The position numbers were made by a program, and so were the translations under genes. From NCBI GenBank assembly GCA_947454705.1, contig CANGKZ010000007.1:1-64000 (forward strand): DNA of 64,000 nucleotides. Reading direction: 5' to 3'. The stretch is from Verrucomicrobiota bacterium (GTDB lineage Bacteria; Verrucomicrobiota; Verrucomicrobiia; Limisphaerales; UBA9464). The notes beneath the pieces are model-generated. The model ran no database searches. It worked only from the letters and a program-made list of their open reading frames with translations, and was not told where the DNA came from. Shown in pieces: positions 1 through 64,000 of the stretch (the stretch's first letter is position 1; each line of letters begins with the position of its first letter).

Positions 1-132
1 CCATTCTACCGCATCCAAACGTGCAAAAGGTCATCCGCAAACCCAATGCATCGCACAACGCGGACGCGCCCCCCTGTCGCCTCTGCGACCCATTCGGTTC
101 CGATTGAACTCACCTCAGGTCCGGACACCAAT

Positions 133-212
133 GGGTTGAAGGGTTGAAGGGTTGAAGGGTTGAAGGGTTGAAGGGTTGAAGGGTTGAAGGGTTGAAGGGT
201 TGAAGGGTTGAA
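133..212 (+). repeat. Tandem array of ten GGGTTGAA octamers
   Basis: Exactly ten head-to-tail copies of the 8-base unit GGGTTGAA fill 133-212. The unit is not a multiple of three, so reading frames through it give a meaningless octapeptide periodicity on the other strand (FNPSTLQP). The array forms the left end of the composite module described at 133-426. Degenerate copies recur at 397-426, 12213-12244, 17432-17463 and 17645-17700, always between genes or at a gene end. Confidence 0.95.
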
Positions 213-426
213 GGGGGAGAGACGCGGTTGCATCCCGTATGGAGTACCGCGTTTACGCGGCTCTGCTGTTGGACCCAGAATCCAGCGGAGGGAATAATTT
301 TAACCCCCGGTACGACCACACCCGCGCCTCCCCGAACCGTCTTAAGACGGGACTCCAAACGAAAGAAGATCCCTTCAGGTTTGCGTCGGAATCCTCTTCA
401 ACCCTTCAACTTTTCAACCCTTCAAC
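133..426 (+). repeat. Composite repeat module, left copy
   Basis: In order the module holds the GGGTTGAA array (133-212), a 24-base spacer, palindrome A with its flanks (236-275, core CCGCGTTTACGCGG), a variable stretch, palindrome B in reverse (324-363, core CCGTCTTAAGACGG), a second variable stretch, and a reversed array of TTCAACCC-type octamers (397-426). The same order recurs in reverse complement at 17424-17708. Palindrome A plus flank differs at about two positions in 39 between the copies, and so does palindrome B, while the stretches between them have diverged. The reversed array overlaps the recD stop codon. Together with bases 1-132, where I see nothing else, it accounts for the 421 bases before the first gene. 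Confidence 0.85.
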
Positions 427-2305
427 TGCCGCGCGCCGCGCGCGTCCACAGCGCCTCATTCAACCCCGAGGCCCGCTCCACGCGGCGTTCAATGGCCGTG
501 CGCAGCAGTCCGGGGTCCGACCACACCTCCACGCCGGACCTCGCCCGCGTAATGCCGGTGTAGATCAATTCACGGGTCAGCAGCGGAGTGTCGCGTTCGG
601 GCAAGATCATCAGCACGCGGTCGAGCTCCGAGCCCTGGCTCTTGTGAACGGTCATGGCGTACACCGTCTCGTGCTCGGGAAGTCGCGCCGGCATCAGGGC
701 GCGAATTCCTCCGGAACCGTCCGGGAAATAGACCCGCAGCTCTCCGTTGGAATCCGGGAGACAGATCCCGATGTCGCCATTGAACAACCGCAGCTCGGGC
801 TCGTTCCGGGTGATCAACACCGGACGCCCCGGATACCAACCGCCGGCGTGCACGGTACCAGAAATGAAACCCGCCTCGCGGAGGAGCGCTTCGCAAAGGG
901 CGTTCAGGGATTCGACCCCGTACGGACCCTTTCGAACCACGGCGAGGATTCGGAATTGTTCCACCGCCTTCAGTGCCACTGCCGGATCGCGCTGCCGGGT
1001 GAGCGGACCGTAGGCCGCGAGGATGGGGCCGCGGAGTTCGGATCGTAGCTGGGCCGCCGCGGGGAGTGGATGCCACGCGCCCGGCGTGTTGGTCAGGATT
1101 CGAAGGGCTTCGCCCGCCTGACCCGCGTTCACGGCACGGCTGAGTTCCGACAGGCCGGCGGCCGCACCAAAGCGCCAGTTGCGACGCAGCTCGACAATGC
1201 AGTCCGCAAGACCGGGACTGGAGCACGACTCGTCCACTTCTGCTGCCGGCAATTCGGCCGAAGTGACCACACGTGCTTCCGCGGCGAATGGAGCCGAGTA
1301 GCGCCGCGATTCAGTTCGACCGCAGAGTTCGCCCAGCACGTTGCCCGCTTCGACCGAGGCCAGCTGATCCTTGTCGCCGACCAAAATCAGCCGCGCTCCC
1401 GGGCGCAGCGCCTGCACGAGACGCGTCATCAGGGCGAGGTCCACCATGCTGGCCTCGTCCACCACCACCACGTCGGCGGGCAGGGGATTGTCCGCGTTGT
1501 GACGAAACGCTGGCGAATTGGGAATCGATCCCAGCAGGCGGTGCAGCGTCGTGGCTGCGGCGGGCAGGCGGGCCTTGAGGGCGTCGGAGCAGGGCAGGTC
1601 GCGTCGCGCGCGGTCGATCGATTCGGCAATGCGCGCGGCGGCCTTTCCGGTGGGGGCGCAGACCGCGATGTCGAGCGGTTGCGGATCATGCGCCTCTAGC
1701 AATGCCGCCAGGAGCCAGACCACGGTGCGGGTCTTGCCGGTGCCCGGACCTCCGGTGATGACGGTCAACGGACGGGTCAGCGCCATCCAGGCGGCGATCT
1801 TCTGCCAGTCCGGATCCGATCCGGTGCGCGGAAACAGGCGTTCCAAAATTGATTCCATCGCCCCGTCCCGCGCCGGAGCGGGCAGTCGAAGTCGATGCTC
1901 GATCCGTTTTCGCAGGGCGGTGGCGAGGTTCTGCTCGTGCGTCCAGTACCGGTGCAAATACAGGCGATTCGCCGCATCGAGAATGAGCGGGGCAAACTCG
2001 CCCGGGGAGCCGACCACTCCGCTTGCTTTCAGGGCGGCAATCCACTCACCCAGCGCAGGAAGCCGGGTAGGTTCAGCGTTGTCCACGGTTTCGATCCCGC
2101 ACTCGTGCAGCGGTCGGCCCGCCACCGAGGGAAGCAGGAGGCAGGTGTGGCCTTCGCTCCGACGACGGCTCGTGAGTGCGGCCGCGAGGACCAATTCGGG
2201 TCCGCTGCCCGGGGCCAGCTCGTGCAGGAGCCGTGCGAATTGCACGTCGAGTTCGGAGAACCCTTCGAGCCCGGTGGCGCCATTCGGCAACGCGGTCGGG
2301 TTCAT
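422..2305 (-). CDS. recD: RecBCD enzyme subunit RecD (exodeoxyribonuclease V alpha)
   Basis: 627-residue SF1B helicase, the 5'-3' motor of RecBCD, which unwinds and processes double-strand DNA ends. An N-terminal region of about 170 residues precedes Walker A (GGPGTGKT, about 185-192). Walker B with VVVVDEASMVD, motif III with LVGDKDQLASVEAG and the C-terminal AMTVHKSQGSELDRV and YTGITRAR motifs follow. Length matches RecD of E. coli (about 608) rather than the longer RecD2. The ATG at 2305 is chosen because it overlaps the recB stop as ATGA (2302-2305), a sign of translational coupling; the open frame reaches further into recB but that part resembles nothing. The stop codon is supplied by the reversed octamer array at 397-426. 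Confidence 0.93.
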   Translation of the reverse strand: MNPTALPNGATGLEGFSELDVQFARLLHELAPGSGPELVLAAALTSRRRSEGHTCLLLPSVAGRPLHECGIETVDNAEPTRLPALGEWIAALKASGVVGSPGEFAPLILDAANRLYLHRYWTHEQNLATALRKRIEHRLRLPAPARDGAMESILERLFPRTGSDPDWQKIAAWMALTRPLTVITGGPGTGKTRTVVWLLAALLEAHDPQPLDIAVCAPTGKAAARIAESIDRARRDLPCSDALKARLPAAATTLHRLLGSIPNSPAFRHNADNPLPADVVVVDEASMVDLALMTRLVQALRPGARLILVGDKDQLASVEAGNVLGELCGRTESRRYSAPFAAEARVVTSAELPAAEVDESCSSPGLADCIVELRRNWRFGAAAGLSELSRAVNAGQAGEALRILTNTPGAWHPLPAAAQLRSELRGPILAAYGPLTRQRDPAVALKAVEQFRILAVVRKGPYGVESLNALCEALLREAGFISGTVHAGGWYPGRPVLITRNEPELRLFNGDIGICLPDSNGELRVYFPDGSGGIRALMPARLPEHETVYAMTVHKSQGSELDRVLMILPERDTPLLTRELIYTGITRARSGVEVWSDPGLLRTAIERRVERASGLNEALWTRAARGS

Positions 2306-5300
2306 GGAATCACCTCCGTGAATTCGGGAAAGAGCAGCGCGCCGAGATCGCGGATCAGCCCGTGCGCCGGGCGGTCGGCAAACACGCCGCGTCCGGGATG
2401 CTGCGGATCCACGCCGCGGAGGAACAGGTAGCGGACGCCGCCGAAGTCCCGATCGTAGTCGTAGTCGGGAATGCGCAGCGCGAGCCATCGGTCCAGCGCC
2501 ACGGTGTAGAGCAGGTACTGGAGGGGGTACAGATTCTGGTACATCTCGGCGTTCACCGCGGCGGCGGTGTAGTCGGAGGATTCCGCGCCGAGCCAGTTGG
2601 ACTTCCAATCGACCAGCCACCACCGGCCCCCGGATTCGAACACCAGATCCATGAAGCCCCGCATCACGCCTTCCACCGGATTGAATTCCAGTCGGTCGAG
2701 CGACTTGGGGAATCCCTCGGGAAGATGTTTTCCGTGCCGGGCGAGCAGGGCGCGGAGGTCGGCCGAGGTGACGCGCCTCAGCGGGAAGCAGAACTCCAGT
2801 TCGGTGAGCCGGCGGCTGCGATCGACCGTGGAAAGATGCAGCTCCGCGTTCGCATCGGTGGAATCGAGCGGTGCGGCGAGGGTGTGGCGGATCATCGCAA
2901 CGACCGCGGGTTCAAAGCGGGATTCGATTCCGTGGTCGAGCAGCAGCCGGTGGACGAGGGGAGCGTGTTCCGTCTCGGGGGCCGTGAAATCGAGCTCCTC
3001 GAACATCTGGTGCAGACACACACCGGCCTTCGCGCCGCGGGGAAAGGCGTGGATGTCGTCCGGGTCCGGCGGGAGGACCGGCAGCGGGGGCTGTGTTGGA
3101 GCCGTCGGGGTGTCGTCGTGGTCCGGGGCTTCGGTCCGGTGTCCCGCCGTGAGCCAGGTGAAGCTGGCCGCACGCCAATCCTGCGTGAGCACGCGGGTGA
3201 ACCGGCGTGGGGCGGCCTGTGAATCGGCCGGGCGCTCCGGATTCCACGGGGTTTCATCGGGTTCGCCCGGGGTGGAGACTTCGATGAACTCACTCGATGC
3301 ACTGATTCGCTCCAGCGCGGCCCGCGTGCCCGCGGCGGTTCGGTCCTTGCCCCAGGCTTCGAGTGCGGCAACGGGTTCCGGTGCGGATGCATCCGTCCCG
3401 GCGGAGTCCGGAAGGAACAGCCACGATGGGGCGGTGGTCGGATCCTTGAAATGGCCCCAGGCGAAATAGCAGCGATTTCGCGCCCGGGTGAGAGCCACGT
3501 AAAGGAGTCGCATGGTTTCCGCGAGACGTTCCCCGGTGGCGAGCTGCTCATGACGCTCGCGCTCGGGCGAACCCAGATCGCCAATCATGCGCCCGCCATC
3601 CTCCGGGTCGTGACACAGGATCAATTTTGGGTCGTCGGGCTGATTGCTTGAGTTGATGGCCGCGCCCTTGAGGAAGAACGGGCAGAATACCACGGGGTAT
3701 TCGAGCCCCTTGCTCCGGTGAATGGTCACCAGCTGGACGGCATCGTCATCGCGTTCCAGGCGCAGCAGCTCGGCATCCCCGGCGTCCCCGGCTTCTTCGC
3801 ATCGATGGGCCAGATATTGGCAGACGCCCGCGACTCCGAGCCGTCGTTCCAGTGCTACTGCGTGCAGGAGTTCGGCGAGGTGCAGCAGGTTGGTGAGGCG
3901 GCGTTCGCCATCGGGCAGCACGAGCCAGCGGCTTCGCACGCGGCAGTCGCGGATCAACTCGCGGAACATGGGGAGGAATCCCGCGGTGTTCCATCGTTCG
4001 GCCCAGGATTGGAACTTCGCGCTCCACGCGGCCCACGCGGTTTCATCGTCCTGCAGGGCGAGGAGGGATGCTCCATCGAGTCCGAGAATATTTCCGGCAA
4101 GCGCGGAGCGGAGCCGGCGGGACTGCGTGGGATCGGCAATTCCGTTCAGCAGGGTGAGGAGTTCGGCGGCTTCCTCGGATTCAAACACGCCGCGCTGGGT
4201 TTGCTGGACGCTCGGGATGGAGCGTCGGAAGAGCGCCTCGGCGACGCGTTCCGCCTGCTTGTGGCTTTCCACCAGGACGGCGATTTCCCGCGGCTTCAGC
4301 GCGCGTCCCTCGACCTTCACCGCGGACTCCGGTGAGAGCAGCCGACGGATCTCCGATGCCGTCAACTCGGCGAGCAGGGGCTCCGCCTCGGTACGGGCCA
4401 TCGGCGCGTCGTCCCCGGAATCGAGGAACCAGAGTTGAAGCGGCGCGTGAAGTTCACCTCGCTCGGTCAACGGGCGGGCGTCGGCGCGGCCCGCGGCCTT
4501 CACGGGATGAAATTCGATCTCGGGAACGACGAAGGGCGCCGACCGATTTTGGAACAGGTGGTTCACCGCCCCCACCAGTCCGGATTCGGAACGCCAGTTG
4601 GTTCCGAGCGTGTGGGACTGCGCGGCGCCGCGGGCGGCGGTGAGGTAGGTGAAGACGTCGGCGCCGCGGAATCCGTAGATCGCCTGCTTGGGATCGCCGA
4701 TGAGAAACAACCGTTGATGCGGCCGTCCGAACAGGCGCTTGAAGATGCGCCACTGGACGGGGTCGGTGTCCTGGAATTCGTCGATGAGCGCCGCCGGGAA
4801 GGAATCGGCCACGCGCGATGCGAGCCTCTCGCCCGCGGGGCCTTCGAGCGCGCTGTCGAGCCGGGTGAGGAGATCGTCGAAGGACTGGATTTTCCGCGTT
4901 TGCTTCATCACGCGCAGCGCGGTGGCCGCCTCCTGCGTGAACTTCAGCATCCAGGCCGAATACAGATGGGTCGCGAGCGCCACGAGTTCCGCACATCGGT
5001 CGAAAAATGGATGCGTGGGCGGCGTTTCCTTGGGGCGTCGCTTGTTGCGCTTCTCCTGGAAGGCGGCCGGGGTGAAGGAGTCGAACACCGCAAAGTCCGC
5101 AGTGCCCCCGGTGCCCTGGAAGCAGGCATTGAACTGCGCCCAGAATTCGGCGACCGACGTGTTTCGGTTGTAGGGAAGGTTCCCCCAGGCGATGTCGTCG
5201 CCAAAGTAGGAGCGGATTCCCGCGCCGTCGATTTGCCAGAGTCCGGCGGCCTCGGTGAACACGGCGTCGATGCGCGCGCGCAGTTCGGAAAACGGAAGCG

Positions 5301-5928
5301 GGCCGGGATCGGCGCAGATCCGGAGTCCCGGGTGCCGCTGGGTTTCCTCCAGCAGGCGACGGAGGCGTCCCGGGGAAAGGCCGGCGGCGCGTACCAATCC
5401 TGATTCGGCAAATCCGGCGTCCTCGAAGGCGTGTCGCCACCAGTCGGCCACGACCTCCTCCAGCAGCGGACGGACCGAGGGAACGAGTTCCACATCGAAC
5501 AGGCTGCCACTTTCGAAGGCGCGGTCCGAGAGCACGCGCTGGCAGAAGCCGTGGATGGTGCGGATCGGTGTCTCGTCGAATCCCGCGAGCGCCTGCTGCA
5601 GCGTGGCGCGGGCGTGGCGGAGGTCGGGATCGTCGGTGCTGAGACGCTGCCGCAGCGCGACGAACAGCGGATCGGTGGACGTCGCGCCGGGAGCAAAGGC
5701 GGCAATGGCCTCGGCGAGTCGGTCGCGCAGGCGGCCGCGTAATTCCTCGGTGGCGGCCTCGGTGTAGGTGACGATGAGCAGGTTCCGGTGCGACAGACCA
5801 TGCTCCAGCAGCAGGCGGACAAAGAGCCCGGCGAGCGTGAAGGTCTTGCCGGTGCCGGCGCTGGCTTCGAGCACCGTGATGCCCGGGCGCAGCGGTGTGG
5901 ATGGCAGATCGAACAAGGAGGAACTCAT
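2302..5928 (-). CDS. recB: RecBCD enzyme subunit RecB (exodeoxyribonuclease V beta)
   Basis: 1208-residue UvrD-like SF1A helicase with a C-terminal nuclease, the 3'-5' motor and only nuclease of RecBCD. Walker A is ASAGTGKT at 22-29. Motif II is ALIDEFQDTDPVQW, motif III LIGDPKQAIYGFRGAD, motif V TIHRSKGLEYPVV and motif VI LLYVALTRARNR. Near the C terminus GFMDLVFE followed by WWLVDWKSNWLG supplies the metal-binding aspartates and lysine of the RecB nuclease, so the nuclease looks intact. The ATG at 5928 overlaps the recC stop as ATGA and fits the conserved start of the family; the longer in-frame extension to 6027 lies inside recC. Confidence 0.95.
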   Translation of the reverse strand: MSSSLFDLPSTPLRPGITVLEASAGTGKTFTLAGLFVRLLLEHGLSHRNLLIVTYTEAATEELRGRLRDRLAEAIAAFAPGATSTDPLFVALRQRLSTDDPDLRHARATLQQALAGFDETPIRTIHGFCQRVLSDRAFESGSLFDVELVPSVRPLLEEVVADWWRHAFEDAGFAESGLVRAAGLSPGRLRRLLEETQRHPGLRICADPGPLPFSELRARIDAVFTEAAGLWQIDGAGIRSYFGDDIAWGNLPYNRNTSVAEFWAQFNACFQGTGGTADFAVFDSFTPAAFQEKRNKRRPKETPPTHPFFDRCAELVALATHLYSAWMLKFTQEAATALRVMKQTRKIQSFDDLLTRLDSALEGPAGERLASRVADSFPAALIDEFQDTDPVQWRIFKRLFGRPHQRLFLIGDPKQAIYGFRGADVFTYLTAARGAAQSHTLGTNWRSESGLVGAVNHLFQNRSAPFVVPEIEFHPVKAAGRADARPLTERGELHAPLQLWFLDSGDDAPMARTEAEPLLAELTASEIRRLLSPESAVKVEGRALKPREIAVLVESHKQAERVAEALFRRSIPSVQQTQRGVFESEEAAELLTLLNGIADPTQSRRLRSALAGNILGLDGASLLALQDDETAWAAWSAKFQSWAERWNTAGFLPMFRELIRDCRVRSRWLVLPDGERRLTNLLHLAELLHAVALERRLGVAGVCQYLAHRCEEAGDAGDAELLRLERDDDAVQLVTIHRSKGLEYPVVFCPFFLKGAAINSSNQPDDPKLILCHDPEDGGRMIGDLGSPERERHEQLATGERLAETMRLLYVALTRARNRCYFAWGHFKDPTTAPSWLFLPDSAGTDASAPEPVAALEAWGKDRTAAGTRAALERISASSEFIEVSTPGEPDETPWNPERPADSQAAPRRFTRVLTQDWRAASFTWLTAGHRTEAPDHDDTPTAPTQPPLPVLPPDPDDIHAFPRGAKAGVCLHQMFEELDFTAPETEHAPLVHRLLLDHGIESRFEPAVVAMIRHTLAAPLDSTDANAELHLSTVDRSRRLTELEFCFPLRRVTSADLRALLARHGKHLPEGFPKSLDRLEFNPVEGVMRGFMDLVFESGGRWWLVDWKSNWLGAESSDYTAAAVNAEMYQNLYPLQYLLYTVALDRWLALRIPDYDYDRDFGGVRYLFLRGVDPQHPGRGVFADRPAHGLIRDLGALLFPEFTEVIP

Positions 5929-8900
5929 GCCTTCTCCTCCCGGGAATGATCGTGGATGGGGCCGAACACAGCGCGCGCCAGGTGGATGAACTCCTCGTTC
6001 AACGGATCGGCTTCGTGCCGGAAACACAGGCGGTACGAGGGATCCGCCGATTCCGGGTCGGCCTTGGAACGTTCATCTCCCAGCCACGCGGTGCGGGCTT
6101 GTTCCAGCGGCGGTTTTTTGGATCGGGATTTCTCGTCGCGTTCCGCCTTCACCAGCGCGGCTGCGGTGATCGGAAACAGCCGAAGCGGTTGCCGGAGTCC
6201 GAGCCAGTACAGATCGAGCAGCGTTCGCAGCACGGCCTGCGGATCGTTTACAGGTGAGAACTGTGTGGTGAAATCCTCGGTCACCAGGCGCGAACCTGGG
6301 AAGGTTCCCGCCGGCCGGGTGAGCTGCCAGGCGAGGTGTTGGATCCACAGGCGCAGGGTGTCCGCGGCGCGGCGGCGACCGCATCGGAATTGAAGCAGGC
6401 TGCCATCGGCCTGCGGGACCACGGCGCCGACCACACGGAACGGGCCGGCCTCCAGGTCGATCGATTCGCGCTCCGCGGGATTGGGGCGGCCGAGCCGGTG
6501 GAGGAATTGTTCCGCGCGGAGGCGATGCTCGTGGTAGTCGAGCAGACCCGATTTCCCGGGCGGGATTCGCCCCTCCGCAGCGAGGCGGCGGACGAACGAT
6601 TCGGGGAGCGATCCCGACAACTGGTTGGAGACCCAGTCGGACCGAAGTTGGAACGAATCCAGGGAGTCGAGCAGGAGCGGTTCCTGGTCTTCCAGCAGGT
6701 CGTGTCGGCGGCGGGGATCGAGCTGGAATCGGTCGCGCAGGAAGAACTGGGACGGATTGGAAAGGAAATCGCCGAGCTGCTGGAGCGTGACGCGTCGCCG
6801 GTCTTCCGGCGGTTCCGGCAGGGGCGCGGCGAGGAAGGGGCCGGGCGGAATGCGCGTCTGCTGGGTGGTGCGGGCGGCGATGGAGTTCTCCTCGGAGTAC
6901 GAGAACAGGGGCGAGGGATTCGAGGTATCGTCGGACGATTCGAAATACGCCGGGCTGAAGGCGTGGAGCCGGTGTCGCACCGTGAGAAGCGACCGGCTCA
7001 ACGGCCCGCCGCCCCCGGGCGCGGTGTAGCGTTCGTCGAGGAAATCGAACAGTTCGCTCACCACCACGCTGGGCGGGATCGGACGGTTGTCGCGCTCGCT
7101 CTGGCCCACATGGCTCAAGTGCAGGCGTTCGCCGGCGCTGATCAGGGTTTCGAGAAAGAGGTAGCGATCGTCATCCCGCGTGGAACGATCCCCGAGACGC
7201 GGCGCGGTGGCCATGAGGTCGAGGCTCGAATGCGGCGCCTGACGCGGGAAGGAGCCTTCGTTCATCCCCAGCAGGCAGATCACGCGAAACGGAATGCTGC
7301 GCATGGGCTTCAACGCGCAGAAGGTCACTCCGCCCGTCAGGAAGCCGCTGCCCTGGGTGTCCTCTTCCAACGCTGCAGACAAGGGTTCTAGCACGACAGC
7401 CAGCTCGACGGATTCGGTGACGGCGGCGGATTCCATCGGCGGGCGCATTCCCGCGATGGCCCGTCGGACCGGGGCGAGTTCCGCCTCCGCATCGCCACTC
7501 CCGTTCGAACCGGAACCTGAACCCGCCCCCGATACCGGCGACGAGGGACCTCCGGGAGGTGTACCAAAAAAAGTATCCAGAACCCGGAGCAGCTCCGGAA
7601 TCCATTCCCCCGGGGGGCGAAGCTGTTCCAGGGATTCGAGGGTGGAAAAGAGGTGTTCCAGGAATGATGCGAACCGGCCGAGCACCCGGGTGGCGGAGCC
7701 TTCCACATCCCCGTAGGGCAGGATGCCGGCGAAGAGTCCGTCGTTGGAGGGGGATTCCGAGGGGGCCATGGCCTGGCCGAGCAGAAGGCGGCGAAGACCG
7801 GCCTTCCAGGTGTTGGCCTCGGTGGGAGGAAGGCCGAGGGCGGCGCGGTGTCCGGCATCGCGTCCCCAGTGGATGCGGGTGTCGGTCACCCAGTGGCGGA
7901 TGAGGGCAAGGTTCGACTCCACCAGGCCAAACCGATTGCGCACGGCGGTGCATTCGAGCAGATCGAGGATTTCCGAGGCTCCGGCGCGTCCGTGGGCAAG
8001 TCGGAGAAGATGCAGGAAGGTCTCAACCGTTTGGCCCGATTGGCGCGGTCCGCGGTCGGCGAGGCTGTAAGGAATGCGTTCGCGTTCCAATTCTGGGGCA
8101 TCGAACACCGCCTGAATCCGCGGGGCGTAGGTGTCGAGATCGGGCGTCATCACCAGCACGTCGCGCGGCGTGAGCGTGGGATCCTTCTGAAACCAGTCGA
8201 GCAACTGGTCGCGCAGCACTTCGAGTTCGCGGATCGGACTGTGGCAGGCGTGCAGGCGGATGGAATCGTCGTCGGGCGCCACCACGGTCCGGGTCGATTC
8301 CTCGACGGATTCGAGTTCCAGCAGTCCGCGCTGAACCCGCTGGAGCAGCCGGTTTCCGTCCGGTGCAATGAACTCGGCGTGTTCCTCCGGATCGCACTGT
8401 TCGTAGATGAGCTTGATGAAATCGCGTCCGAGCGGACCGAGGGATTCCAGCAGCCGGTGGCTGGAATCGAGGTGAAGCTCGGAGCCGTCGCCCGCGCGCA
8501 GCCCGGACTTGCGCAGGAGGCGTTCGCGTTCGCGTCCGGTCGTGACGTCGCCCCACCAGGGCTCGCAGGGTTGAAGCAGGAAGCAGTGGACGTCACGCGT
8601 CTGGGCGACGCGATGGAGCACGTCGAGGTACAGCGGCGGCAGCGCCGAAATGCCGAACAGCGCAATGCGGCCGGGCAGGGGATCCTGCGCAAATTCCGGC
8701 AGGGGATCGGGCAGCGCGGCGTGTCGCTGGGCGGGATGGGTTCCGCCGGTTTCCGCGGTGATCTGTCGCCAGAGCGCCGCCTGCCAGGTGCCGTCGGGTT
8801 CGGATCCGCCCTCGTCCCAGGCGCGGATCAAATCGGGACGAAACACCAAATACTGATCGAACAGGTGCGCGAGGCGGCCGGCGAGCTGGAGGCGCTTGCG

Positions 8901-9290
8901 TCGGTCGCCTCCATCGAGATACCGGCGCACTTCGTCGAAGTGCGGATCGGACGGCGGTTCCTGAAGCAGCCGAAACAGGCGCCAGTGGAGCGTGTCGCGG
9001 TCGTAGGAGGGGCCTCCGGCGTGGTCGGGCGTGCTGCGTTGGAGGATGCGATCGACAAACGCGCGCGGAAACGGGAACTCGACGTGCGCGCAGACGCCGA
9101 GACGCCGCGCGAGTTCGAGCTTTAACCAGCGGGCCATGCCGAGGCTCTGCACCACAAGCGTCTCGGGAATGAAGGGCGAACCCGAGGGCGTGCGCAGGAC
9201 CGACGCGAGATGGTCGGCCAGGCGGTCGAGACGATTGCTGGTGTGGAGATGGAAACTCACCGGGACCCCGTCATTGGAGCGGCGTTGCAC
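5925..9290 (-). CDS. recC: RecBCD enzyme subunit RecC (exodeoxyribonuclease V gamma)
   Basis: 1121-residue RecC, the non-motor subunit with an inactivated helicase and nuclease fold that scans for the Chi sequence and splits the DNA strands. The N terminus (SFHLHTSNRLDRLADHLA, then TLVVQSLGMARWLKLELARRLGVCAHVEFPFPR) is the characteristic RecC start. Further in, LFGISALPP and VICLLGMNEGSFPRQ are also family-typical, and no functional Walker A is seen. It is the first gene of the operon, overlapping recB by four bases. An alternative GTG start about eight codons inside is possible. The 94-base gap to the divergent glcF gene probably carries promoters for both. Confidence 0.93.
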   Translation of the reverse strand: MQRRSNDGVPVSFHLHTSNRLDRLADHLASVLRTPSGSPFIPETLVVQSLGMARWLKLELARRLGVCAHVEFPFPRAFVDRILQRSTPDHAGGPSYDRDTLHWRLFRLLQEPPSDPHFDEVRRYLDGGDRRKRLQLAGRLAHLFDQYLVFRPDLIRAWDEGGSEPDGTWQAALWRQITAETGGTHPAQRHAALPDPLPEFAQDPLPGRIALFGISALPPLYLDVLHRVAQTRDVHCFLLQPCEPWWGDVTTGRERERLLRKSGLRAGDGSELHLDSSHRLLESLGPLGRDFIKLIYEQCDPEEHAEFIAPDGNRLLQRVQRGLLELESVEESTRTVVAPDDDSIRLHACHSPIRELEVLRDQLLDWFQKDPTLTPRDVLVMTPDLDTYAPRIQAVFDAPELERERIPYSLADRGPRQSGQTVETFLHLLRLAHGRAGASEILDLLECTAVRNRFGLVESNLALIRHWVTDTRIHWGRDAGHRAALGLPPTEANTWKAGLRRLLLGQAMAPSESPSNDGLFAGILPYGDVEGSATRVLGRFASFLEHLFSTLESLEQLRPPGEWIPELLRVLDTFFGTPPGGPSSPVSGAGSGSGSNGSGDAEAELAPVRRAIAGMRPPMESAAVTESVELAVVLEPLSAALEEDTQGSGFLTGGVTFCALKPMRSIPFRVICLLGMNEGSFPRQAPHSSLDLMATAPRLGDRSTRDDDRYLFLETLISAGERLHLSHVGQSERDNRPIPPSVVVSELFDFLDERYTAPGGGGPLSRSLLTVRHRLHAFSPAYFESSDDTSNPSPLFSYSEENSIAARTTQQTRIPPGPFLAAPLPEPPEDRRRVTLQQLGDFLSNPSQFFLRDRFQLDPRRRHDLLEDQEPLLLDSLDSFQLRSDWVSNQLSGSLPESFVRRLAAEGRIPPGKSGLLDYHEHRLRAEQFLHRLGRPNPAERESIDLEAGPFRVVGAVVPQADGSLLQFRCGRRRAADTLRLWIQHLAWQLTRPAGTFPGSRLVTEDFTTQFSPVNDPQAVLRTLLDLYWLGLRQPLRLFPITAAALVKAERDEKSRSKKPPLEQARTAWLGDERSKADPESADPSYRLCFRHEADPLNEEFIHLARAVFGPIHDHSREEKA

Positions 9291-9384
9291 GAATCGGGGA
9301 AAGGAGGAAATGCAACGGGAGCGAATTCGCTTTCAGTGGACGGGCACTTGCCGGTTTGATCGGGCAAGCAAGTGACCGATCCGG

Positions 9385-10701
9385 ATGAAGGCTTCCACCT
9401 CCACGTCTACCTCCTTTCTCAAGAGCCTCGATTATTCCGTGGTGCAGCAATGCATGCACTGCGGCCTCTGCCTGCCCACGTGTCCCACCTACGACGCGAC
9501 CAAGCTGGAGCGCAACTCTCCGCGCGGACGCATCGCGCTGATGCGTGCGATCGCCGATGATCGGCTGGAGCCTTCCAAGGCCTTTGCCGAGGAAATGTAT
9601 TTTTGCCTCGGATGTCTCGCGTGCATGACCGCCTGTCCGGCCGGTGTGAACTACGCGGAATTGTTCGAGCACGCCCGCGCCGAGGCCGAGCGTTCCGGGA
9701 AACTCAATTCGCCCAAGCGCACCCTCATCCGCGCCTTCACCCTCCGCTGGCTGTTCGATGACCTTCAGCGGCTCAAACTGCTCGGCATGGGCATGCGCCT
9801 GTGGCAGTCCACGGGGCTTCAGGCCTTTGTTCGCAACAGCGGTGTGCTGAAGCTGCTGCCGCGCCGATTGCAGGAACTCGAGGCCATGACGCCGGTGGTC
9901 GAGGAGGCGTTCTCCTCGGATCTCATCGAGCCAGTCACGCCGCCTCTCGGGGCCCGGCGCTATCGCGTGGCCATGCTGACCGGATGCGCGCAGGACCTGA
10001 CCTTTGCGAGTGTCAATCTTGATACCGTGGAAGTGCTCTCCCGCAACGGCTGCGAGGTCATCACGCCCGCCGACCAGAACTGCTGCGGCTCGCTGCACGC
10101 CCACAACGGCGAGTGGAATCTCGCGCAGGTGCTGGCGCGTCGGAACATCGACCAGTTCCCGCCCGGCCAGTTCGACGCCATCATCACCAACGCCGGCGGA
10201 TGCGGTTCGCACCTCAAGCACTACTCGCACCTGCTTGCCGACGATCCCGTGTATCTGCCCCTGGCTCAGGAATGGGACCGGAAGGTGAAGGACATCCACG
10301 AATGGCTCGGCCAGATCGGCATCGCCACCCCGCCGGCCGCCGCGCCGGGAACGGCGCCCGTGTCGGTGACCTACCACGAGTCCTGCCACCTCTGCCACGG
10401 ACAGAAGATCACGGCCCAGCCGCGGCAAATGCTGAAGGCGATTCCCGGAGTCCAGCTGACCGAGCTCCCGGAGTCCAACTGGTGCTGCGGCAGCGCGGGC
10501 ATTTACAATCTCACCCAGCCCGAGATGGCGAATCAACTTCTCGACCGGAAGATGAACCACGTGATTTCCACGAAAGCCACCGTGGTGGCCACGGGCAATC
10601 CGGGGTGCCTGCTGCAACTGGTTACCGGATGCAAGCAGCGCGGCGTGGAGCTTCGTGTGGTGCATCCCATCACGCTGCTCGCCGAGGCGTATCGGAAGTA
10701 G
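9385..10701 (+). CDS. glcF: Glycolate oxidase iron-sulfur subunit-like (Fe-S)-binding protein
   Basis: 438-residue ferredoxin/CCG-domain protein. Two [4Fe-4S] motifs of the CxxCxxCxxxCP type are visible at C23-C26-C29-C33 and C74-C77-C80-C84. They are followed by two cysteine-rich CCG domains, with CCGSLHAHNG near 230, ESCHLCHGQ near 332 and CCGSAGIYN near 368. This is the architecture of GlcF, which with the FAD subunits GlcD and GlcE passes electrons from glycolate to the respiratory chain. Neither glcD nor glcE is adjacent, so the true substrate (glycolate, lactate or another 2-hydroxyacid) is uncertain. It is transcribed divergently from recC. Confidence 0.88.
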   Translation: MKASTSTSTSFLKSLDYSVVQQCMHCGLCLPTCPTYDATKLERNSPRGRIALMRAIADDRLEPSKAFAEEMYFCLGCLACMTACPAGVNYAELFEHARAEAERSGKLNSPKRTLIRAFTLRWLFDDLQRLKLLGMGMRLWQSTGLQAFVRNSGVLKLLPRRLQELEAMTPVVEEAFSSDLIEPVTPPLGARRYRVAMLTGCAQDLTFASVNLDTVEVLSRNGCEVITPADQNCCGSLHAHNGEWNLAQVLARRNIDQFPPGQFDAIITNAGGCGSHLKHYSHLLADDPVYLPLAQEWDRKVKDIHEWLGQIGIATPPAAAPGTAPVSVTYHESCHLCHGQKITAQPRQMLKAIPGVQLTELPESNWCCGSAGIYNLTQPEMANQLLDRKMNHVISTKATVVATGNPGCLLQLVTGCKQRGVELRVVHPITLLAEAYRK

Positions 10702-10760
10702 GGCTTCGTTGCGCGGTGTGTTGGGACAGTGCTCGCTCTCGGGTGATTCCAACGCCTGGT

Positions 10761-10775
10761 TGGCACTGATTTGGC
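10761..10775 (+). promoter_or_regulatory. Candidate sigma-54 (-24/-12) promoter
   Basis: TGGCACTGATTTGGC places GG and GC ten bases apart as required for RpoN and matches the -24 half (TGGCAC) perfectly; the -12 half is TGGC rather than TTGC. Transcription would start near 10787, about 50 bases before the beta-helix gene. It is a single match in GC-rich DNA, so chance occurrence is possible. Confidence 0.35.
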
Positions 10776-10837
10776 GCTGGCCTGTCCGGGGTGTGGCGAT
10801 AGGTTTTCGGGAAATCCCCAAGAAACCGCGCCCTTTT

Positions 10838-12199
10838 ATGAATCCCTTCCAGCCCCAACGCAGGTCCGTTTCCAAATCGGCGGCTAAGTTTGCACTGGTT
10901 GCCGTGGCCGCTTCTGTGGCGTTCGCGACGACTGCGTGGAGCGCGCCCGTTGGGACCGAGGCGGGACCGCACCGTCAGTTGCCGAAGGCGATGCATGGCA
11001 CCATGACCGAGCGGCCGCGCGTGACGGTCGGAATCCAGGACGGTGACTTCTCCGGACGCGACAATCGCGTGCTTCAGGCGGCGGTCGATTATGTGGGGTC
11101 GCTCGGCGGCGGCGTGGTGGAGATCGGCGATGGGGAATTCCTCATGCGCGATTCGCTTCACCTGCGGCCGCATGTGACGGTTCGCGGGCACGGCGCAAAG
11201 ACCGTGCTTCGAAAAGCGAAGGCGGCATCGTCTCCGCTCGAACTCGACGGGGATTTCGGCGAGGAACAGATCACGGTCAAGAATCCCGAGGGCTTTGCCG
11301 TGGGGGATGGCGTCGCCATCTGGGACAAGACGGCGTTCGGGTTTCATCGCACCGTGGCCCGCATCACGGGGCGCAGCGGCAACACGTTTTCATTGAGTGT
11401 GCCGTTGATTTCCGACTGCCAGGTCAGCGGCGGAGCGGTTGCCGTCACGGTGTTTCCAGTGGTCAGCGGATACGACCTCGATGGCGTTCGAATCGAATCC
11501 CTGACCATTGAGGGCAATCAGGCGGAGAACGTGAATCTCGACGGCTGCCGCGGCGGTGGGATCTATCTCTATCGGTGCTCCGGCGCGGTGATCGAACGTT
11601 GCACCGTTCGGCATTACCACGGGGACGGCATCAGCTTTCAGCAGAGTAACGATGTCACCGTCACCGGTTGTGTCAGTGAGGGGAACTCATCCCTCGGCTT
11701 CCATCCGGGAAGCGGTTCGCAGCGGCCGGTGGTGAGGGATTGTGTGGCGCGTGGGAACGGGGACGACGGCCTGTACCTTTGCTGGCGGGTGAAGAACGGA
11801 CTGTTCGAGGGAAATACGCTGGAGGGAAACGGCCGCTTCGGAATCAGCATTGGTCACAAGGACACCGACAATCTTCTGCGCAAAAACAAGGTGATCGGCA
11901 ACGGAGCCGATGGGGTGTTCTTCCGGAATGAAACTACCGGCATGGCGGGCCACCGGAATCGCATCGAGGACAACCTGATCGAGAACAACGGGTCAAAGGA
12001 ACCGGCGGCGGGCATTCGCGTGCGGGGTGAGACCGGGGATCTGGTGTTCAAGGGAAACACGATTCGCGACACCCGCTCCGGCGAAGCGCGGCGTCAAACG
12101 GTCGGCATCCGATTGGAGGAAAAAGTCGGCACGGTGACCACCGAGGGAAATCACATCGAAGCCGTCACCGCGGTGGACGATCGCCGGTCGGTGCGGTGA
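10838..12199 (+). CDS. Secreted right-handed parallel beta-helix protein
   Basis: 453-residue exported protein. Residues about 15-36 form a signal peptide (AAKFALVAVAASVAFATTAWSA). The mature part begins with a pectate-lyase-like segment (AVDYVGSLGGGVVEIGDG), then runs into tandem PbH1 coils, recognisable as repeated short blocks such as SGAVIERCTVRHYHGDGI, NDVTVTGCVSEGNS and RNRIEDNLIENNG. This fold is typical of polysaccharide lyases, epimerases and carbohydrate-binding surface proteins; no catalytic set can be assigned from sequence alone. The ATG at 10838 is preferred because it puts the signal peptide near the N terminus; the frame is open further upstream. A sigma-54-like motif lies upstream. 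Confidence 0.82.
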   Translation: MNPFQPQRRSVSKSAAKFALVAVAASVAFATTAWSAPVGTEAGPHRQLPKAMHGTMTERPRVTVGIQDGDFSGRDNRVLQAAVDYVGSLGGGVVEIGDGEFLMRDSLHLRPHVTVRGHGAKTVLRKAKAASSPLELDGDFGEEQITVKNPEGFAVGDGVAIWDKTAFGFHRTVARITGRSGNTFSLSVPLISDCQVSGGAVAVTVFPVVSGYDLDGVRIESLTIEGNQAENVNLDGCRGGGIYLYRCSGAVIERCTVRHYHGDGISFQQSNDVTVTGCVSEGNSSLGFHPGSGSQRPVVRDCVARGNGDDGLYLCWRVKNGLFEGNTLEGNGRFGISIGHKDTDNLLRKNKVIGNGADGVFFRNETTGMAGHRNRIEDNLIENNGSKEPAAGIRVRGETGDLVFKGNTIRDTRSGEARRQTVGIRLEEKVGTVTTEGNHIEAVTAVDDRRSVR

Positions 12200-12212
12200 G
12201 GCTGTAGCTGGG

Positions 12213-12300
12213 AGGTTGAAGGGTTAAAAAGCTGAAGGGTTGAAGGGGAGTTCAGCCCTGGCGGCGCGGCTACGCCGCCGATACTTCAAAACGACCAGCG
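12213..12300 (+). repeat. Degenerate GGGTTGAA array and GC-rich hairpin
   Basis: Four degenerate octamers (AGGTTGAA, GGGTTAAA, AAGCTGAA, GGGTTGAA) occupy 12213-12244. They are followed at about 12258-12277 by an inverted repeat with arms GGCGGCG and CGCCGCC around CGGCTA. It sits between the beta-helix gene and convergent yajQ. It lacks the palindromes and the opposite array of the complete modules, so it looks like a fragment. Confidence 0.6.
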
Positions 12301-12390
12301 TCAGCGCCGTCGTTGCCAGCTTGGAAGCACGTCGGCGGAAAACCCCCAATCGCCCGCTCATCGATTGAACCGGCGCTCTGAACCGTTGGC

Positions 12391-12876
12391 TCAATCGCGG
12401 AAGTTCACGAAGCCCACGGCGACCGGGAAGTCGTGTCCGCGCACGGCGGCAATGACTTCCTGGAGATCGTCGCGGCTCTTGCCGGTCACGCGCAGTTCAT
12501 CGCCCTGGATCGCCGCTGTGACCTTCAGCTTCGAGTCCCGGATGAACTGGCTGATCTGCTTGGCCGTCGGGCCGTCGATGCCTTGCTTGATCTTGATGGT
12601 CTGACGCGCGTGCCCCAGCGGGGAAAGTTCAGCCTCCTGACGGTCGATGCTCTTCATGCTGATGCCGCGCTTGGCCAGCTTGCCCACCACGATCTCCTCC
12701 AGCGCCTTGATCTTGAAGTTGTCCACCGCCTTCAACTTGATCTCGTATTTATCGAGGACGATCTCGGCACCCGAGCCCTTGAAGTCGAACCGCGTGGACA
12801 GCTCCTTTTGGGCCTGGTTCACCGCGTTCTCGACTTCCATCGAGTTCACCTTCGAAACGATGTCAAAACTTGGCAT
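12391..12876 (-). CDS. yajQ: YajQ family nucleotide-binding protein
   Basis: 161-residue protein that matches YajQ over its whole length. It starts MPSFDIVSKVNSMEVENAVNQ, continues with STRFDFKGSGAEI and ends with AVGFVNFRD, the three most conserved blocks of the family. YajQ proteins have two ferredoxin-like domains and bind nucleotides; some bind cyclic di-GMP and act with transcription factors, but whether that holds here cannot be told. The length is normal (E. coli 163). It converges with the beta-helix gene and diverges from the VOC gene. Confidence 0.93.
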   Translation of the reverse strand: MPSFDIVSKVNSMEVENAVNQAQKELSTRFDFKGSGAEIVLDKYEIKLKAVDNFKIKALEEIVVGKLAKRGISMKSIDRQEAELSPLGHARQTIKIKQGIDGPTAKQISQFIRDSKLKVTAAIQGDELRVTGKSRDDLQEVIAAVRGHDFPVAVGFVNFRD

Positions 12877-13001
12877 GGACGAAGGCTAGCTCGCCGGGTG
12901 GGGATGTGAAGAGGGTTTCGATGGGACCGAGCGTTGCTCATCGACCCGCACTCGACACGCCCTGGAATCCACAAGAGGATCGAGGAAGTAACGGCCCGCC
13001 C

Positions 13002-13421
13002 ATGCCAAACTCCAAGCCCAGTCCCTTCCTCGGTCTCCGAACCGTCATCGTCCCCGCGGCCGACCTAGCCGCCGTCAAGGCGTGGTATTCCGCCGCCTTG
13101 GGAATCGCTCCGTATTTTGACGAGCCCTTTTACGTGGGATTCAACGTGGGCGGATTCGAGCTGGGGCTCGATCCGAACGCGGTCGCGGTGAGCGCTTCAC
13201 GCCCGGCCTCCGGTCCGGTTGCGTATTGGGGTGTGTCGAACGCCGGGGCTGCGTTTGAACGCCTGATTTCGCTGGGCGTAGTGGCGCACTCGGAAGTGCA
13301 GGATGTCGGCGGAGGCATTCGGGTTGCGGTGGTTCTGGATCCCTTCGGCAATCCGTTTGGAATCATCGAGAATCCGCACTTCAAACTGACTTCGATGGAA
13401 TCCACCCCGGCGGGGCAATAG
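13002..13421 (+). CDS. VOC (glyoxalase/bleomycin-resistance) superfamily protein
   Basis: 139 residues, the usual length for a single-module VOC protein. A paired beta-alpha-beta-beta-beta layout can be followed: LRTVIVPAADLAAVKAWYSAALG opens the first half and VAYWGVSNAGAAFERLISLG the second, ending in VVLDPFGNPFGIIENP, the classic C-terminal strand of glyoxalase-like proteins. The substrate cannot be assigned. Only part of the usual His/Glu metal set is visible (the terminal Glu of GIIENP), so it may bind rather than convert its ligand. The ATG at 13002 is chosen because the conserved module starts ten residues later. Confidence 0.8.
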   Translation: MPNSKPSPFLGLRTVIVPAADLAAVKAWYSAALGIAPYFDEPFYVGFNVGGFELGLDPNAVAVSASRPASGPVAYWGVSNAGAAFERLISLGVVAHSEVQDVGGGIRVAVVLDPFGNPFGIIENPHFKLTSMESTPAGQ

Positions 13422-13442
13422 GGCAGACGAAAGGAACGCGCG

Positions 13443-13967
13443 ATGTTATCCGAAGACGGCAAGCACCTGCACGTGAGTTACGAGGAGTACCACGCGCTGA
13501 TTGAGAAGCTGGCGGTACAGATTCACCAGTCGGGCTGGGAGTTCGACACCATCCTTTGTTTGGCACGTGGCGGGATGCGGCCGGGCGATCTGCTGTCGCG
13601 CATCTTCGACAAGCCGCTGGCGATCATGTCCACGAGTTCGTATCGCGCGGCCGCGGGCACGCAGCAGGGCGTTCTGGACATCGCCCGGTACATCACCACG
13701 CCGCGTGGGGAAATCGCCGGGAGGGTTCTGCTCGTGGACGATCTCGCCGACACCGGTCACACGCTCAAGTCGGTGATCCAGCAATTGCGCAGCAACTACG
13801 CGCCGGTCACCGAACTTCGCAGCGCAGTGCTCTGGACCAAGGGCGCCTCGGATTTCACCGCCGACTATTCGGCGGAATTCCTTCCCACCAACCCTTGGAT
13901 TCACCAGCCGTTCGAGGAGTACGACTCAATGCGGCCCGCGGATCTGGTGGCGAAATGGAGCCGCTGA
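13443..13967 (+). CDS. Phosphoribosyltransferase (hypoxanthine/xanthine-guanine type)
   Basis: 174-residue type I PRTase. The PRPP-binding signature VLLVDDLADTGHTL lies at 95-108. FDTILCLARGGMRPGDLLSR near 35-53 is the upstream PRTase loop, and the C-terminal hood is short with WIHQPFEEYD. This pattern is typical of bacterial xanthine/hypoxanthine-guanine salvage enzymes (Gpt/Hpt-like), which convert free purine bases and PRPP to nucleotides. The exact base specificity is not visible. It starts 21 bases after the VOC gene and is probably co-transcribed with it. Confidence 0.82.
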   Translation: MLSEDGKHLHVSYEEYHALIEKLAVQIHQSGWEFDTILCLARGGMRPGDLLSRIFDKPLAIMSTSSYRAAAGTQQGVLDIARYITTPRGEIAGRVLLVDDLADTGHTLKSVIQQLRSNYAPVTELRSAVLWTKGASDFTADYSAEFLPTNPWIHQPFEEYDSMRPADLVAKWSR

Positions 13968-14142
13968 AACAAAGCGAACGATTCCGGCTGGAGAGATGAA
14001 CCGCAGAGGCGCTGAGGCGCGGAGAGGCTGAAGCAATGCAGATGCTGGATGCTGGATGCGTCTGTCTTCTTCGTATGGAGTACCGCGTTCACGCGGCTCT
14101 GATAGGCGTTTACGAAGTTGGACCTTGGACCCTCGTCCTCGA
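13968..14142. repeat. Intergenic repeats with solo palindrome A
   Basis: This gap holds a short GA-rich stretch (14000-14030), GATGCTG repeats at about 14040-14058, and a solo copy of palindrome A at 14072-14101 (GGAGTACC then CCGCGTTCACGCGG). The flank GTTGGACC that normally follows the palindrome comes only after about 15 extra bases, ending near 14124. Octamer arrays and palindrome B are missing, so it is a partial or decayed copy of the module seen at 133-426 and 17424-17708. Confidence 0.7.
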
Positions 14143-14739
14143 CTAGGTCACCCCAACGAATCGAAGCGGTGTGCCCATCACCTCGCGCAGCAGATCGGCT
14201 TTCTTGTCCGCAGCGAGAAGCTCTGCGCCTACTTCATCGGAGCTGTGAACCCGAAGGATGAGTTCGTCGATGACCCGTTCCGCGGACACCCGATCCACGC
14301 GCTGGATGTGCCGACGATCCAGTGCATCGGCCACACGCAGGAGCGCTGCCATGCGCCGAACGCGCAATCGTTCCGGTTCAGTCAGTGCCAAATAGGCCTC
14401 GTGCTCCTCGCTTGGAACCGCCTTGCGGTGGTAACGCGCAGTCAGTGCGACCCACTCCACCTCCGCGAGGGGCAGGCTGGTCCACGAGAATTCGCGGATT
14501 AAACGGGCCGATTCCTTGTGATGCCCCTTGCCATCGATCGGCACCACGGCCCACCCGATGTCGTGCAGCAGGGAGGCGACTTCCAAAAGATGCTGTTCTT
14601 CGGAATCGAGCGCCGGTTCCAGCAAGGGAAGCTCCGACAATTGGCGGGCAAGCCGGGCCACGTGCGTGACGTGATGCGGCTCGGTCTCGAAGCGCTCCAA
14701 CAGCACCCCGACCTCGGGATGACGCGCGAGGCTTTCCAT
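14143..14739 (-). CDS. HD domain protein resembling the C-terminal domain of Ppx/GppA
   Basis: About 198 residues with an HD fold: HHVTHVARLARQL, then EVASLLHDIGWAV (the HD pair), GHHKESARLI, ARYHRKAVP and RVRRMAALLRVADALDRRH. This order and wording match the C-terminal HD-like domain of exopolyphosphatase/guanosine pentaphosphatase, which in many bacteria is fused to the actin-fold domains. Here the actin-fold half is a separate gene (17732-18658). The ATG at 14739 has GGGGAG eleven bases upstream; a GTG at 14751 is also possible. It lies about 30 bases downstream of the amidohydrolase pair on the same strand. It could alternatively be an independent phosphohydrolase. Confidence 0.8.
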   Translation of the reverse strand: MESLARHPEVGVLLERFETEPHHVTHVARLARQLSELPLLEPALDSEEQHLLEVASLLHDIGWAVVPIDGKGHHKESARLIREFSWTSLPLAEVEWVALTARYHRKAVPSEEHEAYLALTEPERLRVRRMAALLRVADALDRRHIQRVDRVSAERVIDELILRVHSSDEVGAELLAADKKADLLREVMGTPLRFVGVT

Positions 14740-14770
14740 CGGAACATTCACTCCCCGGATCCGAGATGAA

Positions 14771-16003
14771 TTACTTCGAGTCTTCGTTCACCACCACGCC
14801 GGAGACCACGGTTCCAACGCAATGCGTCGTGTACTCAAACGGGTCGCCATCGAAGAGCGCGAGGTCGGCATCCTTGCCCACTTCGAGGGATCCGATGCGC
14901 TTCTCCAGGTTCAGGATTTTCGCCGGATTCAGGGTGATCGATGCGAGAGCCTGTTCGAAGGTCAGTCCGTTCGCCGCGGCAACACCCGCTTCGAATAGGA
15001 CGATACGAGTCTTGGGCACGTAGCCTTCGAAACCGCTTTGGAGGGCGAACAGGATTCCCGCCTCCTGGAGTTTCGCCGCGGTGGTCATGCTGGCGTTTTC
15101 CATTTCGGACGAGGATCGCGCCATCGTGGGGTGCAGGATCACGGGAAATCCGCTGGCCTTGATTTCTTTCAGCACCATCGGCGCATCGGCCACGCCATCG
15201 AGGATCACCTTCAACTTGAACTCATGGGCGAACCGAATCGCGGCCAGGATGTCCTGATGCCGTTGAACGGTGAACATCATCGGCTGCCATCCATCGAGGG
15301 CCCGCACCAGGGCCTCCAGATGCAGATCGCGCGATGGGCGTTTTTCCACATCGGTCTTCGTCATCTTGGCGCGGTAATCCTGCGCCTTGATCAATTCAGC
15401 GCGCAGCATGGCGATCGACTTTGCGATGGTGCTGGGTGCCTGGCCCTTGGCTGCGCTCAGCGTCTCGGGTCCGATGTTGCAGGCGAAGGCCGATTCCGGG
15501 AACAGCACCGCCGTGTCCAGATTCTGTGGCGAGGTCTTCACCACAAGGGTCTGCCCCGAGATCAACGCCCCGGGTCCGTGTCCGGTGTGGAGGGTGGTGA
15601 CGCCCAGATTGCGGACGTATTCCACCAATGGATCGAGCGAGTTGAAGCTGTCCACCGCGCGTAGCTCCGGCTGCATGGGACTGCTCTTGTCGAGCTGGTC
15701 CTGATCCTGTTTTTGGTTCAACGCGCCGGAAATGCCGATCGTGGAATGGGCGTCGATCAATCCCGGGACCACGACGGCGGCCTTTAGGATGCGATATCCC
15801 GCCGGGATGGGAGTGCTTGCGGCCGGACCGATCGCCTCGATCCGATTGCCCTTCACCAGCACGACGCCGTCCTTCACTGCGGCACCGGCCAGGGTGTGGA
15901 TCACTCCGGCCTGGATGGCGATCTCCGCCCGGACCGCGGAGGAGCTGTGGAGGGCAATGAGCGTACCAAAAATGGAAACAGTGCGGCGCAGTGTGGAATT
16001 CAT
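14771..16003 (-). CDS. Exported amidohydrolase-like protein, probable pseudoenzyme
   Basis: 410 residues with an N-terminal signal peptide (IFGTLIALHSSSAVRAE) and the amidohydrolase outline: small beta-sandwich, VVPGLIDAHSTIG, barrel, then IGSLEVGKDADLALFDGDP at the end. It is a paralogue of the upstream neighbour (16000-17337), but the metal and catalytic residues are gone. The first-strand HxH is H86-S-T88; the His-rich strand reads MFTVQRHQD; LQHVSEGY of the neighbour is ILDGVADA; the catalytic-Asp segment FHTDD is LQSGF. It overlaps the neighbour by ATGA (16000-16003), so the two are translated together. It probably supports its partner or only binds a ligand. Confidence 0.82.
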   Translation of the reverse strand: MNSTLRRTVSIFGTLIALHSSSAVRAEIAIQAGVIHTLAGAAVKDGVVLVKGNRIEAIGPAASTPIPAGYRILKAAVVVPGLIDAHSTIGISGALNQKQDQDQLDKSSPMQPELRAVDSFNSLDPLVEYVRNLGVTTLHTGHGPGALISGQTLVVKTSPQNLDTAVLFPESAFACNIGPETLSAAKGQAPSTIAKSIAMLRAELIKAQDYRAKMTKTDVEKRPSRDLHLEALVRALDGWQPMMFTVQRHQDILAAIRFAHEFKLKVILDGVADAPMVLKEIKASGFPVILHPTMARSSSEMENASMTTAAKLQEAGILFALQSGFEGYVPKTRIVLFEAGVAAANGLTFEQALASITLNPAKILNLEKRIGSLEVGKDADLALFDGDPFEYTTHCVGTVVSGVVVNEDSK

Positions 16004-17337
16004 TGTTCACCTCCGTGATTGCCGAAGCAGCACAACGTGCAGACCCGGGGATTGCCCGCGCCGAACCCGCCGGTCGCGAGCAACGCGTCCTTGGGATCGG
16101 ATCGATCGAAGACCTTCGAACCTTCGACCCAGGTTTGTTCCACGTGGCTGTAAATGCTCAACGGATCGCCCGAGAGCACGATGAAATCTGCATCCTTGCC
16201 GGCATCGAGGGTTCCGATGCGTCCGTCGAGATCGAGCATCTTCGCTCCGGCCTGGGTTACTGCGGCCAGCGCCCCGCGCGGCGACATTCCGGCGCGCACC
16301 GCGAGCGCGGCGGATCGGAGGAACAGTCGGGAATCGGTCACCGAGTCATCGGTGTGGAATCCCACCAGCACGCCCGCGCGCTCCAGCACGCCGGCAGTCT
16401 TCCAGTCCATGTCGCGCGCCTCGAGTTTGCCGCCCGGGCTGTCGATCACGATGACGGAGCAGGGCACTCCGGCGGCGGCGATTTCGGAGGCCACCTTGTA
16501 GCCTTCGCTCACGTGTTGCAGCACCAGTCGGAACCCGAATTCCTTCTTCAAACGGAGCACGGTCACAATGTCGTCGTGGCGATGCGTGTGATGATGCACC
16601 ACGCGGTCCCCGTTCAGCGCTTCCACCAGGGATTCAAGGGCCAGGTCACGCGCCGGCATTTTCTCCGGATCGCCCTTGGCCCGGGTGATTTTGTCCCGAT
16701 ACGCCTGCGCCGCCACGTAGCGTTCCCGCACCAGCGCGGCGGCCTTGGCGCGCGTGCCGGGGAAGGGGGGATCACCGAGGGGATTGGTTCCATTGGCCAT
16801 TTTGAGGCCGCCGGCGATGCCGCCCGATTTGTTGGTGAGGGTCAGATCCTCAATCGTGCGGCCCTGGCGAAGTTTGAGATAAACGGTCTGACCTCCGATC
16901 AACGTGCCTGATCCCGGCATGATGTTGACGGTGGTAATTCCCCCGGCGCGGGCTCGTTGCAGGCTGGGTTCGCGAATGTCCACGCCGTCGATGGCGCGCA
17001 TGTCGGGATTGATGGGCCCGGACCGTTCATTCACGCCGCCGGAGTTCAGGCCGATGTGCGAGTGGGTGTCCACCAGTCCGGGCATGATCACCTTGCCGGC
17101 CATCTCGCGTCGCTCGGCGTCGGCCGGGATTGCGGTGAGCGCGCGCGGTCCGATGGCGCGGATCTTTCCCTGCTGGATGACCACCACGCCGTCCTCGATG
17201 GGTGCACCAGAAATGGGAAGCAACCGGGCGCCGACGAAGGCCACGGGTTTTTCCTGTGCCGTGGCGTGGAGCACGGCGAACCCGGCGAGGAGTCCGAGGA
17301 GAAGTCGCGACCGGAATGGGGCAGCCAGCGTCGTCAT
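16000..17337 (-). CDS. Exported metal-dependent amidohydrolase (imidazolonepropionase-like)
   Basis: 445 residues with a signal peptide (LLLGLLAGFAVLHATAQ). Metal and catalytic positions of the amidohydrolase superfamily are all present: HSH at H92/H94 in MPGLVDTHSHIG, a His cluster HHHTHRHDD at 248-256, LQHVSEGY with H275, and FHTDD with D330. IGTLDAGKDADFIVLSGDP closes the composite beta-sandwich. Related secreted proteins are usually annotated as imidazolonepropionase-like or prolidase-like; the true substrate is unknown. The C terminus carries CTLCCFGNHGG, an odd Cys-rich tail not needed for the fold. It is the first gene of a two-gene unit with the degenerate paralogue. Confidence 0.87.
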   Translation of the reverse strand: MTTLAAPFRSRLLLGLLAGFAVLHATAQEKPVAFVGARLLPISGAPIEDGVVVIQQGKIRAIGPRALTAIPADAERREMAGKVIMPGLVDTHSHIGLNSGGVNERSGPINPDMRAIDGVDIREPSLQRARAGGITTVNIMPGSGTLIGGQTVYLKLRQGRTIEDLTLTNKSGGIAGGLKMANGTNPLGDPPFPGTRAKAAALVRERYVAAQAYRDKITRAKGDPEKMPARDLALESLVEALNGDRVVHHHTHRHDDIVTVLRLKKEFGFRLVLQHVSEGYKVASEIAAAGVPCSVIVIDSPGGKLEARDMDWKTAGVLERAGVLVGFHTDDSVTDSRLFLRSAALAVRAGMSPRGALAAVTQAGAKMLDLDGRIGTLDAGKDADFIVLSGDPLSIYSHVEQTWVEGSKVFDRSDPKDALLATGGFGAGNPRVCTLCCFGNHGGEQ

Positions 17338-17731
17338 GCCTGATTGGAGGGAAACACCCCCGAGCGCAGCAAGCGAATTGCTGAGAAGATGTGACGCTCC
17401 GCGGTTCTCGGCTCCTTTAACCCGGAAACGGCGGTTGAAGGGTTGAAAAGTTGAAGCGTTGAAGGGGTATCCTGCGCTGGCGCGAGGGATTTCTCATTCG
17501 TTCGGAGTCCCGTCTTCAGACGGTTCGGGGAGGCGTGTCTCGCGGCATGCAGACGGTTGATTTCCAACCGTTCGATGGCCCCGCGTCCAACAGCGGAGCC
17601 GCGTAAACGCGGTACTCCATACGTGTGAGCGAATCGTCCGCCGCTTCAACCCTTCAACCCTTCAACTTTTCAACCCTTCAACTTTTCAACCGTTCAACCG
17701 CCGTTTCCCGGCCGAATCCACCGCGTTCCGC
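17338..17731. other. Intergenic region dominated by the repeat module
   Basis: No gene is supported in these 394 bases. Bases 17338-17423 are the upstream region of the amidohydrolase operon and should hold its promoter. Bases 17424-17708 are the complete right copy of the repeat module, and 17709-17731 is the tail after the Ppx/GppA stop codon. Confidence 0.8.
17424..17708 (-). mobile_element. Composite repeat module, right copy, MITE-like
   Basis: The ends are a perfect 16-base inverted repeat, GGAAACGGCGGTTGAA at 17424-17439 and its complement at 17693-17708. Inside are a GGGTTGAA-type array (17432-17463), palindrome B (17497-17535, core CCGTCTTCAGACGG), palindrome A in reverse (17587-17623, core CCGCGTAAACGCGG) and a TTCAACCC-type array (17645-17700). 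Compared with 133-426 the whole arrangement is reverse-complemented. It encodes no protein, so if mobile it would depend on an enzyme in trans. No clear target-site duplication is visible. Confidence 0.65.
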
Positions 17732-18658
17732 CTAGTGGATCAGTGCCGCGAAACGAAGTCCGCGAAGGCTCACGCCGAGATGCGGCAGGGCGAAGGTGCG
17801 AAGAATCGCCTCGTAGATGGCGGCGCCGGTCAGGATCACATCGGCGCGTTCGGGCGGGAGGCCTGGGAGTTGCCGCCGCTGATCGATCGGCAGGGACCAG
17901 AGCTTCTCCACCAGGGAGGACAATTCCGCAGGCGTGAAGCGCGTGGCCTCGATCAAGTCCCGATCGAACTCGCGTCGCCCGAGGTGAATCAACGCCAGCA
18001 ACGCCGTGCTCCCGCCCACGCCCACGGTGCGCGTTGGAATGCCGCCCTGAGCCAGTGCGGTGCCGAGGGACGGGGCGATCTCGCGCTGGAGAAATGCGTC
18101 GAGCGTGGTCCGGCAACGGGCCAGGGCGTCGGGCGTGGGTGCGTCGCCCGGCTGGAGTTGTTCGAGCATTCGAACGCTCCCGAGCTTGAGGCTCGTGCGA
18201 AACTCGGCATGACCGCCTGCGCCAAGAATGAACTCGGTGCTGCCGCCGCCGACGTCGAGCACGAGGATACGATCCGCACTCCAACCCGGAGTCGAAGCCA
18301 CGCCGGCGAATGCCCAGTCGGCTTCGGTTTCCCCCGAGATGACCTCGGTGGTGAGTCCGGCAATCGATTGGATGGCACCGAGGAGTTCGAGCCGATTGAT
18401 GGCATCGCGCGCCGCCGACGTGGCGATGACCCGAACTGACTCCGCCCCGCGTTCCCGCGCTGTGATCGCAAACCGGGCCACGGCTGCGGCGGTGGCCTGG
18501 ATGGCGGAAGACTGCAGCTGGTGCGTCTCGTAGAAGCCGCGGCCGAGGCGGGTCTGTTCGCTGGTTTCCCAGACGGGCGTGACGTCGTGTCCGTCAACCT
18601 CCGCGAGGAGGACTTTCACCGAATTGGTTCCGACATCAATGATGGCACGGCGCGTCAT
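17732..18658 (-). CDS. ppx: Ppx/GppA family phosphatase (actin-fold domains only)
   Basis: 308 residues covering domains I and II of exopolyphosphatase / pppGpp phosphatase. Phosphate-binding loops are visible: RAIIDVGTNSVKVLLAEV at the start, SVRVIATSAARDAINR, and ILVLDVGGGSTEFILG near the middle, with SGETEADWAFAG between. E. coli Ppx continues for about 200 residues with an HD-like domain; that part is missing here and a matching HD protein is encoded at 14143-14739. The ATG at 18658 is chosen as the family start; upstream in-frame sequence shows no conservation. It may hydrolyse polyphosphate or pppGpp. Confidence 0.9.
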   Translation of the reverse strand: MTRRAIIDVGTNSVKVLLAEVDGHDVTPVWETSEQTRLGRGFYETHQLQSSAIQATAAAVARFAITARERGAESVRVIATSAARDAINRLELLGAIQSIAGLTTEVISGETEADWAFAGVASTPGWSADRILVLDVGGGSTEFILGAGGHAEFRTSLKLGSVRMLEQLQPGDAPTPDALARCRTTLDAFLQREIAPSLGTALAQGGIPTRTVGVGGSTALLALIHLGRREFDRDLIEATRFTPAELSSLVEKLWSLPIDQRRQLPGLPPERADVILTGAAIYEAILRTFALPHLGVSLRGLRFAALIH

Positions 18659-19055
18659 GAAGTGCCCCAGTGGACGCAGAATCCGCCCCGCCGGAAAGCC
18701 CGGAAATGAAACATCCATTCCGCACGGAACCAATCTTGGTAAAAGGTCGATCCATGGCCCATCTCGACCATCTCCGCGTCGAACGCCAGCCACCCCTTTG
18801 CGAAGCCTAGGCCTCTTCAAATCGTGGGCTGAATTGCTAATCCCCCGCGCCTCACAAACCGAACTGAAAGCCCCCTTCCGACAATAGCCGCGGGCTTCAG
18901 CCCGGGGTTGTTCGAACGCGTTTGTTCTACCAGCTCAAGCGGGGCGACAGAGGCTTTCTAAATCATCGAAACCTCACCCATGTTCCACGAATTTGCAGGT
19001 CGAGCAGATGAGTTCGCGTCTGTGGACCCAACCGCATCTTACTCGGTCGTTTCAT
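18659..19055. other. Intergenic region with one hairpin
   Basis: No coding signal is seen in these 397 bases upstream of ppx and downstream of the CotH-type gene. An inverted repeat with arms CGGGC and GCCCG (GGGCTTCAGCCC core) lies at about 18889-18905 and resembles the short palindromes used as dispersed repeats elsewhere in the window, though its sequence differs. Confidence 0.6.
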
Positions 19056-22000
19056 CTACGGAGTTCGCTGTGCGCGGAGGAAGATGCGGGGCTGGTCGGG
19101 GGGCACCGGGAGGTGGTAGTCGAGCGGGCCGGTGTGGGTGAGAAGCGGGACCCAGTTGAGGGCGTTGGTCGAGGTTTCGACGGTGTAAGTCTGATCGGGC
19201 TCGGATCGGAAATGGAACAGCAGTCCCTCGGATGTCCGCAGCGGCAGATCAAATCGGAACGCGGGAGGTGCGGTATCTGCAGTTCCTGCGGATCCTCCGA
19301 TGGCGGTGCTGGCCCGCCAGTGCTGGGGATCCGCCGGGTCTTCGGGGCCGGATTCCGAGACCACGATGGAGCGTCCGGTTCCGTCGGCCTCCGCCGGCCA
19401 CGGTGCCTGGTCGGAATAACTGAACGTGATCAGCGGGGCCGCTCCCGTGCCGGATTTCAGCGTCACGGTTTCGCCGCCGTTGTCGAGGGATCCGTCGTAA
19501 GGACCAAAAATGGTAACCCCGGCAGCGACCCGATAATAGGCGCGGAAGGCGGCGGCATCGGCGGTCTTGATCAGCAGGGCGAAGCTGGAGGGCGCGAGTT
19601 GAGCCCCTTCCGGAAAGGTGAAGGAGATGCCTGCGGTGAATTTGGAACCGGCGAGGTTCAGGGTCTCACTCGGGCTCGCGTTGAAGAGTTCGATGAATTC
19701 GAACCCGTCTGCCGCGGGGTGGTACATGACTTCGGTGATGCGGAGATTTCGCGCGAGGAGCGTTTCGGTGTCCGGAACGCCAGCGGTGAATTCGATCGGG
19801 GCCGACCAGTTGCTCGCGCGCCCCGCCACGTCGGTGAATCGGGCTCGTGCCCGATAGAGCCGGCCGGGACGGAGGGTGTTGACCGGCACGCTGACGGCGT
19901 CGGCGTTGCCGGTGAGTTCATCGGTTTCCCAGGTGGATTGGATCTCGAACTTCATAGGTTCATCGGCACGAAACGCCGGGTGTCCCGGGCGGCTGATTTC
20001 CGCGATGCGCCACTTGATGCTCGCGCGACTGGCGCTGCCGGAATACGCGGACGAGGCGAACGAGAGCTGGTTCACCGGGAAGCCCGCCAATCCGGTGTAG
20101 CGGATGCTCGGGCTGTCCGGCCGTGCTGGTTCGGCGGCCATGTTGTCGAGCATCGTGGAACGCCGGACGAGGTAGTTCTTCATCAACTGCACCGCTCCGG
20201 CGAAGGAGTGGGAGATGCCGGATTCCCTCGGGAATTGATAGAATCGCCCCCATCCCGCCTTGGAGGACAGGGTGATGGCGGTGTTGGTCATGATCGGGTT
20301 GTAATCCCACTGGCAGCGGTCGGCATCGAGGATGGACGCCGCGTTTGTACCACGAATGAGGCGTGCCTGCTCGTCGATGACAGCGCCCGCCTGGTCGGGG
20401 TTGAAGAGGAGGTCGCGAAGTTCACGGACGCGGTTCCGGAATTCGAGCGACAGGGCGGGGTACTTCGGGGCGGTGATGCTGAAGTTTGCGAGCACGCGGG
20501 ATTTGAAGGGCTCGTCGCCGCCGTTGACACCCTCCCGATACATGTTGTCGGCCCAGGTGAGGTCGAGATCCCAAGGTTGAACCACCCAGCGGTTGTCCAC
20601 CGGGTTGTGGTAGTAGAAGTAGTTTTTCCCGTCGGCGATGTCGTAGTGGTGGATGGCCTGAACCACGGTCTGATAGCCGTAGTACGACGGCAGATTCAGG
20701 TTGGTGCGCCACCAGGATTCCGTGGGTGCGTTGGTGCTGTTGTAGGTGCCCAGAAACTGGGAGAGATCGGATCGATCGGACGGACTGGTTTTTCCGATGT
20801 GGTTCAACGCGCCGAATCCGCCTTCCATGTCGAAGATGTTTCCATCGGGCAGTCCGCGTTCCTTGAGGAATTGCCCGTCCTGTTCCTCGACGGCGAGGTA
20901 CAGGCCCCAGAAGTCCCCATTGAACTGCGAATCCGCGGCGGTTTCCGCGGCTTCATCGATGACGCGGAACTGGATGTGGGTGGTGTGGTTGGCATCGACT
21001 CCGGCGAGTTGGAAGAGCCGGTAGCCCACGCTTTCAAAGAGGCCCTGTTCGCCGCGGTGATCGTAGTCCCCCTGCTGGATGTCAGGGCGGAAGCTGAGCT
21101 TGTCCCAGGTGGCGTTGTAGCTGCGTCCGAAATCGTCCTTCATCTTCAGGCTGTGGCCTGGGTTGAAGTCGAATTTCCACGCGTTTTTGCCCATGGAATA
21201 ACGCCATACGCCGCCGCGGGCGCGGTACCGAATGTGGTCATAGACCTCGCCATCATACACCAGCGCGCCTCTCCACAGGTAGTTGTCGCCCGTGTACTGG
21301 TTGTTTGGCTTTCCCGGGGCCCAACCCGTGGAGGTGGCGACCGAAAGGCTTTGCGAAATGAGATGCATCACCGGGAGTCGGTTCATCTCGGGGGCGCTGA
21401 CGGTGAATGGCGCGCCGTTGGAGCCTGACGCACCGGGATGTATCGCCCCGCGCCATTCGGGAACTCCGCCGTAGCAGAACACGGCGAAGTTCGGAACTGG
21501 ATCCTCCGTGTATGGGGCCCGGGCTTCGGCACCCAGAGTGTCGCGGGCGATGAAACGATATCGGATCAGGTTTCGATGCGCCGAAAGGGCCGCCGGAAGA
21601 GTGACTTGGAAGGTGTTGGTGTCGGTGGCCGACCGGACCATCTCCACCGGAGTCCATTGGGTCGCGTATTCGGGCGACGTGAGTTCGATGTACTTTCCGG
21701 GTTCCACCACTTGATACAGCGCGGTGACCGATGCGATGCCGTCGGGATCGGTGGCTTTCACCGAGAGGGTGATCGCCTGACCCGGAAGGGGCTGGCGGGG
21801 TTGTGCGCTGACCTGACGCAGCGCCGGGGGAGCGTTGGCGGCGAGGACCGAATTGGGTCGGCCCGGGGTGGGGGCGGCACCTCCCGAGCGGGCCGTCGCA
21901 ACCAGGCTCGCATCGAAGAAGGCGTCCGAACTGGAACTTAAATCCACATTCGCCAACTGAACTGCGAGGACGTTGTCGCCGTTCCTGAGCACTCCGGCCG

Positions 22001-22991
22001 GAAGCGCGAGATCGTAGGTGGCGTAGCTGTTGTCTTCACGCGCTCCGTTCAAGGAGTTGGCATCGAAGGCGACTTCGGTTTCGGGAAGGTTCACCGCGAG
22101 GAGCAGCCGTCCGTTCAACCAAAGTTTGAAGCCGTCATCGAACAACGCCCCGAGTCGCAGCGAAGTGAAGGCGGCAGCGTCGTTCGCCGTGAAATGCTTT
22201 CGCAGGAACACCTGCCGATAGGTGTTCCGCATGTCGTCGAGACGGGTGGCAATCGAGACCGAGGGGTCGTATCCGATGGGCAGCGCTCCAGTGGACCAGC
22301 CGGAGTCATCGAAGTCGGTGGCGCGCCAGGCTGTGGTGGGGGTGGAGGCTTCGGCCGTGCCTTTTCGGTAGCGCCACACCTGGCCGGCGTTGATCAGGGG
22401 TTGGTCCGCGATGGGAGCGACGCTGGACCCCGAGGGACGCCAGCTGCCGCCGAGGGAATTGTCCAACGACGGATTCACCAGTTCGATGGAGGAATCCTGA
22501 TCCATTCCCACGAGCGGCCATGGGAATCCATTTTGGTACGCCACTTCGTCGATCACCGCTCCGGAAGCGTCGCGCAGGGTGACGGTGTCGGCGGTTCCGC
22601 CGAGGGAGTTGAGCCACGGTCCGAGCGGGTTCTTCACCCCGTAGGCCGCGGTGAGTGCGGCGGGATCCTCCGCCACCACCACAAATCCGGACGCCGGAAT
22701 CGTCGTGGGGGTGGGAAGCACAAAATCCACTCCGCCGCTGAGCCGCCAGCCGGAGAGTTCCACCGCGTTGGTTCCTGAATTGAACAGCTCCACGAACTCC
22801 AAGGGCTGCTGACGCGGCACTGGGGAATGGTGGATCTCATTGATCATCACCGGTCCCGCCGAGCACTCCACCCGGCCGCAGAGCAGCGCGATCAGCCCGA
22901 GAAGCGAAGCCAGGAGGGGATTTGGGCGGAGCAATGGGAATGGCCAGCCGGGGCGGAAACGGGCGCTCATGGATGTTGCAAGCATGCGCAT
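19056..22991 (-). CDS. Secreted lamin-tail-domain / CotH kinase protein
   Basis: About 1311 residues. After a signal peptide (LLASLLGLIALLCGRVECSAG) comes a lamin tail domain (GPVMINEIHHSP, LEFVELFNSGTNAVELSGW). A galactose-binding-like module follows (FDDSGWSTGALPIGY, LFDDGFKLWLNGR). Then a CotH kinase domain holds WDKLSFRP, NGDFWGLYLAVEEQDGQFL and the WDLDLTWADNMYREG motif with its acidic metal ligands. A second lamin tail domain (LRITEVMYHPAADGFEFIELFN) and a short beta-rich tail complete it. Similar proteins are common and multi-copy in Planctomycetes and Verrucomicrobia. CotH domains phosphorylate proteins; the target here is unknown. ATGs at 22991 and 22970 are both possible starts. A long open frame on the other strand is a shadow. 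Confidence 0.85.
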   Translation of the reverse strand: MRMLATSMSARFRPGWPFPLLRPNPLLASLLGLIALLCGRVECSAGPVMINEIHHSPVPRQQPLEFVELFNSGTNAVELSGWRLSGGVDFVLPTPTTIPASGFVVVAEDPAALTAAYGVKNPLGPWLNSLGGTADTVTLRDASGAVIDEVAYQNGFPWPLVGMDQDSSIELVNPSLDNSLGGSWRPSGSSVAPIADQPLINAGQVWRYRKGTAEASTPTTAWRATDFDDSGWSTGALPIGYDPSVSIATRLDDMRNTYRQVFLRKHFTANDAAAFTSLRLGALFDDGFKLWLNGRLLLAVNLPETEVAFDANSLNGAREDNSYATYDLALPAGVLRNGDNVLAVQLANVDLSSSSDAFFDASLVATARSGGAAPTPGRPNSVLAANAPPALRQVSAQPRQPLPGQAITLSVKATDPDGIASVTALYQVVEPGKYIELTSPEYATQWTPVEMVRSATDTNTFQVTLPAALSAHRNLIRYRFIARDTLGAEARAPYTEDPVPNFAVFCYGGVPEWRGAIHPGASGSNGAPFTVSAPEMNRLPVMHLISQSLSVATSTGWAPGKPNNQYTGDNYLWRGALVYDGEVYDHIRYRARGGVWRYSMGKNAWKFDFNPGHSLKMKDDFGRSYNATWDKLSFRPDIQQGDYDHRGEQGLFESVGYRLFQLAGVDANHTTHIQFRVIDEAAETAADSQFNGDFWGLYLAVEEQDGQFLKERGLPDGNIFDMEGGFGALNHIGKTSPSDRSDLSQFLGTYNSTNAPTESWWRTNLNLPSYYGYQTVVQAIHHYDIADGKNYFYYHNPVDNRWVVQPWDLDLTWADNMYREGVNGGDEPFKSRVLANFSITAPKYPALSLEFRNRVRELRDLLFNPDQAGAVIDEQARLIRGTNAASILDADRCQWDYNPIMTNTAITLSSKAGWGRFYQFPRESGISHSFAGAVQLMKNYLVRRSTMLDNMAAEPARPDSPSIRYTGLAGFPVNQLSFASSAYSGSASRASIKWRIAEISRPGHPAFRADEPMKFEIQSTWETDELTGNADAVSVPVNTLRPGRLYRARARFTDVAGRASNWSAPIEFTAGVPDTETLLARNLRITEVMYHPAADGFEFIELFNASPSETLNLAGSKFTAGISFTFPEGAQLAPSSFALLIKTADAAAFRAYYRVAAGVTIFGPYDGSLDNGGETVTLKSGTGAAPLITFSYSDQAPWPAEADGTGRSIVVSESGPEDPADPQHWRASTAIGGSAGTADTAPPAFRFDLPLRTSEGLLFHFRSEPDQTYTVETSTNALNWVPLLTHTGPLDYHLPVPPDQPRIFLRAQRTP

Positions 22992-23087
22992 GGAACCCCG
23001 GCGAGCAAGAACGAGTCCGAGTCCGGGGCCGACAGGGAAAATTCGTTCATGGCGGCGGATGCACTCCTTCGATACGGTTTCGTCCGA

Positions 23088-23384
23088 ATGAATTGGCATG
23101 TTTGGATCTGGGTTTACCTCGCGCTGCTCCTCGTGGGCGGTCTGATTGGCTTCATCAAGGCCGGCAGCAAGGCCTCGCTCATCGCGTCGGTGCTGTTTGG
23201 AGTTCCGCTGGTGCTCACCCTCGTCTTCAAGGGAAGCGTGTGGATGGCCCTCGGGTTCCTCGCCGCCCACGCGGTGTATTTCGGAATGCGTTTCGCGCGC
23301 ACCAAGAAGTTCATGCCCGGCGGCCTGTTGACCATCGCCTCCATCCTCGCCGGACTCGCGGCCCTGTTCAGTTCGAAGGTTTGA
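23088..23384 (+). CDS. Small integral membrane protein, TMEM14-like
   Basis: 98 residues, almost wholly hydrophobic: VWIWVYLALLLVGGLIGFIKAG, then SLIASVLFGVPLVLTLVF, WMALGFLAAHAVYFGMRFART and FMPGGLLTIASILAGLAALF, giving three to four membrane helices. The glycine spacing in GGLIGFIKAGSKASL and the KKFMPGG loop agree with the TMEM14/UPF0136 family, whose bacterial role is unknown. The ATG at 23088 is the first sensible start. It is divergent from the CotH-type gene and 125 bases ahead of hrpB. Confidence 0.75.
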   Translation: MNWHVWIWVYLALLLVGGLIGFIKAGSKASLIASVLFGVPLVLTLVFKGSVWMALGFLAAHAVYFGMRFARTKKFMPGGLLTIASILAGLAALFSSKV

Positions 23385-23509
23385 GCGGTTTCCGCAGGGG
23401 GCCTGCTGGTCCTTGGCGGTTCAGTTTGAGTCAATCGTCCGTTCCGTCGATTCCCATTCGTCCGGCTCGCGGGTTTCCGCGCATCGGGCGCACCTGATTT
23501 CTACGCTCC

Positions 23510-26137
23510 ATGCCGAACGTCGATCTTCCCGTCTGGCAGCTTCACGATTCCATCCTCCGTTCGCTGACGGAGGGCAATCAGCTCGTGCTTGTGGCTGCGA
23601 CCGGATCGGGCAAGACCACGCAGGTGCCACAGATGATCCTCGATGCCGGGATCGCCGGGAATCGACGCATCGTGATCCTCCAACCGCGACGCGTCGCGGC
23701 CCGCACCGTGGCCACCCGCGTGGCGTGGGAGCGCAAGGGGACGCCCGGCGGCGAAGTGGGGTACCAAGTTCGATTCGACGATCGCCTGTCCGATGCCACC
23801 CGGTTGTGCTTCGTCACCGAGGGTATTTTGCTGCGTTGGCTTCAGGACGATCGAAACCTGTCGGACGTCGGAGTGATCCTGTTCGATGAATTCCACGAAC
23901 GGAACCTGCTCAGCGATGTGGCCCTGGCTCTGGTGAAGGATCTACAGCGGACGCGTCGGCCGGATCTCAAGATCGTGGTGATGTCGGCCACGCTCGATGC
24001 GGAACCGGTGGCGCGTTATCTCGCCGACTCCGGAACTCCGACGGCAGACGGCGCGGAGCCGAAGGCCGCACCCATTTTGGTTTCCGAGGGACGTGTCTAT
24101 CCCGTCGCGTTTCGCTGGGCGGAATACGGCGACGAGCGTCCGGCCTCCGAACAGGCGGCCGATGCGGTGGAGCGGATCGTGGCCAACGGGGATCCGGGCG
24201 ACATCCTCGTGTTCATGCCCGGCATGGGCGAGATCCAGTCCACGATCAATGCCCTCCAGTCGGCCCGCCTGACGGAGCGTTGTCTCTTTCTGCCGCTTCA
24301 CGGAGATCTTTCCCCCGAAGATCAGGACCGCGCGTTCCAGCCTTCGGATCGACGGAAAATCGTGGTCGCCACCAACGTGGCTGAAACATCCGTGACCATT
24401 GACGGCATCTGCCACGTGGTGGACGCCGGATTAGCCCGCGTGGCCCGGTACGATGCCGAGCGGGGGATCCAGACCCTGGCCATCGAGGAGATCAGCCGTG
24501 CCAGCGCCGACCAGCGGGCCGGCCGCGCGGGGCGTACCGCTCCTGGTACGTGCTGGCGTCTGTGGACCGAGAGCGGACACCTGAACCGTCCCGCCAAGAA
24601 CACCCCCGAAATCCAGCGCGCGGACCTTGCCGAAGTGGTGTTGCTGCTGCACTCCCTCGGGATCCGGCGCGCGGCGGAGTTCAACTGGCTCGACAAGCCG
24701 GACGTCGATGCCGTCCGTCGCGCGGAACGGTTGCTGATCGTGCTTGGAGCCTTGGCCGATGCCTCGTCAACGCCCGGACGCGAAGGGGAATCCGACCTGA
24801 CGCAAATTGGTCGTCAGATGCTCCGACTGCCCATGCACCCGAGGTTTTCGCGCATGCTGGTGGAGGCTGCCCGGCGGGGATGTGTGCCGGCGGCGGCCCA
24901 GTGCGCATCGCTGGTCAGCGGACGCGATCTGCTGGTGCGGCCGGGCCGGGACGATGCGCATCTGAAGGAGGCGCGGGAATTGTTCGAGGGCAGTTCCGGC
25001 AGCGATTTTCACACGCTGATGCGCGCGCACCAATTCGCGCGGAACAGCAAGTTTGATCCCGGCCAGTGCCGGCGCCGCGGCGTGCATGGACAGACGGCGC
25101 GGCAGATCGAGGACACGTTTCGTCAGATCGTGGAGATCGCCGGACGCGAGGGGCTCGACGATGCAGAATCCGAAACCGAACCCTCGGACGATGCGCTGGC
25201 GCGCTGCCTTCTCGCGGGGTTCATCGATCAGCTGGCAATCCGCCGGGACACAGGATCGTTGGAGTGCGTGATGACCGAGGGCCGCACCGGCACGCTGGTG
25301 CGCGAGAGTGTGGTCGATGCGCCGCTCTTCGTCGCCGCTTCGGTGCGCGAAGTGGACGGTCGCGGCGGCCGGCTCACGCTGCTGGGCATGGCCACGGCGG
25401 TGAAGCGCGAGTGGATTCTGGAAATGTTCCCGCAGCACGTGACCAACACGATTGATCATGTGTTCGACCGCACGCACAAACGCGTGGCGGCGATCCGGCA
25501 GATTCGATGCCTCGGTCTCGTGATCGGACAGGAGCACCAACGCGAGGTCGATCCCGCCGCATCAGGAAAGGTGATCGCCGATGCGTACGGCCGTGGCTGG
25601 TTTGATTTGCCCAAATTTGATCACGAGCTGAAGCAGTTCGTGGCGCGGGTGAACCTGGTGGTTCGCGCCATGCCGGATCTGGAATTCCCGCCGCTCGACG
25701 GAGCCGCGATGTTGCGCGCGCTGGCGTCGGCCTTTGAAGGGATGACGCTGGTGAAGGAGGCGCAGTCGGCGGATTTGAAACCGCATTTCAGACGTCATCT
25801 GGCACCGGAGCAACTGGGCTGGCTCGATGAATTGCTGCCGCTTTCGATTCCCGCCATCGCGGCGGATGAACGTCCGCTCAAGCTGTCTTACCTGGATCCG
25901 GTGGAGGATGAGGACGAGCTTCCCGTGCCTTCGGTTCAGGTGAAGTTGAACGACTGCTGGGGCATCAAGGAACACCCGCGAGTCGCCGAGGGACGCGTCC
26001 CCGTGCGCCTCTGGCTCATGTCCCCGGACGGCAAACGGCTGGACGGCACGACCGATTTTCCGGCGTGGAAGGCTTCGGCGTATCCGAAGATCCGCGCCGC
26101 GATTCGCGCCAAGTATCCGGGCTTCACCTGGCCCTGA
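23510..26137 (+). CDS. hrpB: ATP-dependent RNA helicase HrpB-like (DEAH family)
   Basis: 875-residue DExH helicase. Walker A AATGSGKTTQ is at about 29-38 and motif II reads DEFH at 125-128 (FDEFHERNLLSD). SATLD, NVAETSVTIDG and DQRAGRAGR are helicase motifs III, V and VI. The C terminus, with VPVRLWLMSPDGKRLDGTTDF and IRAAIRAKYPGFTWP, matches the HrpB-specific end rather than HrpA. The length is close to the family norm (about 800-850). The cellular role of HrpB is poorly defined; RNA remodelling is inferred. The + strand gene stands alone and converges on purD with 30 bases between stops. Confidence 0.9.
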   Translation: MPNVDLPVWQLHDSILRSLTEGNQLVLVAATGSGKTTQVPQMILDAGIAGNRRIVILQPRRVAARTVATRVAWERKGTPGGEVGYQVRFDDRLSDATRLCFVTEGILLRWLQDDRNLSDVGVILFDEFHERNLLSDVALALVKDLQRTRRPDLKIVVMSATLDAEPVARYLADSGTPTADGAEPKAAPILVSEGRVYPVAFRWAEYGDERPASEQAADAVERIVANGDPGDILVFMPGMGEIQSTINALQSARLTERCLFLPLHGDLSPEDQDRAFQPSDRRKIVVATNVAETSVTIDGICHVVDAGLARVARYDAERGIQTLAIEEISRASADQRAGRAGRTAPGTCWRLWTESGHLNRPAKNTPEIQRADLAEVVLLLHSLGIRRAAEFNWLDKPDVDAVRRAERLLIVLGALADASSTPGREGESDLTQIGRQMLRLPMHPRFSRMLVEAARRGCVPAAAQCASLVSGRDLLVRPGRDDAHLKEARELFEGSSGSDFHTLMRAHQFARNSKFDPGQCRRRGVHGQTARQIEDTFRQIVEIAGREGLDDAESETEPSDDALARCLLAGFIDQLAIRRDTGSLECVMTEGRTGTLVRESVVDAPLFVAASVREVDGRGGRLTLLGMATAVKREWILEMFPQHVTNTIDHVFDRTHKRVAAIRQIRCLGLVIGQEHQREVDPAASGKVIADAYGRGWFDLPKFDHELKQFVARVNLVVRAMPDLEFPPLDGAAMLRALASAFEGMTLVKEAQSADLKPHFRRHLAPEQLGWLDELLPLSIPAIAADERPLKLSYLDPVEDEDELPVPSVQVKLNDCWGIKEHPRVAEGRVPVRLWLMSPDGKRLDGTTDFPAWKASAYPKIRAAIRAKYPGFTWP

Positions 26138-26167
26138 AGAATCAGCCGGTGGGATCGCCCCCCGGCG

Positions 26168-27463
26168 TCAGCGGGCGAGGGCTTTCGCACCAATGTCGGT
26201 GCGGTAGTGCATGCCCTCGAAGTGAATCTTCCCGAGCGCCGCGTACGCACGATCGCGCGCCTGTGCGAGCGTGGGAGCCCAGGCGGTGATGCCGAGGACG
26301 CGTCCGCCGCTGGTCACGATCTTTCCATTCTTCATCGCCGTGCCGGCGTGGAACACCTTCACGTCGGGCAGCGCGGCTGCGGCGTCGAGGCCTTCGATCA
26401 CCTTGTCCTTGGTGATCGGGCCCGGGTATCCCCCGCTCGCGGCCACCACGCAGACGCAGGCCTGCGACGACCAGCGGAGCGTGATGCGGTCGAGCGTGCC
26501 CGTTGCACTGGCGATCAGGAGGTCCACGAGATCATTCTCGAGGCGGGGGAGGTACACCTGGGTTTCCGGATCGCCGAACCGGGCGTTGAACTCGATCACC
26601 TTGGGGCCACTGGCGGTGAGCATGACGCCGGGATAGAGCAATCCGCGGAAATCAATGCCGTCGGCCACGCATCCCGCGAGCCACGGACGCAGGATCTGTT
26701 CTCCGACCTGTTCCAATTCTGAGTCGGAGAGAAACGGAGCTGGGGAGTAGGTTCCCATGCCGCCGGTGTTGAGGCCGATGTCGCCATCGTGGGACCGCTT
26801 GTGATCCTGGGAGGTGGGAAACAGCTTGGCGGTTCGCCCGTCGCAGAGGGCGTGGAGGGAGATTTCCATGCCTTCCATCAGCTCCTGAATCACCACGCTG
26901 GATCCGGCCTGGCCGAAGGATTTGTCCACCAGGATTTCATCCACGGCGCGTTCCGCATCTGCGATCGAGGTGGCCAGCAGCACGCCCTTGCCAAGTGCGA
27001 GACCATCGGCCTTCACCGCGCAGCGTCCGCCGAGCGTGGCGCAGTAGCGCTTGGCCTCGGCCGGATCCGTGAAGGTTCCCGACCGCGCGGTGGGAATGCC
27101 GTGACGGATCATGAACTCCTGCGAGAAGGCCTTCGACGCCTCGAACTGGGCGGCGCGTTGATTGGGTCCCCAGATGAGGAATCCCTCGGCCTGGAAACGG
27201 TCCACGACGCCAAGGGCGAGGGGGTTGTCGGGGCCCACGACGACGAGGTCGGGCCGGTGCTGCTTGGCAAAGGCGATCAGCGCATCGAACTGGTCGGCAC
27301 CAATCGGCACATTTTCCACTGCGGCTCCGGAGCCGGCGAGGCGTTCCAAAGCGGTGCCGGCGTTGCCCGGAGCGACCCACAGCTGCGTCACCTGACGCGA
27401 TTGGGCGAGCTTCCAAACCAACGCGTGCTCACGGCCGCCGGATCCCAGAACGAGGAGTTTCAT
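26168..27463 (-). CDS. purD: Phosphoribosylamine--glycine ligase
   Basis: 431-residue ATP-grasp enzyme of purine synthesis (phosphoribosylamine + glycine + ATP to GAR). It begins MKLLVLGSGGREHALVWKL, the family hallmark, and contains VVGPDNPLALGVVDRF, KADGLALGKGV, QDHKRSHDGDIGLNTGGMG (ATP/Mg binding) and EFNARFGDPETQVYLPRL. The length equals E. coli PurD (429). No other purine gene is adjacent. The tesA-type gene lies 67 bases upstream on the same strand. Confidence 0.97.
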   Translation of the reverse strand: MKLLVLGSGGREHALVWKLAQSRQVTQLWVAPGNAGTALERLAGSGAAVENVPIGADQFDALIAFAKQHRPDLVVVGPDNPLALGVVDRFQAEGFLIWGPNQRAAQFEASKAFSQEFMIRHGIPTARSGTFTDPAEAKRYCATLGGRCAVKADGLALGKGVLLATSIADAERAVDEILVDKSFGQAGSSVVIQELMEGMEISLHALCDGRTAKLFPTSQDHKRSHDGDIGLNTGGMGTYSPAPFLSDSELEQVGEQILRPWLAGCVADGIDFRGLLYPGVMLTASGPKVIEFNARFGDPETQVYLPRLENDLVDLLIASATGTLDRITLRWSSQACVCVVAASGGYPGPITKDKVIEGLDAAAALPDVKVFHAGTAMKNGKIVTSGGRVLGITAWAPTLAQARDRAYAALGKIHFEGMHYRTDIGAKALAR

Positions 27464-27530
27464 CGTGTCTGCGAATCCAATCAGGAAGGGGCGTCGTGAG
27501 GGAGGGAAAATCGATCCCGAACTTCGCTGC

Positions 27531-28235
27531 TCATTTTCCGCCGGTTGCGGTCGATGCGGCCGGGGATTTCAACACCCCCTCCAGCACGGCCCAGACATTG
27601 GTGGCGACGCGTCGATGTCCCTCGGCGGTGGGATGAATCTGGTCGGCCTGGTTCAAACTTGGAACGCCACCCACGCCTTCGAGAAGGAACGGCACGAGGG
27701 CGACCGATTCCCGCCGGGCCACCTCGGGATAGAGCTCCCGAAACTCGCGGGTGTAGTCCGCACCAAAATTGGACGGCATCTGCATTCCAGTCAGGACGAT
27801 CCGGACCTGGGGGCGTGCAGCTCGGGTTTTCTGGATGATGCTGACCAGATTGGAGCGGGTCTGCGACGGGGCCATTCCGCGCAGGCCGTCATTGCCGCCA
27901 AGTTCGAGGATCAGGACATCGACCGGCCGCTTGAGAATCCAGTCCAGGCGGCGAAGTCCGCCCGCCGTGGTGTCTCCGCTGACACCCGCGTTGACCACGC
28001 GGTAGGGAAGCCCAGCGGCCTGAATCCGCTGTTCGAGCAGCGCGGGATAGGCCGCCGAGGGATCAATCCCATACCCGGCGGCGAGACTGTCCCCAAGCAC
28101 CACCACCGTTTTCTTCGAATCGGCCGGATCCTCGGCGCGAACCGGAGCCGCGACGATCCATAGGAGCAGCATGGCAATCCACCCTGTCATTCCGGTAAGG
28201 GAGGGGCGATTGAATCGATGCACTGCCGTTTGCAT
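27531..28235 (-). CDS. tesA: SGNH/GDSL arylesterase, TesA-like
   Basis: About 234 residues. A signal peptide (MTGWIAMLLLWIVAAPVRAE) leads into block I VVVLGDSLAAGYG with the catalytic serine, block II VNAGVSGDTTAGG, block III LELGGNDGLRG and block V DQIHPTAEGHRRVA with the Asp-His pair, so all SGNH catalytic blocks are present. It should be a periplasmic esterase/thioesterase/lysophospholipase like E. coli TesA. The ATG at 28235 is chosen; an ATG at 28190, directly at the signal peptide, and a TTG at 28247 are alternatives. Confidence 0.88.
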   Translation of the reverse strand: MQTAVHRFNRPSLTGMTGWIAMLLLWIVAAPVRAEDPADSKKTVVVLGDSLAAGYGIDPSAAYPALLEQRIQAAGLPYRVVNAGVSGDTTAGGLRRLDWILKRPVDVLILELGGNDGLRGMAPSQTRSNLVSIIQKTRAARPQVRIVLTGMQMPSNFGADYTREFRELYPEVARRESVALVPFLLEGVGGVPSLNQADQIHPTAEGHRRVATNVWAVLEGVLKSPAASTATGGK

Positions 28236-28390
28236 CCGGCGAACCAAGCGGTTTCCCGCCCGGAGGTCAAACTCGCGCTCTGTGGGAGCAGGAAGTTCCG
28301 CGGTGTGAGGGATTTGAGCAGGTGTATCAGAAAATGTACTAAGCGACCGTGAGGTTGTGGGGGATGAGGCCGTGACGAAGAGTCACAGAC

Positions 28391-29413
28391 GTGAACGACA
28401 TTTCAGCAAAGCGGACTCGAATTGATTCAGCGACCGGCCTTCGGAGCGGATCGATGCTGACGGTGGCGCTGGCGTTGGGCGCGTCCTTCGCCCTTCCGGT
28501 TTCCGCGCAGAGCCTGCTGAGCACCTACGATGTCATCGTTCGCAACAATCTGAGCACGTCCACGGATATTCGCGGCCTCGTGGTGGCGAAGAACTACACC
28601 GGCACCGCGGGCGGGCCCTTTGCCCAGGATCTTTCATCGACCACCCCGGGAACCGACACGACTTGGATTCAGAGCAGCATCGCTTCGAGCGGATCGGCGC
28701 TGACGATGCAGTATGGCAGCCTCGCTTTTGGCGGATCTTCCATCTCCGGACGAACGATCAACTTCAATCAGGCGGGGAACACGGTTCACTACAACACCTC
28801 GTTCAATTTCAACTCGGTGTTCAATGGCATTTCCACTGAATCAACGGCCAATGCGGCTCTGAGCGCAAACGGCTCTTCGGTGCTTTCGGGAAATCTCCTC
28901 ACGTTCAACGTGGGCGCCACGCTGCCGGCATCGGGTGGAACGGCGGTGTTCTCGATCGCTGCATCGACGCTGGCGGACAGCGGCATCGCGCAGTACGACC
29001 TGAACCTCAACGGCAAGAGCCCGACGGCAATCATCATTAACGTAACCGGATCGGCTGGTTACTCGTTTACCCGTCCTGGCGGCGCCAATTTCGTGGGCAA
29101 TTTCACTTCCCAATCCTGGTACCAAAAGACGCTCTGGAACTTCAACGGCGCGGGCACGGTCAATTATGGCGCGGGTTGGAAGGGATCCATTCTGGCACCG
29201 GATGCCACCGTCACTTCCACCGGAGATCTCGACGGTTCGCTCGCCGCGTTCAACGCGAGTCTCACGGGTGAGGTTCACCTCCCGACGTGGTCCGGCACCG
29301 GCGCGGTGGTTCCCGAGACCTCGACGTGGGCCGCGGTGGGAGCGTTGACCGGCGTGATCGGTTGGAGCTTTGTCCGCCGCAATCGAAGGACTGCCCCGGT
29401 TCAAAAGGCCTGA
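28391..29413 (+). CDS. Choice-of-anchor A domain protein with PEP-CTERM-like tail
   Basis: 340-residue secreted protein, rich in Ser, Thr, Gly and Asn. A signal peptide (SMLTVALALGASFALPVSAQ) is followed by a beta-rich body with DVIVRNNLSTSTDIRGLVVAKN, FNFNSVFNGISTES, IIINVTGS and FLWN-like TLWNFNGAGTVNYGAGWKGSILAPDATV, the pattern of the choice-of-anchor A family of adhesin-like proteins. The C terminus is VVPETSTWAAVGALTGVIGWSFVRRNRR: a PEP-CTERM-like signal with PET in place of PEP, a hydrophobic stretch and an arginine cluster. It should be exported and processed by an exosortase, which is not in this window. Confidence 0.82.
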   Translation: MNDISAKRTRIDSATGLRSGSMLTVALALGASFALPVSAQSLLSTYDVIVRNNLSTSTDIRGLVVAKNYTGTAGGPFAQDLSSTTPGTDTTWIQSSIASSGSALTMQYGSLAFGGSSISGRTINFNQAGNTVHYNTSFNFNSVFNGISTESTANAALSANGSSVLSGNLLTFNVGATLPASGGTAVFSIAASTLADSGIAQYDLNLNGKSPTAIIINVTGSAGYSFTRPGGANFVGNFTSQSWYQKTLWNFNGAGTVNYGAGWKGSILAPDATVTSTGDLDGSLAAFNASLTGEVHLPTWSGTGAVVPETSTWAAVGALTGVIGWSFVRRNRRTAPVQKA

Positions 29414-29498
29414 CACGATTTTGCGCCGGTGTCGGAATCCGCGCCGCGGGTGTCCGGCTGGAGTTGCCATCGGGTTCCCGTTTGTTGTAGCTGAGGAC

Positions 29499-30452
29499 GT
29501 GTCTCATCGAGTTCTCCTGATTCGAAATCCCGCATCACGCGCGGGACTGAATCAGGAGCTTCTGTTTCAGGAGGCGGTTTCCTTTCTAGCAGAGCTGGGA
29601 CATCAGGTCTCGGTAGAGGTCACCGCAGGTCGCGGTTCCGCGATCGATCTGGTGCAGGGAAGGGCTGGAGACTTCGACCGGGTCATCGCGGCAGGCGGCG
29701 ATGGAACCGTTCGTGAAGTTGTGACGGGTCTGGTTCGCGGTGGGCATCAGACTGCACTCGGAATTCTGCCGCTGGGCACTGGAAATGACGTGGCGCGGCT
29801 GATGGGGGTGAATTCAACAGAAGCCTTTCGGGAGGCGATGCGGCGCGGGCAGTGCCGCCTGTTGGATGCCATCCAGGTCGAGTCCATGGCCGGCGGTTCA
29901 CGGGAGGCCGTGCAGGTCGGATTACTCTTTGCCGCGGTGGGTTTTTCCGGCGAGCTCCTGAGGCAGACGACTCCAAGGGTGGTCCGCTGGTTTGGTCCCA
30001 AGCTTTGCTACTCGGTGGGATTTCTACGAGCACTTCCCGTCTACCGGCCGGCGAAGGTTACGGTGACCTGCGGGGATCGACGGGAATCCGGTCGATTGCT
30101 CCTCGCCTGTGCAGCCAACGCCCCGCACGCGGGCGGAGGAGTGATGAAGTTGGCACCCGGTGCCTCAATGAGTGATGGCCTGCTCAACATGAGCATCATC
30201 CAGCAGATCAGCCCCCTGTCCGCGCTTCGACATTTTCCAAATCTGGTGCGCGGCACCCACGTGCATCATCCGCGCGTTTCGTACTTCGAGGGACGCACCA
30301 TGAAGGTGGAATCGGATCGTCCTGTCCCGGTGGCGATCGACGGGGATTTGGTGGCTTCCACCACCGCCAGTTTCTCCGTGCTCCCCGGTAGAATTCGGAT
30401 GATTGCTCTCGGAGTTGCGATTGCACCGAATGGTGAGCAAAGATCGGTGTAA
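29499..30452 (+). CDS. Diacylglycerol kinase family lipid kinase (YegS/DagK-like)
   Basis: About 317 residues. The catalytic domain shows the nucleotide-binding loops GGDGT at 66-70 (IAAGGDGTVREVV) and PLGTGNDVAR at 91-100, and the C-terminal lobe has GGGVMKLAPGASMSDGLLNM, where acidic and glycine residues shape the active site. It ends with VPVAIDGDLV, the conserved GEE/DGD segment. It phosphorylates a lipid such as diacylglycerol or a related alcohol; specificity is not visible. The GTG at 29499 is chosen because the first strand RVLLIRNPASR follows directly; the frame extends upstream to 29370 across the end of the previous gene without conservation. Confidence 0.88.
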   Translation: MSHRVLLIRNPASRAGLNQELLFQEAVSFLAELGHQVSVEVTAGRGSAIDLVQGRAGDFDRVIAAGGDGTVREVVTGLVRGGHQTALGILPLGTGNDVARLMGVNSTEAFREAMRRGQCRLLDAIQVESMAGGSREAVQVGLLFAAVGFSGELLRQTTPRVVRWFGPKLCYSVGFLRALPVYRPAKVTVTCGDRRESGRLLLACAANAPHAGGGVMKLAPGASMSDGLLNMSIIQQISPLSALRHFPNLVRGTHVHHPRVSYFEGRTMKVESDRPVPVAIDGDLVASTTASFSVLPGRIRMIALGVAIAPNGEQRSV

Positions 30453-30549
30453 GAATCTCTAAACGAGATGGATCCGTCGATGGTTGTAGGGGGAGAATTA
30501 CTGGGAATCTCCTCAAGGCTGGTGTTCGGCACGTCGATAACCGGTTTTG

Positions 30550-31617
30550 ATGCCGATGGCGTCCAGACTGTTTTCAAGAGGGTTGGGAATCGCAGGATTC
30601 CTTGCCGCTGCGTCGTCTTTAAAGGCGGACAAGGAATACATTTATGGCATCGGATCCGACTGGGCGCTGTACCAGCTTACCGTCGATCCCGTCGCAAACA
30701 CCGTCGCGGTCGCAAAGCAGTCCGTGAATCTAACGGGATTCATCTCCGGATGGGGAACCCGATACAACGAAGTGTTGAACGGACTCGGCATCGACCAGAG
30801 CACGGGCGACATCTACTTCAACTACAGCTACAACAGCAGCGCGACCTCGACCTCGGGGACGATGTCGGTGGTTCCGTACATTTACCAGAACCAGAACGGC
30901 GCCTATAAGGTTCCCTACGCACTCGGGGCGACGATCACGTCGACGACTCTTCCTGCGACAGATGCATCGGGCGGTTGGATGCCGCGAGCGACCTATTACA
31001 ACGGCTCGTACTACGCGGGGATGCAGTCCAGCGACACCTTTGTTGTTCTGCCGATTACCGGTTCGACCACAAAGAGCTACACCTCGGTTCTCCAATACAC
31101 CGACTGGGATCACACCACCGGAACCACGAGCATGTCCGGCGGCGATTTTGTCCTCGGTTCCAACGGCGTGGTGTACGGAGCGACGGATGCCGCGGGGGTG
31201 AACATCTTCTTTCGCCAGCAGCTCTCCAATGCCACCAACGTTTCCAGTGGCGCATCGTGGACCAACTTCAACATTGATGTGTCGATCCCTTACGCCACGC
31301 AGGGATCGATTCAGGTGGCTGGTTTGGGAGCCTCGACCAATCTCTATGTCGCATCCACCGCGGGGCAGAATCTGTACCGCGTAAACGGATACAATGGCTC
31401 ATCCGCTCCCACCTTTTCCCAGATCGGCGGTTCGGCAGTTCTGGGAGTCACGTTTACCGATTTGAGCATCGTCCTGTCCTCCCCGCTGCCCGTGCCGGAA
31501 GCGCCCACCGGCCCGGTCGGTGTCATCCTGATCGTTGCCGCCGGGACCGGGGGAATTGGGCGACATGGCCCGAGGTGGCGCGCCAAAGTGTCGCAGAGGC
31601 TGCGTCCACGAAGGTGA
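30550..31617 (+). CDS. Secreted repeat-propeller-like protein, paralogue 1
   Basis: About 355 residues, unknown function. A short signal peptide (GLGIAGFLAAASSLKAD) is followed by a beta-rich body: EYIYGIGSDWALYQLTVD, GIDQSTGDIYFNYSYNSSA, RATYYNGSYYAGMQSSDTF, FVLGSNGVVYGATDA and QVAGLGASTNLYVAST suggest repeated four-stranded blades. It is closely similar throughout to the next gene (31709-32827). The tail reads PVPEAPTGPVGVILIVAAGTGGIG then a basic end: PEA instead of PEP and a weak hydrophobic stretch, so the exosortase signal looks degenerate. ATGs at 30550 and 30556 are both possible starts. Confidence 0.75.
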   Translation: MPMASRLFSRGLGIAGFLAAASSLKADKEYIYGIGSDWALYQLTVDPVANTVAVAKQSVNLTGFISGWGTRYNEVLNGLGIDQSTGDIYFNYSYNSSATSTSGTMSVVPYIYQNQNGAYKVPYALGATITSTTLPATDASGGWMPRATYYNGSYYAGMQSSDTFVVLPITGSTTKSYTSVLQYTDWDHTTGTTSMSGGDFVLGSNGVVYGATDAAGVNIFFRQQLSNATNVSSGASWTNFNIDVSIPYATQGSIQVAGLGASTNLYVASTAGQNLYRVNGYNGSSAPTFSQIGGSAVLGVTFTDLSIVLSSPLPVPEAPTGPVGVILIVAAGTGGIGRHGPRWRAKVSQRLRPRR

Positions 31618-31708
31618 TTCCAAAGTGGCATTTTGCGCTTTGTATCGGGATTTTCCTTAAGAGTCGGTGTGTTGGTGTCGATGAACCGCATGGATTGGGT
31701 TCATCCTG

Positions 31709-32827
31709 ATGATTCGTCGCTGGCTTCCAACGCTCCTGGTGTTGCTTTTCGCCGCCCTGCCTCTGCGGGCCGCGAACGAGTACATCTATGGCATTGGAAC
31801 TGACTGGAAGATCTACGAAATCACCGTCGACAAGACCGCGAACACGGTCACGACGTCGGCGAAGTTGAATCTCAGCGGATTTGTTAGCGGATTCGGCACC
31901 CGCAACAACGAATACATCAACGGACTCGCGATCGATCCGGCTACCGGCAACATTTTCTTCAACTACAGCTACAACAGCAGCGCCTCGGCCACCACCGGTC
32001 CGTTGACCGTGGTACCGTACATCTATCAGAAGGTGAACGGTTCTTACACGATTCCCTACGCGCTTGGATCCGCGGTGACTTCGGCGACGCTTCCGCTGAC
32101 GACCGTTGGATCGGGCTATCTTCCAAGAAGCACCTACTACAACGGATCCTACTGGCTGGGGGTCCAAAACAGCGACACGTTGGTGGAGTTTCCGATCGGA
32201 GGCTCGAGCACCAAGAGCTACACGGCGGTGAATCAGTATTCCAATTTTGATCACTCCGCGACGACCTCACTGGGCGGCGGTGACTTCGTGATTGGGACCA
32301 ACAATGTGATCTACGGATCGACAGTTCTTACGAGTGCGAACACGTTTTTCAGACAGCAAATCTCCAACGCGACGAACGTGTCATCGGGGGCTTCCTGGAC
32401 GAATTTCAATGTGGACGCCTCGATTCCCTTTGCTTCGCAAGGGTCTATTCAGGTGGCCGGGTTGGGGCAGAGCACGAACCTTTACGTGATTACATCGACT
32501 GGTAAAAACGTGTATTTCGTGAACAATTTCAACGGTTCCTCCGCGCCGACGTTCACCCAGGTCGGTACATCGGGAGTGATTCCGGTCACCATGACCGACC
32601 TGAGCATCATCGTGAATGCACCGCTCCCGGTGCCCGAACCTACGACCCTGTTTGTCATTCCCGTGGCGACGCTCGGCGTGCTGGCTGAAAGTCTGAGAAG
32701 GCACCGCAAACGGTTTGGAATTGGTTGCGAGATTCCTGTCGAGGACCGGATTCGAAGGAGACTCCAGCCGGTTCCAGTTCACCGACCGCGTGGGCGCTGT
32801 CGCCTCGCTTCAACCTTCGCCGGTTGA
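31709..32827 (+). CDS. PEP-CTERM secreted protein, paralogue 2
   Basis: 372 residues, paralogue of the preceding gene: both share EYIYGIG-DW, a GLAIDPATGNIFFNYSYNSSA-type block, a YYNGSY block, SNATNVSSGASWTNFN and QGSIQVAGLG. A signal peptide (LPTLLVLLFAALPLRAA) is present. LPVPEPTTLFVIPVATLGVLAESLRRHRKRFG is a normal PEP-CTERM sorting signal, but the protein runs on for about 34 more residues, unlike most PEP-CTERM proteins, which stop right after the basic cluster. This extension overlaps the 3' end of convergent uvrA by 49 bases. Function is unknown; a surface or matrix protein is inferred. Confidence 0.8.
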   Translation: MIRRWLPTLLVLLFAALPLRAANEYIYGIGTDWKIYEITVDKTANTVTTSAKLNLSGFVSGFGTRNNEYINGLAIDPATGNIFFNYSYNSSASATTGPLTVVPYIYQKVNGSYTIPYALGSAVTSATLPLTTVGSGYLPRSTYYNGSYWLGVQNSDTLVEFPIGGSSTKSYTAVNQYSNFDHSATTSLGGGDFVIGTNNVIYGSTVLTSANTFFRQQISNATNVSSGASWTNFNVDASIPFASQGSIQVAGLGQSTNLYVITSTGKNVYFVNNFNGSSAPTFTQVGTSGVIPVTMTDLSIIVNAPLPVPEPTTLFVIPVATLGVLAESLRRHRKRFGIGCEIPVEDRIRRRLQPVPVHRPRGRCRLASTFAG

Positions 32828-35565
32828 GCCGGTTTCGATTCCGTTGAATCCGCGGGGAGGACGGTCTTTAAATACCGTCCAGTGTGCGAACCGGCCACGG
32901 CCGCAACGGATTCCGGACTGCCTTCGGCGACCACCGTCCCTCCGCCACCGCCGCCTTCCGGACCGAGGTCGATGACCCAGTCCGCCTCGGCGATCAGGTC
33001 AAGGTTGTGCTCGATCACCACCACTGTGTGGCCCCCGTCCACGAGCCGCTGAATCACCTCCACCAAACGCCGTACGTCCTCGATGTGAAGTCCGATGGTG
33101 GGCTCCTCGAGAATGAACAGATCCGGCTTGGAGGCGCGCATGCGACCCTCGGCCGACGCCGAGCGCAGACCGGTGAGAAGATGTGAGACGAGCTTGATGC
33201 GCTGGGCCTCACCTCCGCTGAGCGTGGGGCTGGTTTGGCCCAAACGCAGGTAGTCGAGGCCGGTGTCCCGCAACGCCTCCAGCGGACGGTTGAGAAGGGA
33301 ATGCGCGGAGAAGAACTCCAGCGCCTCGCCCACGCTCAAATCCAGAACGTCGGCAATCGACTTTCCATTCCACAACACGTCGAGAGTTTCAGGATTGAAA
33401 CGCCGTCCGCGGCAGGTTTCGCAGCGCACCTCGGCGCTGGGGAGAAAGTTCATCTCCAACCGTGTGGATCCTGCGCCATCGCATTCCGGGCAGCGTCCCT
33501 GCACGGAGTTGAAACTGAACCGGCTCGCCGAGTAGCCGCGCATTTTGGATTCCTGCGTCGAGGCGAACAGTTCGCGGATGCGATCAAAGAACCCCACATA
33601 CGTTGCCGGCGTGGATCGCGGAGTGCGTCCAATCGGTGACTGATCCACCTCGTGAACGGCCTGAATCGCTTCAATGCCCGACACGCGCATTCCACCGCGC
33701 GGCTTGCGTCCGCCGGGCTTCTGCGCGAGCGCGGCCTGCACTGCGGGGTACAGGCATTCCTTGACCAGGGTGCTCTTTCCCGAACCGCTGACGCCAGTCA
33801 CCACCACGAAACGTCCCAACGGAAATTTCACCGTGACCTTCTTCAAATTGTTCACATCGGCATCGTGCAGCGTGAGCCACGCGTCCTTGGCGGCGGGCAC
33901 CGGACGACGGCTCCCGCGCGAGGGATAGGAAACCGGCGCCGCAAGGCACCGCCCCGTGATCGAATTCGGGTTCTTCAGCAGATCCGACAATGTCCCAGCG
34001 GCGACCACTTCGCCGCCTCGGACCCCGGCTCCAGGGCCGAGATCGAGAATCCAGTCGGCCCGCCGCATGGTGGCTTCGTCGTGTTCCACCACCACCAGCG
34101 AGTTGCCCCGGTTCCGCAATCGGGTCAGGGAATCCAGCAACTGGTCGTTGTCGCGCGGATGCAACCCGATGGTGGGTTCGTCGAGGATGTAGAGCACGCC
34201 GCTCAGGTTGGATCCGAGCTGCGCCGCGAGACGAATGCGCTGGGCTTCACCGCCGGAGAGCGTCGTCACACCGCGTCCCAATTGCAGATACCCAAGTCCC
34301 ACCTCGGCGAGGAACCGCAGGCGTTCCCGGATTTCGGGGAGGATGTCCCGGGCAATGCGCGTCGAGCGGTCATCCAGTTGCAATCCGGTGACCCAGGCGA
34401 GCGCGGTATCGACCGACATGGCACCGAGTTGATCCAGCGTCGGGCCGGGCTCTGCCGTGGCCTTGGATCGTTTACGCGTGTTTTCTTCGGGGGACGTTGT
34501 CGCTCCGGTGTGGACATCGAGATGCACGGCGCGTGCCTCCGGGCGGAGTCGGCTGCCGTGGCACTCGGGGCAGGCCTCGCGTTTTCCCTCCTGCCATCGC
34601 CACCAGCTTTCCTCGATCGATTCGGCATCGGCGCCGCGATCCACATCGGGCAGGTGAAACAGCTCGCCGAATCCGCGGCACTTCGGGCACCAGCCCTGGC
34701 TGGAGTTGTAGCTGAATTGTTTGGGATCCAGCGCGGCGAAGGAGCGTGAGCATTTTGGACACGCGCGTTCCGTCGAGTGCACGGTGAGCTGGCCGAGGCG
34801 GTCCAGCGCGTACATCACGCCTTTCCCCACTTCCAGCGCCTTTTCAATCAGAGCCGCACGCGCGCGGGGATCCGTTCCTTTTTTGGGCTTTGCCTCGAGC
34901 GTGCCCACGACGACCTCGATGTCGTGCTCCTTGAATCGGTCCAGACGGAACAGCTTTGAGGGATCGTACCAGCGACCGTCGGCGCGAAGTTCCGCGAATC
35001 CCTGAGCGACCGCCCAGGCGGCGATGTCGGAGTGGAAGCCCTTGCGGTTCTTCACCACCGGAGCGAGCAGGGTGAGATCGCCGCGCTCTGCTGCGTCGGA
35101 CTCGAGCGTTTCCTGCAGGGCATCGCGCGTTTGTCCCCGCACCGGAATCTGGCAATCGGGGCAGTATTGGGTGCCGAGCCGGGCAAACAGCAGTCGGACG
35201 AACTGATGGATCTCGGTGACCGTGGCCACCGTGCTCTTGCCGCCGCCGCGCGACACGTTTTGCTCGATGCTGACCGACGGGGGCAGTCCGGAAATGAGGT
35301 CCACTTCAGGGCGCCCGAGCTGCTCCACGAATTGCCGCGAATAGGCGCTCATGGAATCGAGGAACCGGCGCTGCCCCTCGGCAAAAAGAAGATCGAAGGC
35401 GAGCGTGCTCTTGCCGCTGCCGCTGACGCCGGTGATGACCACGAACTTGTCCCGCGGAATGTCCACCGAGACGTTCTTCAGGTTGTGTTCGCGCGCCCCG
35501 CGGATGGCGATGGCCTCGGGCGGCAGCGCGGTTCGTCCTCCGGCGGAAGCATGTTCGTTGAGCAC
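32779..35565 (-). CDS. uvrA: Excinuclease ABC subunit A
   Basis: About 928 residues with two ABC ATPase modules, the damage sensor of nucleotide-excision repair. Walker A motifs are [10 protein letters not shown] near 45-54 and again in the second half. ABC signature stretches are [12 protein letters not shown] and [12 protein letters not shown]. Zinc-binding cysteines are seen as CPKCSRS with WCPKCRGFG and as CPECDGAG with [10 protein letters not shown]. The GTG at 35565 is chosen since conserved sequence ([25 protein letters not shown]) begins about 19 residues later and no ATG is in frame nearby. Its 3' end overlaps the convergent PEP-CTERM gene. Confidence 0.95.
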
Positions 35566-35684
35566 GGCGGGACATTGGTCCGGGAATGGGGAGGGGGCAA
35601 CTGTGGGGTGGCTGGCTTTTTGCGCGCGCGTCGGTTCCTCGATTCGCCGCTTGGCAGCCGCACGGGGCGACGTACGATTTTCCC

Positions 35685-36968
35685 ATGATGCGCTCTCTCG
35701 GCACGGCTTTCGCGATGGCTCTTCTCGGATCCGCGGCTCTGGCCACCCCCTGGCCTTCGTGGCGCGGTCCCAACAGCGATCAGACCACTCCTGATACCGG
35801 CTTCCCCTTGAAGTGGAGCGCGACCAACCAGGTGCGCTGGAAAGTGACACTGCCCGACGCCGGCAATTCCTCGCCGGTGGTGTGGGAGAATAAGGTGTTC
35901 CTCACCCAGGCCACCGAGGACGGCAAACGCCGTTCGCTGCTGGCCTTCGACCGATCCACCGGACGCCAACTCTGGAATCAGGACGTACTCTTCGAGGGCA
36001 CGGACCCGCATCACAAATCGAATCCCCACTGCTCGGCCTCGCCGTTCACCGATGGAAAACGCGTGGTGGCGAGCTTTGCCTCCGCCGGGATTTTGGCGTG
36101 CGATCTTTCCGGCAAGGTGCTTTGGCGACGCGATCTCGGCCCGCAGCGCCACGATTGGGGACAGGGTTCCTCACCGGTGATCGAGGGCGATTCCGTGCTG
36201 GTCTATCACGGCCCGGGAGCTGGCTCCGCTCTTTACGCCCTCGACGCCGCCACGGGCGCGACGCGATGGACCGTTCCGCTCAAGGAAGAGCGTCCCGCCG
36301 AGCGGTTCGACGGATTCGCCGGCAATTCCCAGGGCCAGATTGGAACCTTCAGCACCCCGCTGGTCATTCGTGCGAGCGGACGCAAGGAGCTGCTCCTTCC
36401 CGTGGTGAACAAGCTCCGGGCCTTCAATCCGGACACGGGGGCGGAATTGTGGAGCGTCGGCGGGATGAATCCGCTGGTGTACAGCTCCCCCACCTACGGC
36501 GAGGGACAGATCGTGTCCATGGGCGGATTCTTCGGCGCGATGATGATCCTGCCCCCGGGCGGCAGCGGGGATCGCACGGCGGAACGGACCATTTACGAGC
36601 GCCGCATGAAGCGCCACACCATCGGGTCGCCCATCATTCACGAGGGGCATGTGTATCTCGCGGTGACCGACGGATTCCTGCAGTGCTACAAGCTCTCCAC
36701 GGGCGCGATGCTCTGGGAGGAACGCATTCCTGCTTCCGGCGCGAGCAGCCAGACCTGGGCTTCCATGGTTCGCGCCGGAGATCGTCTCTATGCGATGAAC
36801 CAGTCGGGCGACACCGTGGTGTTCCGCGCGGCGCCCAAATTTGAGGTGCTGTCGATCAATTCCCTTGGCGAAATGTCCAACAGCACGCCGGCGTTTTCCT
36901 CGGGCGATGTGTTTCTTCGCACCGAACGGACGCTGTGGTGCGTTTCCGAACAGGCCCCGGCCCGTTGA
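35685..36968 (+). CDS. Secreted PQQ-binding-like beta-propeller protein
   Basis: 427 residues with a signal peptide ([18 protein letters not shown]). The body starts [21 protein letters not shown], a phrase typical of Planctomycetes/Verrucomicrobia PQQ-like WD40 proteins. It continues with blade repeats: [50 protein letters not shown] and [14 protein letters not shown]. These resemble PQQ-dehydrogenase blades, but the enzyme's catalytic Asp/Glu set is not recognisable and the protein is shorter than a true quinoprotein dehydrogenase (about 600), so a structural or ligand-binding role is likelier. It is divergent from uvrA with about 120 bases between starts. Confidence 0.85.
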
Positions 36969-37007
36969 GCGGCGATCGCGGTTGCGGCATGCGCCGGATG
37001 CGGGTGC

Positions 37008-37418
37008 TCAGCGTTTGATGTCCTGGACCAGCACCAGACGGTGTCCTGCGTCGAATTGCAGCTGGCGGAACTTGTGGTACACGCCTCCACCGACCGTGGG
37101 GCCGGTCACCGGTTCGGTGGAACCCGAGGCCGGCGACAATCCGAACGTGAACGACGGCGGGGTCTCGGTGCCGACCTCCCATTCCACGATCAGCGAACGA
37201 TCCTTCAATTCGATTTTATTGGCCGGAGGGCCGAATCGTTGGAGGGCTTCTTCGTAGGTCAGTTTGCCCATTTCCGCCTGAAGCGCGCGCACCGGCGGGA
37301 ATCCCGAAGTGTCGCGTGATTTGCATCCGGTCGGCAGGGCCAGCCCCAGAACGGCCACGAGCAAAAGCGGGGCGGTGGAGCTGCGGATCGAATGAAAGGG
37401 ACGGAATGCCGGACGCAT
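37008..37418 (-). CDS. Small exported protein, possible lipoprotein
   Basis: 136 residues, function unknown. The N terminus STAPLLLVAVLGLALPTGCKSRD looks like a lipoprotein signal with Cys after TG, though proline at -3 makes the lipobox imperfect. The rest is a short beta-rich domain: LTYEEALQRFGPPANKIELKDRSLIVEWEVG resembles the SmpA/BamE-like recycled fold seen in small outer-membrane lipoproteins, but the match is only by eye. It ends FRQLQFDAGHRLVLVQDIKR. It is convergent with the PQQ-type gene and divergent from lysA. Confidence 0.6.
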   Translation of the reverse strand: MRPAFRPFHSIRSSTAPLLLVAVLGLALPTGCKSRDTSGFPPVRALQAEMGKLTYEEALQRFGPPANKIELKDRSLIVEWEVGTETPPSFTFGLSPASGSTEPVTGPTVGGGVYHKFRQLQFDAGHRLVLVQDIKR

Positions 37419-37539
37419 GGGGTGAGCCTGCACGGCCGGATTCCGCGTGTGAATCCCGGAGTGAATGCGCAAGCAAGGGTGTGATTTCGTCTCCTGCGGC
37501 CTTGCGGGGACTTCCGTCGGTGTGGCACAACCCCGGCCC

Positions 37540-38874
37540 GTGCATTCATTCCGGTATTCTGGCAACGAACTGTTCTGCGAAAACGTTTCAATCAGCGCCC
37601 TCGCTCGAAAGCATGGGACGCCCTTGTACGTGTATTCGCAGGGAACGCTGACCGACCATTTCACCAAACTCGACGACTCCCTCGCCGAGCTGCCGCACTT
37701 GGTCTGCTTCGCGATGAAGTCGAACTCCAACCTCGGCGTCATCCGGACGCTCGCGCAGTTGGGCAGCGGCTTTGACACCGTCAGCGCCGGGGAAATCCAG
37801 CGCGTCATCGCCGCCGGTGGAGATCCCCGTCGATGCGTCTTCGCCGGCGTCGGCAAGACCGAGGAGGAGATCGCCTTTGCGCTCAAACAGGACATTTACA
37901 GCTTCAACGTGGAGTCTGAAGCCGAACTGCGCCGAATCAGCCGCGTGGCGGTGAAGCTCAAGAAGATCGCGCCGATCGCGGTTCGCGTGAACCCGAACGT
38001 GGATGCCGGCACCCACGCCAAAATTACCACCGGCACCTACTCCAACAAGTTCGGCATCGCGTTCGAGGAGATCGAAGGTGTGTACGCGCGCGCCGCCAAG
38101 CTGCCCAATCTGCGGCTCCGCGGCCTCCAGATGCACATCGGTTCCCAGCTCACCGACGTGACGCCGTTCCGCAAGGCGGTGGAAAAGGTCGCGCCGCTGG
38201 TGCAGCGCCTGAACCACATCCACGGGTTCGATTTCTTCAGCATCGGTGGCGGCATTGGCATTGTTTACAATCCTGCGCTCGCCAGCGGCGATCCCTCGTG
38301 GTGGCAGACCCCGGCGGGACGCAAGGTGCTCACCCCGGAGCGCTACGCCTCCACGCTCGTGCCGCTGTTGAAGCCGCTCGGATTGAAGATCCTGCTCGAG
38401 CCCGGCCGCTTCATCACCGGCAACGCCGGCGCGCTCGTGACCCGCGTCGAGTTCATCAAGAAGACCGGAAAGAAGAACTTCGTCATCGTGGACGCCGCGA
38501 TGAACGACCTCATCCGTCCCGCGTTTTACGACAGCTACCACGAGATCGTTCCGCTCAAGCGTTCCAAGGGCGCCACGGTTTCCTCTGATGTCGTCGGTCC
38601 GATCTGCGAGTCGGGCGACTTCTTCGCCAAGGACCGACCGCTGCCCAAGGTTGGGGAAGGGGATTACCTCGCGCTCCTCAGCGCCGGAGCCTACGGATCG
38701 GTCATGGGCAGCACCTACAACAGCCGTCCGCTGGCCACCGAGGTGCTGGTCCATGGATCCAAGTCCGCCGTGGTACGTCGTCGGCAGACCGTGGAGGAAA
38801 TCTGGGCCAACGAGCAGCCCGCCCCGTGGCAAACCCAGCCCAAGGCGAAGGCCAAGTCCTCGCGCAAGGCCTGA
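37540..38874 (+). CDS. lysA: Diaminopimelate decarboxylase
   Basis: About 444 residues, PLP-dependent fold-type III decarboxylase (meso-diaminopimelate to L-lysine). CFAMKSNSNLGVI carries the PLP lysine, RVNPNVDAGTHAKITTG and QMHIGSQLTD are barrel motifs, FFSIGGGIGIVY binds the phosphate, LEPGRFITGNAG holds the conserved EPGR, and GPICESGDFFAKDR carries the substrate-specificity Cys. The GTG at 37540 is chosen because family proteins begin with an H-F-Y-N-G-x-L-F-C-E type start; an ATG at 37465 with GGAG upstream is an alternative. The tail is Lys/Ala-rich (PKAKAKSSRKA). Confidence 0.94.
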   Translation: MHSFRYSGNELFCENVSISALARKHGTPLYVYSQGTLTDHFTKLDDSLAELPHLVCFAMKSNSNLGVIRTLAQLGSGFDTVSAGEIQRVIAAGGDPRRCVFAGVGKTEEEIAFALKQDIYSFNVESEAELRRISRVAVKLKKIAPIAVRVNPNVDAGTHAKITTGTYSNKFGIAFEEIEGVYARAAKLPNLRLRGLQMHIGSQLTDVTPFRKAVEKVAPLVQRLNHIHGFDFFSIGGGIGIVYNPALASGDPSWWQTPAGRKVLTPERYASTLVPLLKPLGLKILLEPGRFITGNAGALVTRVEFIKKTGKKNFVIVDAAMNDLIRPAFYDSYHEIVPLKRSKGATVSSDVVGPICESGDFFAKDRPLPKVGEGDYLALLSAGAYGSVMGSTYNSRPLATEVLVHGSKSAVVRRRQTVEEIWANEQPAPWQTQPKAKAKSSRKA

Positions 38875-38893
38875 GGAATCGGCTGCGGTGTGT

Positions 38894-38922
38894 CGGCCGG
38901 CGATCCGATGGATTGCCGGCCG
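38894..38922 (+). terminator. Strong hairpin downstream of lysA
   Basis: Arms CGGCCGGCGATCC (38894-38906) and GGATTGCCGGCCG (38910-38922) pair over 13 positions with one G-U wobble and a 3-base loop. No U-tract follows, so it could be a Rho-assisted terminator or mRNA 3' stabiliser rather than a classic intrinsic terminator. Confidence 0.5.
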
Positions 38923-38935
38923 AACGGCGTGCGGT

Positions 38936-38964
38936 TTGACCGCGTTTGACAGGGCTGTTACAAC
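38936..38964 (+). promoter_or_regulatory. Candidate sigma-70 promoter for pyrH-frr
   Basis: TTGACC (38936-38941) and TACAAC (38959-38964) match 5 of 6 and 4 of 6 consensus positions with the ideal 17-base spacer. Transcription would start about 38971, only some five bases before the pyrH ATG at 38976, so the message would be almost leaderless; no good Shine-Dalgarno sequence is seen, which agrees. Confidence 0.45.
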
Positions 38965-38975
38965 CGTGGGGTCCA

Positions 38976-39713
38976 ATGAAGAAATCTTCCGGCGCTGCAA
39001 AGAAACCCAAATATCACCGCATCCTCTTGAAACTCAGCGGTGAAGCGCTGGGTGGCGAGGCCGGATTCGGCATCAATCCTGAGGCGGTCCATGACATGGC
39101 GCGTCAGGTGAAGGAAGTGCAGGAACTTCAGGTCGAAGTCGTGATCGTGGTCGGGGGCGGGAACATCTTCCGCGGCCTCCAGGGCAGCGAAAAGGGCATC
39201 GAGCGCGCCACCGGGGACTACATGGGCATGCTGGCGACGGTCATCAACGCCCTCGCCTTGCAGGACGCGCTGGAAAAGCTCGCCGTTCACACCCGGGTGT
39301 TGAGCGCCATCACCATGACCCAAATCGCCGAGCCCTTCATCCGCCGGCGCGCCGTGCGTCACCTGGAAAAGGGGCGCGTGGTGATTTTTGCCGCGGGCAC
39401 CGGGAATCCGTTCTTCTCCACCGACACCGCCGCCGCGCTTCGGGCCAATGAAATCAATGCCGAAGTCGTGCTCAAGGCGACCAAGGTGGACGGCATCTAC
39501 GACAAGGATCCGAAGAAGCACACCGACGCCAAGCGCTACACCCAAATCAGCTACGCCGAGGCGCTTCAGAGGCAGCTCAAGGTGATGGATGCCGCCGCCT
39601 TCGCACTCTGCCAGGACAACCGCATGCCGATCATCGTGTTCGATTTCTTCAAGCCCCACAATTTGATGCGCGTGGTGATGGGCGAACCCGTGGGAACCAT
39701 CGTCACCGGCTGA
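38976..39713 (+). CDS. pyrH: UMP kinase
   Basis: 245-residue amino-acid-kinase-fold enzyme, phosphorylating UMP to [21 protein letters not shown] at the start, [38 protein letters not shown] and [20 protein letters not shown] are all PyrH signatures, and [17 protein letters not shown] binds the nucleotide. The length is normal (E. coli 241). frr follows after 98 bases, a widely conserved pair; rpsB and tsf, often found upstream of pyrH, are absent and lysA stands there instead. Confidence 0.97.
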
Positions 39714-39811
39714 GTTAAAACTTCAACTTCCCGACCCGCGGCCCACCCGTTTCCCAACCACTTCGTCGCAACGCCAGCACGTCAGCCCCTTTCACTTCAT
39801 CCCCTCCGACT

Positions 39812-40372
39812 ATGTCCATTGAAGAGATTCTGTTTGAGACCGAGGAAAAGATGCTCAAGACCGAGGAACACGTGGTTTCCCAGTTCTCGGGCGTCCGCAC
39901 CGGCAAGGCCAGCCCCTCCCTCATCGAAAACGTGATGGTCGAGGCCTACGGGTCCATGATGCGGCTCAAGGAGCTCGCCACGATTTCCGCGCCCGAATCC
40001 CGCATGCTGATGGTGCAGCCGTTCGACTCCGGCAACATCAAGGCCATCGAGAAGGGGATTCAATCCGCCAACCTCGGCCTCAACCCGGCCACCCAGGGCA
40101 AATTCATCCGCATCATCCTTCCCGATCTCTCAGCGGAACGCCGCCAGGAGTTTGTGAAGATCTGCAAGAAGATGTCCGAGGACGGACGCGTGGCGGTTCG
40201 CAACGAACGTCGTCAGGCTCTCGAAGGCCTCAAGAAGGCCAAGAACGACGGCGGTGTCTCCGAGGACGACATCAAGACCGCGGAAACCGAAGTCCAAAAG
40301 CTCACCGATCAATTCATCAAGAAGATCGACGAGCACCTCGCCCACAAGGAAAAGGAAATCCTTACGGTGTGA
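39812..40372 (+). CDS. frr: Ribosome recycling factor
   Basis: 186 residues, the standard RRF length (E. coli 185). The three-helix-bundle signatures FSGVRTGKASPSLIENVMVEAYG, SRMLMVQPFDSGNIKAIEKGI and LPDLSAERRQEFVKICKKMSEDGRVAVRNERR are present. With EF-G it splits post-termination ribosomes. It is the second gene of the pyrH-frr unit, closed by the terminator at 40398. Confidence 0.97.
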   Translation: MSIEEILFETEEKMLKTEEHVVSQFSGVRTGKASPSLIENVMVEAYGSMMRLKELATISAPESRMLMVQPFDSGNIKAIEKGIQSANLGLNPATQGKFIRIILPDLSAERRQEFVKICKKMSEDGRVAVRNERRQALEGLKKAKNDGGVSEDDIKTAETEVQKLTDQFIKKIDEHLAHKEKEILTV

Positions 40373-40397
40373 GTGAAAGCGTAAGCGCGAGTGATTT

Positions 40398-40424
40398 GGG
40401 GCCCTTCGGGGCCCTATTTCTTTT
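40398..40424 (+). terminator. Intrinsic terminator after frr with UUCG loop
   Basis: GGGCCC (40399-40404), loop TTCG (40405-40408), GGGCCC (40409-40414), then TATTTCTTTT. The C(UUCG)G tetraloop gives extra stability. It abuts the stop codon of the convergent protease gene and could serve both directions, though the T-tract favours the plus strand. Confidence 0.85.
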
Positions 40425-41424
40425 CCGCTGCGTTTCTGGCGGATCGGAGCGCCATTCGTCGCCGCGTTTCAACCGCAGCGAACGCGGGAATCAAGGTCAG
40501 AACCCAGGAGGTTGCCGAAGGTTCTGGCACCGCAATGACTCCATTGATCCAATCCAGGTTGTCGGAAATTCGTGTTGAAAGCCAATTGGCCGGAATGTCG
40601 TTTGCGGCGTCCGAAATATTCCCGAGATTGTCCAGGTAAAGTCCGCCGGAGTCGAAGATGGCTGCGTTGAATCCGGTGGAGTCGTTCTGGTTGAAACGCC
40701 ACCCGTTCACCACTCCGAAATTGATCCCCGCCAGCTTCCACTGGCCCCCCTCCTGAATGAAGACGCCCCCGCCGCTGTCTCCGGTCGAGAGCGTGGCTTC
40801 CTCTGCCAGACCGCCTGCGGTCGTTGGATCCCCTGGTGTTGAAATGCGATCGAAACCCGCGGAAAGCATCCTCCCGAGCCTCTGACCGGTGTAATCTTCC
40901 ACGCTGCTCACGACATTCTGTCCCCAGCGTTGCTGGTAATCGGGAGTCCCCCAGACCCATCCGCGCAACGTGGTGGTGCTTGCACCGGCGACGTTCACCG
41001 GGTCGCCGCGCTGGGTGCCGCGGCCGAAGACCGTCAATGTCTTCCCCACCTCGTCGGATCCCTGGTACAGCGGAGCCCAGGATGAAAAGGGATGGTCCAC
41101 CTTCATAATGGTCAGGTCCGAGGTTGGACTGCTCCATGCCGCAACGGTGGTAAAAGCCTGTCCCTCGTAATGGATCGTGCCTCCGACCCCTTGGAACACG
41201 TGCTTCGCGGTGATGAAATATTGCGGCGCGATGGCGGTCGCGAGAGCGTTCTCGTATTGGATCTGCCACTGCCACCCGCTCCCGTTGCCCGGATCGGTGG
41301 TGTTGTGGGTTGGATCGCCTGAGCCGATGAAAATCAAGGCCTGTGCCGGAAGGGGCGTGGCAATCAACGCCAACGAAGCTGCCGCTAGGATAAGCCCGGA
41401 TTGCGAGGGTTGGCGTGCGTTCAT
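40414..41424 (-). CDS. Secreted trypsin-like serine protease with PEP-CTERM anchor
   Basis: 336 residues. A signal peptide (LILAAASLALIATPLPAQA) leads into a chymotrypsin-fold S1 peptidase with a complete triad: H75 in FITAKHVFQG, D103 in SDLTIMKVD and S217 in LSTGDSGGGVF. The C terminus is AVPEPSATSWVLTLIPAFAAVETRRRMALR, a PEP-CTERM signal with hydrophobic segment and arginine cluster, followed by about ten residues. It is thus a protease sent to the cell surface or matrix by an exosortase pathway. An AGGAG sits about eight bases before the ATG. Confidence 0.88.
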   Translation of the reverse strand: MNARQPSQSGLILAAASLALIATPLPAQALIFIGSGDPTHNTTDPGNGSGWQWQIQYENALATAIAPQYFITAKHVFQGVGGTIHYEGQAFTTVAAWSSPTSDLTIMKVDHPFSSWAPLYQGSDEVGKTLTVFGRGTQRGDPVNVAGASTTTLRGWVWGTPDYQQRWGQNVVSSVEDYTGQRLGRMLSAGFDRISTPGDPTTAGGLAEEATLSTGDSGGGVFIQEGGQWKLAGINFGVVNGWRFNQNDSTGFNAAIFDSGGLYLDNLGNISDAANDIPANWLSTRISDNLDWINGVIAVPEPSATSWVLTLIPAFAAVETRRRMALRSARNAAEKK

Positions 41425-41629
41425 CCGTGTCTCCTACCTGCATCACTTTTGGTGTACAAGGAGAGATCCATTTCCCGAGGGTTAATCCTTGCTGCCGGGG
41501 TAGTCAGTGGACCTCCGACCGTGAAGGGGTTGCCAACCGGGCCGGATCTGGAACACCCTTTCCCGACAGTTCACCCCGCGTTGGCCCGGTGTTTCAACGC
41601 GTCACCCTGACCCCGCAACCGAATCCAGC

Positions 41630-43453
41630 ATGCATCTGACCTGGTTTGATTGGTCCATCGTCGCCGCCTACTTCCTCATCAACATCGGGATCGGTCTTTG
41701 GTACCGGCGCAAGGCCACGGGATCCACCGATGAGTTCTTCGTCGGCGGTCGCAACGTCTCCTGGTGGCTCGCGGGCACCAGCATGGTGGCGACCACCTTC
41801 GCGGCCGATACCCCGCTCGCCGTCACCGGCATCGTGGCCGCCAACGGCATCGCTGGAAACTGGGTGTGGTGGAACATGCTCCTCAGCAGCATGCTCACGG
41901 TCTTCTTCTTCGCCCGCCTCTGGCGCAGGGCAGGGGTGCAGACCGATGTCGAATTCGCCGAATTGCGCTACAGCGGCCCACCGGCGGCGTTTCTGCGGGG
42001 CTTCCGTGCGCTGTACCTCGGACTGCCCATCAACTGCATCATTCTCGGGTGGGTGAATCTCGCGATGGTGAAAATCCTCATGATGATTTTCCCGGTGCTC
42101 GGCACCAATCCGCTCGGATTTCCGGCCGCCGCGGATCCGAAACTCACGGCCCTGCTCGTGGTGTTCGCCATCATGCTGGTCACCGCGCTGATTTCGACTC
42201 TCTCCGGGTTGTGGGGCGTGCTGGTGACCGACTTGTTTCAGTTCGTGTTGAAAATGGGAATGGTGGTGGTGCTCGCAATTTTCTCGGTGAAGGCCGCGGG
42301 CGGCATGGGACCCATGATGGAAAAGCTCCGCGCCCTCGACGCCACCCGCGAAGGCACCGGTTCAATCCTCGCCTTCACGCCCAATCTCGATTCGGCCTGG
42401 ATGCCGATGATCACCTTCTTCGTCTACCTCGGCGTGAACTGGTGGGCCACCTGGTACCCCGGCGCTGAGCCCGGCGGCGGCGGTTACGTGGCCCAACGTA
42501 TCTTCAGCGCCAAGGACGAGCGTCACTCCCTGCTGGCCACCCTGTGGTTCAGCATTGCGCACTACGCCATCCGGCCGTGGCCCTGGATCCTCACCGCACT
42601 CGCCTCGCTGGTGCTTTATCCGACCCTGCAGGACAAGGAATCCGGGTTCGTGAAGACCATCATCGATCCCAACGTGTTCCCTCCGGTGCTCGCCGGTGTG
42701 ATGGTCGCCGCGTTTGCCGCCGCCTACATGTCCACGGTTGCCACCCAGCTCAATTGGGGTGCCTCGTATTTGGTCAACGACTTCTACCGCCGCTTCATGA
42801 AGCCCGGTCAGGAAGACGCCGCCTATGTCCGCGCGGGCCAGTGGGCCACGCTCGGGCTCATGGTGGCTTCCTGCGGAGTTACCTATTTCCAGGACTCCAT
42901 TTCCGGCGCCTGGAAGTTCCTCATGGCCATCGGCGCCGGCACCGGCAGCGTGTTCATCCTCCGCTGGTTCTGGTGGCGCATCAACGCATGGAGCGAGGTG
43001 TCCGCAATGCTTACATCGTTTGTCGTGTCGATGGTTCTGCAGTTCGGATTGAAGTGGAAAACCGAGGATCCCCGGGAATTCGCCTGGACCGTTCTGGTGA
43101 CCGTCGTGTGCTCCAACGTCGTGTGGCCCATTGTGACGCTTCTGACCGCGCGGGAGAACAATGCCACGCTCGACTCCTTCTATCGCCGTGTACGGCCCGC
43201 TGCGGCGCTCTGGGGCCCCATTGCGCGCGCCGCCAAGGATGTTCGCCCTCCGAGCGACGGCACCGCGAACCTCCGCGACTGGGTTGCCGGCTGCGTGATG
43301 ATCTACCTCACGCTCTTCGGCACCGGAAAGATCATCTTCGGCGAAACCCGCCTCGGAATCATCCTCCTGGTGGTGGCCGCCGCTGCGGGCGTGCTCGTTT
43401 ACTGGGATCTGAGCCGGCGCGGATGGAAGGTCTTCGACGACGAAGCTTCCTGA
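41630..43453 (+). CDS. Sodium:solute symporter family transporter
   Basis: 607 residues with about 13 predicted membrane segments starting at FDWSIVAAYFLINIGIGLWYRR. STDEFFVGGRNVSWWLAGTSMVATTFAADTPLAV is the hallmark N-terminal region of the SSS family, where the Na+-binding site forms, and AAFAAAYMSTVATQLNWGASYLVNDFYRRF is the second characteristic motif. Members import sugars, amino acids, nucleosides or organic acids with sodium. The substrate cannot be read from sequence and no catabolic gene is adjacent. No regulatory element was recognised in the 205 bases upstream. Confidence 0.9.
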   Translation: MHLTWFDWSIVAAYFLINIGIGLWYRRKATGSTDEFFVGGRNVSWWLAGTSMVATTFAADTPLAVTGIVAANGIAGNWVWWNMLLSSMLTVFFFARLWRRAGVQTDVEFAELRYSGPPAAFLRGFRALYLGLPINCIILGWVNLAMVKILMMIFPVLGTNPLGFPAAADPKLTALLVVFAIMLVTALISTLSGLWGVLVTDLFQFVLKMGMVVVLAIFSVKAAGGMGPMMEKLRALDATREGTGSILAFTPNLDSAWMPMITFFVYLGVNWWATWYPGAEPGGGGYVAQRIFSAKDERHSLLATLWFSIAHYAIRPWPWILTALASLVLYPTLQDKESGFVKTIIDPNVFPPVLAGVMVAAFAAAYMSTVATQLNWGASYLVNDFYRRFMKPGQEDAAYVRAGQWATLGLMVASCGVTYFQDSISGAWKFLMAIGAGTGSVFILRWFWWRINAWSEVSAMLTSFVVSMVLQFGLKWKTEDPREFAWTVLVTVVCSNVVWPIVTLLTARENNATLDSFYRRVRPAAALWGPIARAAKDVRPPSDGTANLRDWVAGCVMIYLTLFGTGKIIFGETRLGIILLVVAAAAGVLVYWDLSRRGWKVFDDEAS

Positions 43454-43487
43454 GTCTAAGCCGGTGAGTCGGTTTAAGTGCGTGCGC

Positions 43488-43517
43488 GACGCGGTCAGGG
43501 CTTTCCCTGGCCGCGTT
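43488..43517. terminator. Hairpin between convergent genes
   Basis: Arms of about 13 bases (GCGGTCAGGG at 43491-43500 with CCCTGGCCGC at 43505-43514 as core) enclose a CTTT loop. It spans the stop of the HisA-type gene and follows the symporter stop by 35 bases. No U-tract is present on either strand; it may act as a bidirectional mRNA end. Confidence 0.4.
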
Positions 43518-44268
43518 CGCGATTAAACGCCACGCAGTCGGCGTACCGCACGCCGGTCCCGCCAAAGAGATCCAGCGCACTGCCGATGGTCAGGTCGATC
43601 CGCCCCCGGGACAGGCGATCCACCTCCTGCAAATCTTCCAGAGACTTTGCGCCCCCGGCATACGTGCAGGGCAGGGGAGACCCCTCGGCCAGGCGCTTCA
43701 CCAGTTCGCTGTCGATTCCCCGGCACAGCCCTTCCACGTCCACCGCGTGGACTAGGAATTCGACACACCACTCGGCGAGACGCTCCAAGGTGGCCCGTTC
43801 CACCCGCAAATCGGTGAATTTCTGCCACCGGTCCGTCACCACGAAATACTCGCCATCCCGGACCCTGCAGCTCAGGTCGAGCACCAACCGCTCGCGTCCC
43901 ACGAGGCCGTGAAGGGTGCGGAGACGGTCCCAATCAAGGGAGCCATCCCGGAACACCCACGAGGTAACGATGACTTGGGAAGCCCCGGCATCGAGCCATT
44001 CCATCGCATTGTCGGCGGTAATGCCTCCACCGATTTGAAGCCCCCCCGGCCATGCCGCCAGCGCCTCCCGGGCCGCAGTTTCATTGCCTGGCCCCAGCTG
44101 AATCACGTGTCCCCCGGTCAGCCCGTCCTGCCGATACAAATTCGCGAACCAACCCGCCGCACGTTCGGAGACGAAGTTGGTTTTCACCCCATCACCGCTG
44201 TCGGTCAGCGTGCCGCCCACGATCTGGGTGACACGTCCGTTGCGGAGATCAATGCACGGTCGGAACAT
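43495..44268 (-). CDS. hisA: HisA-type isomerase, eukaryotic (HIS6) subtype
   Basis: 257-residue (beta/alpha)8 barrel for the ProFAR to PRFAR step of histidine synthesis. MFRPCIDLRNGRVTQIVGGTL carries the first-strand catalytic Asp, GGHVIQLGPGNETAAREAL and GGLQIGGGITADNAMEWLDAGASQVIVTSWVF follow, and PCTYAGGAKSLEDL forms the second phosphate site. The wording (MFRPCIDL, VTSWVF, an unusual central region) is that of the fungal/plant HIS6 subtype rather than the standard bacterial HisA. No other his gene is nearby. The ATG at 44268 is the conserved start. Confidence 0.85.
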   Translation of the reverse strand: MFRPCIDLRNGRVTQIVGGTLTDSGDGVKTNFVSERAAGWFANLYRQDGLTGGHVIQLGPGNETAAREALAAWPGGLQIGGGITADNAMEWLDAGASQVIVTSWVFRDGSLDWDRLRTLHGLVGRERLVLDLSCRVRDGEYFVVTDRWQKFTDLRVERATLERLAEWCVEFLVHAVDVEGLCRGIDSELVKRLAEGSPLPCTYAGGAKSLEDLQEVDRLSRGRIDLTIGSALDLFGGTGVRYADCVAFNRERGQGKP

Positions 44269-44344
44269 GGCCACATCCTGAGGATCGGAAGGCTCCGGCA
44301 CAAATTTTTTGCCAGCCCCCTCCCGGTTGCGCACGATTCGTCCA

Positions 44345-44719
44345 GTGACCAAACCGCTCGCTGTTGTTTTCTACGAAGCCCTCCTGCCGGGAACCCGGCT
44401 TGCGAACCGATTGACCGATCTCGGCTACCGCGTTCAATCGGTCACTAGCATCGCCGAGCTTCCCGACGTCCTGCGTCGCGAACCTCCGATGGTGTTGGTG
44501 GCCCAGCTCACGCCTCGAACCGGCAGCATCGCACCGGTCATCGCCACCCTGAAGGCGGACGCCGCCCTGGCGCATCTCCCGGTCATTGGCTACCTGCCGC
44601 CGCGCCAAACCGCGGAGCAAACTGCAGCCCTCGCCTCGGGGGTTAACCTCGTCGCCGCCGACACTGCGGTGCTGGACCAACTTCCCCAATTGCTGGAGCA
44701 TGCACTCGCTGTGGAATAA
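44345..44719 (+). CDS. Degenerate response-regulator receiver-like protein
   Basis: 124 residues with the alternating pattern of a CheY-like fold (LAVVFYEALLPGTRLANRLTDLGY, PPMVLVAQLTPRTGSIAP, LPVIGYLPPRQTAEQTAALASGVN). The phospho-acceptor Asp expected after strand 3 is replaced (VLVAQ), the N-terminal acidic pair is reduced to one Glu and the switch Lys is missing, so phosphorylation is unlikely. Similar pseudo-receivers act as protein-interaction modules. Start GTG 44345 is inferred. It diverges from the HisA gene and lies 86 bases before hemQ. Confidence 0.6.
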   Translation: MTKPLAVVFYEALLPGTRLANRLTDLGYRVQSVTSIAELPDVLRREPPMVLVAQLTPRTGSIAPVIATLKADAALAHLPVIGYLPPRQTAEQTAALASGVNLVAADTAVLDQLPQLLEHALAVE

Positions 44720-44805
44720 TCGGCGCATCCATCACATCCCACTCCTCTGACTTCCCCATCTTCCCGTGCCCAGGGCTCGGATTATTCGCAAAAACCACTG
44801 ATTTT

Positions 44806-45624
44806 ATGGCCATCCCCAACGTTCCCCTCACGCAGGGCATTCACGTCTGTCACCTCTACTACCGATTGGACCGGGCCCGCTGGGCGGCTCTCCCTCCCGG
44901 CGAATCTGCTGCCGCTTTGAAGCGTCTCGAGGCCGTCTGCGCGGCCAATCCGGGACCTGCCGCTCCGCGCGTCATGAGCTTCGCTGGAGTCGGTGGAAAA
45001 TCGGATGTCGCCTTCATTCTGTTCGCCGCCGAACTCCAACATCTCAGCGCCCAACAGCGCGCCGTGGAAGCTGCCTTTCCTCCCGGCACCCTCATCCCGG
45101 CATTTAGCTACCTCAGCGTCACCGAGCTGCCCGAATACGTGACCACGGACGAGGATCTCAAGCGCATGATCCAACACGGGGAACGCAAGTTGGTCCCCGG
45201 CACACCCGAGTTCGAAGCCGCATTTACCGCCGCAAAGACGCGCAATGACGAGTACAAGCACTACCGTCTCTATCCGGAAATGGAGTCCTGGGAAGCGATG
45301 TGCTTCTACCCGATGAGCAAGAAGCGAAACCTCGCCGACAACTGGTATTCGCTCGACTTTGACGCGCGCAAAAAACTCATGAGCGGACACGCCAAAACGG
45401 GCCGCAAATACGCGGGTAAAATCTCCCAAATGATCACCGGATCCACCGGACTCGATGATTGGGAATGGGGCGTCACCCTTTTTGCCCACAATCTCGATGA
45501 AGTGAAAAGCATCGTGTACGAAATGCGTTTCGACGAAGTCACGGCCCGCTACGGGGACTTTGGGCCCTTCTACTGCGCACTGACCCTCGCTCCGTCGGAT
45601 CTTTGGAGCCATCTGGGGCTCTAA
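44806..45624 (+). CDS. hemQ: Coproheme decarboxylase HemQ (chlorite-dismutase family)
   Basis: 272-residue member of the chlorite dismutase/HemQ family, which decarboxylates coproheme III to heme b in the coproporphyrin-dependent pathway. The catalytic tyrosine and lysine align with Y168 and K172 in MCFYPMSKKRN, and the proximal haem ligand with H195 in LMSGHAKTGRKYAGK; the 27-residue spacing equals that of HemQ from Gram-positive bacteria. The distal Arg of true chlorite dismutases is not evident. It stands directly before the ribosomal operon, separated by two hairpins. Confidence 0.9.
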   Translation: MAIPNVPLTQGIHVCHLYYRLDRARWAALPPGESAAALKRLEAVCAANPGPAAPRVMSFAGVGGKSDVAFILFAAELQHLSAQQRAVEAAFPPGTLIPAFSYLSVTELPEYVTTDEDLKRMIQHGERKLVPGTPEFEAAFTAAKTRNDEYKHYRLYPEMESWEAMCFYPMSKKRNLADNWYSLDFDARKKLMSGHAKTGRKYAGKISQMITGSTGLDDWEWGVTLFAHNLDEVKSIVYEMRFDEVTARYGDFGPFYCALTLAPSDLWSHLGL

Positions 45625-45631
45625 TCGCAGT

Positions 45632-45655
45632 CCGAAAACGAGTTTCGGTTTTTTT
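45632..45655 (+). terminator. Intrinsic terminator after hemQ
   Basis: CCGAAA (45632-45637), loop ACGAG, TTTCGG (45643-45648), then seven T. A short stem but a perfect T-tract, eight bases after the hemQ stop. Confidence 0.8.
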
Positions 45656-45658
45656 ACG

Positions 45659-45691
45659 TGGGCGGATTCGATGCATTTCCGAATCCGCCCA
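45659..45691 (+). terminator. Second hairpin behind hemQ
   Basis: GGGCGGATTCG (45660-45670) pairs with CGAATCCGCCC (45680-45690) around a nine-base loop, with an additional T-A pair at 45659/45691, then ATTTCTTCTC. The tail is pyrimidine-rich but not a pure T-tract. Likely a back-up terminator that insulates the ribosomal operon. Confidence 0.55.
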
Positions 45692-45950
45692 TTTCTTCTC
45701 CACAAAAGATCTCGTTCAAAAACCCCAATAAAACCGGCCCTCAAACGAGCCTGCGGTGTCGGCAATGCAACTTTTTTCCAAAAAGGCCTTGCAGCCAAGT
45801 CACTGATAGATAAGCTCTGCGCTCCGTTTCATTCTCTTTGAGGATGTAATTGAAACCGTCGGTTCGGCCGACAACCAGACCGCTCTTCGCGGCGAGGGAA
45901 TTATGGCCGAATCCCACGCGAGCTCCGCTCGGTGAAACTGAATTTTTGCT

Positions 45951-46799
45951 GTGAAAACGTTTAGACCGTTAACGCCGTCCCAGCGGTATTTGACCGTGCA
46001 GGACTTTTCGGACGTCACTAAGACGCGTCCAGAGAAGTCCCTGGTTTATACCAAGAAGAAGTCCGGTGGCCGTAACAACTATGGTCGGGTGACAGCCCGC
46101 GCCATTGGTGGTGGCCACAAGCAGAAGGTCCGCATGGTGGACTTCCGCCGGAACCGCTTCGGCCTGGAAGCTAAAGTTGTCGCGATCGAATACGATCCCA
46201 ACCGCAGCGCCCGCATCGCTTTGCTCGAGTACTCCGACAAGCAGAAGACCTACATTGTGGCCCCCGATGGCCTGCAGGTGGGTACCTCGCTCATGAGTGG
46301 CCCGACGGCCCCTCCGAGCGTCGGAAATGCTCTTCCCCTCGCCAACATCCCCGTGGGTCTGCACATCCACAACATCGAGCTGATCCCGGGCCGTGGCGCC
46401 CAGATCGTCCGCTCCGCGGGTTCCGCGGCGGTGCTGATGTCGAAGGATGACGGCTATGCGCAGGTTCGCCTGCCGTCGGGTGAAATTCGCCGCATCCACG
46501 AAAACTGCCTCGCCACCATTGGCCAGGTCGGTAATGCCCAGTGGGAAAACGTGGTGTACGGCAAGGCCGGTCGCACCCGTTGGATGGGCAAGCGTCCGAT
46601 GAGCCGCGGTATGGTTCGTAACCCTGTTGACCACCCGAACGGTGGCGGTCAGGGCAAGTCTAAGGGTGGTGGTGGTCGCCAGCATTTGACCTCTCCGTGG
46701 GGTCTCCTCGCCAAGGGCTATCGCACTCGTAACAAGCACAAGGTCTCTAACCGATTCATCCTCGTCCGCCGTGACGGCCGGCCGATGAAGCTCAAGTAA
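45951..46799 (+). CDS. rplB: 50S ribosomal protein L2
   Basis: 282 residues with a GTG start. L2 signatures: [48 protein letters not shown] and the C-terminal [15 protein letters not shown] containing the histidine essential for peptidyl-transferase function. It binds 23S rRNA domain IV and helps subunit joining. It is the first gene of the operon here; rpsJ, rplC, rplD and rplW normally stand in front. Confidence 0.98.
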
Positions 46800-46803
46800 T
46801 CAT

Positions 46804-47085
46804 ATGGGTCGTTCTCTTAAAAAGGGTCCCTTTGTGGACCACCATCTGGCCGACAAGATCGACAAGGCTAGGACCACGAAGTCGAAGTCGCCGATCAAAA
46901 CCTGGTCGCGTCGCTCGATGATCACCCCTGATTTCGTGGGTCTCACCTTCAACGTTCACAACGGCAAGGTGTTCAACCCGGTGTTCGTGACGGAAAACAT
47001 GGTCGGGCACAAGCTCGGCGAATTTTCCTTCACCCGCACCTTCAAGAAGCACGGCGCTCACACCGCGAAGGCGGAAGCGAAGTAG
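46804..47085 (+). CDS. rpsS: 30S ribosomal protein S19
   Basis: 93 residues, standard length. [19 protein letters not shown] and [19 protein letters not shown] with [17 protein letters not shown] are S19 signatures. It sits in the 30S head and contacts S13. Only four bases separate it from rplB, so the two are co-translated. Confidence 0.98.
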
Positions 47086-47100
47086 TATCCAGGAGATCCC

Positions 47101-47439
47101 ATGGAAGTCCGATCGCTCTATAAGAATTTCAAGATGTCTCCGCAGAAGGTGCGCGAGGTTGTCCGCCAGGTGCGTGGTATGAACGCGCAGCAAGCCCTCG
47201 GGGTGCTGCAGTTCGTTCCCCGCAAATCAGCCCAGGCGGTCGCCAAGACCCTCAAGTCGGCCATCGCGAACGCAGAGAACAATCACGGCCTCAAGCCCGA
47301 GACCCTCGTTATCCGCGAGGCTCACGCGCTCGCCGCTCCGTCTCTCCGCCGCTTCACTCCCAAGGCCCGCGGCTCCGCCGGCCCTGTGATCAAGCGTAAC
47401 TGCCACATCCAGATCGTCCTTTCCGACACGACCGAATAG
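47101..47439 (+). CDS. rplV: 50S ribosomal protein L22
   Basis: 112 residues. [20 protein letters not shown] near the start and [26 protein letters not shown] at the end define L22, whose long hairpin lines the peptide exit tunnel. An AGGAG lies about eight bases before the ATG. Confidence 0.97.
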
Positions 47440-47446
47440 CACGCGT

Positions 47447-48127
47447 ATGGGCCAGAAAACCAATCCAGTGGGCTTCCGCATCCCGGTGAACCGGGACTGG
47501 CGGTCGAAGTGGTTCGCCTCGAAGAAGGACTTCGGCGGTCTGCTCGAAGAGGACCGTCTCATCCGCGAGACCCTCAAGAAGAAGCTCGAGTCGGCCTCCG
47601 TGCCGCGTATCAACATCGAGCGTGCCGCCTCCCGGTGCCGCGTGACCATCTACACCGCCCGTCCGGGTGTTGTGATCGGCCGCAAGGGTTCCGAGATCGA
47701 CAAGCTGAAGGAAGAGCTGTCCAAGCTCACCGGCAAGGATGTCTACGTCGACATTCAGGAGATCAAGCAGCCGGAAATCGACGCGCAGTTGGTCGCTGAC
47801 AATGTCGCGATCCAGCTCGAGCGCCGCATCTCCTTCCGCCGCGCAATGAAGAAGGCGGTTCAGACCGCCATGGATTTCGGTGCCGATGGCATCAAGATCC
47901 GCTGCGCCGGCCGTCTCGGTGGAGCCGAACTGGCTCGCGTCGAGACCTATCACGAGGGACGCGTCCCTCTGCACACTCTTCGTGCCAACATCGATTACGG
48001 CTTCTCCGAAGCCAAGACCGTGTACGGCAAACTGGGCGTCAAATGCTGGATCTGTAAGGGCGAAAGCAAGAAGATCCAACCTGTGGCGCCGCCTCGTCCG
48101 GTGGAAGCACCTGTCGTCGGCAAGTAA
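47447..48127 (+). CDS. rpsC: 30S ribosomal protein S3
   Basis: 226 residues. [18 protein letters not shown] opens it; the KH domain is [35 protein letters not shown] and [16 protein letters not shown] complete the C-terminal domain. It forms part of the mRNA entry channel. Starts seven bases after rplV. Confidence 0.98.
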
Positions 48128-48163
48128 ACCAACCGTCACCAATTTTTTCAGGAGAGCGAAGTT

Positions 48164-48583
48164 ATGGCGTTGATGCCGGCAAGGGTTAAGTACCGCAAGA
48201 TGCACCGTGGACACCGCACGGGCCTCGCCTCGCGCGGCAACACGGTGGCTTTCGGCGAATACGGCCTCCAGGCGCTTGAGCGCTGCTGGATGGACACAAA
48301 GCAGATTGAAGCGGCCCGCGTTGCGGTCACCCGCTACATGAAGCGCCGTGGCAAGGTTTGGATCCGGATTTTCCCGGACAAGAGCTTCACCAAGAAACCG
48401 CTGGAAGTCCGAATGGGCACTGGCAAAGGCGCGGTGGAATCCTGGGTGGCGGTCATCCGTCCTGCGAACATCCTGTTCGAGGTCGATGGCGTTACCGAGG
48501 TTGTGGCCCGCGAAGCCATGCGCCTGGCAGCAACCAAGCTGCCGATCAGCACCAAATTCATCGCACGCCACAAGATGGCTTGA
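48164..48583 (+). CDS. rplP: 50S ribosomal protein L16
   Basis: 139 residues. [35 protein letters not shown] and [29 protein letters not shown] are diagnostic; L16 organises the A-site region and is in contact with L27 and tRNA. An AGGAGAG precedes the ATG. Confidence 0.98.
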
Positions 48584-48592
48584 GGAGCAGAC

Positions 48593-48817
48593 ATGGCCAA
48601 GACCGCTTACAACGATTTGACCGCGCAAGAGCTTACGGCGAAAAGCCAGGAGCTGCGCCAGGAGCTGTTCAACCTCCGCTTGCAGAAAGCGTCCGCACGG
48701 CTGGAGAAGCCGCATCGGATTGCTGAACTGCGCAAGGAGATCGCCCGCTGCGAAACGCGCCTTTCAACCCTACGCCAGGCTTCGGCGCAGGGAAAGGCCA
48801 CCGCCCCCAAAGCTTGA
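48593..48817 (+). CDS. rpmC: 50S ribosomal protein L29
   Basis: 74 residues. [36 protein letters not shown] is the two-helix L29 core; it lies at the tunnel exit where trigger factor and SRP dock. A short Ala/Lys tail follows (QGKATAPKA). Confidence 0.95.
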
Positions 48818-48823
48818 CGAAGT

Positions 48824-49108
48824 ATGGCTGAGCAAACCCTAGTCCGTGGCCACCGCAAGGAGCGGGTCGGCGAAGTGGTCTCCGATCGGATGACCAAGAC
48901 CATTGTTGTCCGTGTGGAGCGCCGTTTTCGGCATCCCCAGTTCAAGAAAGTCGTGACGAGCTTTAAAAAGCTCTATGCGCACGACGAGAAGGAGGAAGCC
49001 TCGATTGGCGACCTCGTCCGCATCCAGGAAACCCGGCCCTTGAGCAAAACCAAGTGCTGGCGCCTCGTGGAAATCCTCAACGCCGACGGCACCAGCAAGA
49101 CCGCCTGA
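48824..49108 (+). CDS. rpsQ: 30S ribosomal protein S17
   Basis: 94 residues. An OB-fold 16S-rRNA binder recognised by [43 protein letters not shown] and [25 protein letters not shown]. Begins six bases after rpmC. Confidence 0.96.
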
Positions 49109-49136
49109 CGCCGGCACCCAATTAGAGGAGTAATCT

Positions 49137-49502
49137 ATGCTTCAAGTTCGTTCTAGTCTCGATGTCGCCGACAATACCGGCGCCAAGGTTGCCTGGACCA
49201 TCGGTGTCCTCGGCCGTAACCAGCGCTATGCGCGGGTTGGCGACGTGATCAAGGTCCACATCAAAGAGGCCGCTCCGGACGGTTCGGTCAAGAAGGGCGA
49301 GGTCCAGAATGCCGTGGTCGTTCGTACCCGGCAGGCGATCCGCCGTTCCGACGGATCCTACCTCCGCTTCGACCGCAACGCGGTGGTCATCATTGATAAG
49401 GAAAACAACCCGAAGGGCACCCGCATCTTCGGCCCGGTGGCTCGCGAGCTCCGGGACAAGAAGTTCATGAAGATTATCTCCCTCGCTCCTGAGGTAATCT
49501 GA
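49137..49502 (+). CDS. rplN: 50S ribosomal protein L14
   Basis: 121 residues, standard length. [60 protein letters not shown] and [27 protein letters not shown] cover the whole L14 fold. An AGAGGAG precedes the ATG by eight bases. Confidence 0.98.
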
Positions 49503-49533
49503 ACGACGACGCCCTGATACCTGTTAACCAGCC

Positions 49534-49860
49534 ATGAAGGTGGAAACCAAACTTAAATTTCACGTCCGCAGCGGCGACGAAGTCGTCGTGATCGCCGGTT
49601 CGTCCAAGGGCCGCCGCGGCAAGGTCACCCGGGTTCTCACTGCTCGCAGCTCCGTCATCCTGGAAGGGACGGACGAGCGCAGCAAGGAAACCGATGACAA
49701 GCGCCGTCTGGTGCGTCCGGTCCAGCACTATCTCCGCAAGAGCCAGCAGAACCCTCAGGGTGGGCTGCTCTGGTTGGAAGGACCGGTCCATGTGTCCAAT
49801 GTGATGAAGGTGGACGAGTACGAGCGGCGGAGCGCCAAGCGCACTGCCAAAACCCGGTAA
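49534..49860 (+). CDS. rplX: 50S ribosomal protein L24
   Basis: 108 residues. The KOW motif is [45 protein letters not shown] follows as in L24, an early assembly initiator of the large subunit. It lies 31 bases behind rplN. Confidence 0.96.
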
Positions 49861-49874
49861 GCCGATCGATCGAA

Positions 49875-50414
49875 ATGAAGGCCCGTCTTTACAAGAAATA
49901 CGTCGAGGAAGTTCTGCCCGCGCTGAAGGAAAAGCGCAGCTATCAGAACGTCCACCAGATCCCTCGTATCGAGAAGATCGTTATCAACATGGGTGTGTCG
50001 TGCTCGGCTGAAAAGGGATCCGTGGAAGAGGCCGTCAAGGACCTCACCCAGATCACCGGCCGCAAGCCCGTCATCAACAAATCCCGCAAGAGCGTTGCGA
50101 ACTTCAAGCTTCGCGCCGGCCAAGCCATCGGCTGCCGTGTGACGCTCCGCCGGGAAGTGATGTACGAGTTCTTCGACCGCCTGGTCACCTCTGCGCTCCC
50201 GCGTATTCGTGACTTCCGCGGGGTGTCGGTGCGTGCCTTCGACGGCCGCGGATCCTACTCGCTCGGTCTTCCGGACCAGACCATCTTTCCGGAAATCGAA
50301 CTCGACAAGATTAAGCGGCAACAGGGCATGGACATCACCATTGTCACCAGTGCCGACAGCAACGATGAGGCCTACGACCTCCTCAAGCTGATGGGCATGC
50401 CGTTCTCCAAGTAA
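49875..50414 (+). CDS. rplE: 50S ribosomal protein L5
   Basis: 179 residues, same as E. coli. [48 protein letters not shown] and [21 protein letters not shown] identify L5, which binds 5S rRNA. Fourteen bases follow rplX. Confidence 0.98.
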
Positions 50415-50433
50415 CTTTCAAGCGATACTCACT

Positions 50434-50703
50434 ATGGCCAAGAAATCCTGGCTGGAACGCAACAAGAAGAAAGCCGCGACGGTTAAGAAGTACGCCGCGC
50501 TGCGCGCCGAGCTGAAGGCGAAGGGCGACTATGCCGCCCTGAGCAAGCTCCCGAAGAACGCGAGCCCCGTCCGTGTGGTCAACCGCTGCAAATTCAGCGG
50601 CCGCCGCCGTGGCTTCCTCCGCAAGTACGGCTGCTCCCGCCTCACTTTCCGTGAGGGCGCAGTCGCCGGTCTGATTCCGGGCGTCACGAAATCCAGCTGG
50701 TAA
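50434..50703 (+). CDS. rpsN: 30S ribosomal protein S14 (zinc-free type)
   Basis: 89 residues. [32 protein letters not shown] and [23 protein letters not shown] identify S14. It is the long form and lacks the four-cysteine zinc ribbon of the short form (only two separate Cys), so it should not depend on zinc. Confidence 0.97.
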
Positions 50704-50715
50704 CCCGCCGCCGAC

Positions 50716-51102
50716 ATGAACGATCCCATTGCAGACCTTCTCACCCGCATTCGCAATGCGGGCAGTGCCCTCCATCCTGAGGTTGCGATTCCGCACTCCA
50801 AGATGAAGGAATCGATCGCCCACCTCCTGAAGCGCGAAGGCTATATCAATAGCGTGACCGTGGAAGGTGGAACGGTGAAGACCCTCAAGCTCGGGCTTCG
50901 CTACCAGGGCCGCAAGACCGTGATCACCGGCATCAAGCAGGTGAGCACCCCGGGTCTGCGCCGCTACTGCAGCAGCACCGAGATTCCCCGCGTGCTCGGC
51001 GGAATGGGAGTTGCGATTATCTCGACGCCCAAGGGCGTGATGACGGGCTCCGACGCCCGCAAGCAAAACACTGGCGGCGAAGTCGTCTGCTACATCTGGT
51101 AA
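50716..51102 (+). CDS. rpsH: 30S ribosomal protein S8
   Basis: 128 residues. NDPIADLLTRIRNAGSALHPEVAIPHSKMKESIAHLLKREGY and the end GVAIISTPKGVMTGSDARKQNTGGEVVCYIW are S8-specific. S8 binds 16S rRNA helix 21 and in E. coli represses the spc operon; a comparable site near rplE was not sought successfully here. Confidence 0.97.
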   Translation: MNDPIADLLTRIRNAGSALHPEVAIPHSKMKESIAHLLKREGYINSVTVEGGTVKTLKLGLRYQGRKTVITGIKQVSTPGLRRYCSSTEIPRVLGGMGVAIISTPKGVMTGSDARKQNTGGEVVCYIW

Positions 51103-51120
51103 GGCAAAAAGGTTTTTCGT

Positions 51121-51657
51121 ATGTCACGCATTGGCAAAACGCCCGTTCCGATTCCCGCTAAGGTCAAAGTGACCGTCGCAGGGAACCGAGTCTCGGCCGA
51201 GGGCCCCAAGGGCAAGCTCGAACTGAATCTCCCCGTGCTGACCACCGCTGCGGTGGACGGCGCCAGCGTTCGCGTCACTCGTGACGGCGAGACCAACCAG
51301 GCCCGTGCGATGCACGGTCTGGCCCGCGCGCTGGTCAACAACATGCTCAAGGGCGTCTCGGACGGCTTCCAGAAGAAGCTCGAGATCCAGGGCGTCGGAT
51401 TCAAGGCCGCTGTCCAGGGGACCGCGGTGAATCTGTCCCTCGGATTCAGCCATCCCATTCTCTATCCCATCCCCGCGGGCATCAAGGTGACCGTGGAGGA
51501 GAACACCAAGCTCACCATCGACGGCGCCTGCAAGGAAACCGTGGGTCGTGTTGCCGCTGAGATTCGCAGCTACTACCCCCCCGAGCCTTACAAGGGCAAG
51601 GGTGTCCGTTACGCTGGCGAGAAGGTCGTCCGCAAGGAAGGCAAGACCGTTCAGTAA
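51121..51657 (+). CDS. rplF: 50S ribosomal protein L6
   Basis: 178 residues. MSRIGKTPVPIPAKVKVTV, VSAEGPKGKLEL, GVGFKAAVQGTAVNLSLGFSHPI and the conserved EPYKGKGVRYAGEKVVRKEGK near the end define L6, which sits near the sarcin-ricin loop and L7/L12 stalk. Confidence 0.98.
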   Translation: MSRIGKTPVPIPAKVKVTVAGNRVSAEGPKGKLELNLPVLTTAAVDGASVRVTRDGETNQARAMHGLARALVNNMLKGVSDGFQKKLEIQGVGFKAAVQGTAVNLSLGFSHPILYPIPAGIKVTVEENTKLTIDGACKETVGRVAAEIRSYYPPEPYKGKGVRYAGEKVVRKEGKTVQ

Positions 51658-51698
51658 GGATAAGATCCGCAGGTTCAACCCTAGATTTCGCCCGCAGA

Positions 51699-52061
51699 AT
51701 GAGAACCGAACACAAACAGCGCCTCGCGCAGCTCCGCCACTGGCGTGTCCGCAAGCACGTCGTCGGCAGCGCCGAACGCCCCCGGATGAGCGTCAAGTTC
51801 ACCGGCCAACACATCTACGTCCAGATCATCAACGACGCCGCCGGCTTGACCGTCGCGTCGGTGAGCACCCACGGGAAGACGGCACCTGCTGGTGTCAAGG
51901 GTGCCAATGTCGCCAGCGCGGTGCTGGTCGGCAAGGCTGTGGCCGAAGCGGCCAAGGCCAAGGGCGTGGAATCAGTGGTCTTCGACCGAGGCTCCGCCCG
52001 GTATCACGGCAAGGTCAAGGCGCTGGCGGATGCCGCGCGTGAGGCCGGGCTCAAGTTTTAA
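51699..52061 (+). CDS. rplR: 50S ribosomal protein L18
   Basis: 120 residues. RHWRVRKHVVGSAERPRMSVKFTGQHIYVQIINDAAG and VVFDRGSARYHGKVKALADAAREAGLKF are L18; it binds 5S rRNA with L5. A 41-base gap separates it from rplF. Confidence 0.97.
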   Translation: MRTEHKQRLAQLRHWRVRKHVVGSAERPRMSVKFTGQHIYVQIINDAAGLTVASVSTHGKTAPAGVKGANVASAVLVGKAVAEAAKAKGVESVVFDRGSARYHGKVKALADAAREAGLKF

Positions 52062-52082
52062 ACTCTCATCGAGATTACGATT

Positions 52083-52712
52083 GTGGCTGACGAAAAAGAA
52101 CAAGTGACCCCCGCCGCTCCTGCGGCCGAGGCTCCCAGGAACGAGCGTCCCGAACGCGGTGGTGATCGCGGTGGAAACCGCGGTCCCCGTGGTCCCCGCC
52201 GTCGTCCCAACAACGACGATGACGGAAAGCGTGACGAATTCACCGAGAAGACGATTTTCATCAACCGTTCTTCCAAGGTCGTGAAGGGCGGTCGTCGTTT
52301 CAGCTTCAGCGCGCTGGTTGTCACCGGCGACAAGCTGGGCCGCGTTGGACTCGGTCTCGGCAAGGGCGGCGAAGTGAGCGATGCCATCCGCAAGGGTGGA
52401 GAAAACGCCCGCGCCCGCCTCGTTAATGTGGCTCTGAAGGGAGCTACCATTCCCCACGATGTGTTTGCATCGTTCGGTGGAGCCAAGGTTCTCCTCCGCC
52501 CGGCCAGTCCCGGTACCGGACTGATCTGCGGCAAGACGGTTCGCGCAGTCGTGGAATCGGTTGGCGTCAAGGACGTGCTGTCCAAGTCGCTCGGTTCCAA
52601 GAATGCCGCCAATGTGGCCAAGGCCACCCTCAATGCGCTTCTCCAGCTCCGGCGCCGTGAGGATATTCTCAAGTCCCGCGGGCTCGAAGACCGGTCTCAG
52701 AAGGCCGCCTGA
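52083..52712 (+). CDS. rpsE: 30S ribosomal protein S5 with extended N terminus
   Basis: 209 residues, GTG start; about 40 more than E. coli S5. The first 50 residues are Pro/Ala then Arg/Gly/Asn-rich (ERPERGGDRGGNRGPRGPRR) and probably disordered. The core starts at FTEKTIFINRSSKVVKGGRRFSFSALVVTGD, with GKGGEVSDAIRKGGENARARL and the C-terminal GSKNAANVAKATLNAL. S5 secures decoding fidelity. rplO follows after nine bases, with no rpmD (L30) between them. Confidence 0.96.
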   Translation: MADEKEQVTPAAPAAEAPRNERPERGGDRGGNRGPRGPRRRPNNDDDGKRDEFTEKTIFINRSSKVVKGGRRFSFSALVVTGDKLGRVGLGLGKGGEVSDAIRKGGENARARLVNVALKGATIPHDVFASFGGAKVLLRPASPGTGLICGKTVRAVVESVGVKDVLSKSLGSKNAANVAKATLNALLQLRRREDILKSRGLEDRSQKAA

Positions 52713-52721
52713 TTTCTTCCT

Positions 52722-53174
52722 ATGTTGCGTCTCCACAATCTCAAGCCCCGCGCTGGTGCCAAGCACCGCAAGAAGCGCCTGGGTGCCGGTGAATCAAGCG
52801 GTCACGGAAAAACTTCCGGCCGTGGTGGCAAGGGCCAGAGCGCCCGTTCCGGCAGTTCGATCCGTATGGGCTTCGAAGGCGGTCAGATGCCGCTCATTCG
52901 TCGCTTGCCCAAGCGCGGATTCAACAACAACGCCTTCCGCACCTCGTACCTCCCGATCGACCTGGACACTTTAAACCAGTTCGACAATGGAGCGACCGTG
53001 GACGAAGCCACCCTGCGTGGCTCCGGCGCGGCCCGTGGTCAGAAGCTCCTCCGGATCAAGATCCTCGGAGACGGCGAATTGACCAAGAAGCTCCACGTCA
53101 AGGCGGCCGCGTTCAGCGCCACCGCTCGCGCAGCCATCGAAAAGGCTGGCGGGACTGCCGAAGTGGTGTCCTGA
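52722..53174 (+). CDS. rplO: 50S ribosomal protein L15
   Basis: 150 residues. LHNLKPRAGAKHRKKRLGAGESSGHGKTSGRGGKGQSARSG and GFEGGQMPLIRRLPKRGFNN are L15 hallmarks. The C-terminal part binds 23S rRNA late in assembly. secY follows 29 bases downstream. Confidence 0.97.
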   Translation: MLRLHNLKPRAGAKHRKKRLGAGESSGHGKTSGRGGKGQSARSGSSIRMGFEGGQMPLIRRLPKRGFNNNAFRTSYLPIDLDTLNQFDNGATVDEATLRGSGAARGQKLLRIKILGDGELTKKLHVKAAAFSATARAAIEKAGGTAEVVS

Positions 53175-53203
53175 AGTCACGGTCTTAGTCACACGCACCG
53201 CTC

Positions 53204-54583
53204 ATGTTCAGCCAGCTCTTTCAGACCTTCGCCAACTGCTTCAAGATTCCGGAGCTCCGCTCGCGGATCATCTTTACCGCGCTGGTGCTTGGTGTCTGCC
53301 GATTGGTGGCGATGACCCCGGTGCCTGGACTCGACGGTCAGGCCCTCTCGACCTTCCTTGAACAGCAGAGCAGGGGAAACTCCGGCAATTCTGTTCTCGG
53401 TCTGTACAGCATGTTTACCGGTGGTGCCTTGGAAAAGTGCGCTGTCGGATCCCTCGGGATCATGCCGTACATCAGCGCTACGATCATCATCCAGCTCTTA
53501 ACTGCGGTTGTCCCGCTTCTGAGCAAGCTGGCTCGTGAAGAGGGTGGCCGTCCAAAGCTGATCGCCTACGGCCGTTACTTGACGGTCTTGCTGTGCCTCG
53601 GTCAGGGCTTGGTGCTCGCCTTGGGATGGGAACACGCCGACAAGACCTTTAGTGGGTTCTCCGGAAGCCTCGTTCCGGCGGATGCGAATCTCTGGTGGTA
53701 TCGAATTCAGACCGTCGTGGTGTTGACCTCCGGTACGCTCCTTTTGATGTGGCTCGGTGAGCAAATCACCGAACGCGGAGTGGGCAACGGTGTTTCGTTG
53801 ATCATTACCATCGGCATCCTGAATCGTCTTCCACTCGCGGCAAAGTCGATGGCGGTGATGTTCTTCGGTGAAACCCGCACAGCACGCTGGCCGACCGCAT
53901 TCCTGCTGATTGCAGTCCTCGTGATTGTGGTTGCCGGTGTGATCGCGATCACCCAGGCGCAGCGCAAGATTCCCGTTCAATACGCTCAGCGCGCAGTCGG
54001 TCGTAAGGTGTTCTCCGGTGGAACCTCCTTCATGCCGCTTCGTGTGAACTACGCGGGTGTCATGCCGGTAATCTTCGCTCAGGCGATTCTAATGTTCCCG
54101 AGCATGATCTTCACAAAGCTTGGCGACATTTACCGCATCCCGCTTCTGCGCGGATTGGGTATGTCCCTCAGCGACCACGGCTGGTTGTATCTGATTTTGT
54201 TCTCATTGATGATCCTGTTCTTCTCGTACTTCTGGGTTGCGACTCAGTTTAACGAGCTGCAGGTGTCCGACGATTTGAAGAAGCACGGTGGCTACATTCC
54301 GGGAGTTCGTCCTGGAAATCAGACCAGCGACTTCCTCCATCGCACGATGAGCCGAATCACCCTCGCCGGTGCGGTCTTCCTGGTGATCATTGCCACGATC
54401 CCGACCTTGATGTCGAAGTACATCGGGATCGACTACCAGGTCGCCCAGTTCTTCGGCGGCACATCGATGCTGATCACTGTGGGTGTTCTTCTCGATACGA
54501 TGCGCCAGATGGAATCGTATCTCCTCATGCGCCACTATGACGGTTTCCTGAAAAAGGGTCGCGTCAAGGGTCGGATGGGATGA
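53204..54583 (+). CDS. secY: Preprotein translocase subunit SecY
   Basis: 459 residues with ten membrane helices, the channel of the Sec translocon that serves the many exported proteins of this window. MTPVPGLDGQALSTF, PYISATIIIQLLTAVVPLLSKLAREEGGRPKL, LGEQITERGVGNGVSLIITIGI and MRHYDGFLKKGRVKGR are family hallmarks. adk, often next, is missing; map follows after about 105 bases, a gap that may hold an internal promoter but shows no convincing one. Confidence 0.98.
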   Translation: MFSQLFQTFANCFKIPELRSRIIFTALVLGVCRLVAMTPVPGLDGQALSTFLEQQSRGNSGNSVLGLYSMFTGGALEKCAVGSLGIMPYISATIIIQLLTAVVPLLSKLAREEGGRPKLIAYGRYLTVLLCLGQGLVLALGWEHADKTFSGFSGSLVPADANLWWYRIQTVVVLTSGTLLLMWLGEQITERGVGNGVSLIITIGILNRLPLAAKSMAVMFFGETRTARWPTAFLLIAVLVIVVAGVIAITQAQRKIPVQYAQRAVGRKVFSGGTSFMPLRVNYAGVMPVIFAQAILMFPSMIFTKLGDIYRIPLLRGLGMSLSDHGWLYLILFSLMILFFSYFWVATQFNELQVSDDLKKHGGYIPGVRPGNQTSDFLHRTMSRITLAGAVFLVIIATIPTLMSKYIGIDYQVAQFFGGTSMLITVGVLLDTMRQMESYLLMRHYDGFLKKGRVKGRMG

Positions 54584-54688
54584 GTCGGGAGTTGTTTTTG
54601 GAAGTTCTTTGTAAAATGCCCGCAATTTGCCGCTTCGACGCACGGCGTTGGAACGGCGGATCGCAAGGTGAAAGTTTCGGGAGTTAAT

Positions 54689-55459
54689 ATGGCTGAAGGG
54701 AAGCCCAAAACTCCGTCCGAGATCGAGGCAATGAGGGAAGCCGGGAAACTGGCGGCCAAGGTGCTTCGGCGCGCGGCGGCGTTGGTGACCCCAGGTCTTA
54801 CAACTGCGGAACTGGATAAGATGGTGGGAGAGCTGTTGCGCGAGCACGGCGCCACCAGCGCCTTTTTGGGGTATCGTGACTTTCCGGGGCAGTGCTGCAT
54901 TTCCGTCAACGAGGCGGTTGTGCACGGCATCGGCGACAAGCGGAGATTGCAATTCGGTGACCTGGTGAAACTGGACATCGGCGTGCGCCACAAAGGCTTT
55001 GTGGGAGACGTTGCGATGTCTATTGCCGTCGGCGGATGTCCTCCGATTGCGCAGAAACTGATGGACGTCACGGTGCAGTCCCTGTATGAGGGAATTTCCG
55101 CCGCGCGTCATGGGGCGCGCGTGAGTGAAGTTTCAGCGAAAATTCAGAAGCGGGTTGAAGCTGCTGGATTCAGCGTGGTGCGAGAATTTGTTGGTCATGG
55201 TGTCGGCCGGTCGGTCCATGAGGACCCGCAAGTGCCGAACTACGTGGATCGGAGAAGTGATTCACGGCTGCGGGCGGGCATGACGGTGGCCATTGAACCA
55301 ATGGTCAACCTGGGTGCTCCGGGAGTGGAAGTTTTGGGTGACAACTGGACGGTGGTGACTCGGGATCGGCAACTGTCGGCTCATTTTGAGCATACGGTGC
55401 TGATCACTGAGGGAGAGCCGGAAATTTTGACTAGAGATGAATTGCCGCCGCTTTATTGA
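54689..55459 (+). CDS. map: Type I methionyl aminopeptidase
   Basis: 256 residues; removes N-terminal Met from nascent proteins. PGQCCISVNEAVVHGI, KLDIGVRHKGFVGDVAMSI (two metal Asp), EFVGHGVGRSVHEDPQVPNY (His), AIEPMVNLG (Glu) and SAHFEHTVLIT (Glu) supply the five metal ligands. The ATG at 54689 has GGGAG six bases upstream; a GTG seven codons earlier is less likely. It stands between secY and rpmJ, with infA missing. Confidence 0.97.
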   Translation: MAEGKPKTPSEIEAMREAGKLAAKVLRRAAALVTPGLTTAELDKMVGELLREHGATSAFLGYRDFPGQCCISVNEAVVHGIGDKRRLQFGDLVKLDIGVRHKGFVGDVAMSIAVGGCPPIAQKLMDVTVQSLYEGISAARHGARVSEVSAKIQKRVEAAGFSVVREFVGHGVGRSVHEDPQVPNYVDRRSDSRLRAGMTVAIEPMVNLGAPGVEVLGDNWTVVTRDRQLSAHFEHTVLITEGEPEILTRDELPPLY

Positions 55460-55486
55460 CGGCGGGACAGACAGGAAAGATTTGCG

Positions 55487-55600
55487 ATGAAAGTGAGAGC
55501 GTCAGTTAAGAAACTTTGTGAAAACTGCAAGATCGTGCGGCGCAAGGGCGTTATCCGCGTGATCTGCTCCAACGCGCGCCACAAGCAGCGTCAGGGCTGA
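55487..55600 (+). CDS. rpmJ: 50S ribosomal protein L36 (zinc type)
   Basis: 37 residues. [20 protein letters not shown] followed by [16 protein letters not shown] carries the C-x2-C, C-x4-H zinc ribbon of the standard L36. An AGGAAAG precedes the ATG. Thirteen bases separate it from rpsM. infA, usually just upstream, is not present in the 27-base gap to map. Confidence 0.97.
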
Positions 55601-55612
55601 ACCAATTGAGCT

Positions 55613-56008
55613 ATGCCACGCATTCTAGGTGTTGATATTCCGGGTGAGAAGCGAGTGGATATTTCCCTTCGCTACATCTACGGACTGGGCCCGGTGAATT
55701 CCCGTCAGATTCTCGCGAAGGCGGGGATCGATCCGGCGACCCGCGCAAAGAACCTTTCCGAGTCACAGTTGTCCTTGATCGTGAACGCGATCCAGGAAGG
55801 GAAGTATGTCGTCGAGGGCGATCTTCGCCGTGAGATCGGCATCAACCTCAAGCGACTGCAGGCCGTCAAGTCGTATCGCGGTACCCGCCATCTGCGCGGA
55901 CTGCCGGTGCGCGGACAACGGACTCAGACGAATTCCCGCACCCGCAAGGGGCCTCGCCGTACGGTCGGCGTGCAGCGCAATCCGAACGCCAAGTCCGGCA
56001 CCCACTAA
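55613..56008 (+). CDS. rpsM: 30S ribosomal protein S13
   Basis: 131 residues. MPRILGVDIPGEKRVDISLRYIYGLG, LRREIGINLKRLQAVKSYRGTRHLRGLPVRGQRTQTNSRTRKG are S13; it bridges the 30S head with L5 and touches P-site tRNA. The tail is a few residues longer than in E. coli (118). Confidence 0.98.
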   Translation: MPRILGVDIPGEKRVDISLRYIYGLGPVNSRQILAKAGIDPATRAKNLSESQLSLIVNAIQEGKYVVEGDLRREIGINLKRLQAVKSYRGTRHLRGLPVRGQRTQTNSRTRKGPRRTVGVQRNPNAKSGTH

Positions 56009-56027
56009 ACCCCTTTAGACGATCCCT

Positions 56028-56612
56028 ATGGCAGACGAGACGAAGGCGGCGAAACCCGCCGCTAAGAAGGAAACCGCCGAAGGCACAGCCCCGGCGGCAG
56101 AAAAGCCCGCAAAGGCTCCGAAGAAGGCTGCGGCCGCTGCGCCTGCAGCTGCTGAAGCGCCTGCGGCTCCCGCCGTTGCACCGACTGTGGCAGCCCCGTC
56201 GGCTGCCGAGTTGCTCGGTGATGATCCCAACGCCAAGAAGGTTGTTCGCGTCAAGGGTGCGAAGAACATCAGCGTCGGCATCGCCAACATTCTCGCGACC
56301 TTCAACAACACCCAGGTCACCATTACCGATATGCAGGGCAACCTGATCGGTTGGAGCACCGCGGGCCGCGTTGGATTCAAGGGCTCCCGCAAGAGCACCG
56401 CATTCGCCGCCCAGCAGGCCGCTCAGGACGCCGCCCGTCAGGCGATGTCCCACGGCATGCGCGAAGTTGAAGTGCGCGTCAATGGTCCGGGTTCCGGCCG
56501 CGAGAGCGCCATCCGCGCCCTCCAGGCGATCGGACTTGAAATCTCCGCGATCAAGGACACCACTCCGGTGCCCCACAACGGCTGCCGGCCTCGCAAGAAG
56601 CGCCGCGTCTAG
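56028..56612 (+). CDS. rpsK: 30S ribosomal protein S11 with long N-terminal extension
   Basis: 194 residues against about 129 in E. coli. The first 65-70 residues are almost only Ala, Lys, Pro and Glu, a histone-like low-complexity tail. The S11 core begins at [31 protein letters not shown] and has [17 protein letters not shown] and [18 protein letters not shown]. It forms part of the platform near the E site. Confidence 0.97.
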
Positions 56613-56654
56613 TCCAGGCCTGATCCCGAACTTTAGAATTTCGAACGTCTTCTT

Positions 56655-57263
56655 ATGGCTCGTTATACCGGCCCCCGCACCCGCATCAGCCGCCGTTTCG
56701 GCGTCCCCATTTTCGGTAACTCGAAGTACCTCGAGCGTCGTCCCTACGGCCCCGGGGTGCACGGCCCGAAGTCCCGTCGCAAGCACAGCGACTACGCGAT
56801 CGGTCTGATCGAAAAGCAAAAGCTCCGCTACTTCTACGGCCTGCAGGAACGTCAGTTCCGCAACGCCTACGAGAAGGCTCTCCGCATGCGCGGTGTCACC
56901 GGCGAGAAGTTGCTCCAGATCCTCGAAGGCCGCTTGGACAACTTGGTGTACCACGCTGGTTTCGCCCTGACCCGTCCGGCTGCCCGTCAGCTGGTGGCTC
57001 ATGGACACGTCAAGGTCAACGGCCGCAAGGTCGATGTGCCGAGCTTCGCCGTGAAGGTGAACGACGTGATCGAAGTCCGCGATCACAACGTGAGCAAGCA
57101 GCTCGCCGCGAAGAATGTCGAAGGCGCCACCAGCCGGGTTGTTCCCGATTGGCTGTCCGTTGACAAGACCGCGCTGAAGGCGACTTTGCTCCGCGTTCCG
57201 TCCCGCGACGAGATCAACCCGATCGCCAACGAGCAGGCGGTCGTCGAATTCTACTCCCGCTAA
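56655..57263 (+). CDS. rpsD: 30S ribosomal protein S4
   Basis: 202 residues. MARYTGPRTRISRRFG opens it; KQKLRYFYGLQERQFRNAYEKA and the S4 RNA-binding domain LEGRLDNLVYHAGFALTRPAARQLVAHGHVKVNGRKVDVPSF follow. A primary 16S binder; in proteobacteria it represses the alpha operon. The zinc-type cysteines near the N terminus are absent. Confidence 0.98.
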   Translation: MARYTGPRTRISRRFGVPIFGNSKYLERRPYGPGVHGPKSRRKHSDYAIGLIEKQKLRYFYGLQERQFRNAYEKALRMRGVTGEKLLQILEGRLDNLVYHAGFALTRPAARQLVAHGHVKVNGRKVDVPSFAVKVNDVIEVRDHNVSKQLAAKNVEGATSRVVPDWLSVDKTALKATLLRVPSRDEINPIANEQAVVEFYSR

Positions 57264-57276
57264 TCCGGTCCGCCGC

Positions 57277-57344
57277 GGTTCGGCGAACCACAAAGCAATT
57301 ATAGGGGGCGGCCGACCGGGAGTAGCCAAGGTCGGCAATCGCCC
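57277..57344 (+). promoter_or_regulatory. Structured spacer between rpsD and rpoA
   Basis: Two hairpins fill most of the 108-base gap. The first is GGTTC (57277-57281) with GAACC (57285-57289). The second is larger: GGGCG plus GCCGACC (57306-57317) pairs with GGTCGGC (57330-57336) and, after a three-base AAT bulge, CGCCC (57340-57344), around a 12-base loop. No T-tract follows, so this is not a classic terminator; a binding site for an autoregulating ribosomal protein or an RNA-processing site is an inference. Confidence 0.5.
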
Positions 57345-57371
57345 AGATTAAAATTGCACCCCAAATAAGCC

Positions 57372-58382
57372 ATGCCTGTACGTCTAGGTCGTTTTGAAAT
57401 GCCCAAGCGGCTCTCGAAGGATGAATCCTCCGCGACGCCGACTTATGCGAAGTTCATCGCAGAACCCTTTGAAACCGGGTTCGGGCACACCATCGGCAAT
57501 TCGCTTCGCCGCGTGCTGCTGAGCTCTCTCGAGGGAAGTGCCATCACTTCCGTCAAGATCGACGGAGCCATGCACGAGTTCACCACGGTGGACGGCGTTG
57601 TTGAAGACGTGACCGACATCGTCCTGAACTTGAAGAAGATCAAGTTCAAGACCCATTCTCGCGAACCCCAAATCCTGCTCCTTTCCGCCAACAAGGAAGG
57701 CGCAGTGACTGCCGCGGACATCCAGCTCAACCAGAATGTTGAATTGGTCAACCCGGAGCAGCACATCTGCACTCTCGACAAGAAGAAGAAGTTCGAGATG
57801 GAGATTGAGATCAAGGTGGGCCGCGGTTTCTGCCCTGGTGACGAAAACAAGAAGATTGATCAGCCCATTGGCGTGATCGCGATCGACTCGATTTTCTCCC
57901 CGGTCACCCGCGTTCGCTACGGTGTGGAAGCGGCCCGTGTGGGGCAGCGCACCGATTATGACAAGCTTCTGGTTGAGATCTGGACCGATGGTCGGATCTC
58001 CCCGGACGACGCCCTCACCCAGGCTTCGGCGATCCTCCAGCATCACCTCGACGTGTTTGTCGGTTACGACAAGAACGCCGTGGAGTTCGAGGAAGAGCAG
58101 AAGCCTCAGGACGACGAGAAGGCCAAGCTCCGCAAGCTTCTCAACATGAGCGTCAACGAGATCGAACTCTCGGTCCGTGCCGCCAACTGCCTCAACAACG
58201 CCAACATTACGGCGGTCGGCCAATTGGCCATGAAGACCGAAGCCGAAATGCTCAAGTACCGCAACTTCGGTAAGAAGTCGCTGAACGAGATCAAAGAAAA
58301 GCTGTCCGGCCTTGGGCTGGCGCTCGGCATGAACATCGACCCGTCGCTGCTCGAACCGGCGCCGGAAACCAAAAAGATCTAA
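57372..58382 (+). CDS. rpoA: DNA-directed RNA polymerase subunit alpha
   Basis: 336 residues. The N-terminal dimerisation domain shows AEPFETGFGHTIGNSLRRVLLSSLEG and DVTDIVLNLKKIKFK. The flexible linker is followed by the DNA-binding C-terminal domain MSVNEIELSVRAANCLNNANI with its UP-element arginine, then YRNFGKKSLNEIKEKLSGLGL. The length is near E. coli (329). Confidence 0.98.
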   Translation: MPVRLGRFEMPKRLSKDESSATPTYAKFIAEPFETGFGHTIGNSLRRVLLSSLEGSAITSVKIDGAMHEFTTVDGVVEDVTDIVLNLKKIKFKTHSREPQILLLSANKEGAVTAADIQLNQNVELVNPEQHICTLDKKKKFEMEIEIKVGRGFCPGDENKKIDQPIGVIAIDSIFSPVTRVRYGVEAARVGQRTDYDKLLVEIWTDGRISPDDALTQASAILQHHLDVFVGYDKNAVEFEEEQKPQDDEKAKLRKLLNMSVNEIELSVRAANCLNNANITAVGQLAMKTEAEMLKYRNFGKKSLNEIKEKLSGLGLALGMNIDPSLLEPAPETKKI

Positions 58383-58388
58383 CCTCCC

Positions 58389-58931
58389 ATGCGCCACCTT
58401 AGTCGCACCGCCAAGCTCGGCCGCACTGGTTCCCATCGCAATGCGATGCTGGCCAACCTTGTCGGCAGCCTCATCAAACATCGTCGCGTGACCACCACGC
58501 TCGCCAAGGCAAAAGCCGCCCGGCCAGTCGCCGAGAAGCTTCTGACTCTCGGCAAACAGGCCCAGCAGGCTCTCGCCGCGGCTTCCGCCTCGTCGGACGC
58601 CAAGCAGAAGGCCGCCGCCACCGCGGTGAACGTCCACTGCCGCCGTCTCGCCGCTGCGAAGCTTCGCCAGCAGCCCCGCAGCTTCTTCGTCGGTACGAAG
58701 AAGGCACCGGGCAAGGTGAAGCGCGAGCAGTTCCGCGAAAACGAAGACGTGGTTCACATCCTCTTCGACAAGATCGCTCCGCTCTTCAAGGACCGCAGCG
58801 GTGGCTACACCCGCATTCTCCGTCTCGGAGAGCGCCGTGGTGACGTCGCCCAGCTCGCGATTCTCGAGTGGGTCGAAGGACCTGCCGCCGAAGCGACTGC
58901 TGCTGCCCCGGCTGCTGAAGCCGCGAAGTAA
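58389..58931 (+). CDS. rplQ: 50S ribosomal protein L17 with internal insertion
   Basis: 180 residues against about 127 in E. coli. The start MRHLSRTAKLGRTGSHRNAMLANLVGSL and the end GGYTRILRLGERRGDVAQLAILEWV are normal L17. Between them, at about residues 58-120, lies an extra Ala/Lys/Arg-rich stretch (ALAAASASSDAKQKAAATAV and onward), and the C terminus has a 20-residue Ala/Glu tail. It is the last gene of the operon. Confidence 0.96.
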   Translation: MRHLSRTAKLGRTGSHRNAMLANLVGSLIKHRRVTTTLAKAKAARPVAEKLLTLGKQAQQALAAASASSDAKQKAAATAVNVHCRRLAAAKLRQQPRSFFVGTKKAPGKVKREQFRENEDVVHILFDKIAPLFKDRSGGYTRILRLGERRGDVAQLAILEWVEGPAAEATAAAPAAEAAK

Positions 58932-58960
58932 TCGCAGCTGCGAGTCTCGCATTCATTTCA

Positions 58961-58987
58961 AAGCCCGCCCAACGGCGGGCTTTTTTG
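58961..58987 (+). terminator. Intrinsic terminator of the ribosomal operon
   Basis: GCCCGCC (58963-58969), loop CAAC, GGCGGGC (58974-58980) and six T directly after; 30 bases behind the rplQ stop. This is the strongest Rho-independent terminator in the window. Confidence 0.95.
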
Positions 58988-59063
58988 TTGCCCAGATGTG
59001 CTTTGATGACGCGTCGAGGCGCAGCGTGCTTGCTCGGTGGGGAAGTTCTGGGAGATTCGGCCC

Positions 59064-59849
59064 ATGATTCTTCGAAGTGATGAGACGGTGGATCTTGCGA
59101 CTCCAACCGGACCGATGCGAACCCACGTGTTCCGTCCGGTGGCCGCAGGTCGGTATCCGGGAATTGTGCTCTATTCCGAGATTTTCCAAGTCACGCCTCC
59201 GATTCGCCGGACAGCTGCGTTTCTGGCTGGGCATGGTTATGTGGTGGCGGTTCCTCAAATCTGGCATGAGTTCGAACCCGCCGGTTCATCGCTCGCCTAC
59301 GATCAGGCCGGGGCCGATCGGGGCAATGCGTTAAAATTGCTCAAGGAGGTGCCCGCAATAGATGGGGACGCTCGGGCGACAGTGGATTTTCTGAAGACCC
59401 ATCCCTCATGCACCGGACGTATTGGGGCGCTGGGGATTTGCGTGGGAGGCCATCTGTCGTATCGGGCATCGATCGTGTGCCCTGAGATCCGCGCGACGGC
59501 CTGCTTTTACGCCACGGATCTGCATAAGGGATCGTTGGGAAAAGGCGGTGACGACACGCTGCTTCGCACCGGAGAGTTGAAGTCGGAGCTCCTGTTGATC
59601 TGGGGGCGGCAGGATCCGCATGTGCCACGGGACGGACGTCGCAAGATTTACGAGGCAGTCGGAGATTCCGGAGTGGAGTTCACCTGGCATGAATTCAACG
59701 GTCAGCACGCTTTCCTGCGGGACGAGGGGCATCGTCATGATCCGGCACTCACGTTGTTGTGCCAGCAGTTGGTGCTGGAGTTGTTCCACCGTCGCTTGGG
59801 GGAGGGAGACGGGGCGGTGGCGGCGGGTTCCGCAGAGTCGCGACACTGA
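59064..59849 (+). CDS. Dienelactone hydrolase family protein
   Basis: 261-residue alpha/beta hydrolase. The triad of the DLH family is complete: C126 in GICVGGHLSYR, D184 in WGRQDPHVP and H215 in NGQHAFLRDEG; E39 in LYSEIFQ matches the Glu that activates the cysteine. Members cleave dienelactones and related small esters; the natural substrate is not known here and no aromatic-degradation genes are nearby. The ATG at 59064 has GGGAG nine bases upstream. Confidence 0.9.
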   Translation: MILRSDETVDLATPTGPMRTHVFRPVAAGRYPGIVLYSEIFQVTPPIRRTAAFLAGHGYVVAVPQIWHEFEPAGSSLAYDQAGADRGNALKLLKEVPAIDGDARATVDFLKTHPSCTGRIGALGICVGGHLSYRASIVCPEIRATACFYATDLHKGSLGKGGDDTLLRTGELKSELLLIWGRQDPHVPRDGRRKIYEAVGDSGVEFTWHEFNGQHAFLRDEGHRHDPALTLLCQQLVLELFHRRLGEGDGAVAAGSAESRH

Positions 59850-59976
59850 TTCGGTACGACGAATCGCGGGTGGAGGATCAAAAATGGCACCCGGGACAAT
59901 CCTCGTTTGCGTCGAAGGGACTTCGCCGTAGGCTCGTCATAAGTTCATCCCCGGCATCTGTTAACCGCATTCCGTC

Positions 59977-62900
59977 ATGAGGGTTCAAAGGCTTCTAGCG
60001 TTCGTTGTTGCATGTTCTTGGCTCGGGCTTTCGGCCCGGGCGGCGGGACCGGATTTTCAGCGTCAAATTCGTCCGATTCTTTCCGACAAGTGCTTTGCCT
60101 GCCATGGGCCGGATGAGGCGCGTCGCAAGGCGGGATTGCGGCTGGATCTTCCCGGGGAACCGTTCAAGGCGTTGAAATCCGGCAAGCGGGCGATCGTTCC
60201 GGGCAAGCCCAACGAATCGGAACTGGTCCATCGGTTGGACGCCACGGATGAGGATGAACGGATGCCTCCGGCGAAGTTTGATCGCCACCTGTCGGCTGGA
60301 GAAAAGGATCTTTTGCGTCAATGGATCGCAGCGGGAGCCGAGTTCAGCGATCACTGGGCGTTTCAGCCTCCCGCCGAACCAACCGCACCTCAGACCCAGA
60401 AGGCCGGCTGGGGACGAAATCCGATCGATCGTTTTGTCCTGAAGGCTCTGGAGGAAAAGAAGCTCGCACCCGAGCCGGAGGCGGATCAAGTGACCCTCGC
60501 GCGTCGAGCCTCGCTCGATCTCACCGGACTCCCGCCGACTCCCGAGGAGGTGGATGCGTTCCTGGCTGACAAGACGCCTGGATCCTACGAGCGGCTGGTG
60601 GATCGTCTCCTGGAATCTCCCGCCTACGGGGAACGCATGGCTCAGTGGTGGCTGGATCTGGCGCGTTATGCGGACACCAACGGGTATCACATCGATACGC
60701 ATCGCGACCTGTGGTTGTGGCGTGAGTGGGTGATCCGTTCGTTCAACCGCAATGTTCCCTTTGATCGCTTCACCGTGGAGCAGGTTGCCGGCGATCTGCT
60801 CCCGAATGCGACAGTCGAGCAAAAGGTCGCGTCGGGATTCAACCGCAACACCATGGTGAATTTTGAGGGCGGCGCGGATCCGGATGAGTACCAGACCAAG
60901 TACGTGGTGGATCGCGTGAACACGACGGGATTGACCTGGCTGGGGCTGACCGTGGGCTGCGCCGAGTGTCACGATCACAAGTACGATCCGATTTCCACGA
61001 AGGAGTTTTACCAGTTCTTCGCCTTCTTCAATTCGATCACGGAGCGCGGTCTCGATGGCAGCAACGCCAACCCGGTTCCGGTGATGAAGGTCCCGACCGA
61101 AGAGCAGCAGGCCGCGATCGAGCGTCATCGATCCGAAATGAAACGGCTCGAAGCGGCGCTGGAGCGTCGGATGGGTTCGCCGAGCGAATCTGAGTCGAAG
61201 TCCCTGCGGACCTGGATGCAGGAATTGCGCGGGGGACTTCAGGATTCGTGGACTGCCTTGAAGCCGGATCGGGCTCATTCGACCGGCGGGGCGACGCTGA
61301 CGATTCAGGACGACAGCTCGGTACTGGCGAAGGGAAGCACGCCGGATTCGGATCGTTATGAATTAAACGCTGTCGTCGGGGACCGCGCCATCGCAGGGCT
61401 CCGGATCGAAGCTCTTCCCGACGCTTCGATGACGAACGGCGGATTTTCTCGTGGCGACACCGGGGACTTCAACATGACGGGTGTGGAAGCCTTGTTGGAG
61501 GCCGTGGATCCTTCGAAGGAGCTTGATCCCGCGACGGTGACTGCCGGGAACTGGTGGTCGGTGGGGCCCTTTACTGCGAAGGATGCGAATGATGCCTTCA
61601 ATCGGGAGTTCATCGCCGTTTCGTCGATCAACCTATCCGCACTGGTGGGCGAGAAATCGGAACTGCGTTGGGTGGAGCAACCCGGCTGGAAGGACGCGAG
61701 CCAGATTGACCTCAAGGGGGATGTGGCTGCGACCTATGTGACGCGCGTGCTGACGGCCCCGAAGGCGGGGTGGATGCGGATTGCGGTGGGCAGTGACGAT
61801 GGCGTCCGAGTTTGGATGAACGGCCGCGAACGGTTGTCCCGAAACGTGTCGCGATCGGCCGCGGCGCGTCAGGATTTTGCCCTGGTTCCGTTGCATGCCG
61901 GCGAGAACCGGTTGGTGATGAAGATCAGCAACGGCGGCGGTGGGTACGCGTTTTTCTACGAGCCGATTCGCGAACGGGTGACGACGCTTCCGTTGAACTT
62001 CTCGGCGGCATTTGCGGATGGGGCATTGAAGGGGAACGCGGCGTCGAATCTGATCGATGCCGATGCCAAGTCCGGCTGGGCAGGGGATGGACATTCGCCC
62101 GAGGCGCGGAAGCCGTTGCAGGCGGTCTTGGTGGCCGACGGTGCCTATTCGTTTGCATCAGGGGCGCGCCTCAAGGTGGTGCTGAAGTTTGAGTCTGGCC
62201 AGGCCAAACGTTCTTTGGGGCGCCTGCGATTGTCCGCGTCATCGCGCGATGAACTGTCGCGCGTGGCTGCCTTGCCGGAGCCGGTTCGCGCGGCTCTTTT
62301 TGCGAAGGACACCGGCGCAGGAGCCGGCGAATCCCATCGTGTGCTCACCCGTCATTTTCTTGAGGAGCGTTCCGAGGAGGTCCGTGAGTTGAAGCGGGGA
62401 GTGGCCAGCGAAAAGGATGCGTTGGCGAAGGTGGAGAGCCAGGTTCCCGAGACGATGATCATGGCCGAGATGGACAAGCCCCGGGACACCTTTCAGCTCA
62501 TTCGGGGCAACTGGCAGGCCAAGGGGGACAAGGTGCTGCCGGGCACGCCTGCGTTCCTTCCGCCGTTGCGAAAGGCGAACCCGGACCGGGCCTCGCGCCT
62601 CGACCTCGCGAAGTGGCTGGTGGATCCGGCAAATCCGCTACCGGCCCGCGTCACTGTGAATCGCTTGTGGCAGCTCGTGTTTGGAACCGGGCTGGTCAAG
62701 ACGGCCAATGATTTCGGCAATCAGGGCGATTTGCCCTCGCATCCCGAGTTGCTGGACTGGCTGGCGTATCAATTCAGCCACGGCGTGGCACTGCCCGGCG
62801 GGGGACGCGGCGAGCCCTGGGATGTGAAGTCGATGATGCGGTTGTTGGTGACCTCTGCGGCGTATCGCCAGAGCACCACCGTGACTCCGCACAAGCTGGA

Positions 62901-63576
62901 AGTGGATCCTTACAACCGTTTGATTTCGCGCGGCCCCCGCTTCCGCTTGGATGCGGAGTTTGTGCGTGACCAGGCGCTGGCGGTGTCGGGCTTGCTCGAC
63001 CGGCGCGTTGGCGGTTCGAGCGTGCGTCCGTATCAACCGCCCGGGCTTTGGGAGGCGATTGGTTTTGGCAACGGATTCAGCTCGCAGAGTTATACGCAGG
63101 ATCACGGGGGCGATTTGTATCGGCGTGGAATCTACGTGTACTGGAAGCGGTCGCTTCCGCACCCGTCGATGACCACATTTGATGCGCCCAACCGCGAGAT
63201 CTGCACGGTGAGCCGTCCGCGTACGAGCACGCCCCTGCAGGCGCTCGTGTTGATGAATGATCCCCAGTATGTCGAGGCCGCTCGCGCGCTCGCCCAGCGC
63301 GTCCTGCGCGAAGGGAAAGGGGATGTTGCAGCACGACTCGATTACGCATTCCGGCTGGTGGTGGGACGGTCCCCCAACCCGAAGGAGCGGGCGCTGTTGA
63401 AGCGCGTCTTCGAGCAGCAGCTCGGACATTTTACGGGCAATCGCGAGGCTGCGGAAAAGTTGATTTCCGTCGGCGAGGGACCACGCATGCCGGGTGTCGA
63501 ACCCGGTGTCCTGGCTGCCTGGACCGCCATTGGAAATCTGCTTCTGAACCTCGATGAGGTGATCACCAAGGGATAA
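59977..63576 (+). CDS. PSCyt1/DUF1549/DUF1553 secreted protein
   Basis: 1199 residues with a signal peptide (LLAFVVACSWLGLSARA). PSCyt1 follows: QIRPILSDKCFACHGPDEARR has the haem motif C39-x-x-C42-H43. DUF1549 (about 140-360) shows NPIDRFVLKALEEKKLAPE and VGCAECHDHKYDPIS, a second CxxCH. A beta-sandwich/PA14-like insert (about 430-760) includes GWMRIAVGSDDGVRVWMNGRE. The C-terminal DUF1553 has NPLPARVTVNRLWQLVFGTGLVKT and PRTSTPLQALVLMNDPQYVEAAR. Such proteins are abundant in Planctomycetes and Verrucomicrobia and are usually linked to DUF1501 proteins or sulfatases; the biochemical role is unknown. The expected DUF1501 partner is not within the window. Confidence 0.9.
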   Translation: MRVQRLLAFVVACSWLGLSARAAGPDFQRQIRPILSDKCFACHGPDEARRKAGLRLDLPGEPFKALKSGKRAIVPGKPNESELVHRLDATDEDERMPPAKFDRHLSAGEKDLLRQWIAAGAEFSDHWAFQPPAEPTAPQTQKAGWGRNPIDRFVLKALEEKKLAPEPEADQVTLARRASLDLTGLPPTPEEVDAFLADKTPGSYERLVDRLLESPAYGERMAQWWLDLARYADTNGYHIDTHRDLWLWREWVIRSFNRNVPFDRFTVEQVAGDLLPNATVEQKVASGFNRNTMVNFEGGADPDEYQTKYVVDRVNTTGLTWLGLTVGCAECHDHKYDPISTKEFYQFFAFFNSITERGLDGSNANPVPVMKVPTEEQQAAIERHRSEMKRLEAALERRMGSPSESESKSLRTWMQELRGGLQDSWTALKPDRAHSTGGATLTIQDDSSVLAKGSTPDSDRYELNAVVGDRAIAGLRIEALPDASMTNGGFSRGDTGDFNMTGVEALLEAVDPSKELDPATVTAGNWWSVGPFTAKDANDAFNREFIAVSSINLSALVGEKSELRWVEQPGWKDASQIDLKGDVAATYVTRVLTAPKAGWMRIAVGSDDGVRVWMNGRERLSRNVSRSAAARQDFALVPLHAGENRLVMKISNGGGGYAFFYEPIRERVTTLPLNFSAAFADGALKGNAASNLIDADAKSGWAGDGHSPEARKPLQAVLVADGAYSFASGARLKVVLKFESGQAKRSLGRLRLSASSRDELSRVAALPEPVRAALFAKDTGAGAGESHRVLTRHFLEERSEEVRELKRGVASEKDALAKVESQVPETMIMAEMDKPRDTFQLIRGNWQAKGDKVLPGTPAFLPPLRKANPDRASRLDLAKWLVDPANPLPARVTVNRLWQLVFGTGLVKTANDFGNQGDLPSHPELLDWLAYQFSHGVALPGGGRGEPWDVKSMMRLLVTSAAYRQSTTVTPHKLEVDPYNRLISRGPRFRLDAEFVRDQALAVSGLLDRRVGGSSVRPYQPPGLWEAIGFGNGFSSQSYTQDHGGDLYRRGIYVYWKRSLPHPSMTTFDAPNREICTVSRPRTSTPLQALVLMNDPQYVEAARALAQRVLREGKGDVAARLDYAFRLVVGRSPNPKERALLKRVFEQQLGHFTGNREAAEKLISVGEGPRMPGVEPGVLAAWTAIGNLLLNLDEVITKG

Positions 63577-63599
63577 AAACTAAACCCTCGCACAAGAGA

Positions 63600-64000
63600 A
63601 TGAACTTCTGGCTCCAGCGGGGATTGGTTGTCGCGATGTGGGGCTGCCTGATTTTAGCGGTCTCCGCGGTGGCATTGGATGCTGGAGTCGCCGCCACGCC
63701 GTGGAACACGCCTGACAGCCGTGGGGCGACGATGGAGTTCAACGACCGGTTCTCCGCTGAGCATTATTCCATCGCGCTCTCCAATCTGCGGCCCTGGCAG
63801 TTGTTGAAGCCCCGGTACGTTTATGACTGGGTTCAGTGGGGAATGATTCTCCTCGGAATCCGGTTGTTTGCTTCGAAGGAGCGTCGGGTTCGAACCGGGA
63901 CTCTGATCTTCTTTTTTGCTCAGTCGGGATTGTTTTTTCTGGGTTGGCTGCAGCTGGTTTTCCTCAACTGGCCGCAAATCATTCTTCGTTTGATCCGGTG
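63600..64000 (+). CDS. Hypothetical membrane protein, cut by window end
   Basis: An open frame starts with ATG at 63600, 24 bases after the DUF1553 gene, and runs to the window edge (133 residues seen). LVVAMWGCLILAVSAVALDAG, WVQWGMILLGIRLFA and LIFFFAQSGLFFLGWLQLVFL form three membrane helices with short basic loops between them. No family is recognised. It is probably co-transcribed with the DUF1553 gene; GAGA just before the ATG is a weak ribosome-binding site. Confidence 0.6.
   Translation, partial: MNFWLQRGLVVAMWGCLILAVSAVALDAGVAATPWNTPDSRGATMEFNDRFSAEHYSIALSNLRPWQLLKPRYVYDWVQWGMILLGIRLFASKERRVRTGTLIFFFAQSGLFFLGWLQLVFLNWPQIILRLIR

Follow-up and report, generated by a model that had tools for sequence, protein, structure and literature searches.

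The segment at 17421-17711, which lies between two genes, is one of about 100 copies of a small mobile-type element in its own genome. We regard it as very probably a chimeric miniature transposon, in which a REPIN and octamer arrays would be enclosed in an IS1380-type MITE and moved with it by a DDE transposase acting in trans. The first-pass annotation of the window (the whole stretch of 64,000 nucleotides that was analysed) had proposed a mobile element, non-autonomous and about 285 bases long, and this proposal is borne out by dispersed copies, TIRs in common with an intact IS, 5-bp duplications, and a shorter interval in two congeners; it is from these sequence comparisons that we infer movement. 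Two points go beyond the annotation: the ends appear to be those of an IS1380-type (DDE) system, and the palindromes appear to form a REPIN that belongs to another system, of Y1/HUH (RAYT) type. The features of the window copy, and of a second copy near the contig end, are as follows.

17421..17711, no strand: composite element, 291 bp from TIR to TIR (TIR pair; shorter interval in the congeners G001 and G007)
17421..17436, + strand: left TIR CCCGGAAACGGCGGTT, three differences from CCTAGAAACGGCAGTT (consensus ends also on the IS1380-type IS at L386)
17434..17467, + strand: left subterminal GTTGAA octamer array, four units (sequence reading)
17504..17523, + strand: REP1, with GGAG tag, 2 bases, 5-bp stem and loop TTCA (84 exact palindromes genome-wide)
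17524..17598, no strand: REPIN spacer, the middle 35 bases being the least conserved part measured (copy alignment)
17599..17618, - strand: REP2, inverted, with GGAG tag, stem CCGCG/CGCGG and loop TTTA (genome matches)
17644..17698, - strand: right subterminal octamer array, seven units (sequence reading)
17696..17711, - strand: right TIR CCGGGAAACGGCGGTT, three differences from the consensus (TIR pair)
133..431, - strand: second composite copy, near the contig end, its outer TIR mostly lost, with TTCAACTGCCG left at 421-431 (sequence reading)
133..212, + strand: ten perfect octamer units in an array near the contig start (sequence reading)
241..260, + strand: REP2 of the second copy (sequence reading)
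337..356, - strand: REP1 of the second copy, loop TTAA, with one loop base changed, CCGTCTTAAGACGG (sequence reading)
397..426, - strand: octamer array of the second copy (sequence reading)

The window copy has 16-bp TIRs with one mismatch between its two ends, and at 291 bp it is too short for a transposase gene. Its inverted arms extend over 43 nt with 93% complementarity (17421-17463 and 17669-17711). REP1 and REP2 face each other with their GGAG tags outside, and each consists of GGAG, two bases, a 5-bp stem and a 4-base loop. Folded as RNA, the 291-nt unit reaches -149.1 kcal/mol, against -99.6 +/- 4.9 in shuffles (z -10.1); the REPIN core alone (17498-17632), folded as single-stranded DNA, is unexceptional (z -1.7). 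No Rfam family matched the window or four loci at gathering scores.

The architecture described by the annotation is present: the 16-base perfect inverted ends at 17424-17439 and 17693-17708, the inward octamer arrays, both palindromes, and a reverse-oriented module at 133-426 in which both palindromes and both arrays are found. The inverted ends stand as such, but the element extends beyond them by 3 bases at either end. The octamer arrays, which had been taken for the element ends, are subterminal, with the TIRs outside them. The window holds two other related features: an array-armed element with another core (AACGACCAGCGTCAGCGCCGTCGTT) at 12215-12314, a kind of core that also occurs in 296-bp TIR-bounded copies at L191 and L370, and a lone REP2-like palindrome with a GGAG tag at 14077-14096, with no REP1, array or TIR adjoining.

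Copies in the window's own genome and in its congeners

A search for further copies, as the annotation had suggested, returned many that are dispersed in the genome from which the window comes (G000; 5.45 Mb, 80 contigs, 95.7% complete). The numbers lie far above chance. The first palindrome occurs there 84 times exactly, against 0 for a reversed control; the second palindrome with its flank is found at 158 places with at most 3 mismatches (control 1), and the octamer pair at 533 places with at most 2 mismatches, overlapping ones included (control 0). Among the matches listed, REP1 occupies 99 different places (122 counted) and REP2 100 (158 counted). These listed places form 124 groups, of which 119 were examined, 3 lie in the window, and 2 (the start of C28, and C80) were left out. 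The copy sample was thus the window plus 120 stretches, 119 with listed palindrome places and one with a Y1 gene on C26; because it was drawn from listed palindrome places, copies with decayed palindromes are under-represented in it. Seven contigs (C7, C11, C25, C29, C50, C60 and C66) have their start in or close to an element or array; the assembly probably breaks at these sequences, and copies by contig ends may be incomplete.

Among the matches listed, both palindromes follow each other in order in 113 readings, 103 of them spaced 102-104 bp; at least two of the 113 (L110 and L169, minus strand, both of the armless class) are overlapping readings of tandem clusters. Arms accompany 102 of the 113. 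On the same listed matches, 43 readings have octamer arms on both sides, 32 a left arm together with class B (our name for a longer right part in place of the octamer arm), 16 a left arm only, 7 a right octamer arm only, 4 a right class B part only, and 11 neither. The same arm test applied to 2757 random positions gave 22 left arms, 26 right arms and 13 class B parts. An open frame spans 403 bp at 8 of 111 elements (among the matches listed) and at 1643 of 2000 random windows, which indicates an intergenic location. The arm sequence itself had no match in a scan of GTDB genomes, a set that may leave this genome outside.

In 75 copies the left arm and the linker can be aligned free of gaps and stand at a constant distance from the REPIN, with identities of 0.86 (arm) and 0.83 (linker). 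On the left side, the fusion of arm and REPIN therefore most likely happened once and was then copied. The annotation held that the palindromes are under constraint. Their own conservation is inflated, because the copies were found through them, but the claim survives on parts outside the search patterns: GGAGTC is conserved at 0.989 and the 12 bases that precede REP2, of which one belonged to a pattern, at 0.964, better than the linker (0.826) and the REPIN spacer (0.740), which argues for constraint on the REPs. Compensatory stem changes were not found among copies in this genome; REP1 had 12 one-sided changes that kept the stem and 22 that broke it, and REP2 had 1 and 16.

At the window locus, the flanking matches are 189 bp apart in G001 and 197 bp apart in G007, compared with 476 and 479 bp in G000. 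The interval is therefore shorter by 287 and 282 bp, or about the 285 bp of the annotated element, and these are the empty sites that the annotation had proposed to look for; the insertion site cannot be placed to the base because the congeners' intergenic DNA is too diverged. G006 has longer, dissimilar DNA at this locus, and in G002 to G005 the left neighbour of the element was unmatched. The annotation had also considered that all copies might be syntenic in relatives, with no empty sites. The further copies and the empty sites came out for mobility, but one other copy is syntenic: by eye, an armed copy occupies what seems to be the same gene-flanked site in G000 (L014/L107) and G001 (L313), from which we conclude that the arm-REPIN fusion probably predates their split.

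Armed copies are few in the loci seen from the congeners. None of 5 distinct REPINs is armed in G007, a small sample of loci, and 1 of 4 in G001, this one being L313, itself found by similarity to the window element; a count of congener arms over 9 readings in G007 and 6 in G001 took pairs from both strands. By eye, array-like words stand on both sides at L089 (G001) and a single GTTGAA at L072 (G007), so arms are not confined to the window's own genome.

Inverted ends, target duplications and an intact IS

The family consensus TIR is CCTAGAAACGGCAGTT, of 16 bp. In 36 class B copies similarity drops sharply after ...GGTTCGAACTGCCGTTTTTAGG, that is, at the TIR, and intact left sides start with CCTAGAAACGGCAGTT or close variants; we therefore place the ends of the element at the 16-bp TIR outside the arrays. 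The end 19-mer is found at 185 places in G000 with at most 3 mismatches (control 4). Only 17 REPIN-bearing TIR pairs at no more than 4 mismatches per end stand against the 113 readings (among the matches listed), so most copies are without at least one recognisable TIR.

The loci examined contain 61 TIR pairs, of which 38 were kept; pairs from 450 bp upwards and alternatives with an end in common were dropped. Exact 5-bp direct repeats flank 21 of the 38, compared with a mean of 8.5 when flanks were shuffled (maximum 15 in 1000 shuffles), a mean that is already high because TTGAA or TTCAA flanks are partly expected from landing in arrays; the left flank is TTGAA or TTCAA in 26 of the 38. No other length from 2 to 10 showed a notable excess of direct repeats in these 38 pairs. 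The excess appears in REPIN-bearing pairs (11 of 17 against 5.7 in shuffles, maximum 10 in 2000 shuffles) as well as in REPIN-less ones (10 of 21 against 4.3, maximum 10). One class of REPIN-less units measures 190 bp and has 15 copies. Most duplicated words in G000 are TTGAA/TTCAA, which the octamer arrays repeat; others are ATGAT (L120, with a REPIN), TTCAT (L359) and TTCAG (L175). The target duplications for which the annotation proposed a comparison are thus found across the family, but not at the window copy, whose flanks are TTTAA and CCGAA.

The same ends occur on an intact IS. In G046, from another family of the same order, the locus L386 contains a 1714-bp IS whose two ends are CCTAGAAACGGCAGTT and whose outer flanks both read TTCAC, so that the consensus TIR agrees with both IS ends at 16 of 16 bases. 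Its transposase (ORF 1231-2793, 520 aa) matches PF13701 with an E-value of 7e-26. A search with this IS1380-type profile gave matches in 21 of 58 genomes and 0 in G000 (in the 95.7% complete assembly of 80 contigs). Around the genes of the other 29 PF13701 loci examined we found no such inverted TIR pair at up to 3 mismatches over 12 bases. The link from TIR to transposase is suggested by one intact case only, in another family of the order.

TIR matches with at most 1 mismatch number 91 in G000, 35 in G039, 26 in G019, 6 in G051, 4 in G007, and 0-2 in the others, with any match in 18 of the 58 genomes. Of the 5 genomes that have 4 or more TIR matches, 4 contain PF13701, as do 17 of the other 53. 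In other genomes, exact 5-bp repeats accompany 8 of 15 TIR-pair rows, L421 and L429 being one element of G023. Same-TIR elements with such repeats occur in G051, G013, G030, G023 and G039 (TTCAT, TTGAA, GTAAC, TTGAA, TTCAT, CTGAA, TTTAC). Including L386, 5 of 8 other-genome duplications have the form TTSAN, and the rest are GTAAC, CTGAA and TTTAC. The outer unit fits a MITE: it is bounded by TIRs, without a transposase, with ends in common with an autonomous element and with target duplications across the family, and at the window locus its presence varies between G000 and two congeners. The copies were presumably made by an IS1380-type transposase.

Octamer arrays are also found where the TIR is not. 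G006 and G016 have 51 and 270 array matches, respectively, and 0 TIR matches at no more than 1 mismatch; six loci of G016, G006 and G002 carry mostly single-orientation arrays. Because arrays occur without the TIR, they are no hallmark of the element. The TIR-less arrays at L276 (G016), L289 (G006) and L267 (G002) look like an independent tandem-repeat feature of the lineage. The arrays are probably a target which the element came to carry as well. It is speculation that they evolved as a landing pad, and we considered as well that the 8-bp arrays could be footprints of repeated insertion and loss, a 5-bp target plus 3 bases.

The REP pair and RAYT genes

By sequence, the two palindromes make up a REPIN: they are inverted REPs, and the spacer between them is less conserved. 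The same REP family surrounds RAYT genes in two congeners. G007 encodes on C114 a RAYT of 229 aa (NF047646, E 6e-22; its 78.1 bits fall just short of the cut-off of 80, and for Pfam Y1 the value is only 0.008), and G001 encodes on C187 a protein 82% identical to it. The G007 locus (L314) has 5 REPs, two single ones on one side of the gene and an inverted pair with a further REP on the other. The G001 locus (L315) has 8: one side of the gene carries a complete pair and two singles, the opposite side two complete pairs. All 13 have paired stems and belong to the REP family of the window element.

With a pattern that fixed the tag (GGAG or GTAG), the loop and the outer stem bases, the inner three stem bases pair in 36 of 38 REP readings from G001, G006, G007 and G017, as four stem types, GTC/GAC, GCC/GGC, GGC/GCC and GCG/CGC. 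Stem compensation is seen only between REP types and species. The tag is GGAG in G000, and GTAG in 4 of 18 REP readings at G001 loci and in all 5 from G017, the pattern allowing GGAG and GTAG only. Departures from GTAG are reported for some Pseudomonas REPs in the text available of Nunvar 2010 (PMC2817692). Single exact REP1 palindromes in G018, G028, G009, G027 and G048 have no GGAG or GTAG tag and look like chance matches.

The annotation had proposed a search of the genome for a REP-type (Y1) or other transposase. Both kinds exist, a Y1 RAYT with the same REPs in congeners and an IS1380-type transposase at L386, but neither was found in G000. The best match there to the congeners' RAYT, on C20, is 35% identical, and no close RAYT was found. 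This RAYT-like gene (L328, G000:C20:490-978) was rejected as a partner, there being no REP of the window-element pattern in the locus; by eye, the gene has its own inverted GGAGTGCGG-type palindromes around it, and a similar GGAGTGCGG-type palindrome stands beside an octamer array at L104. The Y1 gene at L069 (G000:C26:62346-62693) was rejected too: it is IS200-like (NF033573, 77.5 bits), and neither REP1 nor REP2 occurs within 1600 bases when as many as 4 mismatches are allowed. Beside it lie palindromes around GAGTCCCGGAGGGACG and AGCCCAGGCCTGAAGGCCTGGGCT.

Among the other Y1 loci of congeners and relatives examined, a REP1-like match was found only at L262 (G039:C27), where the same 14-base palindrome (GGAGCGCCGTCTTCAGACGG), complete with a tag, lies 184 bp from a different RAYT-like gene. 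Near another Y1 gene, at L261 (G007:C39), an inverted pair of GGAGCGCCGGCATCCTGCCGG forms a further REPIN family.

Alternative explanations and known systems

In the mechanism that we propose, a DDE transposase would act in trans and cut at the 16-bp MITE ends, and the unit would insert with a 5-bp duplication of a TTNAN-like target. A REPIN, with REPs of a kind putatively bound by a RAYT, would have become enclosed between MITE ends with TTGAA-rich arrays and been co-copied from then on. New copies would often land and nest in octamer arrays, because the arrays consist of the commonest target word. An extension of this mechanism, possible but doubtful, is that the REPIN changed its vehicle: it would be spread by DDE transposition in an IS1380-type MITE, possibly beyond the loss of its own tyrosine transposase from this lineage, while the TTGAA arms would act as a landing pad that the element brings along, directing new copies to old ones and away from genes. 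Its odds are lowered because arms are not confined to the window's own genome.

A 5-bp target duplication next to defined TIRs is a mark of a DDE transposase, and it bears on each of the other explanations that we weighed. The RAYT, with its Y1 chemistry of single-strand hairpin copying, might copy the whole composite, the IS1380-like ends being passengers. The direct RAYT-REP linkage in the congeners, the folding of the unit as one long hairpin, and the superior conservation of the REP parts, with the caveat of ascertainment, all fit such a process. We nevertheless judge it very unlikely, since the 5-bp duplications adjoin defined TIRs, REPIN-less MITEs with the same TIRs are duplicated too (10 of 21 against 4.3 in shuffles), and no close RAYT was found in G000. 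It is most improbable that the element is an immobile intergenic hairpin that terminates transcription or stabilises mRNA, was dispersed through recombination and is retained by selection: insertion is shown both by the target duplications and by the reduced interval in G001 and G007. The intergenic location, the strong RNA hairpin, the conserved REPs and the armed copy at the same site in G000 and G001 (by eye) would all be expected of such a hairpin. A host role of the REP hairpins may come on top of mobility.

The outer part could instead be immobile, if a RAYT repeatedly inserted the REPIN into pre-existing octamer arrays or palindromes that were targets only. Octamer arrays without the TIR do exist in G006, G016 and G002, and REP dimers inside longer palindromes are described for A. 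variabilis and H. neapolitanus (PMC3733652, text available in part). Repeated independent REPIN insertions are contradicted by the linker, which has a constant length and a mean consensus identity of 0.83 in 75 copies, and the TIRs lie outside the arms, with the 5-bp duplications outside the TIRs; we consider this course of events very unlikely.

REPINs have been described as elements duplicated by RAYTs. If the chimeric transposon is what we take it to be, about 100 REPINs reside in a DDE-type MITE in a genome whose assembly yielded no close RAYT, and REPINs could spread, not only persist, without one. E. coli genomes without a RAYT still keep REPINs, though fewer, according to the portion available of PMC8049555. 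The element would separate what copies REPINs from what keeps REPIN hairpins intact, with one mobile parasite apparently spread by another. It would also be a natural case of an element carrying arrays of its own commonest target word, in which self-targeting becomes testable.

ISEcp1 ends begin with CCTAG, and so do the ends here. The IS1380 family (ISEcp1 group) further shares with our element the 5-bp target duplication, and has a transposase of family PF13701, as on the IS at L386; the unit here differs in having no transposase gene, and its ends are matched to that unnamed IS. For ISEcp1 itself, an IS1380 member, a 5-bp target duplication TATGA is given in the accessible part of PMC2887853. 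BIMEs are likewise an intergenic mosaic of REPs and other short motifs. To our knowledge they are not defined by any TIR or target duplication, whereas the element here has TIRs and target duplications across its family.

REPIN/REPtron systems, as far as the available text of Bertels and Rainey 2011 (PMC3116915) and Nunvar 2010 (PMC2817692) describes them, resemble the inner unit in the inverted REP pair, the less conserved spacer, the high copy number and the intergenic location, and in the same REP family around a RAYT gene, which here is found in congeners. They differ in the tag, GGAG in G000 instead of GTAG, and in that most copies in G000 lie inside a TIR element, with no close RAYT in the assembly. 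Marinomonas REPs (REPtron Mb, group 3) have the same plan of a tetranucleotide, 2 bases, a perfect 5-bp stem and a 4-nt loop; the loop of REP Mb is TTTA, and TTCA and TTTA occur here (PMC8266576, in its accessible part).

The BrickBuilt MITE of Porphyromonas gingivalis (PMC4596501) has an internal tandem-repeat array, an intergenic location and TIRs that resemble the ones on an IS from its species, but its repeats are 23 nt long, its ends are of IS5 type, and it has 19 copies; the available part of the description mentions no internal REPIN. The nearest precedent we found comes from A. variabilis, H. neapolitanus and T. roseum, where longer palindromes regularly enclose REPs or their dimers (Rocco and colleagues, PMC3733652). 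In the portion available, those palindromes are worded as targets, with no mention of a TIR family, a transposase or a target duplication. Among the open-licence papers listed in our literature searches, no title or abstract opening described a REPIN inside an IS1380-type MITE. The element would join known parts in a way that is new, with a REPIN multiplied at high copy number within a MITE of IS1380 type, in an assembly that yielded neither transposase.
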